Shown piece by piece: positions 1 to 51,611 of a stretch of DNA of 51,611 bases. A program made the position numbers and the translations under genes. The stretch lies in assembly GCA_013151235.1 (NCBI GenBank), contig JAADIO010000061.1, forward strand, positions 1-51,611, given 5' to 3'. The notes beneath the pieces were generated by a model. The model worked only from the letters and a program-made list of their open reading frames with translations, did not search any database and was not told the DNA's origin. The first letter of the stretch is position 1. Each line of letters begins with the position of its first letter. Origin of the DNA: Deltaproteobacteria bacterium. GTDB taxonomy: Bacteria > CG2-30-53-67.

Positions 1-222
1 CATGGTCTTGACGCCCCAAGCGCCAAGATAAAAGAAATTCGCCATGAGATAGAAGTCATTGCCCGTAAACGACAGAAGAATGAAAGTAATATTCCCTTAT
101 CCACGATAAGATCGCTAAATGGCAAGATACATTTCATATCTCAGCTCAATCGGGGTGCCGGGAAATCCCTCCGCAAACGCCTTACAGCCCTCCCATCAGC
201 CGGAGAAATGCCTCAAAATTAA
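1..222 (+). CDS. C-terminal end of a probable reverse transcriptase (5' part outside window)
   Basis: The frame is open from the first base of the window and ends at TAA 220-222, giving 73 residues with no start inside the window. The visible part is basic and ends with a segment of the form IRSLNGKIHFISQLNRGAGK followed by LRKRL. This resembles the thumb/C-terminal segment of bacterial group II-intron-like or retron/UG-type reverse transcriptases, where a Leu-(Lys/Asn)-Gly-Lys-Ile-x-Phe-Ile/Val block is common. The catalytic YxDD region would lie upstream, so the assignment rests on this tail alone. It could be another basic protein. A tRNA cluster follows 140 bp downstream on the opposite strand, a usual neighbourhood for integrated elements. 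Confidence 0.4.
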   Translation, partial: HGLDAPSAKIKEIRHEIEVIARKRQKNESNIPLSTIRSLNGKIHFISQLNRGAGKSLRKRLTALPSAGEMPQN

Positions 223-234
223 GGCATCATTTTC

Positions 235-259
235 CCGGGTTTCTCCTACCAAAACCCGG
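235..259. terminator. Stem-loop between convergent RT tail and tRNA-Leu
   Basis: An 8-bp perfect stem (CCGGGTTT at 235-242 with AAACCCGG at 252-259) encloses a 9-nt loop. It lies between the end of the reverse-transcriptase-like frame and the 3' end of tRNA-Leu, where transcription from both sides would meet. Neither side has a real T-tract, so an intrinsic terminator function is only inferred from position. Confidence 0.3.
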
Positions 260-360
260 TTCCGACTACACAGAAGCCCATATCCACGGCACACGATTTT
301 GGCACACACAGAGGGTGCGAGAAATTTTTATGGCTGTTTTCAATGACTTACAGATATGGT

Positions 361-448
361 TGGTGCCCGGGGCCGGAATCGAACCGGCACGGAGCCAAGC
401 TCCAAGGGATTTTAAGTCCCTTGTGTCTACCAGTTCCACCACCCGGGC
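361..448 (-). tRNA. tRNA-Leu (anticodon UAA), CCA encoded
   Basis: Read on the minus strand, the gene begins GCCCGGGTGGTGGAACTGG and ends with the paired acceptor arm, discriminator A and an encoded CCA (361-363). The anticodon loop reads ACTTAAAAT, giving UAA. A variable arm and the GGTTCGATTCC T-loop are present. The long variable arm and about 88-nt length are typical of a class II leucine tRNA. It is the last gene of a three-tRNA minus-strand cluster. Confidence 0.95.
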
Positions 449-498
449 CGTTTGCAGGGATAAGAAATTACGCTTGAGGGATGCAACATGAACGGAGC

Positions 499-573
<75 letters not shown>

Positions 574-624
574 TGATAAATTAATCAAAGAACAGACTAA
601 CGCTGCTCTTTGAGTATTCATAAA

Positions 625-699
625 TGGAGCGGGAAACGGGATTTGAACCCGCGACCCTCGCCTTGGCAAGGCGATGCTCTACCACTGAGCTATTCCCGC
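625..699 (-). tRNA. tRNA-Gly (anticodon GCC), CCA encoded
   Basis: The minus-strand sequence begins GCGGGAATAGCTCAGTGG, has anticodon loop CTTGCCAAG (GCC) and the GGTTCAAATCC T-loop, and ends in an encoded CCA (625-627). It is the first gene of the minus-strand cluster, about ten bases downstream of the start site predicted from the promoter at 716-744. Confidence 0.96.
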
Positions 700-715
700 T
701 CATTCAGTTTTAAGA

Positions 716-744
716 AAATTAACAAGATTCATCAAGGTTGTCAA
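716..744 (-). promoter_or_regulatory. sigma70 promoter of the tRNA-Gly/Cys/Leu operon
   Basis: On the minus strand a perfect -35 TTGACA (744-739) is followed by a 17-bp spacer and a -10 TAATTT (721-716). Transcription would start near 709, ten bases before the 5' end of tRNA-Gly, so the three tRNAs can be made as one precursor. Confidence 0.6.
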
Positions 745-772
745 ACAAAAAATGAGAAAAAACCCTTTTTTA

Positions 773-801
773 TTGACATCTTACCCCCCGGCCGTTATAT
801 T
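773..801 (+). promoter_or_regulatory. sigma70 promoter of hisS-aspS
   Basis: A perfect -35 TTGACA (773-778), a 17-bp spacer and -10 TATATT (796-801) give an almost consensus promoter. The start site would be near 808, about 20 bases before the hisS GTG. It is divergent from the tRNA promoter; the two -35 boxes are about 28 bp apart. Confidence 0.75.
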
Positions 802-828
802 GTGTGGATTTTACAGGGAGAACTCTGC

Positions 829-2094
829 GTGGAATTCAACGCAATCAGGGGAGTAAAAGATATCCTCCCCGAAGAAATCGATAAATGGCAAGCGGTCGAA
901 TCCTCTGCCCGTGAGACGCTGGAGAATCACGGCTACCGGGAGATCCGGATCCCCGTCTTTGAAGCAACGGAACTCTTCGCACGGAGTATCGGCCAAGGCA
1001 CGGATATCGTCGAGAAAGAAATGTACACCTTTGCGGACAGCAGAGGGGGCAAGATCTCCCTGCGGCCGGAAGGAACGGCCGGCGTGGTCCGCGCAGCAAT
1101 CGAGCATCACCTTCTCACGCCTTCTGCGGTCAACAAGCTTTACTATATCGGCCCCATGTTCCGTCACGAACGGCCCCAGAAGGGAAGATACCGCCAATTC
1201 TATCAGATCGGCGCCGAACTGTTGGGGGTTGACGATCCCAGAGTCGACGCGGAGGTCCTCTCCATGCTCCACCTGCTGTTGCAGCGTCTCGGCATCAACG
1301 GAATTCAACTGGAGCTCAATTCCCTCGGCTGCAAATCATGCCGTCCCTCATACCGGACGGCCCTGCAGGATTTCCTGCGGGCTGCCGGGGACGCTCTCTG
1401 CACGGACTGCATACGACGGACCGATCTCAATCCCCTTCGGGTCCTCGACTGCAAGAATCCCCATTGCAGGGAGGCGATCAAGGACGCTCCGTCGGTGCTT
1501 TCTTCTCTATGCAGCGACTGCATGGACCATTTTGAAACGGTGAAAAATACCTTGGACGATCTTGCCATCACCTATGTAATCAATGAACGGCTGGTCCGGG
1601 GGCTCGACTATTATACCCGGACCACCTTCGAGTTCACCACGACTCAGCTCGGTGCACAAAATGCCGTGGCGGCCGGCGGCCGTTACGACGGGCTGGTGGA
1701 AGAGTTGGGGGGACCTCCCACGCCGGGGATCGGTTTCGCCCTCGGTATGGAACGGCTCATTGCCCTGCTGCCGGAAGGTACGGGCCGCAGCGATCGTCAC
1801 GTCCTCTATCTCGCCCCCCTGGGTGATGCGGCCGTCGTCCGGGCGCCGCGGCTGATGCACCAGCTCCGAAGCCGGGGGATTTCTGCGGAAACGGATTACC
1901 GGGGGAAGAGTCTCAAAAGTCAGATGAAGAGAGCGGACAGGCTGCATGCCTGCTATGTGGGCATCCTCGGAGAGGATGAATTGAGCGAGGGGGTCGTCCT
2001 CCTACGCAACATGGCAAACAAGGAACAACGAAAGGTCCCTCTGGACCAATTTGTCGAAGTTATTACCTCAACGTTGTCACGGGATCATTCATGA
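829..2094 (+). CDS. hisS: Histidyl-tRNA synthetase
   Basis: This enzyme charges tRNA-His in the cytoplasm. The protein is 421 residues, the usual length for bacterial HisRS. Class II motif 2 is seen in the RPEGTAGVVRA region, the histidine-binding blocks are LVRGLDYYTRTTFEF and AAGGRYDGL, and an anticodon-binding domain follows. The insertion domain carries four cysteine pairs or near-pairs (CKSC, CTDC, CKNPHC, CSDC). The start is taken as GTG 829 because AGGGAG at 815-820 is well spaced and translation there gives the family N-terminus (FNAIRGVKDILPEE). An upstream in-frame ATG at 610 would run through tRNA-Gly and is rejected. The stop overlaps the aspS start (ATGA), so the two synthetases are translationally coupled. 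Confidence 0.97.
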   Translation: MEFNAIRGVKDILPEEIDKWQAVESSARETLENHGYREIRIPVFEATELFARSIGQGTDIVEKEMYTFADSRGGKISLRPEGTAGVVRAAIEHHLLTPSAVNKLYYIGPMFRHERPQKGRYRQFYQIGAELLGVDDPRVDAEVLSMLHLLLQRLGINGIQLELNSLGCKSCRPSYRTALQDFLRAAGDALCTDCIRRTDLNPLRVLDCKNPHCREAIKDAPSVLSSLCSDCMDHFETVKNTLDDLAITYVINERLVRGLDYYTRTTFEFTTTQLGAQNAVAAGGRYDGLVEELGGPPTPGIGFALGMERLIALLPEGTGRSDRHVLYLAPLGDAAVVRAPRLMHQLRSRGISAETDYRGKSLKSQMKRADRLHACYVGILGEDELSEGVVLLRNMANKEQRKVPLDQFVEVITSTLSRDHS

Positions 2095-3866
2095 AAACCA
2101 TCAAACGGAACAGATATTGTGGAGAACTCGGGGCCGGTGATGCAGGGACGACGGTCGTCCTCGCCGGCTGGGTACAGAAACGGAGAGACCACGGGGGATT
2201 GATCTTCATCGATCTCCGGGACCGGTCGGGCATTGCCCAAATCGTCTTCAGCCCGGACGTTTCCCGGGATAGCCACGAATTGGCCCATGATCTTCGAAGT
2301 GAATATGTCATAGTCGTGCGGGGCGAGGTCCGGAGGCGCCCGGAGGAGATGATCAATCCCAAGCTTGAGACAGGCCGGATCGAGGTCTATGTCGATCATC
2401 TCGAGATCCTCAACAAGAGCAAGACCCCTCCCTTCATGATCGAGGACGACATCGACGTTTCCGAGAGCCTCCGTCTGAAGTACCGTTACCTCGACCTGCG
2501 CCGCAAGCAGATGCAGAAGGCCGTGAAACTGCGCCACCACATCTCACGGATCACGCGGGAGTTTCTGAATCAGAAGGGGTTCCTGGAGATCGAGACCCCG
2601 ATCCTGACCAAGTCTACGCCCGAAGGGGCGCGGGATTACCTTGTCCCCAGCCGGGTCTCGCCCGGGCATTTTTATGCGCTGCCCCAATCGCCTCAACTCT
2701 TCAAACAGCTCCTGATGATGTCCGGTTTCGAGCGTTACTACCAGATCGTCCGGTGTTTCCGGGACGAGGACCTCCGGGCCGACCGGCAGCCGGAATTCAC
2801 CCAGATAGACATGGAACTCTCCTTCATTGATGAAGAAGACATATTCACCATCGTGGAGGAGATGATCGCCCGGATCTTCCGGAAGACGAGGGGAATCGAG
2901 GTGAAGACACCCTTCCTGCGTATGCCCTACGCCGAGGCCCGGGACCGTTTCGGACTCGACAAGCCGGATACCCGCTTCGGACTGGAATTGAAAGATATAT
3001 CCGGCCTGGCGGAAGAGTCCGGGTTCAAGGTCTTCACGGGGGCCGTGGCCTCCGGCGGGACGGTGCGGGGGATCCGCCTCCCCGGCTGCGCCTCCTATTC
3101 CCGGAAGGATCTCGACAACCTGACGGAATATGTCAAGATCTTCGGGGCGAAGGGGCTCGCCTGGCTGAAGGTCGCAGAAGGCAACAGGATCGAATCTCCC
3201 ATCGCAAAGTTCTTCTCTCCGGAGCTACTCGGTTCGATCCGGGAACGGCTCGGCGGAACTCCCGGCGACCTGCTCGCCTTCGTGGCGGACTCCCCGGAGG
3301 TCGCTTTCGAGGCCCTCGGCAACCTTCGCAACGAAATGGGGAGGCGCCTGGGGCTGATCGACAAGACCTTGCACGATTTTCTCTGGATCACCGACTTCCC
3401 GCTCCTTGAATGGGATGCGCAGGAGAAACGTTACGTCGCGCTCCACCATCCTTTCACCGCCCCGCGGGAGGAGGATCTTACGCTGATGAAGTCCGATCCG
3501 GGGAAGGTCCGTGCCAGGGCCTACGACCTGGTTTTAAACGGGTCGGAGATAGGCGGCGGCAGTATCCGTATCCATCGCCAGGAGGTTCAGGAGGAGATGT
3601 TCGACGCCCTGGGGATAGACCGTGAAGAGGCGAAGGATCGCTTCGGGTTCCTCCTGGAGGCCCTTGAATACGGTGCGCCGCCCCACGGCGGGATCGCCTT
3701 CGGTCTCGACCGTATTACCATGATTTTAAGCGGCGCCTCATCCATTCGGGAGGTCATTCCTTTCCCGAAGACCCAGAAGGCAGCCTGCCTGATGACCGAG
3801 GCACCGTCCCGGGTCGACAAAAAACAACTTGATGAGCTGATGATCCGGACGGAAATCGTAGAATAA
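2091..3866 (+). CDS. aspS: Aspartyl-tRNA synthetase, bacterial type
   Basis: This enzyme charges tRNA-Asp, and possibly also tRNA-Asn if the organism uses the GatCAB route, which cannot be decided here. At 591 residues it matches the bacterial AspRS length. An N-terminal OB fold (about residues 15-110) is followed by the class II core with motif 2 FRDEDLRADRQPEFTQID, the bacterial GAD insertion around 300-420, and motif 3 GIAFGLDRITMIL near the C-terminus. The start ATG overlaps the hisS stop by 4 bp. hisS-aspS is a common arrangement in Deltaproteobacteria and Firmicutes. Confidence 0.97.
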   Translation: MKTIKRNRYCGELGAGDAGTTVVLAGWVQKRRDHGGLIFIDLRDRSGIAQIVFSPDVSRDSHELAHDLRSEYVIVVRGEVRRRPEEMINPKLETGRIEVYVDHLEILNKSKTPPFMIEDDIDVSESLRLKYRYLDLRRKQMQKAVKLRHHISRITREFLNQKGFLEIETPILTKSTPEGARDYLVPSRVSPGHFYALPQSPQLFKQLLMMSGFERYYQIVRCFRDEDLRADRQPEFTQIDMELSFIDEEDIFTIVEEMIARIFRKTRGIEVKTPFLRMPYAEARDRFGLDKPDTRFGLELKDISGLAEESGFKVFTGAVASGGTVRGIRLPGCASYSRKDLDNLTEYVKIFGAKGLAWLKVAEGNRIESPIAKFFSPELLGSIRERLGGTPGDLLAFVADSPEVAFEALGNLRNEMGRRLGLIDKTLHDFLWITDFPLLEWDAQEKRYVALHHPFTAPREEDLTLMKSDPGKVRARAYDLVLNGSEIGGGSIRIHRQEVQEEMFDALGIDREEAKDRFGFLLEALEYGAPPHGGIAFGLDRITMILSGASSIREVIPFPKTQKAACLMTEAPSRVDKKQLDELMIRTEIVE

Positions 3867-3970
3867 ATTTTCTCCCCGCTTCTGCCGGGGGGGATGGAAA
3901 AGAATCCATTCGAAAAACATCTCCGCCCGGCATATCTTCCCAGTGGGCGGAATGAGGAGATCATATAGAT

Positions 3971-4810
3971 ATGTTGCAAAAAAATCCTGCACAACCTCCG
4001 GTCCTATGTAGGAGAAAAAATCTCCATGAGGCATCTGACAAAGGAAGAAGAAAGTCGGGAAAGTTCTTTTTTCACTCTCTGTTATGCCTCTGCTCTCTTG
4101 TCGTAATCATCTTCTTGACTTCCTGCGCGAGGATCCCTGTCCAGGAGATCCAGGACGCTCGAGACCTCTTCGAGGCGGCAAAGAGTTCCTGCGCCCGGGT
4201 CTACATGACGCAGGAGATGAAACAGGCGCAGTCAAGACTCGGTCAAATCGACCGGGGAACACGGAAGAAAACCCGCCTCCCCAAAAAGAAGCTGAGAAAG
4301 CTTGCCCTTGAGGTCCAGGATCTCTCCAAAAAGATGGTCAACGAAACGGCCCGCATTAAAACAAGACTCTATAAGAAAATCCAGCAGAATATCCTTCTCG
4401 CCATAAAGAACATTCACGAAGGAGAAAAGGCGGAGGCAAATCGCTACGCCCGGAAGGAATACAGAGAAGCGATTGCCGGTGTACGCAAGGCACGGAAGCT
4501 CTCCCAGGAGGAATGCCGCTATACTGAAGCACTGAAAGAGTCGGAATCCGCCCTGGAATATGCAAAAGAGAGCATTACCAAGGCCCGTGCTTTCAAGAAG
4601 GAATTAGAGAAGAAACTACCCCATTACCACATTGTACGGAAAGGGGAAACCCTGAAAAGTATCGCGAAGAGCGAACCGGTCTACGGAGATGAGTCTTTCT
4701 GGGAGATCATATACAAGGCTAACCGGGACCAGATCCGTAACCCCGACGTCCTCTATCCCGGCCAGCAGATTTATCTCCCTTCCAGGAAGGAATTCTCTCG
4801 CTCACATTAA
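3971..4810 (+). CDS. LysM-domain lipoprotein with helical N-terminal region
   Basis: Probable envelope lipoprotein of 279 residues. After a basic n-region and a hydrophobic stretch there is a lipobox LTSC, with Cys52 as the expected lipidated residue. Residues 55-215 are charged and strongly helical (many K/E/A/R), resembling DUF4398-type helical regions. Residues about 220-272 form a single LysM domain (YHIVRKGETLKSIAKSEP to YPGQQIYLPS), a peptidoglycan-binding fold. The start is ATG 3971 with AGGAGA ten bases upstream. The n-region before the hydrophobic core is unusually long for a lipoprotein signal peptide, but no ATG, GTG or TTG lies in frame closer to the core. A role in linking outer membrane and peptidoglycan is inference. 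Confidence 0.75.
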   Translation: MLQKNPAQPPVLCRRKNLHEASDKGRRKSGKFFFHSLLCLCSLVVIIFLTSCARIPVQEIQDARDLFEAAKSSCARVYMTQEMKQAQSRLGQIDRGTRKKTRLPKKKLRKLALEVQDLSKKMVNETARIKTRLYKKIQQNILLAIKNIHEGEKAEANRYARKEYREAIAGVRKARKLSQEECRYTEALKESESALEYAKESITKARAFKKELEKKLPHYHIVRKGETLKSIAKSEPVYGDESFWEIIYKANRDQIRNPDVLYPGQQIYLPSRKEFSRSH

Positions 4811-4831
4811 CCTTGTATCCGGCAGCTCCCA

Positions 4832-5104
4832 ATGGACCTGAAACTTATTATCACAGTCTTTGCCACCGTTTTCCTCGCCGAGGTCGCCGACAAGACGCAG
4901 ATCGCGACTTTTCTCTATGCCTCGGACAGCGGCAACTCCCGCCTGGCCGTCTGGATAGGTGCCGTAGCCGCTCTCACCCTGACCTCTACGATCGCTGTGT
5001 TTGCAGGTTACTATCTCTCTCATCAAATCAACGCAAAGATCATGACAAGAATCGCCGGTACAACCTTTATCATCGTGGGAGTCTGGACACTGCTGCGGGG
5101 GTGA
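4832..5104 (+). CDS. Half-size Gdt1/TMEM165 (UPF0016) family membrane protein
   Basis: Small inner-membrane protein of 90 residues with three predicted hydrophobic helices. The family signature near the start reads EVADKTQ, compared with the usual E-x-G-D-(K/R)-(T/S), so alanine replaces the glycine. Family members transport divalent cations (Mn2+, Ca2+) using acidic residues of two such motifs. Many bacterial members have both motifs in one chain of about 190 residues. This one has a single copy, so a functional unit would need a homodimer or a partner gene not in the window. It follows the LysM gene after 21 bp and probably shares its transcript. The ribosome site is weak. Confidence 0.7.
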   Translation: MDLKLIITVFATVFLAEVADKTQIATFLYASDSGNSRLAVWIGAVAALTLTSTIAVFAGYYLSHQINAKIMTRIAGTTFIIVGVWTLLRG

Positions 5105-5150
5105 GCAAAGGGGAGCTGGACGCCTGCCTCCTCACGCTAAAGCATAAAAA

Positions 5151-5200
5151 ATCCCCATCCTCTTTCCCTCTATACTATGCAGGAAAAAAGGATGGGGGAT
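5151..5200 (-). terminator. Intrinsic terminator at the end of the cytochrome operon
   Basis: CCCCATCC (5153-5160) pairs with GGATGGGG (5190-5197), with extra partial pairing inside the loop. On the minus strand the stem is followed by ATTTTTTATG, a good U-tract, so it terminates the heptahaem cytochrome transcript. On the plus strand the stem also lies just downstream of the Gdt1-like gene and may work weakly in that direction. Confidence 0.75.
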
Positions 5201-5220
5201 GGGGTTTGTGTCGGCTTTCT

Positions 5221-7635
5221 CTATTTCCAGGAATCCGCTACAATTTTCTGCAGCTTATCGTAAGGATACTTCCGAACGAGATCCTTGACCGAAAGTTTCT
5301 GATCTCCTTGCCGCATGAAGTGCATCAGCGTCACTGACGCCCAGTAATCGTTATACACGGCCGACCCCTTCAACTGGACCGGGACACCCATCTTGTTGAC
5401 CGTATGACAGGCTGCACAGGTGACCGGTCCCGCATATTTCCCGTCCGGACTGAACTGGAGAGCCTGTTCATGACTGGTCCGGTCCACGGTCCGGTCCGGC
5501 CCTTCATAACGTGTTGGATAAAGACCGTGAATCGATTCATGGCAGGACTGGCACGCCATGTCTCCGTGGGCCTTGGAATACCGATAGAGGGCGTACTTGT
5601 TCGGTTGGTCGATCGGGAAGTATTGCCCTCCTTCACTCTCCACGAAAGGCGCCGCATGGCAGTTGGCACAGTGCGGCTCCGAGGCCGCCAGCCACCAATC
5701 CTTTCCACCGGAGGCTCCGTCGTAGGGAACGGGATTCCCTTTTTTTGCATTCCAAGCAGCAAGAACAAGCTTTCCTTTCGCATCTTTGGATGCACGCACC
5801 ATAGTCGCACCCTTATGGTCCAGGTAAAAGCTGGTTAAAGGATTAGATTTTGTACCCACTTTCGGGTCCGCATAATAATCTCTGAATTTCGCCTCATCCC
5901 CACCGGAGATCGTCTTTACAACCTCCTGAATAGGACGATTACGCAGGGTCTTCCCTTTCTGTGTAACAACATTTGTAAGATTGTCATACCGATAAAGGTC
6001 CTGCGTTAACTGGTTATGACAGTTGGTACAGGTCAGCCCCCGCATTTCGTTGATCTTTTCTCCGTTCTCGTCACGCAGACTGACATTTTCCAGATACCAC
6101 CGTCCAACGTTATTCAGGAAAAAGGGCGGCTTGACGTCGGGATTCGTGTGCGCATCCCGCCTCAGATAGCATCCGCCGCCGGCGATTCTCTGGTCGGCAC
6201 CGGTAAAGCGGGGGATCCCCACATCGTTGATGATCTGGAAGGGATTGCTGGAAAAATCATTCATCTCTTTCGGTTGCCAGTGGGTCGGGTGGCAAGCCTG
6301 ACAACTCTGTGTCCGACCGGCTTTGTCCCCCATCGGAATCACTTGCATGTGAGTGCCGTGTATCGCTTCGGTCAGCGGGATGGCCTGCACCGCTTTATAG
6401 CCGGTCACACCGGAACGCGGTTCATGCAGATTGCCGGAGATGTTGTCTCCATGGCAGTCGGCACAGTTGACCGGCCCGACCGAACCGAGTCGATGCGTTG
6501 AGGCATTCTTGTCATACTCCTTCAGAAACCCGGTTCCAAAATGCTTGTCATGCAGTTCCAGGATGTTGATCGCAGCCTGGGAAAATCGAGCCATGTACTC
6601 GGAGATGTCCGGATATGCGTGCGTCCGGTAAAAATACTCCTCGTCAAAATGAACCAGCCCTTCCTGCCGCGACATAATCGCCGCCCGGCCGTCACCGGAG
6701 TGGCAAGCATAGCAGTTCGGGATATCAACGGGGTTGGTCCCGATATATTGGATAACACGGCCTTTGTGCATGATCGGCTTTTTGTTGCCGTCCTGAAGCT
6801 GCACCACCGACACCTGGTAGGGCTGAAAGTTCTTGTTGGTGATGGTACGCATGGTCTTGGTCAGCCGACTGTCATTAAAAGCCGTCAGGGGAAGCCCCAG
6901 CGCATCCCAGACATAAGAGGATGTCAGTTTTAACGGCACGTTCCGAACCGCCGGAATCAGGGTGTCCGTGAGAACGACATTCCCCCCTTCGTCACCGGCA
7001 TAGTCGAGATAACCACCGGACAACGCCTTACCGCTCGGCCCGGCATCGACCGGAATCTGGATCTCTTTCCCGATGTGCAGACGCTTTTTGGGACTCCAAT
7101 CCTTGGGAACGGTCCCATCCAGGTCCCGGTAAATGAACAGGTGCGTCCAGACATAGTTAGCCATATTGTCACCGGCGTCATCCATCCGGCCATTCCCGTT
7201 CACATCCTTGGCCACCCCCCAGTACCGCATCTTGTTTCCTTCACTGTAGCTGTTGTCCTTGATATAGTAGTAAAGCTTCACATTGTCATCGGGGGAGAGA
7301 AGCTGGGGAAGTTTCCCGTTCTCCCCCGATTTGACCGCCTGGGCCTGGATGCTGTTATAGGGGGGAATGATACAGCAATAAGTCATATTGAACCCGACAC
7401 AGTGCATCCCTAATTCATAGTTGATGAAAATGTTGTACGGGTTTCGAGGATTGTAGGCCACAATCTTCCTCCCGAAAAATCCACCGGTCTTCAGCGTGGA
7501 AGGCTCTAAAAAATCAAGCCCGAAGGGAGGCTTCGTGTCATATCGGGCCTTGGCCAGGAGGGACGGAGTAAAAGAGAAAAGGATCGCTGCAAAAACAACG
7601 GTCATCCACACGCCCCGGTTTTGTAATTTTTTCAT
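5221..7635 (-). CDS. Large exported heptahaem c-type cytochrome
   Basis: Secreted or outer-membrane-associated multihaem cytochrome of 804 residues. Seven CXXCH haem sites are visible, at about residues 308, 391, 445, 536, 656, 695 and 740, all in the C-terminal 60 percent. The first 300 residues contain a signal peptide (core TVVFAAILFSFTPSLLA) and then a haem-free domain carrying NYELGMHCVGFNMTYCC near residue 75, a GMHC motif shared by many large deltaproteobacterial cytochromes of unknown role. The start is ATG 7635, because AAGGAGG sits 8 bases upstream; an in-frame ATG six codons earlier lies before that ribosome site and is rejected. It follows the DUF3034-like gene by 20 bp in a sigma54-driven operon. 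Electron transfer across the envelope is inferred; the substrate is unknown. Confidence 0.85.
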   Translation of the reverse strand: MKKLQNRGVWMTVVFAAILFSFTPSLLAKARYDTKPPFGLDFLEPSTLKTGGFFGRKIVAYNPRNPYNIFINYELGMHCVGFNMTYCCIIPPYNSIQAQAVKSGENGKLPQLLSPDDNVKLYYYIKDNSYSEGNKMRYWGVAKDVNGNGRMDDAGDNMANYVWTHLFIYRDLDGTVPKDWSPKKRLHIGKEIQIPVDAGPSGKALSGGYLDYAGDEGGNVVLTDTLIPAVRNVPLKLTSSYVWDALGLPLTAFNDSRLTKTMRTITNKNFQPYQVSVVQLQDGNKKPIMHKGRVIQYIGTNPVDIPNCYACHSGDGRAAIMSRQEGLVHFDEEYFYRTHAYPDISEYMARFSQAAINILELHDKHFGTGFLKEYDKNASTHRLGSVGPVNCADCHGDNISGNLHEPRSGVTGYKAVQAIPLTEAIHGTHMQVIPMGDKAGRTQSCQACHPTHWQPKEMNDFSSNPFQIINDVGIPRFTGADQRIAGGGCYLRRDAHTNPDVKPPFFLNNVGRWYLENVSLRDENGEKINEMRGLTCTNCHNQLTQDLYRYDNLTNVVTQKGKTLRNRPIQEVVKTISGGDEAKFRDYYADPKVGTKSNPLTSFYLDHKGATMVRASKDAKGKLVLAAWNAKKGNPVPYDGASGGKDWWLAASEPHCANCHAAPFVESEGGQYFPIDQPNKYALYRYSKAHGDMACQSCHESIHGLYPTRYEGPDRTVDRTSHEQALQFSPDGKYAGPVTCAACHTVNKMGVPVQLKGSAVYNDYWASVTLMHFMRQGDQKLSVKDLVRKYPYDKLQKIVADSWK

Positions 7636-7655
7636 AGACCCCGCCTCCTTCATGG

Positions 7656-8549
7656 TTAAAAGTCATACTTCATATTCATATAAAGACCGGTATTCACATT
7701 CCGGTTCACAATATTGCCGAAATTAACCACGGCCCCCGTGATCGAGAGTCCCTTGGTCGGGAAATAGGCGATAAAAAAATCGGTCCAGTTATCTTCCTGG
7801 AAGGAACCGATACCGGCAACGCTCTTGTACTCGTTCGGTTTGCCCCGGAACTCCACGCCGACCGCTACATTTGATTCCGGGAGAACAGCCAGGGAGGCTT
7901 CCGGCTCAAAATTCCCGTTCTTGCTGAAGCCGAGATAGCCGGTCTGCGCAGCCTTGGTGTACCGGCCGCTCAGGTTGATCAGTACCGGCATTTTCCACCC
8001 TTTATAGAGCTTGGTCACCGAAAGACAATAATCCAGACCCGAATCATCATCCATACCGGTGGAAGTAAACGCCCCTCCACCGTTCTTGTCCGCGTGGGCT
8101 ATATCCTGGTTCTTTTTATACTCGATGGAAACCGATACCGCGGGAAGAGTATCCGTTTCTTTTAACAGCAAGACTTTAGCATGATAAGTGTCAATCGTCA
8201 ACTCGTCAATGCCGATATTCAGACCGTTCCCGCCCAGGATATTGGTCGTATCGAAAACCGTGCGTGCAAAGCCAAGTTCCAGGCGGTCGCTGATGGTCTC
8301 GTTGAAGTGATATACATTCACATTGAAATTCTGAGGGAAGATGTAGGTCGATCCCACGGACGGATTCCCGAAAAGTTGCCCATCTGCGGGGGGATTCGTC
8401 AGATAGGCCCAGGGAACGAGCCCTCCCCCGCCTTCCCCTTCAATATTGACCACAGGAGGACCTGCGATTGCGGACCTCGTAACCAGGAAGATAAAACTGA
8501 CCAAAAACATCGAAAAAACCGGCAAAGCGTGATAACATTTCTTCATCAT
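7656..8549 (-). CDS. Outer-membrane beta-barrel-like protein, DUF3034-like
   Basis: Exported protein of 297 residues. A signal peptide ends at about residue 30 (RSAIA before GPPVVN). The mature start GPPVVNIEGEGGGGLVPWAY closely resembles the N-terminus of DUF3034 proteins, which are predicted outer-membrane barrels. The rest alternates polar and hydrophobic residues with many aromatic and glycine turns and ends in KYDF, the aromatic C-terminus typical of BAM substrates. TAGGAGG lies 6 bases before the chosen ATG 8549, and a second ATG follows directly. With the heptahaem cytochrome downstream it may form a porin-cytochrome type module, but no direct evidence for a complex is visible. Confidence 0.65.
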   Translation of the reverse strand: MMKKCYHALPVFSMFLVSFIFLVTRSAIAGPPVVNIEGEGGGGLVPWAYLTNPPADGQLFGNPSVGSTYIFPQNFNVNVYHFNETISDRLELGFARTVFDTTNILGGNGLNIGIDELTIDTYHAKVLLLKETDTLPAVSVSIEYKKNQDIAHADKNGGGAFTSTGMDDDSGLDYCLSVTKLYKGWKMPVLINLSGRYTKAAQTGYLGFSKNGNFEPEASLAVLPESNVAVGVEFRGKPNEYKSVAGIGSFQEDNWTDFFIAYFPTKGLSITGAVVNFGNIVNRNVNTGLYMNMKYDF

Positions 8550-8745
8550 TCTGTACCTCCTAAATACATTAGCTTGCATCAAGTTTACGATCGATCGTCC
8601 CTTCCCTCCCTACCTCCTCCCCCCCTTCTGTGGAATTATCAAGCCTGACATTTTACCGGACAGACCCACCCGCACCGGCATATAAAAACGACAGCGGTTA
8701 CGCATTTTCCCATGGTCTGTTTTGTTGTGCCGGGGCGAGAATCGT

Positions 8746-8798
8746 CACCGGGTGCATTGTGCATGAGTACGCGAACCCATACTCACGCAGACCCGGTG
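8746..8798 (-). promoter_or_regulatory. Long hairpin in the 5' leader of the DUF3034-cytochrome mRNA
   Basis: CACCGGGT (8746-8753) pairs with ACCCGGTG (8791-8798), and inside it TGAGTA (8764-8769) pairs with TACTCA (8780-8785) around a 10-nt loop. The structure lies at about +10 to +62 of the transcript predicted from the sigma54 promoter and about 200 bases before the first gene. No U-tract follows, so it is more likely a stabilising or regulatory leader structure than a terminator. Confidence 0.45.
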
Positions 8799-8818
8799 TC
8801 AACGATAGGATATAACAA

Positions 8819-8834
8819 TGCAATCCCCGTGCCG
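8819..8834 (-). promoter_or_regulatory. sigma54 (-24/-12) promoter of the DUF3034-cytochrome operon
   Basis: On the minus strand the sequence reads CGGCACGGGGATTGCA. Compared with the sigma54 consensus TGGCAC-N5-TTGCA only the first base differs, and the invariant GG (8833-8832) and GC (8821-8820) are separated by exactly 10 bp. Transcription would start near 8808. The adjoining gene encodes a sigma54-dependent activator with an intact GAFTGA loop, which supports the assignment. Confidence 0.8.
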
Positions 8835-8952
8835 ACAAGCTGGAGACGGCGGATGACACGTCATTTTGGGAGACAACCTATTGAAATAATTAAAAACAGA
8901 AAGATACTGGATGGGCAAATTCCCCGGCCGCCGCAACAAATACCGGGTGGAC

Positions 8953-8993
8953 AATCGTGCAGCATGCCCTCCCACACAGTGCATAAATCGTGC
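8953..8993 (-). promoter_or_regulatory. Candidate upstream activator sites: paired AATCGTGC repeats
   Basis: The octamer AATCGTGC occurs at 8953-8960 and again at 8986-8993, 33 bp apart (about three helical turns), in direct orientation. They lie about 120-160 bp upstream of the sigma54 promoter, the usual distance for enhancer-binding sites of NtrC-type regulators. TGCATTGTGCA at 8753-8763 is a further related palindrome but lies downstream of the promoter. Binding by the neighbouring regulator is inference. Confidence 0.35.
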
Positions 8994-9010
8994 GGGAAGT
9001 CGAAAAAGGA

Positions 9011-10339
9011 TTAGATCAGACCGTACTTTTTCCGTTTGCGGTAGAGGGTGGAAACATTGATGCCAAGCTCCTTCGCGACCATGGCGAGGGTGTTGGGAAA
9101 ACCGGAATATTTTTCTTCCAGTTCCAGCAGAAAATCCTTCTCGGTTTTCTTCCTTTCCAGAACCTCCGTCGGGAAGATCTGGAAATGTTGTACATCAAGG
9201 ATATCGCCGCGGGAAAGAACAACCCCCCTTTCAATGTTGTTCTCCAATTCCCGAACGTTCCCCGGCCAGTCATACTGAAGAAAACGGGTCAGAAGCTCCG
9301 AAGGAATGACCTGAATCGCTTTTTTGTGTTTTTCGTTGAACCGCTCCAGAAAAGTATTGGCCAGAAGATAGATATCGTCTTTTCTTTCCCGAAGAGGAGG
9401 GATCACGATGGGAACCACATTGAGACGGAAGTAGAGATCCTCCCGGAACCGGCCTTTCCGGATCGCCTCTTCCATGTCCACGTTGGTGGAGGCCACCACC
9501 CGGACATCGATCCGGACGGTTTCATTGCTTCCTAACCTTTCGAATTCCATCTCCTGAAGGACTCGCAACAGCTTGGCTTGCATGCTCATGGAAATATCCC
9601 CGATCTCGTCGAGAAAGAGGGTTCCGCCGTCGGCCTGTTCAAACCGCCCTCTACGGTCCCGGTGGGCACCGGTAAAAGCTCCCCGAACATGGCCGAAGAG
9701 TTCCGTTTCCAGGAGAGTGTCGGGCAGGGCCGTACAGTTGATCTTGACGAAGACCTTTTCCGAACGGGGACTGTTGTAGTGTATCGCCCGGGCGATCAGT
9801 TCCTTCCCGGTCCCTGTCTCGCCCCGAATCATGACCGTGGCATCAGTCCCGGCGACATTGTCCACAACGCCCAGAAGGTCGAGCATCTTTTTGTTATTCG
9901 TAATAATCCGCTCGAAACGGTACTGCTTCTTCACCTCCTTCCGGAGGCCACGGACATCTTCAACAAGGTGCTTCTTCTCCACGGCCTGTTTCAGCAGGAG
10001 AAACATCTCTTCATAGTTCAGCGGTTTGGTGAGATAATTGAAAGCCCCTTTTTTCATCGCCTCCACGGCCATTTCAATCGATCCGAAAGCCGTCACCATG
10101 ATCACCGGAAGATCAGGGTACTTTCCCCGCGTCTGTTCCAGAAACTCGATCCCCGTCATTTCAGGCATTTTGTAGTCAACGATCACGGCATCACAGGTCG
10201 TTTGCACCAATACATCCAGCCCCTCCCTGCCTGAAGGAGCCGTTTCCACCCGGTAGCCCTGGGTGGCCAGGTTCAGCCGCATCACCTCCAGGATTGCCGG
10301 CTCATCATCTACAACAAGAATGGTTGATTGTTCAGGCAT
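9011..10339 (-). CDS. NtrC-family sigma54-dependent response regulator
   Basis: Cytoplasmic transcription activator of 442 residues with the full three-domain plan. The receiver domain (1-120) has phospho-acceptor Asp55 in [10 protein letters not shown]. The AAA+ domain (about 145-375) has Walker A GETGTGKE (173-180), the sigma54-contact loop GAFTGA (220-225) and Walker [10 protein letters not shown] Fis-type helix-turn-helix lies near 415-440 ([20 protein letters not shown]). All residues needed for activation are present. Its start overlaps the kinase stop by 8 bp, so the two are translated together. The likely target is the sigma54 promoter at 8819-8834, directly downstream of its stop. 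Other targets elsewhere cannot be excluded. Confidence 0.93.
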
Positions 10340-12425
10340 CCGTTTTTCCCTTCAGTGTGATTTTGATGGGAAGCTGTATCACCACTTCCGTACCCGGTCC
10401 ATCGGTCCGTTTTTGAACTTTCAGTTCCCCCTGGTGCTGAGTGATGATCTGGCGGACGATGGCCAGCCCCAAACCAGTCCCATTGACTTTGGTCGTAAAA
10501 AAGGGCTTAAAAATGGAATCCATGAGTTCTTCCGGAATTCCCCGTCCCGTATCCCGAATCGCAACCTCCACCCAATCCCCTGTCCGGCCGTTTTCCATAT
10601 TCCGGGTCGCAAGTTGAAGAATCCCCCCCGTCGGCATAGCCTCAATGGCGTTCTCCAGCAAGTTGATGATCACCCGCTGAATCTGGTTGGCATCAATACA
10701 GAGAGGAGGGATCCCGGGGTCAAACTCCTTCACCAGCGAAAGACCGGCCTGCCGGATCTCTTCCACGAGAAAGGAGGTTGACTCCTCGAGGAGTTGATTC
10801 AGGTCGCATTCGTTGAAATTCGGCACCATCGGATTAGAGACCTTCAGCAGATCGGAAGTGACGTTATTCAGCCGCTCCACCTGCCCCCGGACCAGGTTGG
10901 AGATATTCAGGATCTCGGGGTCTTCCTGATACTTCGTAATGAGATAATGCACCCCTCCCTCGATGGCATTCAGGGGATTCCGGACATCGTGAGCAACCTT
11001 GGCGGCGACTTCACCCAGCTCGGCCAAATGACGGGAAATGTTGAGTTCTTCGCGCATTTTTTCTTTATCGGTAATATCCTCAAAGACAACAATGATCGGA
11101 GAATTTCCGGCCCGATTATCCCCATGAAGCGGCAGGACGCTCAAACTCAAGGTCATCCTCTCCCCCCCCATCTTCCGGACCGTCATTTCATGTCCCACAA
11201 GGGGGTTCCCTTCCTCCCTATACCGCTCAATCGCCTGGAGAATCATACCGAAGAATGCATTGCACCGGGTACAGATCTTCTGAACCTCGACGATACTCTT
11301 TCCCAGGAGCTGAGTCAGATCTCCTCCGAGGATCTTCTGGGCGGCATGGTTGTAGGTCCGGATAATCAGGTGAGAATCCATGGAAATAACGGCGGAGGAG
11401 AGACTGTTCAAGATCCGTTCGTTGTAAACCCGTAACTCTTCATTCTCACGGTTGGCCCGCTCAAGCTGTTTTGCATAGACTTCAATATTCTCCTTGGCTT
11501 CCTTCATCCGTTCCGTGTTATAAACCAGGTCCCGCACCATAATGTCGAAACCGTCGTTAAGCTGTTCCAACTCGTCACCGCTGTTTTTCCGATAGACAAC
11601 ACATTCCCGGCAGTCCCCGATCTTCTGGGCGTAGACCCCCTGCACCTCGCCTTTACAGAAAGTCCCCGCCATCACCCAGCACTTCTCCTCCCGATTCTGA
11701 TAAGAAGGACATTTCTCTTGTTTGCAATCCAGCTCCTCCCAGCAGTAGACATAGTTCATCGGCATCCGCTTTTCCGGAAACTTGCCGTGTAGTACATCGT
11801 AGATCTTGTCGGTCAGAAGGTGAACGGGATAGGAGACCAGTTTGACAACGATAAAGGCAGCAATCAGGCCGAAGACGGCGACAAAGAGAATGACACTCAG
11901 GATGTTTTCCAGCGTCGCCCGTCTTGGATGTTTGAAAATACGACGGAGGGTAATCGGCTCAAACGTAACGATCGTACTCCCCAGGTACTGATTCCCGCTG
12001 TAAACCGGGGCATAGACCCCTTCGATTCCCTCGGCGGCGTTTTGAAAGTAGTAATACCCTTTTTCCCGGTAGGCCTTCCGTGCAGCGGCACCCACCGGGA
12101 CCCTTTTCCCGATCCCCTCCAGATGAGTCTGGGCAACCACGATCCCCTCCCGGTTCAGGATGGAACAGTCCCGGACGTCGGACAATTTCCCCACAATCTG
12201 CACCAGGCGGTTCAGCATCATCTTGTGCTCGATCAGCAGAATGGGCGGAACATTCTCGGCAAGATTAATGGCCAGGGCGATATGTTCCTGGCGAATGATC
12301 GTTCTTTCATTGCGGACCACGAGGAGACTCCCCGCCCCGCCGATGATGACCACAAAGAGGATATAGGTGACGATCACCTTCTGGTTAATCGACAAATGCC
12401 TGTAGTATTTGAAGAACCGGATCAT
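10332..12425 (-). CDS. Membrane sensor histidine kinase with periplasmic sensor and Cys-rich 'two-CW'-like segment
   Basis: Inner-membrane kinase of 697 residues. TM1 (about 16-37) and TM2 (about 174-197) bracket a periplasmic sensor of about 135 residues. After TM2 comes a cytoplasmic cysteine cluster with seven Cys (228, 234, 239, 249, 257, 272, 275) in a CWE...CP...CW...C...CxxC pattern, like the two-CW segment seen in deltaproteobacterial signalling proteins. A coiled coil, a PAS domain (about 335-455) and the kinase core follow: phospho-acceptor His479 in VAHDVRNPLNA, N-box NLLENAIEAMP, G1 DTGRGIPEE, F-box FKPFFTTK, G2 GTGLGLAIV. The start ATG overlaps the cytochrome stop by 4 bp. It probably phosphorylates the adjacent regulator. 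The ligand is unknown; redox or metal sensing through the cysteines is inference. Confidence 0.92.
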   Translation of the reverse strand: MIRFFKYYRHLSINQKVIVTYILFVVIIGGAGSLLVVRNERTIIRQEHIALAINLAENVPPILLIEHKMMLNRLVQIVGKLSDVRDCSILNREGIVVAQTHLEGIGKRVPVGAAARKAYREKGYYYFQNAAEGIEGVYAPVYSGNQYLGSTIVTFEPITLRRIFKHPRRATLENILSVILFVAVFGLIAAFIVVKLVSYPVHLLTDKIYDVLHGKFPEKRMPMNYVYCWEELDCKQEKCPSYQNREEKCWVMAGTFCKGEVQGVYAQKIGDCRECVVYRKNSGDELEQLNDGFDIMVRDLVYNTERMKEAKENIEVYAKQLERANRENEELRVYNERILNSLSSAVISMDSHLIIRTYNHAAQKILGGDLTQLLGKSIVEVQKICTRCNAFFGMILQAIERYREEGNPLVGHEMTVRKMGGERMTLSLSVLPLHGDNRAGNSPIIVVFEDITDKEKMREELNISRHLAELGEVAAKVAHDVRNPLNAIEGGVHYLITKYQEDPEILNISNLVRGQVERLNNVTSDLLKVSNPMVPNFNECDLNQLLEESTSFLVEEIRQAGLSLVKEFDPGIPPLCIDANQIQRVIINLLENAIEAMPTGGILQLATRNMENGRTGDWVEVAIRDTGRGIPEELMDSIFKPFFTTKVNGTGLGLAIVRQIITQHQGELKVQKRTDGPGTEVVIQLPIKITLKGKTDA

Positions 12426-13174
12426 TTTATCGTTCTCCAGCCCGAGGGAAGCGTCGCCAGCCCCTCGTGCAGAAGCGTCTCCACACCGTTCAGCCGCTTT
12501 TCGATCCGGGCCAGCTTAAAGGTATGCCAGTCCTGCCGACAGGCAATGAGTTCATGCTGTGCCAGATGCAGAAAACCCTCTGCCTTTGAAATCTTGCACC
12601 CTCTCGCCCGGGTCGCATGAAGCTTGGTCTCGGTCCGGTCCACCTTCCGGGAAATACGGTTCATCTTCAGCAGGACCTCTTTCGCCTGATTGAGAATACC
12701 GGGACGGCTGCTCATTTTTGTATTATGGCATATGCCGCAGAAGAGTTCCAACTGTGTCGGGCGGAGGACCTTCGTCGACATGGCATCATGACAGGTAACG
12801 CAGTTCGGCCCGACCCCTTTGGTCATCAGCATCCTGTAATGGACACTCATCTTGAATTCGAGGAATTCGTGTTTATGACACCGCCCGCAAAGCCGGGGGA
12901 TATTCGTATAGTAGACGGAACTCTTCGGGTTCATCGAATCATAGACCCCTTCATGGGCCGCCTTTTTACTCTCTTTTCCCGGGTTTCCCCCATGACAATT
13001 ATTGCAGGTCACCCCCATACGGGAGTGAACGGAATCACGCCACTCGGCATGGCGTTCCTTCATGGAAGGGCGGACAAGCCTGGCATGGCATGTAACACAG
13101 CTATCGCTTCCGAAGGCAGGCACGGAGAAGCAAAGGATGAATAAGATCAGAAGAAAAAAGCGCAATACCGTCAT
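12422..13174 (-). CDS. Periplasmic pentahaem c-type cytochrome, first gene of the sensor-kinase operon
   Basis: Exported cytochrome of 250 residues. A signal peptide (about 1-22, ending FSVPAFG) is followed by five CXXCH sites at residues 26, 57, 96, 125 and 146. The last 95 residues have no haem and look like a helical bundle rich in K, R, E and L. The haem domain resembles NapC/NrfH- or cytochrome c7/c554-type periplasmic carriers, but no family can be fixed by eye. Its stop overlaps the kinase start (ATGA), which suggests stoichiometric synthesis with the sensor kinase and a role as redox input or electron carrier. No Shine-Dalgarno is obvious. A TATACT hexamer at 13187-13182 lies only seven bases before the ATG, so the mRNA may be nearly leaderless. 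Confidence 0.85.
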   Translation of the reverse strand: MTVLRFFLLILFILCFSVPAFGSDSCVTCHARLVRPSMKERHAEWRDSVHSRMGVTCNNCHGGNPGKESKKAAHEGVYDSMNPKSSVYYTNIPRLCGRCHKHEFLEFKMSVHYRMLMTKGVGPNCVTCHDAMSTKVLRPTQLELFCGICHNTKMSSRPGILNQAKEVLLKMNRISRKVDRTETKLHATRARGCKISKAEGFLHLAQHELIACRQDWHTFKLARIEKRLNGVETLLHEGLATLPSGWRTIK

Positions 13175-13288
13175 GGGGCACAGTATACATAATTTTTCAC
13201 TCTTTTTCTACCTTTGAAGAGCGCTGTGCTTTAGGCGGGAGATCGGGGAAACTTTTCTGTACCGGACGATGGAGATCCTGTAAACCCG

Positions 13289-14239
13289 TCAGAAAGCGCC
13301 GATCTTACGGAAACGTTCAAGTCGGTTTGCCGTCAACTGCTCCGGGGGCATCTTGGAAAGATCTTCGAGAACCTCCAGCAGGGCCGTCTTCAAGGTCTCC
13401 GCCATCTCCTCATGATTTCTGTGTGCCCCCCCCAAGGGTTCCGGAAGAATCCGGTCCACGATGCCCATCTTTTCCAGATCCTGGGCGGTCATCTTCAAGG
13501 CCTTTGCCGCCTCCTCCGCCTTCGAGGTCTCCCTCCAGAGGATCGAGGAACAGGACTCGGGAGAGATTACGGAATAGACCGCATTCTCCAGGATGATCGT
13601 CACATCCCCCACGCCGATGGCGAGTGCCCCACCGCTCCCCCCCTCTCCGGAAACCACCACAACGATGGGCGTTTTCAGGTTGGACATCTCGAAGAGGTTC
13701 CGGGCGATAGCCTCCCCCTGTCCCCGTTCTTCTGCACCAATGCCGGGATAGGCCCCCGGCGTATCGATAAAGGTAATGATCGGCATTTTGAATTTTTCCG
13801 CCAGTCTCATGATCCGCAGAGCCTTGCGATATCCCTCCGGTGCCGGCATACCGAAATTCCGATCAATATTCTCCCGTGTGTTGCGCCCCTTGTGATGACC
13901 CACAACAGCCACGGGGATCCCGTCCAGCCGTGCCAGACCGGCAACAATGGCAGGATCATCCCCGTAGGTCCGGTCACCGTGCAGCTCGTAGAACTCCTCC
14001 ATCATGAGCGATACGTAATCAAGGATATTGGGCCGCCGGGCATGCCGGGCCAGGAGCGTCTTCTGCCAGGGAGAAAGATTGGAATAAACGTTCCGCTGAA
14101 GCTGATGGAGCTTTTTCTGAAGACGGTGCAGTTCATCCGTACAATCACGCCCTTCCATACTGGAGACCTGTCGCAGCTCTTCCATCCTGCTCTCCAGCTC
14201 CATGATCGGTTTTTCAAATTCGAGATAGTTGTTGGCCAT
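13289..14239 (-). CDS. accA: Acetyl-CoA carboxylase carboxyltransferase subunit alpha
   Basis: With AccD, this subunit transfers the carboxyl group from biotin to acetyl-CoA to make malonyl-CoA, the first step of fatty-acid synthesis. The protein is 316 residues, normal for AccA. Characteristic blocks are HGDRTYGDDPAIVAGLARL, GHHKGRNTRENIDRNFGMP, IITFIDTPGAYPGIGAEERG and VSGEGGSGGALAIGVGD (oxyanion-hole glycines). The start is ATG 14239, with AAAGGA ten bases before it. The gene follows dnaE, a frequent pairing in bacteria, but the terminator at 14313-14364 separates the two, so accA probably has its own promoter. AccD is not in the window. Confidence 0.97.
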   Translation of the reverse strand: MANNYLEFEKPIMELESRMEELRQVSSMEGRDCTDELHRLQKKLHQLQRNVYSNLSPWQKTLLARHARRPNILDYVSLMMEEFYELHGDRTYGDDPAIVAGLARLDGIPVAVVGHHKGRNTRENIDRNFGMPAPEGYRKALRIMRLAEKFKMPIITFIDTPGAYPGIGAEERGQGEAIARNLFEMSNLKTPIVVVVSGEGGSGGALAIGVGDVTIILENAVYSVISPESCSSILWRETSKAEEAAKALKMTAQDLEKMGIVDRILPEPLGGAHRNHEEMAETLKTALLEVLEDLSKMPPEQLTANRLERFRKIGAF

Positions 14240-14312
14240 GGTTGATGATTCCTTTCCATTCTCTCCATGGGATTAATGATTGTCACATTTTGAGATTTTG
14301 TCACCGTTCCAC

Positions 14313-14364
14313 AAAGAAAGTTCAAGCCGTTCAAAAGAGTTTAAACGGTTTAAACCGCTTGAAC
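14313..14364 (-). terminator. Intrinsic terminator after dnaE
   Basis: GTTCAAGC (14320-14327) pairs with GCTTGAAC (14357-14364), and an inner CCGTT/AACGG pair extends the stem. On the minus strand the stem is followed by TTTCTTTG (14319-14312). The stem is built from GTTTAAAC/GTTCAAG-like repeats that form several alternative pairings. It lies between the dnaE stop and accA, so it separates the two transcription units. Confidence 0.55.
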
Positions 14365-14380
14365 TGTTCGAACTATCTTG

Positions 14381-17300
14381 CTAAGACACCGTCACCGACC
14401 GGTCGCCGGCCAGCCGTTCGATCGCCATGATCATGCTGTCGGAGGGAGTCACCCGGATTTCATCTCCCACGGAGATCACGGCCTCGCTGTGGTTGGGAAT
14501 CTCAATATGGATGAAGACCCCGCAATTTCCCCGGTGCTCCATCAGAACATCCCGGATCCGGACCAGATGATCATCACTCAATCCGGGCGATTGCAAACGA
14601 ACGTCGACCCGGCGGGCCTCCCGGACCCGAACATCTTTCAGCAAGGAAATTTCATCGGAAATGATGGTCACCCCTTTTTCATCCTTCTTGATCCGTCCTT
14701 TCAAAAGGAGGGGAAGATCGCTCTCCAACAGTTCATGGATCTTCTCGTAGACCTTGGGAAAAACCAGAACCTCCACCGACCCCTGCAGGTCCTCCAGGGT
14801 GAGGATGGCCATTTTGTCCCCCCGTTTCGTCACTTTCTTCTTACAGGCATTGATGACCCCGCAGAGGGAGATCTCGCTGTTGTCGCTCATCCCGGAGAGT
14901 CGTTTCGTATCGGCATTCGTCAGTTTCCGGATCTCATGGATACAGCGAGTCAACGGGTGACCGGAGATATAAAAACCGAGGGATTCCTTCTCAAAACGAA
15001 GCCGCTGATTCTCATGCCACTCCTCCAGATCGGGAAGACCATCCCCCTCGTCAGGGGAGGCGCCCGTCCCCATCGAACCGCCGAAGAGATTCCCCTGCCC
15101 CCGCTCCCGGTCTTTCTGAACCCGCTGCGCCGCGTCCATGGCCCGTTCATAGACCGCCATGAGCTGCGCCCGTTTCGCCCCGGTGGAATCGAAGGCCCCG
15201 CACTTGATCAATCCGTCGATCACCCGCTTGTTCACCTTCTTCAGGTCCACCCGTTCGCAAAAATTAAAAATCGAATCAAAGGGACCGTCCACCTCACGGA
15301 CACGCAGGACCTCTTCAATCGCCCCCTCCCCGACGTTTTTCACGGCGGCCAGGCCGAATCGGATCTTGTTGCCCTCCACGGTAAACTCGACGGAGCTTTT
15401 ATTCACGTCGGGCGGCAGGATCTCAATCCCCTGGGCCCGACATTCGGAAATGTATTGGACCACCTTGTCGGTATTGTCCATATCCGAAGAGATCAGTGCC
15501 GCAATAAAGGCGACGGGATAGTGGGCCTTGAGATAGGCCGTTTGATAGGCGATCAGGGCATAGGCCGCTGAATGGGACTTGTTGAACCCATAGCCGGCGA
15601 AGTAGGCCATGTCGTCGAAGACCTTCTCCGCCTTTTTCAAGGGAAACCCCTTTTTCACGGCACCGGGGATTCCCAACTTTTCATCCCCGTGGAGAAAAAT
15701 CGACTTGTGCCGCTCCATCTCCTCGGCAATCTTTTTCCCCATGGCACGGCGCAGCAGGTCGGCGGCGCCCAGGGAATAGCCGGCCAGGACCCGGGCAATC
15801 TCCATGACCTGTTCCTGGTAAACGATCACGCCGTACGTATCCTTGAGAATCGGTTCCAGCGCCGGCAGTGCATACTCCAGCGCCTTCTTTCCATGTTTTC
15901 GGAGGACGAAATCGTCCACCATGCCGCTTCCCAACGGACCCGGCCGGTAGAGGGCCACCAGGGCGATGACATCTTCAAAAGTCTGCGGTTTCATTTTGAC
16001 CAGCAGTTCACGCATCCCGGAACTTTCCAGTTGAAAGATCCCCATCCCGTCCCCCCGGGAAAGAAGATCATAGACCGCCGGATCGTCCAGGGGAATCGTG
16101 GAGATCTCCAGACGGTCCGTGAGCCCTTCGTCCTCCTTCTGACGGTTGATCATCTTCACGGCATTGTCGATCACCGTCAGGGTACGAAGCCCCAGAAAAT
16201 CGAACTTGACGAGGCCGACCACTTCCACCATCTTCTTGTCGTATTGGGTCACCACCTCGGCATCGTCGCTCCGGTAGAGAGGGGTCCACTCCCGAAGCGA
16301 CCGATCTCCGATCACAACCCCCGCCGCGTGGGTCGATGCATTCCGGGACAGCCCCTCCAGGGCGAGGGCGATATCGAGCAGTTTCCGGATCTTCGGGTCT
16401 TCTTTGGCCAGTTCGTTGAACTTCTTCTCCCGCTTGATCGCTGCGGCGAGTTTGATCCCTAACTCGTTGGGCACCAGTTTCGCCAACCGGTCGGCCTCGG
16501 CGTAGGGGATCTCAAGTACCCGGGCCACATCCCGGATCACCGCCCGGGCCTGCATGGAACCGACCGCCATGATCTGGCCCACGGCCTCCTTGCCGTACCC
16601 CTTGTCGATGCTGTACTTCTTCGTGACATAGTCGATCACCTCTCCGCGCCGGTCCATACAGAAATCGATATCGAAGTCGGGCATGCTGACCCGTTCCGGA
16701 TTGAGGAACCGCTCGAAGAGGAGGCCGTAGGGGATCGGGTCGATATCGGTAATCCCCAGGGAATAGGCCGTGATCGACCCGGCGCCGGAACCCCGGCCCG
16801 GCCCAACGGGGATCCCCTGTTCCTTGGACCAGCGGATAAAATCCCAGACGATCAGGAAATAGCCGGCAAAGCCCATCTGGATGATGATCTCGAGTTCCTC
16901 CTCCAACCGTTTCCGGTAGACGTCCTCCTGATCCCGGGGGACCTGCCCCGACTCCATGCGGTGCAGCAACCCCTCTTCCGCCTTCCGCCGCAGGTAGGAG
17001 TCGAGAGTCTCCTCTTCCGGAACATCGTAGGTCGGCAGATAGGTCCGGCTGAAATCGAGTTTCAGATTGCATCGCTCGGCAATTTCAATGGTATTCCGGA
17101 GCGCCTCCGGTACATGGGCGAAGGCCTGCCCCATCTCCTCCGGAGATTTGAAGTAGAGCTGGTCCGTGCTGAAACGGAATCGTTTTTCATCCCCCAGGGT
17201 CTTGCCGGTCTGGACGCAGAGGAGGACTTCGTGGGCGGCCGCATTCTCCTTCAGAAGATAGTGGCAGTCATTGGTGGCCACCAGCGGAAGGGCCAGCTTC

Positions 17301-17893
17301 TCAGAAAGCCGGATCAGCCCTTCGTTGACGGTCTTCTGCCGCTCCAGACCGTTTTCCTGCAACTCAAGGTAGAAATTTTCCTTCCCGAGGATCTCGACAT
17401 ACTCCCGTGCCGTCCGGAGGGCTTGCTCCTCCCGCCCCTCCAGAAGATGAATCGGGATCTCCCCGTGGAGGCAGGCGGAAAGACCGATCAGCCCTTCCCC
17501 ATGTTCCGCCAAGACCTCCTTATCGATCCGGGGTTTCCGGTAGAACCCCTTCTGGTAGCCTTCGCTGACGAGCCACATGAGGTTCTTGTACCCTTCCATA
17601 TTTCGGGCCAGGAGAATCAGGTGATAGGCATTCTCTTCGTTTCCCGCGGGCTTTTCCAACCGGGAGCCCGGCGCCACGTAAACCTCGCAGCCGATGATCG
17701 GTTTGATCCCGCTTTTGACGGCCTCCTTATAAAAATGCACCGCACCGATCATGTTTCCGTGATCCGTAATGGCCAGGGCCGGCATCCTGAACTCGGAGGC
17801 CCGGGCAAAGAGATCCTTCAAACGAATGGCGCCGTCGAGCAGGCTGAACTGGGTATGCACATGGAGGTGGACAAAGTCGGCGTGTCTGGACAT
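14381..17893 (-). CDS. dnaE: DNA polymerase III alpha subunit
   Basis: Replicative polymerase catalytic subunit, 1170 residues, the usual size of DnaE. The N-terminal PHP domain begins with FVHLHVHTQFSLLDGAIRL and ITDHGNMIGAVHFYKEA. The polymerase core has the active-site acidic block PDFDIDFCMDRRGEVIDYV and the palm motif around VGPGRGSGAGSITAYSLGI. A helix-hairpin-helix region and an OB fold (about 1000-1080) follow. Few distal residues separate the OB fold from the end, so the C-terminal tau-binding region is short. The start is ATG 17893, with a weak ribosome site. A promoter at 17978-18006 and a terminator at 14313-14364 make it a single-gene unit. Confidence 0.98.
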   Translation of the reverse strand: MSRHADFVHLHVHTQFSLLDGAIRLKDLFARASEFRMPALAITDHGNMIGAVHFYKEAVKSGIKPIIGCEVYVAPGSRLEKPAGNEENAYHLILLARNMEGYKNLMWLVSEGYQKGFYRKPRIDKEVLAEHGEGLIGLSACLHGEIPIHLLEGREEQALRTAREYVEILGKENFYLELQENGLERQKTVNEGLIRLSEKLALPLVATNDCHYLLKENAAAHEVLLCVQTGKTLGDEKRFRFSTDQLYFKSPEEMGQAFAHVPEALRNTIEIAERCNLKLDFSRTYLPTYDVPEEETLDSYLRRKAEEGLLHRMESGQVPRDQEDVYRKRLEEELEIIIQMGFAGYFLIVWDFIRWSKEQGIPVGPGRGSGAGSITAYSLGITDIDPIPYGLLFERFLNPERVSMPDFDIDFCMDRRGEVIDYVTKKYSIDKGYGKEAVGQIMAVGSMQARAVIRDVARVLEIPYAEADRLAKLVPNELGIKLAAAIKREKKFNELAKEDPKIRKLLDIALALEGLSRNASTHAAGVVIGDRSLREWTPLYRSDDAEVVTQYDKKMVEVVGLVKFDFLGLRTLTVIDNAVKMINRQKEDEGLTDRLEISTIPLDDPAVYDLLSRGDGMGIFQLESSGMRELLVKMKPQTFEDVIALVALYRPGPLGSGMVDDFVLRKHGKKALEYALPALEPILKDTYGVIVYQEQVMEIARVLAGYSLGAADLLRRAMGKKIAEEMERHKSIFLHGDEKLGIPGAVKKGFPLKKAEKVFDDMAYFAGYGFNKSHSAAYALIAYQTAYLKAHYPVAFIAALISSDMDNTDKVVQYISECRAQGIEILPPDVNKSSVEFTVEGNKIRFGLAAVKNVGEGAIEEVLRVREVDGPFDSIFNFCERVDLKKVNKRVIDGLIKCGAFDSTGAKRAQLMAVYERAMDAAQRVQKDRERGQGNLFGGSMGTGASPDEGDGLPDLEEWHENQRLRFEKESLGFYISGHPLTRCIHEIRKLTNADTKRLSGMSDNSEISLCGVINACKKKVTKRGDKMAILTLEDLQGSVEVLVFPKVYEKIHELLESDLPLLLKGRIKKDEKGVTIISDEISLLKDVRVREARRVDVRLQSPGLSDDHLVRIRDVLMEHRGNCGVFIHIEIPNHSEAVISVGDEIRVTPSDSMIMAIERLAGDRSVTVS

Positions 17894-17977
17894 GAGAATG
17901 ATGATCCTACGGAAAATTCACATGATGAGAATTTGGAAATTCACGACCTTACAGAGAAGCCGTAAAACTTGAAGGAA

Positions 17978-18006
17978 AGTTTACATCGATCAATAAGACA
18001 AGTCAA
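17978..18006 (-). promoter_or_regulatory. sigma70 promoter of dnaE
   Basis: On the minus strand TTGACT (18006-18001), a 17-bp spacer and TAAACT (17983-17978) form a good sigma70 promoter in the gap between xerC and dnaE. The start site would be near 17971, giving a leader of about 78 nt. Confidence 0.6.
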
Positions 18007-18033
18007 CAGAAGTTCCCCAAAACGGAAGAATCT

Positions 18034-18996
18034 CTATCTCTGACGCCCCCTTTTCTTGCGAGCCCTGGGATGCGCACGGTCATAGACCTCCATCAGTTTC
18101 CCCATGCTCAGGTGGGTATACTTCTGCGTGGTGGAGAGACTGACATGGCCTAAGAGTTCCTGAATGGAGCGGAGATCGGCGCCGCCGTCGAGAAGGTGGG
18201 TGGCGAAGGAGTGGCGCAAACCGTGGGGGGAAACCGGCTGGGAAAGCGCCGCCTGACGGACGGCCTTGTCCACCACGTTCCGGATCCCCCGGACGCCGAG
18301 CCGGTTTCCGAATCGATTGAGAAAGAGAGGGGTCCCTGCTCCCTCCCGGAGGAGACCTTTCTTCTCCACCTCCTTTTTTTCCGCCAGATAGACCTGCAGG
18401 GCGGCAACCGCACGGGAACCCAAGATAACGATCCGTTCCTTGCGCCCTTTTCCCGTCACTTTCATCAGGCCGACGGAAAGGTCCACAACCTCTTCATTCA
18501 GCCCCGCCAGTTCGCTGATCCGGATGCCGGAAGAATAGAAGACCTCCAGGATCGCCCGGTCCCGCGCGCCCAATTCAGTCTTTGTATCAGGGACCTCCAT
18601 CAATCGAAAAACATCATCAACGCTCAGAAAGTGGGGGTGCCGTTTGGCTGCCTTTGGTGTCGCAACCACCTTGGCCGGATTGATCCCGATCACCCGTTCC
18701 CGATGGAGAAAGCGGAAAAAGGCTCGCAGACTCGCCAGTTTTCTCCCCATGGAACTCTTCTTTAACTTCTTCTGATGGAGGGAGGCAAGGTAGTGGCGGA
18801 TCACCCGGTTATCGATCCCTGCGATCCCGTCGGAATCGAATTTACGGTGCTGCAGAAAAGCGGCAAACTGGTTCAGATCACTGATGTAGTTTCGGAGGGT
18901 ATGGGGGGAGACATTTTTTTCGTCCTGCAGATACCCTTCAAAGGCGGTGATCAGCTCTCCAAAGGGCAGCGGATCGGAAGGTGACTCCGGTCTCAT
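18034..18996 (-). CDS. xerC: Tyrosine recombinase XerC
   Basis: Site-specific recombinase that with XerD resolves chromosome dimers at dif. It is 320 residues from ATG 18996. The SAM-like core-binding domain covers about 15-100 ([19 protein letters not shown]). The catalytic domain shows Arg in [12 protein letters not shown], the H-x-x-R box [12 protein letters not shown], the second His in [14 protein letters not shown] and the downstream Tyr, so the active site is complete. The frame is open 225 bp further upstream, but that part lies inside trmFO. The chosen ATG overlaps the trmFO stop by 4 bp and gives the family length. The order topA-trmFO-xerC is conserved in many bacteria, so this is the chromosomal Xer enzyme rather than a phage integrase. 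Confidence 0.93.
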
Positions 18997-20318
18997 TGCA
19001 CCTTCTCCTGCAGGTACGCCGTCCAGTCTTTCAGGGCCCGGGCCGCAAGTTTCTCCCGTCGAAGCCTCCGGGCACGAACCTTTTCCTCCAGTGCAGGGAA
19101 GAGGGACCAGTTCACGTTGGAGGGCTGAAACTTCGTCGATTCCACATTCGTCACATGGGTAATCAATGCCCCGTGGGCCGTCGTCGGCGGGGGCACGGGG
19201 ATCGGCCTGCCTTCCAGCCATTCGACGGCGAAGAGCCCGGCCATCCAGCCCATGGCCGTCGATTCCACATAGCCTTCCACGCCGGTGATCTGGCCGGCCA
19301 GAAAAACCTCGGGACGCTCCTTGAACTGAAGGCTCTTCGTCAGAACCCTGGGACCGTCGACAAAGGTATTCCGGTGGACACTTCCATAACGGAGGAATTC
19401 CACCTTCTCAAGTCCCGGGATCATCCGGAAAATCCTATCCTGTTCCGGGTACTTCAGTTTCGTCTGGAAGCCGACCATGTTATAGGCCGTCCCCTCCCGG
19501 TTTTCCTTGCGAAGCTGGATCACGGCATAAGGCTGTTTGCCCGTCCGAGGATCAACAAGACCCACCGGTTTCATCGGGCCGAAGAGGGGTGTTTCTTTTC
19601 CACGTTCGGCCATCACCTCAATCGGCATGCACCCCTCGAAGTATTTCGGCTCCTCAAAGGCCTCGGCCGGAACCTTTTCCCCGGCCATAAGGGCTTCATA
19701 AAATCGATCGTATTCCTCCCGGTTCATGGGGCAGTTAAGATAGTCGGCCCCTCCCTTATCATAACGCGACGCGGCAAAAACAATGGACCGGTCGATCGAT
19801 TCCGCTTCCAGAATCGGGGCGATGGCATCATAAAAGTGGAGGTGTGTCGAACCGCTGAAGCGACCGATCGCCTCGGCCATGCTGTCGGAGGTGAGGGGAC
19901 CCGTGGAAAGGACCGTCACGCCTTTTCCGGGAATCACCGTCACTTCGGAACGAATCACATGGATCCGGGAGTGCCCGGTCACGGCATCCGTAATATGGGC
20001 TGCAAACTTCTCCCGGTCCACCGCCAGCGCCGATCCGGCCGGCACGGAATGGGCGTCCGCCGCGTCCATGATGAGAGAGCCGCCCCGGCGCATTTCCTCT
20101 TTCAGGAGGCCGACGGCATTGGTGACGTCGCCGGATCGGAGGGAGTTACTGCAGACCAGTTCGGCCAGGCGGTCCGTCTTGTGGGCGGGAGTAAAACGGG
20201 TCGGACGCATTTCGTAGAGATGGACCGAAACACCCCGCTTCGCCGCCTGCCAGGCCGCTTCGCAACCGGCCAGGCCACCGCCGATAATTGTCAGTTCAGG
20301 GGAAGAATGATTTTCCAT
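18993..20318 (-). CDS. trmFO: Methylenetetrahydrofolate-tRNA-(uracil-5-)-methyltransferase
   Basis: Folate- and FAD-dependent enzyme that makes 5-methyluridine at position 54 of tRNA. It is 441 residues from ATG 20318. The N-terminal FAD motif reads [20 protein letters not shown]. Family blocks [10 protein letters not shown] (with the catalytic-region Cys), [13 protein letters not shown] and [17 protein letters not shown] are present. A TTG four codons upstream is also in frame. The ATG is preferred because it gives the family start, although neither has a strong ribosome site. It lies between topA (26 bp upstream) and xerC (4-bp overlap). Confidence 0.95.
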
Positions 20319-20344
20319 AATACCCGGCAATCAGCATTCAGCCG

Positions 20345-22777
20345 TCAGCCTCCGCTCTTCACCACCACTTCCTCCCGGACCTCCCGGACATAATCGCACT
20401 CCTTGACGGGGCAGCCGATGAACTTATGGTATTCTTCATCCTCCTTCCGGAAACGCTCCACAAGGAAGGGGCTTCCGCAATCGGGGCAGGGCTCATTGAT
20501 CGGCCGCTGTTTGCTGTTGAATTTACATTTGGGATAGTTACTGCAACCGTAAAAGGTCCGGCCTTTGAACATCTTCTGCACGACAAAACCGTCGCAGCCT
20601 TTTTCCGGACAATCGACGCCGATACTGATCGGTTTGATGTTCTTGCATTTCGGATATCCGCTGCAACCGAGAAATTTTCCGAACCGGCCGTGGCGAACGG
20701 TCATGGGGCTGCCGCACTTTTCGCAGACCTCATCGGTCGTCTCTTCTTCGGCGGCCTTGATCTTCCCCGTCTCATCCTGCACCATCCGACGGGTGGTCTT
20801 GCAATCGGGATATTTCGTGCAGGCCAGGAATTTCCCGAACCGTCCCTTCTTGACCACCATTTCGGCGCCGCACTTCGGACAGACCTCCTCGGTCTTTTCC
20901 ACGTCCATCATCCGGATTTCACCGTTATCGTCCCGGAGAAAATCCTTTGTGTTCTTGCAGTCGGGATAGGTGGAGCAAGCAAGAAATTCACCGTTGTATC
21001 CCCATTTGACCACCATCTTTGCGCCGCATTTCTCGCAATCGATGTTCGTCTCTTCGACATCTTTCTTCACATCCCGCATGGTGACCTTCGCCTTTTCCAG
21101 ATCCGCGACGAATTTTTCGTAAAAGACCTTCAACGTCCCTTTCCAGTCGGCGGCCCCCTCTTCAATCCGGTCGAGTTCCCCTTCCATGTTGGCCGTAAAC
21201 TCCACGTTGAGGAGGTCGGGAAAGCTTTCGACCAGCAGGCTGTTGACCAGGACCCCTAAGGGTGTGGGGTGAAAACGTTTTTCCCGCAATTCCACATATT
21301 TCCGGTCTTGAATGGTGCTCAAGATCGCGGCATAGGTGCTGGGACGCCCGATTCCCTGTTCCTCCAGATCCTTTACGAGCGTCGCCTCACTGTAACGGGG
21401 AGGCGGCTGGGTAAAGTGCTGCTTCGGATCGATCTTTTTGACGGTGAGGACCTCTTCTTCCTTGAGCGGCGGCAGGATCTTCTCCCCCTCGACGGCCTCC
21501 CCCTCTTCGGTACCTTCCAGATAGAGGGTCATGAATCCCTTGAAGCGGACCGTCGACCCGGTGCCGCGGAAAAGATAATCCCCCACTTCGATATCCACGG
21601 AAATCGTATCAAGGATGGCCGGGTTCATCTGACTTGCCACAAAACGATTCCAGATGAGCTGATAAAGCCGGAAGGCATCCCGCTCAAGATAAGACCGGAC
21701 CTTTGCCGGTTCCCGCAAAGAGGAGGTCGGGCGGACCGCCTCATGGGCGTCCTGGGCTTTTTTCCCCCTGGCATAGACCCGGGGCTTTTCCGGCAGATAG
21801 TCCTTCCCGAATTTCTCCAGCACCAGCCCCCGCACCTCATCGACCGCTTCGTTGGATACCCGGGTGGAGTCGGTCCGCATGTAGGTGATAAGCCCCACAC
21901 TTCCTTCCTCTCCGACGGCCATTCCTTCATAAAGTTTCTGGGCTATCATCATCGTCTTTTTCGCCGAAAATCCGAGCTTCCGGGAAGCATCCATCTGGAG
22001 CTTGCTGGTCGTGTAGGGGGCGACGGGATTGCGTTTCTTCTGCTTCTTTACAATCTTTACGACCCGGAATTCCCGGTCACGGATCGCCAGAAGGATTGCC
22101 TCACTCTCCTCCTGATTATGAATCTCCGCCTTTTTCCCCTTGATCTTGTGCAGTTTGGCCTCGAAAGGAGGCGGAGAGGCTCCTTCCAATTCCGCCGTAA
22201 TTGACCAGTATTCCACAGGTTTGAAGGCCTGAACCTCGGCCTCCCGTTCACAGACCAATCGCACGGCCACGGACTGGACACGCCCGGCCGAAAGACCGCG
22301 CCGGACCTTGTCCCAGAGGAGAGGAGAAAGTTTATACCCCACAACACGATCCAGTATCCGGCGAGCCTGCTGGGCATTGACCCGATTTTCATCAATACGG
22401 CCCGGTTTCTTGAAGGCCTCCTGAATCGCCTTCTTGGTAATCTCGTTGAAGACCACCCGGTAGACCTCTTTGGCCCGATCCCCCAGGGCCTGAGCAAGAT
22501 GCCAGGCAATCGCCTCCCCCTCCCGGTCGAAATCGGGGGCCAGGTAAACGGCATCCGCCGTCTTGGCGGCGCTCCGGATCTCACTTAAGACCTTCCCCTT
22601 CCCCCGGATGGTTACATACTTCGGCTCGAAGTCGTGTTCCACATCGACACCGAGTTCCTTCTTGGGCAGGTCGCGGACATGCCCCACAGAGGCAACGACC
22701 TTATAATTTTTTCCCAGAAACTTGTTGATCGTTTTCGCTTTCGAAGGTGACTCAACAATCACCAGTGATTTTGCCAT
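20345..22777 (-). CDS. topA: DNA topoisomerase I with five C-terminal zinc-ribbon modules
   Basis: Type IA topoisomerase that relaxes negative supercoils, 810 residues. The Toprim domain starts at once (SLVIVESPSKAKTINKFLG) with the acidic DFDREGEAIAWH block. The active-site Tyr is in GLITYMRTDSTRVS. The last 250 residues hold five cysteine modules of the zf-C4 topoisomerase type, starting at CEKCGAKMVV, CPKCGAEMVV, CEKCGSPMTV, CPEKGCDGF and CPDCGSPFLV. Each has a second Cys pair about 20 residues on. Five modules is at the upper end for the family. The start is ATG 22777, because GGAGG lies five bases upstream; an ATG four codons earlier overlaps that ribosome site. Confidence 0.97.
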   Translation of the reverse strand: MAKSLVIVESPSKAKTINKFLGKNYKVVASVGHVRDLPKKELGVDVEHDFEPKYVTIRGKGKVLSEIRSAAKTADAVYLAPDFDREGEAIAWHLAQALGDRAKEVYRVVFNEITKKAIQEAFKKPGRIDENRVNAQQARRILDRVVGYKLSPLLWDKVRRGLSAGRVQSVAVRLVCEREAEVQAFKPVEYWSITAELEGASPPPFEAKLHKIKGKKAEIHNQEESEAILLAIRDREFRVVKIVKKQKKRNPVAPYTTSKLQMDASRKLGFSAKKTMMIAQKLYEGMAVGEEGSVGLITYMRTDSTRVSNEAVDEVRGLVLEKFGKDYLPEKPRVYARGKKAQDAHEAVRPTSSLREPAKVRSYLERDAFRLYQLIWNRFVASQMNPAILDTISVDIEVGDYLFRGTGSTVRFKGFMTLYLEGTEEGEAVEGEKILPPLKEEEVLTVKKIDPKQHFTQPPPRYSEATLVKDLEEQGIGRPSTYAAILSTIQDRKYVELREKRFHPTPLGVLVNSLLVESFPDLLNVEFTANMEGELDRIEEGAADWKGTLKVFYEKFVADLEKAKVTMRDVKKDVEETNIDCEKCGAKMVVKWGYNGEFLACSTYPDCKNTKDFLRDDNGEIRMMDVEKTEEVCPKCGAEMVVKKGRFGKFLACTKYPDCKTTRRMVQDETGKIKAAEEETTDEVCEKCGSPMTVRHGRFGKFLGCSGYPKCKNIKPISIGVDCPEKGCDGFVVQKMFKGRTFYGCSNYPKCKFNSKQRPINEPCPDCGSPFLVERFRKEDEEYHKFIGCPVKECDYVREVREEVVVKSGG

Positions 22778-22862
22778 CTGTTCCTCCATCGAAAATTCGC
22801 TTCAATTCTACTGTAAGAGCGCAACCGGACGCAAATGGACTGGTTTTGAATCTATTCCGGAA

Positions 22863-23999
22863 TTATCTCCGGGTAAACAGTTTCCCCGGATGCTGACGGA
22901 CCAATCCCTTGAGTTCCATCTTCATGAGTAATGAAGAAATCCTCGCAGCCGAATAAGGGGTCTTCCCCGCCAGAACGTCGATATGAACCGGTTCATCCTG
23001 AATCAACTGCAACAGGAGGGATTCCTCCTTTACAACCTCCTGCTTGAACGATTGAGGTTCCCTTCCGCTTACTTTCAGGTATTCGCACACCTCTGCAGGA
23101 AATTCCACCAGGATATCCTCCATGGTCTGGACTAGTTTGGCCCCCTTCTGGATCAACAGGTTAACCCCCTCGCTTTGGGGCGCGCGGATGCTGCCGGGAA
23201 TGGCAAAGACCTCCCGCCCCTGTTCCAGTGCAAATTTTGCCGTAATCAAGGAGCCGCTCTTTTTGGTCGCCTCCACCACGAGGGTCCCGAGGGCCAGTCC
23301 GCTGATGATCCGGTTCCGCCGGGGAAAGTTATAGGGGACCGGAGGGGTCCCCATGGGAAACTCGCTGATCAGTGCCCCCTGTTTCGCGATTTCCCCCTTC
23401 AGTTCCCTGTTGATCCGGGGATAGGGGTAGTCAAGACCGCATCCGAGGACGGCCAGGGTCCGCCCCCCTGCCTTGAGCGCTCCTTGATGGGCCCAGGCGT
23501 CAACCCCCATGGCCAGGCCGCTGACAATCGTCATCCCCAGACCGGCCAGCCGGGAGGCAATCTTTTCCGCATTCAGCCGTCCCTGCGTTGTGGCGGAACG
23601 GGACCCGACCACGGCGAGGGCGATACGGTCGGATTTCTTTATTTTCCCCGCGATATAAAGAACCGGCGGAGCATCGGAAATTTCTTTCAGGGACGGAGGA
23701 TAATCAGCATCTTCCCACGTAACGATCCGCCCCCCGGCGTGTAGAATCTTCTCCTCCTCTGTTCGAACCGTTTTCTCGGGGTCACATTCCCGGATACGGC
23801 GGGCCATCTCTATCGAAAACCCGAAAGTGGTCAGTTCATCCTCGGACCCGGAAAAAATCCGTACAGGATCATGACTTCGCTGAAGAGCCCTCCAGAAAAC
23901 CCTGGGGATCATCCCCATCTGGGCATTCAGGGCAATGTACGCGGCCCTCTTATCCACGGAATTCCTTTTCTCCTTCGCATCGTCGTCCTGCGAAAACAC
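22863..23999 (-). CDS. dprA: DNA-processing protein DprA/Smf
   Basis: Binds incoming single-stranded DNA and loads RecA during natural transformation; it is also widespread in non-competent bacteria. It is 378 residues. A short N-terminal helical domain is followed by the extended Rossmann domain with VVGSRSATTQGRLNAEKIA, SGLAMGVDAWAHQGAL, LGCGLDYPYPRIN, FPRRNRIISGLALGTLVVEA and GSLITAKFALEQGREVFAIPG. A C-terminal winged-helix region (about 315-370) matches the DprA_WH type. It lies upstream of topA, an order shared with many Proteobacteria and Firmicutes. The 85-bp gap to topA has no obvious terminator, so they may be co-transcribed. Confidence 0.95.
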   Translation of the reverse strand: MFSQDDDAKEKRNSVDKRAAYIALNAQMGMIPRVFWRALQRSHDPVRIFSGSEDELTTFGFSIEMARRIRECDPEKTVRTEEEKILHAGGRIVTWEDADYPPSLKEISDAPPVLYIAGKIKKSDRIALAVVGSRSATTQGRLNAEKIASRLAGLGMTIVSGLAMGVDAWAHQGALKAGGRTLAVLGCGLDYPYPRINRELKGEIAKQGALISEFPMGTPPVPYNFPRRNRIISGLALGTLVVEATKKSGSLITAKFALEQGREVFAIPGSIRAPQSEGVNLLIQKGAKLVQTMEDILVEFPAEVCEYLKVSGREPQSFKQEVVKEESLLLQLIQDEPVHIDVLAGKTPYSAARISSLLMKMELKGLVRQHPGKLFTRR

Positions 24000-24099
24000 C
24001 CCCTATGGTACGGACACAAAAACCTCTTCGGCCCCTGAAAACCCGCCTTTCGTGCGGAACACCCGCAGGAATGAATCCCTATATTGTGTTACGAAAGCA

Positions 24100-24128
24100 T
24101 TGACCGGGAAGTTACATTCAGATAATAT
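24100..24128 (+). promoter_or_regulatory. sigma70 promoter of the nitroreductase gene
   Basis: TTGACC (24100-24105), a 17-bp spacer and TAATAT (24123-24128) lie in the divergent gap between dprA and the nitroreductase. The start site would be near 24135, giving a leader of about 130 nt whose last part (24236-24255) can form a small GC stem over the weak ribosome site. Confidence 0.6.
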
Positions 24129-24264
24129 GATAATTCAAAGCACCCGGAAGATCAAACAATATTTTGACGGCACGGCAGAACGTCTCTCTAATGGCAATCT
24201 CATCTTTAGATTTGCCGTGAACGGGACCTTGTTTGCCGCGCCCTTAAGAACGGGCGGAAAAAAG

Positions 24265-24795
24265 ATGAAACTTCATGAGGCCATCCGGCAACGGCGCAGT
24301 ATTCGGAGTTTTATTGACAAAACAATCCCAAAAGAGGTACTGACCAGGGTTCTCAATGCCGGAAGGCTTGCCCCCTCGGCGGTCAACCTTCAGCCCTGGC
24401 GGTTTATCGTGATTCGGGAACCGGTAACCAAAATGGAGTTGGTCGAATGTACCCGAGGCGGCAAGCATACCCACCTGGGCATGGGGGACGTTATCCTCGT
24501 TGCCTGTGGAAACGAGAAGGAGTGCTACCAGCGCCAGGGAAACTACATGAAAACCTTTGCCATCGACGTGGCGATCGCCCTGGAGCAGATGATACTCGCA
24601 GCCACGGCGGAAGGGCTCGGAACCTGCTGGATCGGCGCCTTCGATGAAGAAAAGGTCAAGACCCTCCTCGACATCCCCGATCCCTGGCGGGTGGTCGCCA
24701 TGACCCCCCTGGGGTATCCTGATGAATCCCCCCCCGACCGGGGAAGAAAATCATTGGACGAGATCGTCTGTTATGAAAGATGGGAAGCTTATTAG
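24265..24795 (+). CDS. Nitroreductase-family flavoprotein
   Basis: Small FMN-dependent NAD(P)H oxidoreductase of 176 residues. The N-terminus MKLHEAIRQRRSIRSF is the classic nitroreductase FMN-phosphate site (RRSIR). APSAVNLQPWRF follows as the flavin and substrate loop, and AAAEGLGTCWIGAF-like sequence supplies the C-terminal flavin contacts. The frame stays open upstream of this ATG, but the promoter at 24100-24128 and the family N-terminus both place the start at 24265. The ribosome site (GCGGA) is weak. The gene stands alone, with convergent oppF downstream. The substrate cannot be told from sequence; members reduce nitro compounds, quinones or flavins. Confidence 0.88.
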   Translation: MKLHEAIRQRRSIRSFIDKTIPKEVLTRVLNAGRLAPSAVNLQPWRFIVIREPVTKMELVECTRGGKHTHLGMGDVILVACGNEKECYQRQGNYMKTFAIDVAIALEQMILAATAEGLGTCWIGAFDEEKVKTLLDIPDPWRVVAMTPLGYPDESPPDRGRKSLDEIVCYERWEAY

Positions 24796-24831
24796 AGAAA
24801 AGGCCGCCACGGGTAAATCGGCGCTACACGC

Positions 24832-24950
24832 TCTGTGCCTCAGATTTTCCCCTGTGACGCCCCGTGTTCCCCCGTGGTAGAGGCTTTTGTGTTTTGACTC
24901 TGTGCCTTTGTGCCTCTGCCCCTTTGCACCTTCGCCTTTCGCCTCTGCAG
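24832..24950 (-). repeat. Degenerate purine/pyrimidine-asymmetric intergenic repeat, copy A
   Basis: The plus strand repeats short phrases such as CTCTGTGCCT, CCCGTGTTCC, CTTTGTGCCT and CTTTGCACC. On the minus strand this reads as tandem-like CAGAGGCACAGAG units. The same phrases recur at 25960-26045 and 40600-40880. Such sequence can encode spurious open frames rich in H, R, E, G, T and K. It fills the gap between the convergent nitroreductase and oppF genes, and no other feature is visible there. Confidence 0.6.
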
Positions 24951-24956
24951 CGGACG

Positions 24957-25928
24957 TTACCCCTCCCGATACAGAAGACACCGGACCCGACGGTTGCCCC
25001 CCAGGGCGACCAGGGGAGGGGCGACCTTGTCGCAGAGTTCAAGACGCTCGGGACAACGGGGATGAAAAAGACAGCCCGGCGGCGGAGCGGCAGCCGTGGG
25101 AATCTCTCCGGTGATCCGGATCCGTTTCTTCTTCTTCGTCGGGTCCGGAACCGGGATCGCAGAGAGGAGCACCCGCGTATAGGGGTGTAACGGCTCCCGA
25201 TAGAGATCGTCCCGATCCGCCTCCTCCATGATCTTGCCCAGGTACATCACCGCCACCCGGTCGCAGAGATATTCGACCACACTCAGATCGTGAGAGATAA
25301 AAAGATAGGTCAGGTGATAACGCTCCTTCAAGTCCTGGAGCAGGTTCAACACCTGTGCCCGGATCGAAACATCCAGAGCGGAAACCGGTTCATCGGCCAC
25401 AATGATTTTCGGGTGGACGGCAAGGGCCCGGGCAATCCCGACCCGCTGCCGCTGTCCCCCGCTGAATTCATGAGGATACTTGTTATAGTCCTCCACCGAG
25501 AGGCCCACATCCTGCAGGAGTTGACCCACCTTCTCGACCCTCTCTTTCCGTTTCAGGTGCATGTTGATCCGGATGGACTCTTCCACGGTCTGCCCCACGG
25601 TCATACGGGGGTTGAGGGAAGCGAAAGGATCCTGAAAGATGATCTGGATCTCCGAGCGTATCCGCCGCATTTCGCTATAACTTTTTTTGAGGAGATCTTC
25701 ATTGTGGAAGAAAACCTCCCCCGCCGTGGGTTGAATCAAACGAAGGATACACTTACCGGCGGTAGATTTCCCGCAGCCTGATTCTCCCACCAGACCTAAC
25801 GTCCGGCCCTCTTGCAAAGTAAGATCCACCCCATCGACGGCCCGTACCTGCCCTGTTCCCCTGCGGAAAAACCCTCCACCGACGGGAAAATATTTCTTCA
25901 GCCCCCTGACTTTAAGAATTGCCGACAA
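24957..25928 (-). CDS. oppF: Oligopeptide/dipeptide ABC transporter ATP-binding protein (OppF/DppF type)
   Basis: Cytoplasmic ATPase of a peptide importer, 323 residues. Walker A is GESGCGKS, the signature is [15 protein letters not shown], and Walker B is [12 protein letters not shown]. The C-terminal oligopeptide-transporter extension has [18 protein letters not shown], with conserved cysteines known in relatives to hold an Fe-S cluster. The start is TTG 25928 with AAGGG upstream; the next family position has no better start. It is the OppF-like half because of the longer loop after LKKYF. The permease and binding-protein genes are not in the window, and 112 bp separate it from oppD. Confidence 0.92.
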
Positions 25929-25959
25929 GATAGAACCCTTTTTTTTGCTTATACCTTCT

Positions 25960-26045
25960 TCAATCCCTTCATGTCCTTCATGGTGAGAATGTCTTTCGCT
26001 TTCGACTCTGCTCTATGCCTCCGTGCTTTGCCTTTGTGCCTCAGC
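25960..26045 (-). repeat. Degenerate intergenic repeat, copy B (between oppD and oppF)
   Basis: Phrases such as CTTCATGTCCTTCATGGTGA, CCTCCGTGCTTTGCC and TTTGTGCCTCAGCC repeat the vocabulary of the copies at 24832-24950 and 40600-40880, in the same orientation. It fills nearly the whole oppD-oppF gap, which is normally only a few bases in such operons, so the repeat was probably inserted between two genes once adjacent. It overlaps the last codon of oppD. Confidence 0.55.
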
Positions 26046-27024
26046 CCCTCTCCCCCCTGAAGTCCTTAATACACCGAACCCAATGCCCCGGCTCCAGCTC
26101 CACATTTGCCGGTTTCCGCCGGCGGCATTCGCCGGTCACATGGCGGCAACGGGGGGCAAAGCTGCAACCGGGGGGGAGATCGACCAGGTCCGAAACGGCC
26201 CCCGGGATGGGTTTCAGGCGCCCCATCCCGCCGGTTTCTCCGATCCGGGGAATCGATTCCAGCAGACCGATGGTATAAGGATGGCCCGGCCGCCGGAAGA
26301 GATCGGAAGTCCGTGCGCTCTCCATAATTTCGCCTGCATACATGACGAAAACCCGGTCGGCCATTTCCGCGACGACACCCAAATCGTGGGTAATCAGCAG
26401 AATCGACATTTCCGACTCCCGCCGGATCTGATTCATCAGGTCGAGAATCTGGGCCTGAATGGTCACATCAAGGGCGGTGGTCGGCTCATCTGCAATCAAG
26501 ATGGAAGGATGGCAGGAGAGGGCCATGGCGATCATGACCCGTTGGCGCATTCCGCCGGAGAACTGGTGGGGATATTCGTCAATCCGCTGTTCCGGTGAGG
26601 GGATCCGGACCCGGCGTAAAAGATCAAGGGTTCGTGCTCTCGCCTCCCCTTTGTTCACTCCCTGGTGAAGGATCACGGCCTCGGCGATCTGGTTCCCGAT
26701 GGTAAAGACCGGATTAAGGGAGGTCATCGGTTCCTGAAAAATCATCGAAATCCGGTTTCCCCGGATGCTCCGCATCCGCTCCGGTTCAAGTTCAAGGAGG
26801 TCTTGCCCCTCGAAAAGGATCTTCCCGCTGACGATTTGCGCCGGCGGGACGGACAGGAGTCTCAGGATAGACAGTGCCGTGACGCTCTTGCCGCAACCCG
26901 ACTCTCCGACGACCCCCAGGACTTCCCCTTTTGCCAGGGAAAAACCGACACCGTTCACGGCGTGGACAACGCCGGAATCGGTATGAAAATGAACGGTGAG
27001 ATTTTTGATTTGCAGGATGGGCAT
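26041..27024 (-). CDS. oppD: Oligopeptide/dipeptide ABC transporter ATP-binding protein (OppD/DppD type)
   Basis: Cytoplasmic ATPase partner of OppF, 327 residues. Walker A is [13 protein letters not shown], the Q-loop region is [13 protein letters not shown], the signature is [15 protein letters not shown], and Walker B is [12 protein letters not shown]. The C-terminal extension has the [17 protein letters not shown] cysteine motif typical of OppD/DppD. The start ATG 27024 ([12 protein letters not shown] follows) matches the family. The frame is open 29 codons further back, but that part is not conserved. No clear ribosome site is seen. It lies 99 bp after a TPR gene and may be read from the hflK-hflC-TPR transcript. 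Confidence 0.93.
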
Positions 27025-27123
27025 GAATATCGTCGATGATTGACCACCGCCACGAAGAGGCGGAACATTGGCGGCTTCGCAAAAAAATCCGTCCGGAACA
27101 AAATTTTTCACAAGACCGGCCGC

Positions 27124-27840
27124 CTACCCCACAGCCTCATCTTTCGGCTCAACCAGACGGAGAAAGGTCGCCGTTTCCCTGTGTGAAGGATCGATTCGCT
27201 CAGCCTCCCGGAACTCCCGGATTGCCAGGTCTTGCCTCCCTTGCTTGTAGAAGGTCAGACCGAGATGGAGCAGGGCCGGAATATAAAGCGGATTGAGTTT
27301 TTTCGCCTCCTCAAGATAGTTCAATGCACCCTTGAAATCCCCCTTCTCCCGATGGGAAAGCCCGATCTTCATCAGCACCTCGATGGAGTCGGGACGCATC
27401 TTCAGCGCCATCCGGTATTCATGGATCGCCTCGTCGAACCAACCGATCTCGTTGTAGGCATCCCCGGTCTCCACATGCATGCCCGTCAGTTTCCCCTTAA
27501 CAAAGGGATCGATCGACAGGGGAGCCGTCCTGACATTGTCGGCGGTCAAGTGAAAAACCTCTTCGGCTTCGTCAAAACGACCGCTTTCATTAAGGGTAAT
27601 TACCAGGTTCAAGGCCGCCTCCGTATAATTCGGATTAATCTCCAAGGCACGGCGAAAGGCTTCCGTTGCCTTCTGAAATTTTCCGTCGGCATGATAGATC
27701 GTTCCGAGCTTGCTGTGGATCTCGGCAAGATTCGGCTCCTGCGTAAGAACCCTCTCGAAACATTCCCGGGCCGGGTCGTATTCTCCCTGCTTGAAATGCA
27801 TCTTCCCCCGGACGATCATATCGTGTACGGACTCTTTCAT
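27124..27840 (-). CDS. Tetratricopeptide-repeat protein
   Basis: Soluble helical repeat protein of 238 residues without a signal peptide. Five or six TPR units cover almost the whole chain, for example GKMHFKQGEYDPARECFERV, GTIYHADGKFQKATEAFRRA, GDAYNEIGWFDEAIHEYRMA and GLTFYKQGRQDLAIREFREA. A less regular stretch at about 95-120 interrupts the array. TPR proteins mediate protein contacts, and no enzymatic motif is present. AAAGGAGC lies six bases before the ATG. It starts 14 bp after hflC, so it is probably part of the HflKC operon and may serve the membrane quality-control complex, but that is inference from position. Confidence 0.85.
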   Translation of the reverse strand: MKESVHDMIVRGKMHFKQGEYDPARECFERVLTQEPNLAEIHSKLGTIYHADGKFQKATEAFRRALEINPNYTEAALNLVITLNESGRFDEAEEVFHLTADNVRTAPLSIDPFVKGKLTGMHVETGDAYNEIGWFDEAIHEYRMALKMRPDSIEVLMKIGLSHREKGDFKGALNYLEEAKKLNPLYIPALLHLGLTFYKQGRQDLAIREFREAERIDPSHRETATFLRLVEPKDEAVG

Positions 27841-27854
27841 GAAGGGCTCCTTTC

Positions 27855-28715
27855 TTAACGACTCTTTTCCAGATAGTGGAAAAATTCCGATTTCGGACTG
27901 AGGACCAGCAATGTCTTGTCCTTCAGCGAATTCCCGTAGGCATCCATGGTACGCATGAACTTAAAGAAGTCGGGATCCTGCTGATAGGCCTCGGCATAGA
28001 TCCGGGTCGCGATGGCATCTCCTTCTCCTCTCAGCTCTTGTGCCTTCCGCTTTGCCTGCGCCAGAAGGATAGTCCGTTCCTTGTCGGCTTCGGCCCGCAC
28101 CTTGATGGCCTTCTCCTCCCCCTCGGAACGGTAACGCTTGGCCTCCTGCTGCCGTTCGGCCTGCATCCGGCCGAAGACATGCTTTTCATTCTGTTCCGGC
28201 AGGTCGGCCCGCTTGATCCGGACGTCGACGACCTGAATCCCATAGGAGGGGGTCTTCAGATTCGTATCCTTGGTCACGTCCCCCATGATGTGGGCCCGGT
28301 TCTCCGAAACAATCTGGGCGAGGGTATATTTCCCCAGTTCCGCCCGGAGGTTGGAATAGATGATATCATCCAGCCGGGCCTGGGCGCCGCTTTCATTACG
28401 CATGGTCTGGTAGAACTTCAGCGGATCCGAGATATACCACTTGGCATAGTTGTCGATGACCAGGTTCTTCTTATCCTGCGTCACCACCACCCGGGCGTCG
28501 GCATCGTATTCGAGGATTCGATTGTCGAAGAAGAGAACCTGCTGCACGAAGGGGACCTTGATATTCAGGCCGGGCTTGTGGATCGTCTTCACCGGTCTTC
28601 CCATGAAAAGGACCACGGCCGATTCCGTCTGGTCCACGGTAAAAAAGACCTGGGGAATCAGAACCAGTGCCCCGAAGAGTATGATCACGGCTATGGCTGA
28701 AGAGAACTTTTTCAT
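27855..28715 (-). CDS. hflC: SPFH-domain membrane protein HflC
   Basis: Partner of HflK in the HflKC complex, which surrounds and modulates the FtsH protease at the inner membrane. It is 286 residues. One N-terminal transmembrane segment (about 6-25) is followed by the SPFH/band-7 domain (FTVDQTESAVVLFMGRPV, KVPFVQQVLFFDNRILEYD) and a helical region rich in K, E, A and R (RMQAERQQEAKRYRSEGEEK). The C-terminus YQQDPDFFKFMRTMDAYGNS is characteristic of HflC. The start overlaps the hflK stop by 4 bp. ftsH is not in the window. Confidence 0.95.
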   Translation of the reverse strand: MKKFSSAIAVIILFGALVLIPQVFFTVDQTESAVVLFMGRPVKTIHKPGLNIKVPFVQQVLFFDNRILEYDADARVVVTQDKKNLVIDNYAKWYISDPLKFYQTMRNESGAQARLDDIIYSNLRAELGKYTLAQIVSENRAHIMGDVTKDTNLKTPSYGIQVVDVRIKRADLPEQNEKHVFGRMQAERQQEAKRYRSEGEEKAIKVRAEADKERTILLAQAKRKAQELRGEGDAIATRIYAEAYQQDPDFFKFMRTMDAYGNSLKDKTLLVLSPKSEFFHYLEKSR

Positions 28716-29791
28716 CTTCTTCCCCCTTTCCCGTCAACAGCAGCACTGTCCTGCGTCCCCTTTTGGATCCTGTCCAGAGGAAGGTAGGGAAGAATCTTGT
28801 CCGCGGTCTTCCCGTCGATGATAATCTTCTCCATCCGAGGCATGATCTTCTCCATGGTCTCCAGATAGATCCGGGTGCGGGTTACATCCTTCGCCTTCCG
28901 GTACTCCGTGAGGACCTGAAGAAAACGGCTCACATCCCCCTTGGCCCGGTCGATCTCCGCCTCCCGGTAGGCCTGCGCCTCATTCACAAGCTGTTCCGCC
29001 ATTCCCTTGGCCTTGGGCAGAATATCGTTACGGTATCCCATGGCCTGGTTTTCCGTCTTCTCCTTGTCCTCCTTGGCCGACGCAACATCCTTGAAGGCCT
29101 CGATAACCGGTTTCGGCGGAAGGACATCCTGCAGCCGCACCGCATCGACCTTGAGACCGGCATGATACTTGTCGAGAATCTCCTGCAGAAGACTCTTGGT
29201 ATCTTCCTGAATTTGCAGTTTTCCTCCCGTCAGGACGTCATCGATCCGGTTTTTGCCGACGACCTCCCGCATGGCCGCCTCCGATGCATCCTTGATCGTC
29301 TTCTCCTGTCCTTTAATGGCAAAAAGATACTGCACGGGATCCTTGATCCGGTACTGCACAATAAATTCCAGTGCGACGATATTTTCGTCCCCCGTCAGCA
29401 TCAGCGCCTCCGACGGGACGGAACGATACCGGGCGGGAGGACCGGCGGTAATGGTGCGGAACCCTACCTCCAGACGGTGGACCTTGGTCACCTTCGGTTT
29501 CAGGACCGTCTCCACAGGAAAGGGGACATGCCAGTGCGGACCGGGAGGACTCGTACGAACCATGGCGCCGAAACGCTTGACCACACCCATTTCCTCCGGA
29601 GCCACAACATAGACGCCGGAGGCCATCCAGAGGAGAAAAAACAACAGGAGAAGCACCCAGGCACCGGGGAGCTTCTTCCGGAAGGACTTGAAGGAACGGA
29701 GGGACTCTTCCAGCTTCTTGACAACATCTTCAATGGGCGGAGGCCCTTCTCCCCACGAACCGCCTCCCGGTTTGTTCGGATCCCAAGGCAT
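28712..29791 (-). CDS. hflK: SPFH-domain membrane protein HflK
   Basis: First gene of the hflK-hflC unit, 359 residues. The Pro/Gly-rich cytoplasmic N-terminus (MPWDPNKPGGGSWGEGPPP) is the usual HflK start. One transmembrane helix (about 44-64) is followed by the SPFH domain beginning VYVVAPEEMGVVKRFG and a long helical segment. AAGGAG lies six bases upstream of the ATG. Pairing with HflC in a 4-bp overlap supports stoichiometric synthesis. The 239-bp gap upstream, to the HypA-like gene, contains no other gene that I can recognise. Confidence 0.95.
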   Translation of the reverse strand: MPWDPNKPGGGSWGEGPPPIEDVVKKLEESLRSFKSFRKKLPGAWVLLLLFFLLWMASGVYVVAPEEMGVVKRFGAMVRTSPPGPHWHVPFPVETVLKPKVTKVHRLEVGFRTITAGPPARYRSVPSEALMLTGDENIVALEFIVQYRIKDPVQYLFAIKGQEKTIKDASEAAMREVVGKNRIDDVLTGGKLQIQEDTKSLLQEILDKYHAGLKVDAVRLQDVLPPKPVIEAFKDVASAKEDKEKTENQAMGYRNDILPKAKGMAEQLVNEAQAYREAEIDRAKGDVSRFLQVLTEYRKAKDVTRTRIYLETMEKIMPRMEKIIIDGKTADKILPYLPLDRIQKGTQDSAAVDGKGGRR

Positions 29792-30030
29792 GAGTCACTC
29801 CTTCCTCTGCTCGATCGACGAGGGGTCAGGCATCTCTCCTCATCAGGAGGATGCATATTAAATCATAAAGATGATCGCGAAGAAAAACGGTAATGTGTGT
29901 GGTGAGTCTAATCGATTTACAGTGAAAGATCAAGCCCCGTGCATGAGAAAAGATGAGAGAAAGAGCGCACAGGCAATCCCCCGGATACGAAAGGCCCTTC
30001 CGCCGGAATCCGCAAAGGCAATTTCCGTTG

Positions 30031-30372
30031 TCAGAAAACCTCCATCTCCCGAACCCGAAGCTCATTTCCGGAAATCAGCTCGGAGGCAATCGAACCGCAC
30101 TTCTCGCAGGTCATTCTGAAGCCGCCGGCGCTGTACTCGGCGGAACAGGAGAGACAACGAACCCTGAGCGGTACGGCATTAATCGCAAGTTCCGCCCCTT
30201 CGGCCGGTGTATCCCGGCTCAAAATCTGGAAAGAATCCCGCAGATCATTGGAGTCAAGACCACTCATCTCTCCAACCTCCAGAACCACCCGCTTGATGCG
30301 GTTCGCACCCTCGGACTGGGCCTTCTCAATGAGCTGATGCAGCATTTCACGGGTGACGGTCATACAGTCCAT
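30031..30372 (-). CDS. HypA/HybF-like zinc protein lacking the N-terminal MHE motif
   Basis: HypA delivers nickel to [NiFe]-hydrogenase or urease. This homologue has 113 residues. It keeps the alpha/beta core (RVVLEVGEMSGLDSNDLRDS, TPAEGAELAINAVPLRVRC) and the zinc-finger cysteine pairs CLSC and CEKC about 20 residues apart, and ends GNELRVREMEVF as HypA does. The expected MHE start, whose His2 binds nickel, is absent: the protein starts MDCMTVTREM. Start ATG 30372 is supported by GAGG five bases upstream. The next ATG (30363) also lacks MHE, and no MHE is found in the upstream open frame. No hydrogenase genes are nearby. It may be a zinc protein with another role. Confidence 0.75.
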   Translation of the reverse strand: MDCMTVTREMLHQLIEKAQSEGANRIKRVVLEVGEMSGLDSNDLRDSFQILSRDTPAEGAELAINAVPLRVRCLSCSAEYSAGGFRMTCEKCGSIASELISGNELRVREMEVF

Positions 30373-30437
30373 TTTTTCCTCGTGGTGGTTTGTTGTTATT
30401 ATACCATAGATTCTGAAGGCCACAAGGCACCGTCGCT

Positions 30438-31055
30438 TTATTCCGGGCAATAATGTTCCGCCACCAGATAGAGTTCCACACTTCGGGAACGGGACGCCGG
30501 AGGTTTGGCAACACGGCAGCTTCTGAAACGGCCCCGCAATCGTTTCAGAAGAGGGGGAAAGTCTTTTCCCTGGAAGATCTTGACCACCAATCCCCCCCCG
30601 GACCGGAGTACGTCGGGAAGAAGGTCGATTACCCCTTCCACCAGGACCATGCTCATGTCATGATCGAGGGAGGGGATCCCGCGGGTATTCGGGGCCATAT
30701 CCGAAAGGACACGATCGACCTTTTCAGCCGGGAACTGACCGATGAGACGTTCAATCCCCACAGGGTCAAGGAGATCACATTGCAGGATCGTCACGCCGGG
30801 GATCGGATCCATCGCAAGAAGATCCGCGGCGACGACACGTCCCTTCCTTCCGACGATCGATACCGCCACCTGGCTCCATCCTCCGGGCGCCGCCCCCAGA
30901 TCGAGGACCCGGTCTCCGGGATGGATCACCCGAAACTTCTGTTGAATCTGCAGCAATTTGTAGGCCGATCGGGAACGGTATTTCCCCTCCCGGGCCTGCC
31001 GAACGTAAAGATCCCTTTCATGTTCCCGAATCCACCTTTTGGAAGAGCGGCTCAC
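30438..31055 (-). CDS. rlmE: 23S rRNA (uridine-2'-O)-methyltransferase RlmE/FtsJ
   Basis: SAM-dependent methyltransferase for U2552 of 23S rRNA, 205 residues, the family length. The SAM site is VLDLGAAPGGWSQVA. The catalytic K-D-K-E tetrad is visible in SRSAYKLLQI, LSDMAPNTRG, GGLVVKIFQG and RSRSVELYLVA. The start is GTG 31055 with GGAG nine bases upstream; no ATG fits the N-terminus (SRSSKRWIREHERDLYVRQA). It is divergent from the CheZ-like gene and lies 65 bp upstream of the HypA-like gene, with no terminator seen between them. Confidence 0.95.
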   Translation of the reverse strand: MSRSSKRWIREHERDLYVRQAREGKYRSRSAYKLLQIQQKFRVIHPGDRVLDLGAAPGGWSQVAVSIVGRKGRVVAADLLAMDPIPGVTILQCDLLDPVGIERLIGQFPAEKVDRVLSDMAPNTRGIPSLDHDMSMVLVEGVIDLLPDVLRSGGGLVVKIFQGKDFPPLLKRLRGRFRSCRVAKPPASRSRSVELYLVAEHYCPE

Positions 31056-31127
31056 CGGTCACGACTCCATCTAACTATGAAAACTATAATCGAAAATGCT
31101 TGCCCGCGCAAAAGAGGCGATTTATGG

Positions 31128-31157
31128 TTGCAACTATTTTTTGCATCGTGGTATATT
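31128..31157 (+). promoter_or_regulatory. Possible sigma70 promoter of the CheZ-like gene
   Basis: TTGCAA (31128-31133), an 18-bp spacer and TATATT (31152-31157) lie in the divergent rlmE/CheZ-like gap. The start site would be near 31164, giving a 68-nt leader. The surrounding sequence is AT-rich. Confidence 0.45.
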
Positions 31158-31231
31158 GAAAACAATCCGTCAACCTTGTCAATGAATCATTTTCAATCCT
31201 GATTGTTTTCTCTACTCTCTGGAGGCTCGTC

Positions 31232-32053
31232 ATGGAATCAAGAGAAAATGCACGCTATCTTATATTGGCCAATGTGAACGGGAAAAAGACCGCAATCCAA
31301 GTGGATGGTCTTTATACTATCCTGCCTCCGCAAAATTTTCCACCCCAAATTCCCAATGAAATCCAGTATCAGGACGAACGTCTTCCCCTCTATCGTGCCG
31401 GAGAACTCGTCGATACTTTTGAAAAGAAGTCGTCCGGTCATGATTCCTACGAACAGCTCTACCGGGAGTTTCTCTCCAAAGTCAAAGAGGTCTCCGACGA
31501 CGTCGCCAATATGAAACGGAAATTATCCAGGAACATGGAGCAGGACCTTGCCCGGATCACCCATGAAGGACTCCCCACCACCTCGGACCAGCTCTCCTCG
31601 ATTCAGTCCGAATCCGCCGCCACGGCCGACAACATCATGGGACTGACCGAAAAGGTTCAGGAGAGTCAACAAAAAATGGGGGAAAAATTTTCAGCGATCA
31701 AGTCGGCACTGGAGGAGATCAAGAAACAGGAAACAAGTTTTTTTGAGCTGATTGAGGGACTGGAAGGCGTGATTAATGCCAATAATTCGGATTTGACGAA
31801 GATCATGACGACCCTTACCTTCCATGACATTACCAACCAGAAACTGCAGAAAGTGGTCGGCGCGCAGGAGGAGATGGAAGACAAGCTCCTCTCCATCCTC
31901 TTCCATTTCGGGATCGAATTCCGAAAGGAAGAAAACCCCGATGACGAGGTGATCAAACGGGGCGAAGAGATGCTGCACCTCCTGCAGGGAGCGAACAAAA
32001 AAACGATCGACCAGGAAGAAGTCGATCAATTACTCACGGAATTTTTGAAATAG
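31232..32053 (+). CDS. CheZ-like phosphatase with a short CheW-like N-terminal segment
   Basis: Soluble protein of 273 residues. Residues about 1-60 (VDGLYTILPPQNFPPQIPNE then QDERLPLYRAGELVD) resemble part of a CheW fold. Residues 70-190 are mostly coiled-coil helix. IMTTLTFHDITNQKLQKV at about 191-208 matches the CheZ active region, with Asp199 and Gln203 in the D-x-x-x-Q spacing that CheZ uses to dephosphorylate CheY. A C-terminal helix ends QLLTEFLK, reminiscent of the CheY-binding tail of CheZ. TGGAGG lies seven bases before the ATG. It is followed by a strong terminator, so it is a single-gene unit. No other chemotaxis gene is in the window, so the CheY partner is unknown. Confidence 0.65.
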   Translation: MESRENARYLILANVNGKKTAIQVDGLYTILPPQNFPPQIPNEIQYQDERLPLYRAGELVDTFEKKSSGHDSYEQLYREFLSKVKEVSDDVANMKRKLSRNMEQDLARITHEGLPTTSDQLSSIQSESAATADNIMGLTEKVQESQQKMGEKFSAIKSALEEIKKQETSFFELIEGLEGVINANNSDLTKIMTTLTFHDITNQKLQKVVGAQEEMEDKLLSILFHFGIEFRKEENPDDEVIKRGEEMLHLLQGANKKTIDQEEVDQLLTEFLK

Positions 32054-32054
32054 T

Positions 32055-32089
32055 GGAAAAACTTTTCCCATTTTGGGAAAAGTTTTTCA
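32055..32089 (+). terminator. Intrinsic terminator after the CheZ-like gene
   Basis: A near-perfect inverted repeat, with left arm GAAAAACTTTTCCCA and right arm TGGGAAAAGTTTTTC, encloses a very short loop directly after the stop codon. The right arm itself ends in a T-run, giving an efficient terminator. Its symmetry allows function on both strands. Confidence 0.85.
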
Positions 32090-32199
32090 TATATAGGGCA
32101 TTTCTTTTCTTATTCATCTCAAGAGAGTACCACTCACGCCTGCGTGCCTGTATCATCCTCATAACCCACTGTAAACAATCAATTATATACAGTATATCT

Positions 32200-32358
32200 G
32201 CAATTTGCTGTAGACCGAACGGCATAAATTGCAAATAAACAGACCAAACAAAATTCTTCCCGCCAAAAAGGCCGATGCTTTTTTTAACATATAATTCAAT
32301 GTGATAGGCAATTTGCCGCCGGGAGATCCGACATTCCGGCATCTGAATTGCATATAAT
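32200..32358 (+). promoter_or_regulatory. Promoter region of the sigma-factor gene with repeated GCAATTTGC palindromes
   Basis: A consensus -10 TATAAT (32353-32358) with only a weak -35 (GACATT at 32330, 17-bp spacer) lies 47 bases before the sigma-factor start. GCAA-T-TTGC occurs at 32200-32208 and 32308-32316, and half or inverted versions (AATTGC) at 32227-32232 and 32346-32351, the last touching the -10 box. A consensus -10 with a poor -35 and repeated dyads suggests an activator- or repressor-controlled promoter. The rest of the 351-bp gap is AT-rich and holds no gene I can see. Confidence 0.4.
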
Positions 32359-32404
32359 AAAATCATTCTTCTGAGAAAGGACACCTCAATTTAAAGGAAA
32401 AGAC

Positions 32405-32950
32405 GTGGCACATAAAGACCTGCAAATGGTAACACGAATCCTCAATGGTGAACGGGAAACCTTCGAGACCCTCTACGACCTCTACTTTCCGAAGGTCTAC
32501 AATTATGTTTATATGAAACTGGGGGACCGGACGGAGGCGGAAGACCTGGTGCAGGACGTCTTTGTCTCAACGATTGAGTCGCTGGAAAGTTATGAGGGAC
32601 GATCCTCCCTTCTCTGCTGGATCTTCAGCATTACCAAAAACATGCTGAAAAACTTCTACCGGACCCGGAAACAGAACAGTTCCTGTTTTGTGGACGCCGA
32701 CGGTCAGTGCCGAAACAACTTTCATAAAATTTTTCAGACCCCCCTAGACCACCTGGAATACAAGGAATTTCTGGAGAAGTGGCACGAAAACATCTCCAAT
32801 TTGCCGCCTGACTCCAGAACGATTTTCTATCTGAAACATTTTAACGGGTTGACCATCAAAGAGATCGCCCGGAAAACCAACAAATCAGTCGGCGCCATCA
32901 AGGCCTCCCTTTATCGCACGAAAATAGCCCTGACGGAAGAAACGGGTTGA
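32405..32950 (+). CDS. ECF-type RNA polymerase sigma factor
   Basis: Transcription initiation factor of 181 residues. Region 2 is clear (ETFETLYDLYFPKVYNYVYM, EAEDLVQDVFVSTIESLESY, SSLLCWIFSITKNMLKNFYR), and region 4 ends with an HTH (PPDSRTIFYLKHFNGLTIKE, KTNKSVGAIKASLYRTK). Region 3 is absent, as expected of the ECF group. The start is GTG 32405 with AAAGGA six bases upstream. The linker between regions 2 and 4 contains two cysteines (SSCFVDADGQC). No anti-sigma gene adjoins it: upstream is a terminated CheZ-like gene and downstream is mfd. Control must therefore come from elsewhere or from the dyad-rich promoter. Confidence 0.9.
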   Translation: MAHKDLQMVTRILNGERETFETLYDLYFPKVYNYVYMKLGDRTEAEDLVQDVFVSTIESLESYEGRSSLLCWIFSITKNMLKNFYRTRKQNSSCFVDADGQCRNNFHKIFQTPLDHLEYKEFLEKWHENISNLPPDSRTIFYLKHFNGLTIKEIARKTNKSVGAIKASLYRTKIALTEETG

Positions 32951-33001
32951 CCCGGCCGTCCATCCTTTCCAAGATCTTTCCACATTCATAATCCATATTC
33001 A

Positions 33002-33030
33002 TTGCCCGCCACATTAATTGATGCTACACT
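33002..33030 (+). promoter_or_regulatory. Possible sigma70 promoter of mfd
   Basis: TTGCCC (33002-33007), a 17-bp spacer and TACACT (33025-33030) lie 40 bases upstream of the mfd ATG in the 120-bp gap after the sigma-factor gene. It could drive mfd and the two isomerase genes. Confidence 0.4.
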
Positions 33031-33070
33031 GAACCGGTTTTAAGAAGATTCCATCTCTCTGCTGGAAACC

Positions 33071-36000
33071 ATGACCGACACGATTGTAAATCTTCAAAAC
33101 CTCTGGGACCGTATTCTCGCCCCGGAAGGGGACCGGGTCGACCTGGCCGGGCTGGCGGGGTCCTCCCGGGCGTACCTGCTGGCCCGCCTGGAAGAATTCC
33201 GGCCCCATCCCCTCCTGGTGATTACTTCTTCTCCCTCGGAGGCGGAACGGTTTTTTAACGATCTCTCCTTTTTCCTGCGGGGAGCCTCACTGGGAGAAAC
33301 GGTCGTCCTCTTTCCACAGTGGGAGGTCCTCCCCTATGATGACAGAAGCCCGCACCCGGAGATCGTTCGGCAACGTCTGACGGCCCTGAACCGGCTGGCC
33401 GGAAACGAAAACCTCATCACCATCACAACCGTACGGGCGGCGATCCAGAAGGTCCTGCCGAAAGAGGCCTTGTCAAGAGGCTCCTTCACGCTCCATGTCG
33501 GAGAGTCCCTGGAGCCGGACCTCTTGACGGAAGAGCTGATCCATTTCGGATACCGTCAGACCGATCTCGTGGAATGTCCCGGCACCTTCTGCAGGAGAGG
33601 GGGGATTCTTGATCTCTTTCCCCCGAATCTTGACACCCCTTTGCGTCTCGATTATTTCGGCGATGAGATCGAATCCATCCGTCGTTTCTCCCCTGAAAAT
33701 CAGCGTTCGACGGACCCGGTCGATTCCTGCACCATCCTTCTTTCCCGGGAAATCCTGCTCGATCCGGCATCCATGGCATCCCTGCACCCGGACGGTGAGA
33801 TGCAGCGATGCCCGGCATTGTCACAGATTGAGGAGGGGATCATTCCCGAAGGAATTGAGTTTTATGCCCCTCTTTTCACGCCGCGCATGGCCACCCTCTT
33901 TGATTATCTCCCGGAGAATACCGGAGTGGTCATCGACCAACCTGCAAAAGTCGAAGAGCAGGCGGAAAAGTTTCACCATGAGATTGCCGAACGCCATGAC
34001 ATCGTCCGGGAACAGGGGAAAGCTCCCTGTGCCGCAGAGGAACTCTATCTCGATGCAAAAGATTTCCAGGCGGTACTGGAGACAAAACACCGGGTATGGT
34101 TTGTCCTGTCGGGAGGAGAAGAACCACAAGAACTTTTTTTCAAAACGGAGTCCATCGGCGGGTTGGCCCGTCCCGGCAAAAGCAGGATCACCGCTTTGAG
34201 TGAGACCCTTCAGACCCTTCGGAATGAAACGGACCTTTCCATCGTGGTCCGTACGAAAGGGCAGGCCGAACGATTGATGGAGATCCTGACGGAAGAGGAA
34301 GGAATCCCCTGTCGGCGGATCGACCATCTGCCGGAGGTCCCCAGGCCGAAAGGGGCGGTCGGAATCCTGATCGCCCCCCTCTCTTCGGGGTTTCGTTTTC
34401 CCCTCTTCGGCCTGACCCTGATCACCGAGGAAGAGATCTTCGGCATTAAACGGAGCCGCCGTCCGCCCCGTCAGGTCAAGGAAGGTCCCTTTGTCACCCG
34501 CCTTTCCGATCTTGCGGAAGGGAATTTCGTCGTTCATATCGATCATGGCATCGGGATCTACCGGGGCCTGCGGGAGGTGGAGGTCGAGGGAAGCGCCCGG
34601 GACCTGATCCGGATCGAATATGCAGGCAAAGATCTCCTCTACCTGCCTCCGGAAAAGCTGCACCTCATGCAGAAATACTCCGGCAGCGATGAACATGCCG
34701 TCCAGATCAGCAAGTTGGGGGGAACCGGCTGGGAAAAACTGAAGGGAAAAATCAAGAAATCCATCGAAGAGATGTCCCGGGAGCTGATCGAACTTTATGC
34801 CGAACGGAAGGTCGCACAAGGAACCGCCTTCTCCCCTCCGGACAGCCTCTTCCGCGAATTTGAAGAAACCTTCGAATATGATGAGACACCGGATCAGGCG
34901 CGGGCCATCGAGGAGGTCCTCCAGGATATGCAAAAACCAACCCCCATGGACCGGCTTGTCTGCGGGGACGTGGGGTACGGCAAAACCGAGGTAGCAATCC
35001 GGGCCGCCTTCAAAGCGGCTCTCGACGGGAAACAGACCGCCATCCTCGTTCCGACAACCCTCCTGGCCCGTCAGCATGCCGAAAACTTTGCCAGGCGCTT
35101 CCGCCCCTTTCCGGTGGAGGTGGCGATGTTGAGCCGTTTTGCGAACCGAAGCGAACAGAAAGTGACCCTGGAGAAGATCAAAAAGGGCGAAACGGACATC
35201 CTGATCGGAACACACCGCCTCCTCTCCCGGGACATCGCCTTCAAAAATCTTGGACTTCTCATCATCGACGAGGAACAACGCTTCGGCGTTCGCCATAAGG
35301 AAAAGCTTAAACAGCTCCGGAAAGAGGTGGACGTTCTCACCCTGACCGCCACCCCGATTCCCCGGACACTGGAGATGTCTCTGCTCGGCATCCGGGACAT
35401 CAGTATCATCAATACCCCCCCGGAGGACCGGCTCTCCATTGATACCCGCGTGGTCCGATTCTCGGAGGGGATCATCCGGGAGGCATGCCTGAGAGAACTC
35501 GACCGGGGCGGGCAGATATTCTTCGTCCATAACCGGGTACGGGACATCGACCGGATGGCAGAGAGGATGCGACGGATCGTCCCCGAGGCACGGGTGGACG
35601 TCGCCCACGGGCAGATGGAGCAGCACCATCTGCAGGAAGTCATGAATCGCTTCCTCGATCGGGAAACGGACCTGCTGGTCACGACAACCATCATTGAGTC
35701 GGGTCTCGATATTCCCAACGCCAACACCATGCTTATCCATCAGCCTGAAATGTTTGGACTCGGGCAGCTTTACCAGCTCCGGGGACGGATCGGACGGACT
35801 CGTCATCGGGCTTACGCCTATCTTCTGACCCGGGCCGACCGCTCCATGACCGAGGTGGCCCGTCAGCGGCTGCAGGTCATTCAGGAGTTGACCGAGCTCG
35901 GATCGGGCTTTCAACTGGCCGCCCGGGACCTTGAAATCCGGGGAGCGGGAAATCTTCTGGGCGCGAAACAATCGGGTTTTATCTCCGCCGTAGGGATCGA

Positions 36001-36499
36001 CCTCTACATGCAGCTCATCGAAGAAGTCTCCCTCAAGTTAAAAGGAGAAAAACGGGAAGAGACGATTGAGCCTTCCCTCCGGATACGCGTCTCGGCCCGC
36101 ATCCCGAAGGCTTACATCCGGGAGGATCGTCTTCGTCTCGATCTCTACCGCCGTCTGGCTCTTCTCGATTCAAACGAAGAACTTTACCGGATTGCAGATG
36201 AGATGAAGGACCGTTTCGGCACGCCCCCGAAGGAAGTCCACAATCTTTTGCGGCTGGCGGAGTTGCGTATCCTCTGCAGAAAGCTGCGTGTTTTGGAGAT
36301 CCTCGAACAGAAAAAGGGAATCCGTCTGAGCTTCGACCGGGAAACCCCGGTTTCCCGGGAACGGATCATTACGCTTTTGCAAAGCGCTCCCCATCTCATC
36401 CACCCGCTGTCCGAATACCAGTTGGAATTCATGAAGGAAGGAGAGTCCTTCGGCGAGACCTGGGTCCGGATGAAAAACTTCTTGCAGGAACTGATCTGA
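33071..36499 (+). CDS. mfd: Transcription-repair coupling factor
   Basis: SF2 DNA translocase that removes stalled RNA polymerase and recruits UvrA, 1142 residues, normal for Mfd. The N-terminal UvrB-like part (TSSPSEAERFFNDLSFFLRG, FCRRGGILDLFPPN) is followed by the RNA-polymerase interaction domain near 480-560 (FVVHIDHGIGIYRGLREVEV). The motor has Walker A CGDVGYGKTEVAIRAAFKAA, the DEEQ box LLIIDEEQRFGV, TATPIPRTLEMSL, and the second lobe IIESGLDIPNANTMLIHQ and QLRGRIGRTRHRAYAY. A C-terminal TRCF domain is present. The start ATG gives the family N-terminus. Twenty bases separate it from the first isomerase gene, a common deltaproteobacterial order (mfd, ppiC, surA). Confidence 0.98.
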   Translation: MTDTIVNLQNLWDRILAPEGDRVDLAGLAGSSRAYLLARLEEFRPHPLLVITSSPSEAERFFNDLSFFLRGASLGETVVLFPQWEVLPYDDRSPHPEIVRQRLTALNRLAGNENLITITTVRAAIQKVLPKEALSRGSFTLHVGESLEPDLLTEELIHFGYRQTDLVECPGTFCRRGGILDLFPPNLDTPLRLDYFGDEIESIRRFSPENQRSTDPVDSCTILLSREILLDPASMASLHPDGEMQRCPALSQIEEGIIPEGIEFYAPLFTPRMATLFDYLPENTGVVIDQPAKVEEQAEKFHHEIAERHDIVREQGKAPCAAEELYLDAKDFQAVLETKHRVWFVLSGGEEPQELFFKTESIGGLARPGKSRITALSETLQTLRNETDLSIVVRTKGQAERLMEILTEEEGIPCRRIDHLPEVPRPKGAVGILIAPLSSGFRFPLFGLTLITEEEIFGIKRSRRPPRQVKEGPFVTRLSDLAEGNFVVHIDHGIGIYRGLREVEVEGSARDLIRIEYAGKDLLYLPPEKLHLMQKYSGSDEHAVQISKLGGTGWEKLKGKIKKSIEEMSRELIELYAERKVAQGTAFSPPDSLFREFEETFEYDETPDQARAIEEVLQDMQKPTPMDRLVCGDVGYGKTEVAIRAAFKAALDGKQTAILVPTTLLARQHAENFARRFRPFPVEVAMLSRFANRSEQKVTLEKIKKGETDILIGTHRLLSRDIAFKNLGLLIIDEEQRFGVRHKEKLKQLRKEVDVLTLTATPIPRTLEMSLLGIRDISIINTPPEDRLSIDTRVVRFSEGIIREACLRELDRGGQIFFVHNRVRDIDRMAERMRRIVPEARVDVAHGQMEQHHLQEVMNRFLDRETDLLVTTTIIESGLDIPNANTMLIHQPEMFGLGQLYQLRGRIGRTRHRAYAYLLTRADRSMTEVARQRLQVIQELTELGSGFQLAARDLEIRGAGNLLGAKQSGFISAVGIDLYMQLIEEVSLKLKGEKREETIEPSLRIRVSARIPKAYIREDRLRLDLYRRLALLDSNEELYRIADEMKDRFGTPPKEVHNLLRLAELRILCRKLRVLEILEQKKGIRLSFDRETPVSRERIITLLQSAPHLIHPLSEYQLEFMKEGESFGETWVRMKNFLQELI

Positions 36500-36518
36500 T
36501 TATGATAGGAACCCAGTC

Positions 36519-37463
36519 ATGTCGCATTCCCCCATTCTCCGGGCACCCATTTTCCGGACACTGTTCTTCATGCTCTTCGTCCCGATCTTGTTCTCCCGAT
36601 GCAGCAAGATCCCGGAGAAGGAGGAGGCGTCCGTTGTCGCCCGGGTGAACGGCGAGCCCATCCTGCAGGCGGAACTGGACCGGGAGATCCTCCATATTGA
36701 CAACAGTTTTTCCCTGCCGGTGGAACGGAAACCGGACCGGAAGTTCTCGGAGGAAATCCTGCGCCGGATGATCCGGCGACGCCTCCTGTTACAGGAAGCG
36801 AAAAAACTGGGAATGACCCTTTCCGGCAAGGAGGCGGCAAAAATGGTGGCCGAACGAAAGGGAGATCTCTCCCGGAAGGATCTGGAAACCTTGCTCAAAA
36901 ATACCAACCACAATTACGATGAATGGAAGAAAGGGATCATCGAAGACGCACTGATCGAACGGCTGATACAACAACAGATCAATGCAAAACTCCATGTCAG
37001 TGATGAAGAACTGATCGCCTACTATGAAGCCCACCCCAAAGAGTTTGATCTACCGGAACGGGTACACGTTCGGCAGATTGTCGTAGCAAAAAAAGAAGAG
37101 GCCGAAAAAATCCGCAAACGACTCGTTGACGGGAAGGAGGACTTCGCCCTGGTTGCCGTGGAGGTCTCACTCAGCCCCGATGCAGAGCAGGGTGGAGACA
37201 TCGGCACTTTTGCCCGGGGACAAATGCCCCCGGAGTTCGACAAGACCTGTTTTGCGCTGGAAGTCGGCGAAATCAGCCCGGTCGTGAAATCCCCTTACGG
37301 CTACCACCTCTTTCGTGTAGAGCAGCACTTCCCGGCGGGACGGCAGACCTTCAAAGAGGCCCGAAAGGAGCTTTACAAAAAATTCATGGCCAGGAAACGG
37401 GAGGAGGCCTTTGAACATTATCAGGAAAAACTCTGGAACCAGTCAGAGATCATCTTTCATTGA
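36519..37463 (+). CDS. Exported PpiC/SurA-type peptidyl-prolyl isomerase (first of two)
   Basis: Envelope folding factor of 314 residues. The N-terminal hydrophobic segment (LRAPIFRTLFFMLFVPILF) ends FSRCSK, which could be a lipobox although Arg at -1 is atypical, so a lipoprotein is possible but not certain. A SurA_N-like helical domain (VARVNGEPILQAELDREILH onward) is followed by one parvulin domain at about 180-280 (RVHVRQIVVAKKEEAEKIRK, GGDIGTFARGQMPPEFDKTC, VVKSPYGYHLFRVE). A C-terminal helix finishes the chain. It lies between mfd and the surA-like gene and probably shares their transcript. Its substrates are unassembled outer-membrane or exported proteins, by family. Confidence 0.88.
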   Translation: MSHSPILRAPIFRTLFFMLFVPILFSRCSKIPEKEEASVVARVNGEPILQAELDREILHIDNSFSLPVERKPDRKFSEEILRRMIRRRLLLQEAKKLGMTLSGKEAAKMVAERKGDLSRKDLETLLKNTNHNYDEWKKGIIEDALIERLIQQQINAKLHVSDEELIAYYEAHPKEFDLPERVHVRQIVVAKKEEAEKIRKRLVDGKEDFALVAVEVSLSPDAEQGGDIGTFARGQMPPEFDKTCFALEVGEISPVVKSPYGYHLFRVEQHFPAGRQTFKEARKELYKKFMARKREEAFEHYQEKLWNQSEIIFH

Positions 37464-37486
37464 TCCTTCATCCATGGAGAAGCGGT

Positions 37487-37627
37487 ATGATCCGGAAATC
37501 CTTTATATTTGATGCTCTCGTAAAAAGTTGTTTTCCGGATTCCGTTCATGGTTCGACAGGCTCACCACGAACGGAATATCAATCACTTACACCGTTCGCC
37601 CTGAGCTTGTCGAAGGGCTTTTCGTGA
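37487..37627 (+). pseudogene. Original 5' end of the surA-like gene, now a 46-codon leader frame read into the MITE
   Basis: ATG 37487, with GGAG seven bases upstream, begins MIRKSFIF, a typical signal-peptide start. After eight codons the frame enters the inserted element at 37512 and ends at TGA 37625-37627. Joining the sequence before the element to that after it, keeping one 8-bp target repeat, restores one frame that runs MIRKSFIF(I/V)LFLLG to the AHA cleavage motif of the downstream gene. The insertion (132 bp plus 8) shifts the frame. The stop overlaps GTG 37624-37626 as GTGA, which would allow coupled restart of the surA-like gene. Confidence 0.75.
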
Positions 37628-37643
37628 CTTTTTACGAGTCCAT
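37512..37643 (+). mobile_element. MITE-like element, copy 1, inside the surA-like signal peptide
   Basis: The 132-bp element has terminal inverted repeats ATGCTCTCGTAAAAAGT (left) and, on the opposite strand at the right end, ATGGACTCGTAAAAAGT. Inside, GGTTCGACAGGCTCACCACG and CGCCCTGAGCTTGTCGAA are inverted to each other around TATCAATCACTTACAC, so the whole unit can fold into a long hairpin. The flanks TATATTTG (37504-37511) and CATATTTA (37644-37651) are an imperfect 8-bp target duplication. There is no coding capacity for a transposase. Confidence 0.85.
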
Positions 37644-38562
37644 CATATTTATCCTCTTTCTTCTCGGAACGCTCGGCACCGCCCACGCGGAGATTCTCGA
37701 CCGAATCGTCGCCGTTGTCAACAACGATGTCATTACCCTAAGCGAGCTGAAACAGGCGGAGACCTCTATCCTTCAAACCGGCCCGTCTTCCTCGAAACCG
37801 GCCCCGGCCAAACTCCTTAACGAACTCATCAACAAAAAAATAAAACTGCAAAAAGCCAAGGAGTTGGGGATCGTCGTCTCCGATAAAACCGTGGACGACG
37901 GCGTCAACGAGATCGCCCAACGAAACGGTCTGACGGAAACAATTCTGAAAGAAAAACTCAAGAAGGAGGGCATCCCCTGGAACGACTACAGGGAACAGAT
38001 CCGCGACCAGATAATTCTGACTCGGATGCTGAACCGGGAAATCCGCTCCAAGATTGTCCTGCTCCCCGAAGAAGCGAAGGAATACTATCTGAAGCACCAG
38101 GACCGTTTCGTCCGTAAAGCAAAAAAACATATCCTCAGGATACTGCTGACCCTGCCCGAAGGAGCAACACAGGAGATCATCGACGCCCGAAAGGAGGAGA
38201 TGGAGAAATTACGAAAACGGATCGTAAGCGGTGAGAATTTTCGGCAACTTGCGATTCGTACCTCTGAGGGACCGGAAAGCAAAAACGGGGGAGACCTCGG
38301 TGACTTTGCCGAAGGTGAACTCCGGGAAGATTTGAGCCGGGCGATTGCAGGATTGAAGGCCGGAGACGTCTCTTCCGTCTTCCGGACACCGGAGGGAATT
38401 ACCCTTCTGATGGTCGAAGAGATCAAAAAGCCCAAACCCATTCCTTTTGAGAAGGTCCAAGATTCAATCCGGAAGGCCCTCTACCAGGAAAAGGTAAAGA
38501 AAAAATACGAGTCCTGGATCAAGGAGCTACGCGAGGAAGCCTACATCGAGATTAAACTCTGA
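37624..38562 (+). CDS. surA: SurA-type periplasmic chaperone/peptidyl-prolyl isomerase with element-altered start
   Basis: Periplasmic chaperone for outer-membrane proteins, 312 residues from the GTG chosen here. The mature part after AHA has the SurA N-terminal domain (EILDRIVAVVNNDVITLSEL, ELINKKIKLQKAKELGIVVS) and one parvulin domain (KKHILRILLTLPEGATQEII, GGDLGDFAEGELREDLSRAI, FRTPEGITLLMVEEIKK), shorter than the two-parvulin E. coli SurA. The native ATG is cut off by the transposable element. GTG 37624 in its right arm has GAAGGG six bases upstream and yields VTFYESIIFILFLLG, a hydrophobic core without basic residues in front. A longer in-frame TTG start at 37528 would add 32 residues translated from the element. 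The 3' end overlaps convergent hemH by 11 bp. Confidence 0.82.
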   Translation: MTFYESIIFILFLLGTLGTAHAEILDRIVAVVNNDVITLSELKQAETSILQTGPSSSKPAPAKLLNELINKKIKLQKAKELGIVVSDKTVDDGVNEIAQRNGLTETILKEKLKKEGIPWNDYREQIRDQIILTRMLNREIRSKIVLLPEEAKEYYLKHQDRFVRKAKKHILRILLTLPEGATQEIIDARKEEMEKLRKRIVSGENFRQLAIRTSEGPESKNGGDLGDFAEGELREDLSRAIAGLKAGDVSSVFRTPEGITLLMVEEIKKPKPIPFEKVQDSIRKALYQEKVKKKYESWIKELREEAYIEIKL

Positions 38563-39532
38563 TCACATTCTTTTTTCCCATATGTTCTTCTACGATCCGG
38601 GCCAGGACATTGATGAACTCGGGGTCGATGTTGATCGATTCGGTACGGCGGTATTCCGTAATCCCGCGTTCCTTCGCCCGGTCCCGGTAGAGCATATCGA
38701 TCTCGTAGAGGGTCTCGATATGATCGGAGACGAAGCTGACGGGGACCATAAGAAGCGCCTTTTTTCCCGCAGCGGCAAGCCGGTCGATCACCTCTTCCGT
38801 GCCGGGCCGCATCCACTTCACCGGACCGCTCCGGCTCTGGAAGGCCAGGTGATGGGAGATCCCGTCGACACGTTCGACAACCCCTCGGACGGTCTTTTCG
38901 ATCTCCGATAGATAGGGATCACCCTCGTCGATCATCCTCTGAGGAAGGGCATGGGCCGAGAAGACGACCTCGACTTCGTCCCTGCATTCTTCCGGAAAAT
39001 CGGCAAGTCCCTCCCGAACTTTTGATGCCAGAACATCGAGATAAGCGGGGTGGTCGCACCAGCTCCGGACGGCGGTATATTCTTTCCTGATCCCGGCTTT
39101 TTCAAAAGCCCGGTCGAGGTCGTTCAGGCTGGACCCGGTGGTGGTCCGGGAATAGTGCGGGTAGAGGGGAAGGGCGATCACCTTATCCGCCTCTTCCCGT
39201 TCGATTTCGGCAACGACCTCGGAGGCGGTGGGAGAAGTATAGCGCATGGCGATCCGGACGGAGGCATCGATCCCGGATCTGCGAAGCCGATCCTGCAACG
39301 CCTCCCCCTGCTGTTGCGTGATCTTCAGGATGGGGGACCCCCCTCCGATTTTCCGGTAGTTGTCGAGAACGTTTTTCAACCGGAAGCAAACGATCAGGCG
39401 AGAAAAGAGAGGCTGCAAGGGAAGACGAATGATCTCCCGGTCGGAGAAAAGGCGCATCAGAAAGGGACGGACTTCATCAAGCGTTCCCGGCCCCCCGAGA
39501 TTGAGAAGAATCACGGCGATCTTCTGAGACAT
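38552..39532 (-). CDS. hemH: Ferrochelatase
   Basis: Inserts Fe2+ into a porphyrin, 326 residues. Family blocks are AVILLNLGGPGTLDEVRPFL, YRKIGGGSPILKITQQQ, ALPLYPHYSRTTTGSSLNDL, VVFSAHALPQRMIDEGDPYL (with the catalytic His) and VPVSFVSDHIETLYEIDMLY. Start ATG 39532 overlaps the hemE TGA by one base; a GTG directly before it is the only alternative. Sequence by eye does not tell whether it uses protoporphyrin IX or coproporphyrin III. It overlaps the surA-like gene tail to tail with no terminator between them. Confidence 0.95.
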   Translation of the reverse strand: MSQKIAVILLNLGGPGTLDEVRPFLMRLFSDREIIRLPLQPLFSRLIVCFRLKNVLDNYRKIGGGSPILKITQQQGEALQDRLRRSGIDASVRIAMRYTSPTASEVVAEIEREEADKVIALPLYPHYSRTTTGSSLNDLDRAFEKAGIRKEYTAVRSWCDHPAYLDVLASKVREGLADFPEECRDEVEVVFSAHALPQRMIDEGDPYLSEIEKTVRGVVERVDGISHHLAFQSRSGPVKWMRPGTEEVIDRLAAAGKKALLMVPVSFVSDHIETLYEIDMLYRDRAKERGITEYRRTESINIDPEFINVLARIVEEHMGKKNVIRV

Positions 39533-40566
39533 CACCCGCTCTTTTTGCTGTAACGATGGACGGCATCGATAAATGCCTTCGCATGATCCTCCGGCGTGGG
39601 GGGGAGGATCCCGTGACCGAGATTGAAGATGTGCCCCGGCGCACCGCCGTTCAATTCGAGGATCTTTTGCACCCGCCGCTCAATCTCCGGAATCGGAGCA
39701 AAGAGGGCGGTGGGGTCGAGGTTCCCCTGGACGGCGGTTCCCGGTCCGAGAATCCGTCGGGCTTCATCAAGATCAATCCGCCAGTCGATACCGACCACAT
39801 CGGAGCCGGCTTCTTTAATCTTTGAAAGCAGGGCCGATCCGGTTCCCACATAATGGATCACCGGAACGTCTTCCCGGTTCACCCCTTCGATAACCCGCCT
39901 GGTGTAGGGAAGCGCAAAAATCTCGTAATCGCCGGGACTAAGAATCCCTCCCCAGGTATCGAAAATCTGGACGGCCTGGGCGCCGGCGGCGATCTGGGCA
40001 TTGAGATAGCGGATGATCGTCCCGGTGATCTTGTCCATCAGAGCGGCGTAGAGGTCGGGTTCCTGATACATGAGGCTCTTGAGGTGGATATAACTTTTTG
40101 AGCCGCCTCCTTCGACCATGTAGGTCGCCAGGGTAAACGGAGCACCGGAGAAACCGATAAGAGGGACCTTCCCTTCCAGTTCTTTGCGAAGCAGCCGGAC
40201 AGCCTCCATCACGAAGGGGACCGACTCCTCCGGGTCGGGAACACGGAGGGCATCAATCTGCGCCCGGTTCCGGATCGGGTCGGGAAAGAGGGGCGCCGGG
40301 GTGAACTTCAGTTCCATCCCCATCGGCTCGATCGGGATCAGGATGTCGGAAAAGAGGATGGCCGCATCAACACCGACCTCGTCCACGGGAAGCAGGGTCG
40401 CCGCGGCCGCCAGTTCCGGAGTCTTGCACATGGTCAGAAAGTCCGCCTTCTTCCGCAGCTCCCGGTAACTTTTCAGAAACCGGCCTGCCTGCCGCATCAT
40501 CCAGACCGGGGTCTTCTCTACCGGTTCGCCTCGGCAGGCCCGTAAGAACAGATCATTGAATGCCAT
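39532..40566 (-). CDS. hemE: Uroporphyrinogen decarboxylase
   Basis: Converts uroporphyrinogen III to coproporphyrinogen III, 344 residues. Family markers are PVWMMRQAGRFLKSYRELR near the N-terminus (substrate-binding Arg), AAILFSDILIPIEPMGMEL (catalytic-region Asp), GFSGAPFTLATYMVEGGGS and FNLGHGILPPTPEDHAKAFI near the end. GGGAG lies five bases before the ATG. It is translationally coupled to hemH. The 322-bp gap upstream, to the AhbD-like gene, is filled by the degenerate repeat. Confidence 0.97.
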   Translation of the reverse strand: MAFNDLFLRACRGEPVEKTPVWMMRQAGRFLKSYRELRKKADFLTMCKTPELAAAATLLPVDEVGVDAAILFSDILIPIEPMGMELKFTPAPLFPDPIRNRAQIDALRVPDPEESVPFVMEAVRLLRKELEGKVPLIGFSGAPFTLATYMVEGGGSKSYIHLKSLMYQEPDLYAALMDKITGTIIRYLNAQIAAGAQAVQIFDTWGGILSPGDYEIFALPYTRRVIEGVNREDVPVIHYVGTGSALLSKIKEAGSDVVGIDWRIDLDEARRILGPGTAVQGNLDPTALFAPIPEIERRVQKILELNGGAPGHIFNLGHGILPPTPEDHAKAFIDAVHRYSKKSG

Positions 40567-40599
40567 AACTTCTCCCTTTGAAAAGTCGATTCTTCACCA

Positions 40600-40880
40600 G
40601 ACGCAAGGAACGCAAAGAGAACGGGTAACTGATTGTTTTCGTTCTTTTTATTTGCTCGTCCAAGCCGTTGATCTTGACCCTGAACTTTGTGCCTGTGTGC
40701 CTTTGACCCGCTGTGTCTCGTCTTTCTTCCCCGTGACTCCCCGTGTTCCCTGTGGTTCAATGCTTTTGCTTTTGACTCTGACCTTTCTTTTCTCCGCGTC
40801 CTCTGCGTCTTTGCGGTGAGTGCTTTTCGCCTTTGATTATTGTTTCTCTCTGTGATCTCTGTGTGCTCCGTGATAAAAGT
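40600..40880 (-). repeat. Degenerate intergenic repeat, copy C (largest), between the AhbD-like gene and hemE
   Basis: The plus strand is a run of phrases such as CTTTGTGCCTGTGTGCCTTT, CCCCGTGTTCCCTGTGGTTC, CTCCGCGTCCTCTGCGTCTT and CTCTGTGATCTCTGTGTGCT. This is the same vocabulary as at 24832-24950 and 25960-26045, all with the same strand asymmetry. On the minus strand it leaves an open frame of about 135 codons that would encode HREHGE/TAKTQRT-like sequence; this is regarded as spurious. No gene is seen in this gap. Confidence 0.7.
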
Positions 40881-40888
40881 GTTTCCGC

Positions 40889-41959
40889 CTACTTTTCTTT
40901 CCGCATCTTGATCGGAATATAATTGCAAAAGGGCTCTTCCGCCAGATAGTCTTCATGGATCGCGTCGGCCCGCGCCCGGCAACCACCGCAGACGTTGATA
41001 TATTCACAGGCGCCGCATTTCCCCTTGTATTTCTTGAAATCCCGCAGATCCCGGAACAGCTCCGAATTCTCCCAAATCTCCCGGAACTTCTTTGTTTTCA
41101 CATTCCCCGCCGATTTCGGGAAATAGCTGCACGGCTTCACCTCGCCGAAACAATCGATCAGACAGATCGATTGCGCCGCAATGCACCCCTTACCCCCGCC
41201 GGTGGAAAACTTCAGGCTTCGCCGCTCAAAGGGAATCCCCTCGGCCTTGGCCAGTTGCGGTACGAGCCGGTAGTAATGGGGGGCACAGGTGGGACGCATG
41301 AGGATCTCCTTCTCCTTCTTCTCCTGCTCGTAGTGCCATTTCAGGATCTCTTCGTAGTCCTCCTTGGAGATCAGCTCGGCGGTAATCGCCTCTCCCCGGC
41401 CGGTCGGAACGATCATGAACATGTACCACGCCGTCGCCCCCAAATCCTTCGCCAGATGGAAAACGTTGGAAATATCGGTTTGGTTCCGACGGGTAAAGGA
41501 GGAATTGATGATGAACTCAATGCCGTGCTTCTTCAAGGTCCGTGCGCCACGGAGGATCCCTTCGAAGGAGCCCTCACAGTCCCGAAAGTTGTCATGGATC
41601 TCCGCGGAGGAACCGTCGAGGCTCAAAGAGACGATCCGAATCCCCGAGGCCTTGATTTTCTCGCAGATTTTGTCATCGACAAGGGTCCCGTTCGTGGCCA
41701 TGCACATGCGGAGGCCCTTTCCAGTCCCGTAGGCGGCCAGTTCAAAGATATCTTTCCGCAGGAGGGGCTCCCCGCCGGAAAGAACGACGACAGGGCTGCA
41801 AAACTCGACAATGTCATCAATGAGCTTCTTCCCCTCCACCGTGGTGAAATCTCCCTCCGAAGCCGTGAGATCGGAGGAACAACGGCAGTGAACACAATGA
41901 AGATTGCACCGCTGTGTCGTCTCCCAGGCAATCCATTTGGGGATAAATTCTTTGGTCAT
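40889..41959 (-). CDS. ahbD: Radical SAM/SPASM enzyme, AhbD-like (haem b synthase) or AhbC-like
   Basis: Oxygen-sensitive Fe-S enzyme of 356 residues. The N-terminus [20 protein letters not shown] contains the CxxxCxxC cluster site and matches the AhbC/AhbD/NirJ group. [14 protein letters not shown] and MATNGTLVD are radical SAM core motifs. The SPASM end has CSYFP and [19 protein letters not shown] for auxiliary clusters. AhbD removes two propionate carboxyls from iron-coproporphyrin III to give haem b. hemE and hemH lie just downstream, which favours a haem function and the AhbD role over peptide-maturing rSAM enzymes. AhbC cannot be excluded without alignment. The start ATG 41959 has AGGGGAAACC upstream. 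Confidence 0.75.
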
Positions 41960-42049
41960 AGGTTTCCCCTGTCTCCGGTATAATATTCACGTATCTGTAT
42001 ATTTTTATCACAAAGAACAGCTGAATTCAATCCGAATAGCATTATATTT

Positions 42050-42973
42050 CTACCAGATCCTCACCCGCGCCTTGATCCCCCGCTTTTCCATTATATCCTT
42101 TATATCCGGGACATCCTCCACGAAGAAGTGGTCCACATGGTCCAGGGAGGTCTTGAGGCGCCCGGAGAGATCCTGGAAATCGTCCAGGGTGCCGGGAAGT
42201 TTCTCCGAGACGATGGAGAGATTCTTCATCGTCTTCCCGAGGTTTTCGGCAAGGTCGGGTGACTTCTTTTCAAGATCGGACGTCAGTTTCTCCAGGCGGG
42301 CAAGGATGAGATTCAGGTTCTTCGCCGTCTTTGGAGCATTCTTCCCGAAGGAAACGGAGATCCGCTCCAGGTTGTGAATGGTGCGGTTCAGCGATTCCTT
42401 GTTGTCGGAGATCAGATCCTTCGCATCCCGGGTCAGTTGATCCAGGTTCCCGATCGTCCGGTCCAGCTTCCCGCTGTTGTCGGCCAGGGTCTTCACCACC
42501 CGGCTCAAATTGTCCGCGAAGCCTTCGGCCTCAAAACGGTCAATGAAATGCCCGACCTTGTCGACAAACTGATTCATGTCGATTGCCTTGGTCGCCTTCG
42601 TGATCACATCACCGTCCCGCAAGGGGCCGGCCGTGCTCTCCGCCGGGATGATCAGTTCCAGAAAATTCTCCCCTAACAGGCTTTCGGGACGGATCTTCGC
42701 CTCCACATCACGGGGGACCACCACATCTCCGGTCAGACGGATCTTGACTTCCGCCTTCCCCCCCCTGAAGGCCAAGGAGGTAATCTTCCCGAAGTTCACC
42801 CCCTTGATCTTCACGTCCCCCCCCTTCTTCAGCCCCGTGGCGTCATTAAAAACGACCGTCACCTCACGCCCCTGATGCAGAGAAAAGGATCCGACTTTGA
42901 AAGCGAGGTAAAAAAACATTGCAATGGCAAGGAGAACGAACATACCGAGTATGACAAAACGATTCCGGCCCAT
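42050..42973 (-). CDS. mlaD: MlaD-type MCE-domain protein
   Basis: Substrate-binding part of an inner-membrane phospholipid transporter, 307 residues. One N-terminal anchor (about 8-27) is followed by a single MCE domain at about 35-112 (VTVVFNDATGLKKGGDVKIK, GVNFGKITSLAF, LLGENFLELI). The remaining 180 residues are coiled-coil-like helix, longer than in E. coli MlaD (183 residues total) and more like LetB/PqiB-type or deltaproteobacterial MCE proteins. It is the last gene of mlaE-mlaE-mlaF-mlaD, 97 bp after mlaF, with a small tandem repeat in the gap. Confidence 0.9.
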   Translation of the reverse strand: MGRNRFVILGMFVLLAIAMFFYLAFKVGSFSLHQGREVTVVFNDATGLKKGGDVKIKGVNFGKITSLAFRGGKAEVKIRLTGDVVVPRDVEAKIRPESLLGENFLELIIPAESTAGPLRDGDVITKATKAIDMNQFVDKVGHFIDRFEAEGFADNLSRVVKTLADNSGKLDRTIGNLDQLTRDAKDLISDNKESLNRTIHNLERISVSFGKNAPKTAKNLNLILARLEKLTSDLEKKSPDLAENLGKTMKNLSIVSEKLPGTLDDFQDLSGRLKTSLDHVDHFFVEDVPDIKDIMEKRGIKARVRIW

Positions 42974-42991
42974 GAGGTCCCTCTCATAATT

Positions 42992-43023
42992 CCGCTGTCA
43001 GCAATCCGCTGTCAGCAATCCGC
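42992..43023. repeat. 14-bp tandem repeat between mlaF and mlaD
   Basis: CCGCTGTCAGCAAT occurs twice in tandem (42992-43005 and 43006-43019), followed by CCGC of a third unit. It is a short local duplication with no spacer, of the CAGCAATCAGC type also seen in short form near 20330. Confidence 0.8.
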
Positions 43024-43070
43024 CAAAAAACACCATTGTTTCCCTTGCATCCCATCAATGCAGATCAAGA

Positions 43071-43835
43071 TCAAGATTCACAGACAGGCGGCACGATCTG
43101 AATCGGCCCCTCCGAACTGCGGCCGAAAAACTGCTTTAACACATCATTGTCCATGGTACGGACCTCCTCCTTCGATCCGAAGGCCACCAGTTTTCCCGCC
43201 CAGAGCATCCCGATATAATCTGCAATCTTGAAGGTACTTTGAATATCATGACTGACAACGATGAAGGTACATTTCGAACGTTGCTGCATCTCCAGGATCA
43301 GGTTATCGATCGAATCGGCCGTCACCGGATCAAGCCCCGATGAAGGTTCGTCGAAAACGACAATGTGGGGCTCCAGGGCAATGGCCCGGGCCAGCCCCAC
43401 CCGGTTCCGCTGCCCACCGGAAAGTTCCGAAGGCCACCGGCAATCGGAATTGGCCATCCCCACGGCGGCCAGTTTTTCGGCAACAATCTCACGGATTTCA
43501 TCCTCCGGCAGGTTCCGATGCTCCCGTAAGGGAAAGGCCACATTCTCCCCCACGGACATGGAGTCGAAAAGTGCCCCGTTCTGAAAAAGGACGCCGAACT
43601 TCTTCCGGAACTCGTAGAGTTCTCCGGGAGGCATACGGGAAATCACCTCTCCGTCAACAATGACCTCCCCGGCATCGGGCTTCATCAGACCGACTAAAAG
43701 CTTGATGAAGATGCTCTTGCCCGTACCGGACGGCCCGATAATCATGGTGATCTTCCCCTCGGGAATCACGCATGAGACATCATCGAGGACCACAAGGTCA
43801 TCGAAGGCCTTGCTGACATGACGGTATTCAATCAT
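43071..43835 (-). CDS. mlaF: MlaF-type ABC transporter ATPase
   Basis: Cytoplasmic ATPase of the Mla/MCE phospholipid transporter, 254 residues. Walker A is GPSGTGKSIFIKLL, the Q-loop is VLFQNGALFDSMSV, the signature is LSGGQRNRVGLARAI, Walker B is IVVFDEPSSGLD, and the H-loop is VVSHDIQSTF. QNGALFDS is characteristic of MlaF. It starts two bases after the upstream mlaE stop, so the two are coupled. The acidic C-terminal tail seen in some MlaF proteins is short here. Confidence 0.94.
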   Translation of the reverse strand: MIEYRHVSKAFDDLVVLDDVSCVIPEGKITMIIGPSGTGKSIFIKLLVGLMKPDAGEVIVDGEVISRMPPGELYEFRKKFGVLFQNGALFDSMSVGENVAFPLREHRNLPEDEIREIVAEKLAAVGMANSDCRWPSELSGGQRNRVGLARAIALEPHIVVFDEPSSGLDPVTADSIDNLILEMQQRSKCTFIVVSHDIQSTFKIADYIGMLWAGKLVAFGSKEEVRTMDNDVLKQFFGRSSEGPIQIVPPVCES

Positions 43836-43837
43836 AA

Positions 43838-44611
43838 TTACATAAACATGATCTGCGTCAGGACAATATTGATAAAAACGACCGCCGTGGACATCCGGAC
43901 CACGGCAAGGTTTGTCGCCACCCCCACTCCCCTGGCCCCGCCCGAGGCGGTATAGCCGCTGTAACAGGAGACGGTCGTTACGATCGCTCCGAAGACCGAC
44001 CCCTTGACCATCCCCTTCAGCAGATCCTGAATCGTAATATTGGCGAACACAAGATCCATGAAGGCGCTTCCATTCAGATGGAGTTGAAAAACCGCCACGA
44101 GATATGCTGCAAGAGTACTCACAAAATAGGTAACCACCACCAGGAGCGGAAGAACCAGAATGGCAGCGAGAATCCGTGGAAGGATCATGTAGGGATAGGG
44201 ATTGACCCCCATCACCTCAAGGGCGTCGATCTGTTTCCCGATCCGCATGCTCCCGATCCTCGCCGCCATTTGCGTTCCCGCCTTGGCCCCGGCAATCAGC
44301 CCGGCAATCATGGGGGAAAGTTCGCGGATATTCGCTACGGCTACGAACATTCCCACCAAGTCCTGTGCCCCGAACTTCTTGAAGATGACATACCCTTCCA
44401 CGCAGAGATTCATGCCGATGAAGGCCGCCACCGGGAAGAGGACCGGCAGGGACCGGCTGCCGATCGTGTTCATCTCATCAATGAAGTTTAGAAAATAGAA
44501 CTTCCGGGAAAAAAGGCTCCGGACCGACTCCATGAGAAAGAAGGCAAACCGGCCGAACTCCTCGAAGAGAAAATCAAGAAGCCCGCGGGACTGGAGGGAG
44601 GGTAAGGCCAT
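43838..44611 (-). CDS. mlaE: MlaE-type permease (second of two)
   Basis: Inner-membrane permease of the MCE transporter, 257 residues with five or six hydrophobic helices. The family core is seen in LVGMFVAVANIRELSPMIAG, AGAKAGTQMAARIGSMRIGK, QIDALEVMGVNPYPYMILPR and the GYTASGGARGVGVATNLAVV end. It lies nine bases after the other mlaE-like gene and is clearly a diverged paralogue of it, not a recent duplicate. The pair probably forms a heterodimer on which MlaF acts; this is inference. Confidence 0.92.
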   Translation of the reverse strand: MALPSLQSRGLLDFLFEEFGRFAFFLMESVRSLFSRKFYFLNFIDEMNTIGSRSLPVLFPVAAFIGMNLCVEGYVIFKKFGAQDLVGMFVAVANIRELSPMIAGLIAGAKAGTQMAARIGSMRIGKQIDALEVMGVNPYPYMILPRILAAILVLPLLVVVTYFVSTLAAYLVAVFQLHLNGSAFMDLVFANITIQDLLKGMVKGSVFGAIVTTVSCYSGYTASGGARGVGVATNLAVVRMSTAVVFINIVLTQIMFM

Positions 44612-44620
44612 ATTTGCATC

Positions 44621-45400
44621 CTAGAAACTGAAGCCGAAAAAGGCTGTCGTCAGGAAATAGTTCATCACCATGATGGAAACCACCGAAGAGACGACGGTAT
44701 CGTTCGTCGCCTGCCCCACACCGGCCGCCCCGTCCCGGACATGGAAACCGTAATAACAGGAGATGAGGATCACCAGGAGCCCGAAACAGGCCGCCTTGAT
44801 AATTCCGCCGCTAATGTCCGTCATGCTCAACCATTTGAAAAGGTTCCCCATGAAACCACCGCCGTTGGAGCCTTGCACCATCACCGTGATGACATAGCCG
44901 CCCATGATCCCCGTAAAGGTGCCGATCAGGGTTAATATGGGGGTAATCAGGAGACCCGCCAGCATGCGCGGGACAATGAGGGCCTTATAGGGATTGACGG
45001 CCATGACCTCATAGGCGTCGATCTCTCCCTTGACCCGCATCGCTCCCAATTCGGCGGCAATCTCCGCCCCCGTCTGGGAGGCAACCATGATCGCCGTCAT
45101 CACCGGAGCAATCTCCCGGAACAGTGTTACGGAGAGCAGGCTGCTTGTCATCGTCGTAGCACCGAAGATTGCAAAGACCTTGAGACTCTCCATGGCCATC
45201 ACGGCACCCATGGGAGCAAGGACAAAGAGGATCGGGACCATGCAATGAACGCACATCCGTTCCATCTGTTCCAACAGGTTTCGGAAATAGAATTTCGGAG
45301 AGAAGACCGCAAACAGGACGTCCAGAAAAAATCGGGCGATCCTCCCCAGAGCTGGAACCACGGGGAAGTAGCGGGTAATCATCTCGGCAGCCCATTCCAT
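44621..45400 (-). CDS. mlaE: MlaE-type permease (first of two)
   Basis: Permease of 259 residues and first gene of the mla operon. Hydrophobic helices match its paralogue. Core motifs are LFREIAPVMTAIMVASQTGA, EIAAELGAMRVKGEIDAYEV, MAVNPYKALIVPRMLAGLLI and RDGAAGVGQATNDTVVSSVV. The E-x-D-A-(Y/L)-E-V-M-x-V-N-P block is conserved in both copies. It is preceded by a good sigma70 promoter (45484-45513). Overlapping AGGGGTGA supplies a moderate ribosome site. MlaC and MlaB are not present in this operon. Confidence 0.92.
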   Translation of the reverse strand: MEWAAEMITRYFPVVPALGRIARFFLDVLFAVFSPKFYFRNLLEQMERMCVHCMVPILFVLAPMGAVMAMESLKVFAIFGATTMTSSLLSVTLFREIAPVMTAIMVASQTGAEIAAELGAMRVKGEIDAYEVMAVNPYKALIVPRMLAGLLITPILTLIGTFTGIMGGYVITVMVQGSNGGGFMGNLFKWLSMTDISGGIIKAACFGLLVILISCYYGFHVRDGAAGVGQATNDTVVSSVVSIMVMNYFLTTAFFGFSF

Positions 45401-45483
45401 GACGGTTCATCACCCCTTTAACCTGAGAACTTTCGCTTCGGAAGATCTTGACAGCTCTTTCAGCGATCTTTAGAACCGGGCCT

Positions 45484-45513
45484 ATCATAGTATGAAAACC
45501 GTTGATTTGTCAA
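45484..45513 (-). promoter_or_regulatory. sigma70 promoter of the mla operon
   Basis: On the minus strand TTGACA (45513-45508), an 18-bp spacer and TATGAT (45489-45484) give a near-consensus promoter, with the start near 45477 and a leader of about 75 nt before mlaE. Confidence 0.7.
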
Positions 45514-45566
45514 CAAAAGGGGGAGCGAAGGAGGCTCTTTGCACACCGGTCGAGAATATGATTTCA

Positions 45567-45595
45567 TTGACAAGGCAGCACGGACATAGTATGAA
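45567..45595 (+). promoter_or_regulatory. sigma70 promoter of the small lipoprotein/radical SAM unit
   Basis: TTGACA (45567-45572), a 17-bp spacer and TATGAA (45590-45595) lie 42 bases before the ATG of the 44-residue lipoprotein. It is divergent from the mla promoter. Confidence 0.6.
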
Positions 45596-45637
45596 AGAAA
45601 AGTCGTCACCTCCATCACACTTTACGAAAGAGTCACC

Positions 45638-45772
45638 ATGAACCCCCGCCTCCGGAAATGTATGGGGATACTTATTTTGACCGTAGCCTGCGGCGGAGAA
45701 AAAAGCAAGACCTGCACGACACCGGAGGAAAAGGTCAAAACCTCCCAGGGGGAACCAACATTCAGATTATGA
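45638..45772 (+). CDS. Very small putative lipoprotein (44 residues)
   Basis: A short frame from ATG 45638 encodes MNPRLRKCMGILILTVACGG followed by 24 polar residues (EKSKTCTTPEEKVKTSQGEP and a short end). It has a basic n-region, a hydrophobic core and a lipobox (TVAC, Cys18), after which only a charged tail remains, as in small entericidin- or Blc-like lipoproteins. It sits 42 bases after a good promoter and 16 bases before the radical SAM gene. No clear ribosome site is seen, and no family is recognised. It may instead be the leader of the next gene. Confidence 0.5.
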   Translation: MNPRLRKCMGILILTVACGGEKSKTCTTPEEKVKTSQGEPTFRL

Positions 45773-45788
45773 AAGCAGGAAAATAATT

Positions 45789-47108
45789 ATGCCCTCATCC
45801 CCAAAAAGACCCTTACTGCTCTTAATCCAGCCCGCACAGGAAAGTGACCGGCTCGGGACAAAACGGAGGCGTACGACCGGCTTTCCGAAGGTCACCCTTC
45901 CTCTGCTTGCCGCCTATGCGGAGGAACGCTTCGATGTCCGTATCGTGGATGAAAGTGTGGACGACATCGACTTCCGTATGAAGCCCGACCTGGTTGCAGT
46001 AACGGTCCTGACCCTGACGTCTAAACGGGCCTATGAAATCGCTGATGCCTTCCGGAAAGAGGGAGTCAAAGTTGTCCTCGGGGGTCCCCATGTCTATTTC
46101 TTCCCGGAAGAAGCGGCAAAGCATGCGGATGCGCTTGTCCTGCGGGAGGCCGAAACGGCCTGGCCGCCACTCCTGAAGGATTTCTTAAACGGCGACATGA
46201 AGGCCCGATACGAAGGGGAGCACCTGCACGATATGAAAGGGCTTCCCCGTCCCCGGCTTGAGTTGCTCAGACGCAATGCCTACCACACTGTGAACGTGAT
46301 CGAAACGGGAAGAGGATGTCCGCACCGATGTACATATTGCAGTGTAACACTCTACTGGGGACATACATTCAGATTGCGACCGATTGAAGAGGTCATCGAG
46401 GAGATACGTTCCATGCCTCCGGGGGAAATCGCTTTTATCGATGACAATATCATCGGCTCACCCAGGCGTGCCAAAGAACTTTTTCGAGCCATTACCCCGC
46501 TGAAACGGACCTGGGCCAGCCAGGCGGACCTCAAGATCGCAAGGGATCCCGAACTCCTCCGGCTCTGCGCCGAAAGTGGATGCCGCTGGTTGTTCATGGG
46601 TCTTGAGAGCGTCAATTCAGAAAACATCGCCGACGTGGGAAAATCCCGAACGAATCCCGTGGAAGAGTACGCAGCGTCCATTGCCACGATTCATCAGGCG
46701 GGGATCAAAGTCTTGGGCTCCTTCATCTTCGGCCTCGACCATGACACAAGTGACGTGTTTGATAACACCGTCGATTTCTGTATCCGCAACGGACTGGCTG
46801 CAGCAAACTTTTATATTTTCACACCCATGCCGTTCACAAAGCTCTTCGACGAGATGAAGGACGATGGACGCATACTTCACGAAGACTGGTCGAGGTATGA
46901 TGCCAACCATGTGGTCTTCAAACCCAAAAACATGACCCCGGAGGAACTGATGGAAGGATACCTCGGGGCCTACCGGTCGTTCTACGGAACCTCCTCGATC
47001 CTTCGGCGGACATTGCAGCACCTGCCGAGACGGCCTCTGCAAGTTCTTGCCTACAACCTGGCCCGAAAATTTCACTACAAACGTTTCCGGGAAGTATGCG
47101 AATGGTAA
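45789..47108 (+). CDS. B12-binding-type radical SAM protein (class B/BchE-HpnJ group)
   Basis: Protein of 439 residues. Residues 1-130 form a Rossmann-like domain of the cobalamin-binding type (VTLPLLAAYAEERFDVRIVD, VVLGGPHVYFFPEEAAKHAD) without an evident DxHxxG base-off motif. The radical SAM core has the cluster site ETGRGCPHRCTYCSV, followed by AFIDDNIIGSPRRAKELFRA and GCRWLFMGLESVNSENI. A basic C-terminal region (RRTLQHLPRRPLQVLAYNLA) may touch membrane. AGGA lies eight bases before the ATG. Relatives modify hopanoids, bacteriochlorophyll or antibiotics, but the substrate here is unknown. It probably shares a transcript with the small lipoprotein. Confidence 0.85.
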   Translation: MPSSPKRPLLLLIQPAQESDRLGTKRRRTTGFPKVTLPLLAAYAEERFDVRIVDESVDDIDFRMKPDLVAVTVLTLTSKRAYEIADAFRKEGVKVVLGGPHVYFFPEEAAKHADALVLREAETAWPPLLKDFLNGDMKARYEGEHLHDMKGLPRPRLELLRRNAYHTVNVIETGRGCPHRCTYCSVTLYWGHTFRLRPIEEVIEEIRSMPPGEIAFIDDNIIGSPRRAKELFRAITPLKRTWASQADLKIARDPELLRLCAESGCRWLFMGLESVNSENIADVGKSRTNPVEEYAASIATIHQAGIKVLGSFIFGLDHDTSDVFDNTVDFCIRNGLAAANFYIFTPMPFTKLFDEMKDDGRILHEDWSRYDANHVVFKPKNMTPEELMEGYLGAYRSFYGTSSILRRTLQHLPRRPLQVLAYNLARKFHYKRFREVCEW

Positions 47109-47149
47109 CCGCCGCAATCCTGTCCGCTGAAAAAAAGACAAGAATTCCC

Positions 47150-47178
47150 TTGACATGATGATCCGGATGTGGTCTACT
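47150..47178 (+). promoter_or_regulatory. sigma70 promoter of the cold-shock gene leader
   Basis: TTGACA (47150-47155), a 17-bp spacer and TCTACT (47173-47178) place a start near 47185, about 148 bases before the csp ATG. A long structured leader is typical for cold-shock genes. Confidence 0.55.
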
Positions 47179-47184
47179 GTGAGG

Positions 47185-47271
47185 CATAGTTTGGGTTGTG
47201 CAGATATATCATCGTAAATCAGATAAATATAAACCGCACAGATTGTCAAACCTGTGCGGTTTTCTTTTTTT
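47185..47271 (+). ncRNA. Putative leader RNA or small RNA ending in an intrinsic terminator, upstream of csp
   Basis: From the predicted start at about 47185 the RNA runs through an AU-rich region (GATATATCATCG, AGATAAATATAAA) into a strong terminator at 47231-47271. If termination is complete, this is an independent RNA of about 87 nt. If it is partial, it is an attenuator controlling csp. TGTGC near 47197 could pair with GCACA of the terminator's left arm and weaken it. No second clear promoter for csp is seen between 47272 and 47320, which favours attenuation. Confidence 0.45.
47231..47271 (+). terminator. Intrinsic terminator inside the csp leader
   Basis: AAACCGCACAG (47231-47241) pairs perfectly with CTGTGCGGTTT (47252-47262) around a 10-nt loop and is followed by TCTTTTTTT. 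It lies 123 bases after the radical SAM stop and 62 bases before the csp start, downstream of the csp promoter. Confidence 0.85.
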
Positions 47272-47332
47272 GGTCATCGGTCAAAACTGCACATTGGGTT
47301 ATTGTTTTATACCGAAGACAAAGGAGAACAAA

Positions 47333-47533
47333 ATGTCAGAAGGTACAGTGAAGTGGTTCAACGACGGCAAGGGTTTTGGTTTCATTGAGCAGGAAGATGG
47401 TCCTGACGTATTCGTCCATTTTTCCGAGATTCAGGATGAAGGCTTCAAAACCCTGGAAGAAGGTCAGAAGGTCAGCTTTGAAGTCAGCCAGGGGCAGAAA
47501 GGCCCCCAGGCCTCCAAAGTGATCAAGATGTAA
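47333..47533 (+). CDS. cspA: Cold-shock domain protein (CspA family)
   Basis: Single cold-shock domain of 66 residues that binds single-stranded nucleic acid and acts as an RNA chaperone. [20 protein letters not shown] contains RNP1 (KGFGFI), and DVFVHFSEI contains RNP2. AAGGAG lies seven bases before the ATG. It is a single-gene unit with its own terminator at 47557-47590 and a leader that contains another terminator. Family members can melt terminator hairpins, so self-regulation is possible. Several Csp paralogues are usual in such genomes. Confidence 0.96.
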
Positions 47534-47556
47534 CTCTTAAACAGAGGTTACGAACC

Positions 47557-47590
47557 AAAAAGCTCCGAGGGAAACCACGGAGCTTTTTTT
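47557..47590 (+). terminator. Intrinsic terminator after csp
   Basis: AAAAGCTCCG (47557-47566) pairs with CGGAGCTTTT (47578-47587), an 11-nt loop lies between, and the T-run continues to 47590. Confidence 0.9.
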
Positions 47591-47620
47591 ATGCCCTCAT
47601 TTGCTTCGCACACAAGATTT

Positions 47621-47797
47621 AATGGTGTCGTAAAAGTTGCTCACAAAGTTCCGTTCATGGTTCGACAGGCTTCCGAGCATGGTGAGCTTGCCGAACCACA
47701 CGAACGGAATATCAATAACTTACACCGTTCGTCCTGAGCGGGCCTGTGCTGAGCCGGCCGAAGGGTCGAAAGGCTTCGTAACTTTTTACGACACCAT
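47621..47797 (+). mobile_element. MITE-like element, copy 2, with perfect 8-bp target duplication
   Basis: The element is about 177 bp, bounded by AATGGTGTCGTAAAAGTT on the left and the inverse ATGGTGTCGTAAAAAGTT on the right. CAAGATTT is duplicated on both sides (47613-47620 and 47798-47805). The interior shares GGTTCGACAGGCTT, GAACGGAATATCAAT and ACTTACACCGTTCG with copy 1 but carries about 45 extra bases derived from the same motifs. It lies in the gap between csp and the convergent amylase gene and disrupts no frame. Confidence 0.85.
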
Positions 47798-47834
47798 CAA
47801 GATTTCGGAATCCCCAAAGTTGACCACAGCGGGA

Positions 47835-49139
47835 TTATACATTTTCCCTGGAAAAGAAAATCTTGAAACCGGAGGGGGGAAGGCTAAAATCAGAGAAACC
47901 GGAAAGTACCCGGGTGTTCGGACCCAAAAACGCCTCAAAAAAAGGCACCCCTTCCGGAAAGAGGGGAGGGAACGACTCGATCCGACCGGCCTGTTCTTTT
48001 GCGGGATCCCGGTTGAGCAGGAGGAGGGCCGATTCCGTCCGATCGAAGGTCGATTTCCGCAAAGCGCAGATCCGGTCATTGCCGCAGTCGATGACTTCGA
48101 TCGGACCGTCCTCATTGAAGACGGAGTGTCCCTTTTTGAAGGCATTGACCTCGGTAATGAATCCGGTAAGATCGATCCCCGTCTCCTCCCAGTCGGAGGG
48201 GCGGGTCGAAACGACATGAAGCCGTTTCCGGAATCCAAATTCGAACCCGATCGGCATCATTACCGCCGTGGAGAAGAGGGCGGAAAAGAGGTAGCGCTGC
48301 CTGATCGCCGCCACATTTCCTTCCAATTCTTCGGCCAGCCGGTTCGTATCGTGGGATTCCGCGAAGCTGACGGAGGGGGCCCATTGTGCGTTTTCGGCAT
48401 ACTGGTCCAGACACCAGGGCGCCTCGAAGTCCCAATACTTTGAGCTGTTGAAGGTGTAGTCGAACCCGGCCTTCGCCAGCCGGACCACATCCTCAATCGT
48501 GCAGCCGAGGGTCTCCGCAAAAAAGAGGGTCCCGGGGTAGATTCCTTTGATCTTCCCGATCAGCGACGCCCAGAGTGCATCGGGCACCTGGTAGGCGGCA
48601 TCGCACCGGAACCCCTCGAATCCTATCTCATGGTAATTGAGGACCAGATCCTCCCAGTAACGCCGGAGGTTCTCCCGGTCGGGGGAGCATTCGTTGTCGA
48701 TCTCGGCCAGGTCCCCCCAGACGGCGACGCATTTGTCTCCCTCCCAGGCCGAGGGGTGAACGATCTTCCCCTTCTCATCCCGGCGGTACCAGTCGGGGTG
48801 TTCCTTCAATAGAGGGGAGTCGATGGCGGTATGGTTGATGACAAGGTCCATGATCAGGTGAAGCCCCATCCCGCGCGCCTCCTCCACAATCCGCCGTAGC
48901 TGTTCCATCGGCGGAAGTCCGTTGTCTGCAACAAACAGCGGATTGACCACATAATAATCCTTTACCGCATAGAGACTCCCCGAAAAACCGGGCTGGTGAA
49001 ACGGGTTGATGAAAATCCAGTTGAAACCCATGCCGCACGCCCGTTCGAGGTGGGGGCGCCAACGGTCGAAGGGGCCGGCGATCAGCGGGAAAAGATTGTA
49101 AATCCGCGCTCCTTCCGCAACGGGGCGATGTCGTTTCAT
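47835..49139 (-). CDS. GH13 alpha-amylase-family enzyme
   Basis: Cytoplasmic glucan-active enzyme of 434 residues without a signal peptide. The four GH13 regions are present: region I DLVINHTA (98-105), region II GFRCDAAYQ with nucleophile Asp180, region III FFAETLGC with acid/base Glu209, and region IV FAESHDTNRL with Asp264. It is shorter than secreted amylases and has only a small C-terminal domain. The combination FRCDAAYQVP/FFAETLGC is seen in a group of bacterial intracellular GH13 proteins of uncertain specificity. GAAAGGA lies six bases before the ATG. No glycogen genes are nearby. Substrate not assignable. Confidence 0.85.
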   Translation of the reverse strand: MKRHRPVAEGARIYNLFPLIAGPFDRWRPHLERACGMGFNWIFINPFHQPGFSGSLYAVKDYYVVNPLFVADNGLPPMEQLRRIVEEARGMGLHLIMDLVINHTAIDSPLLKEHPDWYRRDEKGKIVHPSAWEGDKCVAVWGDLAEIDNECSPDRENLRRYWEDLVLNYHEIGFEGFRCDAAYQVPDALWASLIGKIKGIYPGTLFFAETLGCTIEDVVRLAKAGFDYTFNSSKYWDFEAPWCLDQYAENAQWAPSVSFAESHDTNRLAEELEGNVAAIRQRYLFSALFSTAVMMPIGFEFGFRKRLHVVSTRPSDWEETGIDLTGFITEVNAFKKGHSVFNEDGPIEVIDCGNDRICALRKSTFDRTESALLLLNRDPAKEQAGRIESFPPLFPEGVPFFEAFLGPNTRVLSGFSDFSLPPSGFKIFFSRENV

Positions 49140-49164
49140 GAACGTCCTTTCGGTGAATTTGGGA

Positions 49165-49194
49165 AGTGTAGCCGAGGGGAGGTCGCCCTGTCAA
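49165..49194 (-). promoter_or_regulatory. sigma70 promoter of the GH13 gene
   Basis: On the minus strand TTGACA (49194-49189), an 18-bp spacer and TACACT (49170-49165) lie 26 bases upstream of the ATG. The start would be near 49158. Confidence 0.65.
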
Positions 49195-49207
49195 TGGGAG
49201 AAAAATC

Positions 49208-49236
49208 TTGCCCTGCTTCGGGAAGGTATGCTAATT
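49208..49236 (+). promoter_or_regulatory. Possible sigma70 promoter of the DsbA-like gene
   Basis: TTGCCC (49208-49213), a 17-bp spacer and CTAATT (49231-49236) lie 43 bases before the ATG, back to back with the GH13 promoter. Confidence 0.4.
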
Positions 49237-49278
49237 TCCTGAATAAAAAATTCCCTGCTCCACCGGAAAGGACGCCTC

Positions 49279-50052
49279 ATGCGGAAGACAACCCCCCTGA
49301 TTCTGCTCCTTATTGTTGCAGCACTGATCGGCTCCTTCTTCTATTCCCGGGCACGCAACCGGGCACTGACGGAAGAGTTGGAGAAGCTGCAACAGGAGAT
49401 CACTGCGTTAAAGACCTCATCGGCAAAAACGGAAAATCTTCTTGCCGCGATCAACAAACGGCTCAACCCGCCGCCGAAAACGACCTGGATCGGGATTGAC
49501 GACGACCCGATGCTGGGAAAAAAGGATGCCCCGGTCACGATCATTGAGTTTTCCGAGTTCCAGTGCCCCTACTGCGCCCGCTTTGCGTTGAACACATTTC
49601 CGGAGATCCGGAAAAAATATATCGATACGGGGAAGGTCCGTTTCGTCTTTCGTAACTATCCGCTGGCGTTCCACAAGAACGCTGCAAAAGCGGCGGAAGC
49701 CGGGGCCTGCGCCGCCGAGCAGGGGATGTTCTGGAATCTTCATGACATCCTCTTTCAGCACCACGACACGCTGACGCAGGAAAACCTGAATCGCTACGGC
49801 AAGGAGGCCGGCCTCTTTATGGATGACTATCTTTTCTGCATGGAGAGCGGCAAACATACCGTGGAGATCCAAAAGGACATCCGGGACGGGAAACGGGCCG
49901 GCGTCACGGGGACCCCGAGTTTCTTCATCGGAGTGACCCGGAAGGATGGCCGGATCAAGGGGACGATCCTCCGGGGGAGTGAGCCCTTCGCCGCCTTCCG
50001 GTCCCTGATCGAAGAAAAACTGCAGGAAGCCGCATCCATGATGGTGTCGTAA
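49279..50052 (+). CDS. Membrane-anchored DsbA/BdbD-type thiol-disulfide oxidoreductase
   Basis: Envelope thioredoxin-fold protein of 257 residues. An uncleaved N-terminal anchor (about 6-22) is followed by a coiled coil (LTEELEKLQQEITALKTSSA) and a DsbA-like domain with active site FQCPYCARF and the cis-Pro loop GTPSFFIG. AAAGGA lies six bases before the ATG. A role in oxidising or isomerising exported proteins, possibly including apocytochromes, is inferred. The last three residues (MVS) and the TAA come from the MITE-like element inserted at 50041. Without it, and with one target repeat removed, the frame would end AASMAPR and TGA. The catalytic domain is unaffected. Confidence 0.9.
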   Translation: MRKTTPLILLLIVAALIGSFFYSRARNRALTEELEKLQQEITALKTSSAKTENLLAAINKRLNPPPKTTWIGIDDDPMLGKKDAPVTIIEFSEFQCPYCARFALNTFPEIRKKYIDTGKVRFVFRNYPLAFHKNAAKAAEAGACAAEQGMFWNLHDILFQHHDTLTQENLNRYGKEAGLFMDDYLFCMESGKHTVEIQKDIRDGKRAGVTGTPSFFIGVTRKDGRIKGTILRGSEPFAAFRSLIEEKLQEAASMMVS

Positions 50053-50170
50053 AAAGTCATGAAGCCCTTCGACAAGCTCAGGGCGAACGGTGTAAGTTAT
50101 TAATATTCCGTTCGTGGTGAGCTTGTCGAACCATGAACGGAACCCGGAAAACGACGTTTTACGAGTTCAT
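50041..50170 (-). mobile_element. MITE-like element, copy 3, with perfect 8-bp target duplication
   Basis: The 130-bp element has ends ATGGTGTCGTAAAAAGT (left) and inverse ATGAACTCGTAAAACGT (right), flanked by CATCCATG at 50033-50040 and 50171-50178. The interior is that of copy 1 in reverse orientation, with TTCGACAAGCTCAGGGCGAA and TGGTGAGCTTGTCGAA forming an internal inverted repeat. It has no coding capacity. It provides the stop codon of the DsbA-like gene. Confidence 0.88.
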
Positions 50171-50207
50171 CATCCATGGCCCCCCGTTGAAATTTCGATG
50201 AAAATTC

Positions 50208-50236
50208 TTGACACTCTCCCGCTTTCCATATAGTTT
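50208..50236 (+). promoter_or_regulatory. Possible sigma70 promoter of the ArnT-like gene
   Basis: TTGACA (50208-50213), a 17-bp spacer and TAGTTT (50231-50236) lie 45 bases before the ATG. An alternative -10, TATAGT at 50229-50234, would give a 15-bp spacer. Confidence 0.5.
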
Positions 50237-50280
50237 CTTGAAGTTTCAGAAAATTTTATTTTTCGAATTCATTCAGGCAA

Positions 50281-51611
50281 ATGTTGAAACTTTTTTTCCG
50301 GCACAAATGGGGTCCTGCGCTGCTTATCCTGCTGCTGGCCGCCCTGGTCTTTTTCTACAATCTCGGAGACATCTCCCTGTGGGACCCGGATGAACCGAGG
50401 GGGGCGGTGATCGCCCATGAGATGTTGCAACGGGGCGACTGGATCCACTTAAGCTACAACGGTCATCCGGTCACGGATAACCCTGCGCTGGTCAAACCTC
50501 CCCTCTACTACTGGAGTATTGCCCTCTTTTCGGCACTCCAGGGGCATGTGGATGAGTTTTCCGCCCGTCTTCCCTCGGCACTGGCCGGGATCACCACGGC
50601 AATCCTTGTCTTTTTCCTGGGGGCAAGGATCTTCGGGACAAAAACGGGGTTTCTCGGAGGACTGATCTTCATCAGCAACCACATGCTCTTTGAACAGGCT
50701 CGTTCCGCCGAGATCGATATGACCCTGACCTTTCTCATCACGGCCGCCCTCTTTCTCTTCTACCACTGTTATCATGAGCATTACCGGCCGGGGTGGCTCT
50801 ACCCCGCCTACGCCGCCCTGGGCCTTGCCGTTCTGGCCAAGGGGCCGGTGGGGGTCATTGTTCCGCTGATGATCGCCTTTCTCTATCTCCTGGCCCGGCG
50901 GGACCTGAAGGCCATCGGAAAGATCAAACTCCCGGCGGGTCTGCTGATCATCCTCGCCGTCGCCTCCCCCTGGTTCATCCTGGAAGGACGGGCCTTCGGT
51001 GCCGAATTCTTCTTCCGGCAGAATTTCGAGCGTTTCTTCCACGCCTTCGATCACATCCAACCCTGGTACTATTATTTCGTTAAACTTCCGATCCACTTTC
51101 TTCCCTGGACCCTCCTGCTTCCGGCGGCCGTCGCCTACTGGTTCCGCCGACGGAAGGAGAAAAATCCAGGGCGGACCTTTCTGCTCATCTGGTTCATTGC
51201 GACCTTCGTCTTTTTCAGCCTCTCCCAAAGCAAACGGTCGCTCTATATCGTTCCGCTCTATCCGGCCCTCTCCCTTCTCGTGGCGGAAGCACTGGAGAGG
51301 ATCTCGTCGGAGCAGAACCTGGCCTCTCTTCTGCCCTGGATCCGGGGAGGGGCGGCCTTTTTTGCTCTTCTCCTCGTCACGGCGGGAGGGACCGCCGCCT
51401 GGCTCGCGGCCACCCGTTTTCATGATCTTGCCCGGCCGGTCGCCCTTCTTGTCGCGGCTGCCCTGGCGGGCGCAGCGCTTCTCTACCGGATGATCCGGAA
51501 AGGGGAAGGAAGAGGGATCGTGACGGCCTTCCTGGTCTGTGCCTTCGGTCTGGAACTCCTCATGGCGGGGGTGGTCTATCCTTCCATCGACGTCAAGAGT
51601 CGTTCATCAAA
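50281..51611 (+). CDS. ArnT/PMT-family membrane glycosyltransferase, 3' end outside window
   Basis: Integral inner-membrane GT-C glycosyltransferase; 443 codons are visible with no stop. After the first transmembrane helix comes the periplasmic acidic motif DISLWDPDEPRGA (residues about 30-42), the catalytic metal and substrate motif of the PMT/ArnT (GT39/GT83) superfamily. At least nine further hydrophobic helices follow, with short basic loops, for example FFRQNFERFFHAFDHIQPWY. Members transfer sugars such as aminoarabinose or mannose from a polyprenyl-phosphate donor to lipid A or proteins. The acceptor cannot be told. The start is ATG 50281, with only a weak ribosome site. The frame begins 110 bp after MITE copy 3. 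Confidence 0.85.
   Translation, partial: MLKLFFRHKWGPALLILLLAALVFFYNLGDISLWDPDEPRGAVIAHEMLQRGDWIHLSYNGHPVTDNPALVKPPLYYWSIALFSALQGHVDEFSARLPSALAGITTAILVFFLGARIFGTKTGFLGGLIFISNHMLFEQARSAEIDMTLTFLITAALFLFYHCYHEHYRPGWLYPAYAALGLAVLAKGPVGVIVPLMIAFLYLLARRDLKAIGKIKLPAGLLIILAVASPWFILEGRAFGAEFFFRQNFERFFHAFDHIQPWYYYFVKLPIHFLPWTLLLPAAVAYWFRRRKEKNPGRTFLLIWFIATFVFFSLSQSKRSLYIVPLYPALSLLVAEALERISSEQNLASLLPWIRGGAAFFALLLVTAGGTAAWLAATRFHDLARPVALLVAAALAGAALLYRMIRKGEGRGIVTAFLVCAFGLELLMAGVVYPSIDVKSRSS

Follow-up and report, generated by a model that had tools for sequence, protein, structure and literature searches.

Bacterial MITEs such as RUP, NEMIS/Correia, ERIC, Nezha, and Chunjie have been reviewed (PMC10969869), and archaeal MITEs which share only their ends with a partner insertion sequence are also known (PMC3852290). 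REPINs are made of two short hairpin words in inverted orientation (PMC3116915). IS1272, a member of the IS1182 family of insertion sequences, uses stem-loop replacement and generates no target duplication (PMC5678879). Short hairpin words are a recurrent feature of intergenic DNA in many phyla.

Here, we analyzed a window of 51,611 nucleotides from a deltaproteobacterial genome (contig JAADIO010000061.1), which contains three related repeats. The family to which they belong resembles the known bacterial MITEs in its short non-coding form, inverted ends, target duplications, and many intergenic copies, but differs from them in that one set of ends encloses many unrelated hairpin cargos within a phylum and even within a single genome. 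Its cargo is similar to a REPIN in being an inverted word pair; however, the words are enclosed by DDE-type ends with duplications, and no linkage of them to a Y1 gene was seen. The candidate partner insertion sequence resembles the IS1182 family (including IS1272) in transposase match, DDE domains, length (approximately 1.9 kb), single gene, and inverted ends, although its score is below the family cut-off. Moreover, whereas IS1272 makes no duplication, the elements described here leave a regular 6-bp duplication (exact in the insertion sequences of genomes G446 and G222) and are therefore not of the IS1272 mode.

We consider it likely that the repeats form a MITE family with 19-bp ends which is moved in trans by the transposase of an IS1182-like insertion sequence, and whose cargo is free between the ends. 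The MITE system itself is real and extensive, and the interchangeable hairpin cargo is its interesting part. Several hairpin words are shown here to be cargo of a single MITE system for which the ends, the target, and a candidate enzyme have been defined, so that their mobility can be tested directly. The results also point to a group related to IS1182 which regularly generates a 6-bp duplication, unlike the stem-loop replacement reported for IS1272.

MITE Copies in the Window

The borders of the three copies were set by alignment. Copy 1 (134 bp, minus strand) occupies positions 37,511–37,644 between two exactly matching ATATTT target duplications (37,505–37,510 and 37,645–37,650), and its ends and interior align to copy 3 at 91%. 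Copy 2 (178 bp, minus strand; 47,621–47,798) has an altered left end (AATGGTGTCGTAAAAGTTG), the right end GATGGTGTCGTAAAAAGTT, and an enlarged hairpin cargo, and is flanked by an exact 7-bp duplication, AAGATTT, at 47,614–47,620 and 47,799–47,805. Copy 3 (132 bp, plus strand; 50,040–50,171) starts with GATGGTGTCGTAAAAAGTC and has the right end GATGAACTCGTAAAACGTC on the reverse strand, with exact ATCCAT duplications at 50,034–50,039 and 50,172–50,177. The cargo of copy 3 is an inverted pair of the hairpin words TTCGACAAGCTCAGGGCGAACGG and CCGTTCGTGGTGAGCTTGTCGAA (50,068–50,130), whose 23-nt arms are 87% complementary, and the entire element folds into a single hairpin (z = -5.9). The same word pair is found in copy 1 in the other orientation (37,552–37,614), the whole of copy 1 being oriented opposite to copy 3. 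All window copies sit between genes or at gene edges.

The three copies had been recognized in a first-pass annotation, the borders of which shifted only slightly in our alignment, and, as it stated, no copy has a protein of its own. The annotation correctly described inverted ends but gave their length as 17 bp, whereas they are 19 bp long. Its 8-bp target duplications (CAAGATTT and CATCCATG) resulted from assigning the outermost bases of the inverted ends to the target, and the duplication of copy 1, which it took to be imperfect, is exact. Copy 2 is indeed the longer element; its added length is extra hairpin-word sequence, which was also observed in several other copies (L011, L020, and L022).

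Ends, Target Duplications, and Copy Number

The MITE end is the 19-bp sequence GATGNNNTCGTAAAAAGTC, in which positions 5–7 are variable. The 2.62-Mb genome containing the window has 131 exact ends versus none for the reversed control pattern, and 158 occurrences of the 11-base end core versus two for the control. A blastn search with copy 3 matched 58 places in this genome. We also collected 94 distinct elements from many genomes by requiring an exact duplication (chance match of approximately 1 in 4,096 for 6 bp), which was 6 bp long in 80 of them and 7 bp in the other 14. The consensus of the duplications is AWNNWT (W represents A or T), with A as the first base in 148 of 160 readings; this consensus played no part in the selection. 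The elements are 59–329 bp long, with modes at 132–133 and 151–155 bp, and contain no transposase. Thus, the genome-wide search proposed in the first-pass annotation yielded dozens of copies with consistent ends and target duplications. The elements are short sequences which do not code for their own mobility and are bounded by 19-bp terminal inverted repeats and a target duplication. Helical phasing of element lengths was also considered and rejected; it was a by-eye judgement, and the lengths in the window genome do not follow it.

When one genome per species was scanned, at least 116 stretches with these ends were detected, mostly in Deltaproteobacteria/Desulfobacterota; Aminicenantes, Nitrospirae, and Neomarinimicrobiota were among the matches listed. 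We further examined 395 genomes sampled from the phylum to which G060, the genome with the Desulfobacterales locus L144, belongs. The exact end was present in 116 of the 395, with a maximum of 584 in one genome, and the control pattern was found once. Viral contigs gave 20 matches, few of which are real elements and most of which resemble chance. The congener G001 has another, abundant MITE of approximately 160 bp whose ends are of the same kind (GATGACC… / GATGGCTTCGTAAGAAGTC); it breaks the assembly of G001, being located at about 50 contig ends (e.g., L064, L070, and L135).

Insertion Events and an Empty Site

The syntenic site in G001 lacks copy 3; the gene order around it is the same, and the site measures approximately 57 bp instead of the 165 bp of the window. 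An empty site of the kind which the earlier annotation had suggested looking for in related strains is therefore present in this congener. In the window, the last codons and the stop codon of the DsbA-like gene upstream of copy 3 are supplied by the copy itself. Copy 1 was inserted within the stretch that encodes the signal peptide of a surA-like gene; its flanks, when joined, read through as MIRKSFIFILFLLGTLGTAHAEILDRIVAVVNNDV, and SurA_N and PPIC domains lie downstream of the copy. This gene may now start elsewhere, perhaps inside copy 1. In genome G183, an element of one type was found inserted into another type. The family has thus been mobile in the past. Considering the ends (131 versus 0), the 94 duplications with their AWNNWT consensus, the copy number, the empty site in the congener, and the split signal peptide, the three window repeats are MITEs, that is, non-coding, non-autonomous mobile elements.

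The nested pair in G183 is located at L347 (contig C7, approximately 18,500–18,700), where a CATTGCGAGGAGCG-type MITE lies inside a GTCATTCCGG-type MITE and both have the same ends.

A Probable Partner Insertion Sequence with the Same Ends

A search of MITE-bearing genomes for DDE transposases revealed, in G001, a 605-amino-acid protein whose gene has an end with a single mismatch on either side. This insertion sequence is 1,937 bp long, and its flanks (AATCCT and TTCTTT) show no matching duplication. The insertion sequence of G446 (1,924 bp) has an exact ATTGTT duplication, and its removal in silico together with one duplication restores a reading frame of 670 amino acids; that of G222 (1,916 bp) has an exact AATCTT duplication. 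Relatives of the G001 transposase in the phylum of G060 have the same ends. An autonomous element with the ends of the MITEs is thus found in G001, G446, G222, and other genomes, and the full-length insertion sequence that the first-pass annotation had recommended searching for does exist, with a length of approximately 1.9 kb.

Around transposase relatives with at least approximately 44% identity, ends were mostly located at most 450 bp away on one or both sides (0–2 mismatches of 16, 14 loci), whereas relatives at 26–37% identity had no such ends (4–8 mismatches, equal to the control). A relative with 39% identity in Microvirga has a variant of the ends. Judging from these loci, the ends track the transposase protein. 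The best family for this protein is NCBIfam transpos_IS1182, which covers most of its length (E-value approximately 1e-45 to 1e-48); the scores of 155–163 bits are below the curated cut-off of 270, and the partner was therefore classified as IS1182-like rather than as an IS1182 member. The protein also contains Pfam DUF772 and DDE_Tnp_1/DDE_Tnp_1_6 domains, both DDE models scoring over their cut-offs. Candidate residues D162, D382, and E508 are invariant in five proteins. A predicted structure of the transposase had a pLDDT of 52, and a search by sequence found no solved structure for it.

Of this transposase gene, the window genome retains no more than a broken 5′ piece (C33:49668–49872), while its congener G001 has an intact gene of the family. 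The decayed fragment fits a MITE family which outlived its partner, and we infer that the partner was lost or decayed in this genome; high-copy elements may also be absent from its assembly, which consists of 73 contigs. Based on the same ends on the insertion sequences, the tracking of the ends with the protein, the DDE domains, and the decayed fragment, the IS1182-like transposase is probably the enzyme that moves the MITEs. The non-autonomous elements are inserted at AWNNWT sites with a 6-bp (sometimes 7-bp) duplication; according to this model, the DDE transposase of the insertion sequence acts on them in trans. If the enzyme needs the ends only, any DNA between two ends could travel; the commonest cargo is an inverted hairpin-word pair, making the entire element an imperfect palindrome.

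The MITE interiors have no similarity to five of the insertion sequences beyond the ends, so the MITEs did not arise simply by internal deletion from the insertion sequences found. Such an origin is common for MITEs but is not required. We also compared the occurrence of the transposase (E-value ≤ 1e-20) in the 395-genome sample: It was detected no more often in MITE-rich genomes (at least 20 exact ends; 3 of 41) than in the others (24 of 354; P-value = 0.75, Fisher's test). On the other hand, the exact end was found in 12 of 18 close-partner genomes, picked by hand from the search matches, versus 104 of 377 others (P-value = 0.0009), some of these ends being the partner's own. The scarcity of the partner in MITE-rich genomes may reflect either short-lived partners, assembly loss, or a second enzyme.

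Several other candidates were rejected. ISNCY had been suspected as the mover on account of its 6–7-bp duplication; its best model matches (in G002 and the window genome) have other ends. A span of 1.55 kb (L233) consists of two MITEs around a cytochrome-like gene. Locus L123, which looked like the autonomous element, is a MITE whose hairpin is interrupted by an IS1182 element.

Interchangeable Hairpin Cargo

Clustering of the interiors revealed 12 groups under the same ends. The larger groups are TTCGACAAGCTCAGG/CGAACGG (the window type), GTCATTCCGGCGAAAGCCGGAATCC, GCGTTGCGCTGCATCCTTCGTC, and CATTGCGAGGAGCG..GAAGCAATC, and the smaller ones include CACCCTGAGCGAAGCGAAGGGTCT and CACCCTGAACTTGTTTCAGGGTCT. 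Unrelated hairpin words within the same ends were observed in Desulfobacterota and other phyla, and three cargo types occur side by side in G183. The ends are fixed and the cargo is interchangeable. Most interiors are inverted word pairs, in which case the entire element forms one hairpin (z = -5 to -13). Some elements have an unstructured interior and the shortest is 59 bp long; therefore, structure of the cargo is not required. The modal length of 132–133 bp is common to three otherwise unrelated interior groups.

Of the 71 TTCGACNNGCTCA words mapped in the window genome, 57 are located within 250 bp of an end (approximately 3% expected by chance). The words also occur without these ends: An identical 31-bp stretch is present on plasmids of Sphingobium, a plasmid of Comamonas bears a word pair, and the MITE ends were absent at the two plasmid loci inspected (one of each genus). 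Thus, the words are passengers and do not define the element. The suggestion in the first-pass annotation that such words belong to mobile elements holds within the window genome, but elsewhere the same words are also found without these ends, and the ends with unrelated words. Neither the words nor the end core, searched as exact sequences in a collection of papers, gave anything relevant. The cargo word GTCATTCCCGCGAAAGCGGGAATCC is similar to the dRS3 motif (ATTCCC N8 GGGAAT) of the Neisseria dRS3 and intergenic mosaic elements; no dRS3 enclosed by these MITE ends is known.

How the cargo is acquired is a part of the explanation which we infer. One conceivable but improbable route is that hairpins are swapped as cargo while the ends stay the same, through the kind of structure-dependent stem-loop replacement reported for IS1272, with the MITEs acting as cassette carriers. 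The unrelated words under one end set, three of them in one genome, the shared length of 132–133 bp, and the IS1182 element within the hairpin of the L123 MITE are compatible with such a process. If it takes place, MITEs would help to spread common intergenic hairpin words between bacterial lineages.

At L123 (G004:C150, approximately 861–2,786), the inserted element belongs to the IS1182 family (364 bits, over the cut-off) and lies at the tip of the MITE hairpin; this MITE has the same ends, with AATATT/AGTATT outside it. The arrangement fits the hairpin-targeting habit of the IS1182 family and hints at one way in which hairpin cargo could change. At four other loci of the window genome (L021, L023, L098, and L106, at the ends of contigs C41, C69, C45, and C53, respectively), hairpin words are broken by common foreign ends (…GACATAATGGCTGACAGTTGGC… and …TTGATATGGTTGACAGTTGT…), probably those of an insertion sequence for which these hairpins are the target and at which the assembly breaks.

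Alternative Explanations

The MITEs might have another, unseen transposase as their main mover, the IS1182-like elements merely sharing or borrowing the ends. In line with this idea, no member of the transposase family could be detected in 38 of the 41 MITE-rich genomes, and the MITE interiors are not derived from the insertion sequences found. However, these insertion sequences have the same 19-bp ends and the same 6-bp AT-rich duplication, a decayed fragment of the gene family persists in the window genome with an intact copy in its congener, and no other transposase was found between ends in approximately 400 kb sampled from the richest genome or at any inspected locus; we therefore regard an unseen mover as unlikely. 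The transposases of the ISL3, IS66, or ISAs1 type proposed in the first-pass annotation are scarcely tenable as movers: Their 8-bp repeats can be drawn at copies 2 and 3 if terminal end bases are taken as target, but the length of 6 or 7 bp in the 94 elements refutes them, and the sole transposase found between the ends is IS1182-like.

The REPIN-like inverted word pair and five Y1_Tnp matches in the window genome could also point to a Y1 (RAYT) transposase as the mover of the hairpins, with the outer ends being incidental. This is very unlikely, since the exact 6-bp duplications are at the outer ends and not at the words, the cargo is unstructured in some of the elements that have these ends, and none of ten inspected Y1 loci has words or ends nearby; hairpin words were absent near both window-genome Y1 loci inspected (L330 and L336). 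That the repeats are non-mobile structures under selection, such as terminators or regulatory hairpins, would agree with their strong folding (z = -5 to -13) and with the position of the window copies between genes or at gene edges. Nevertheless, such a reading is hardly credible in view of the exact duplications in 94 elements, the empty site in the congener, the insertion inside the surA-like reading frame, and the insertion of one element into another. No Rfam family matched the elements. Single copies of these MITEs may be co-opted.

The RAYT-like Y1_Tnp matches of the window genome (G000) include C48:70384, C19:71389, and C16:25234. Within the window, Rfam also identified three tRNA genes in tandem at positions 364–699 on the minus strand.
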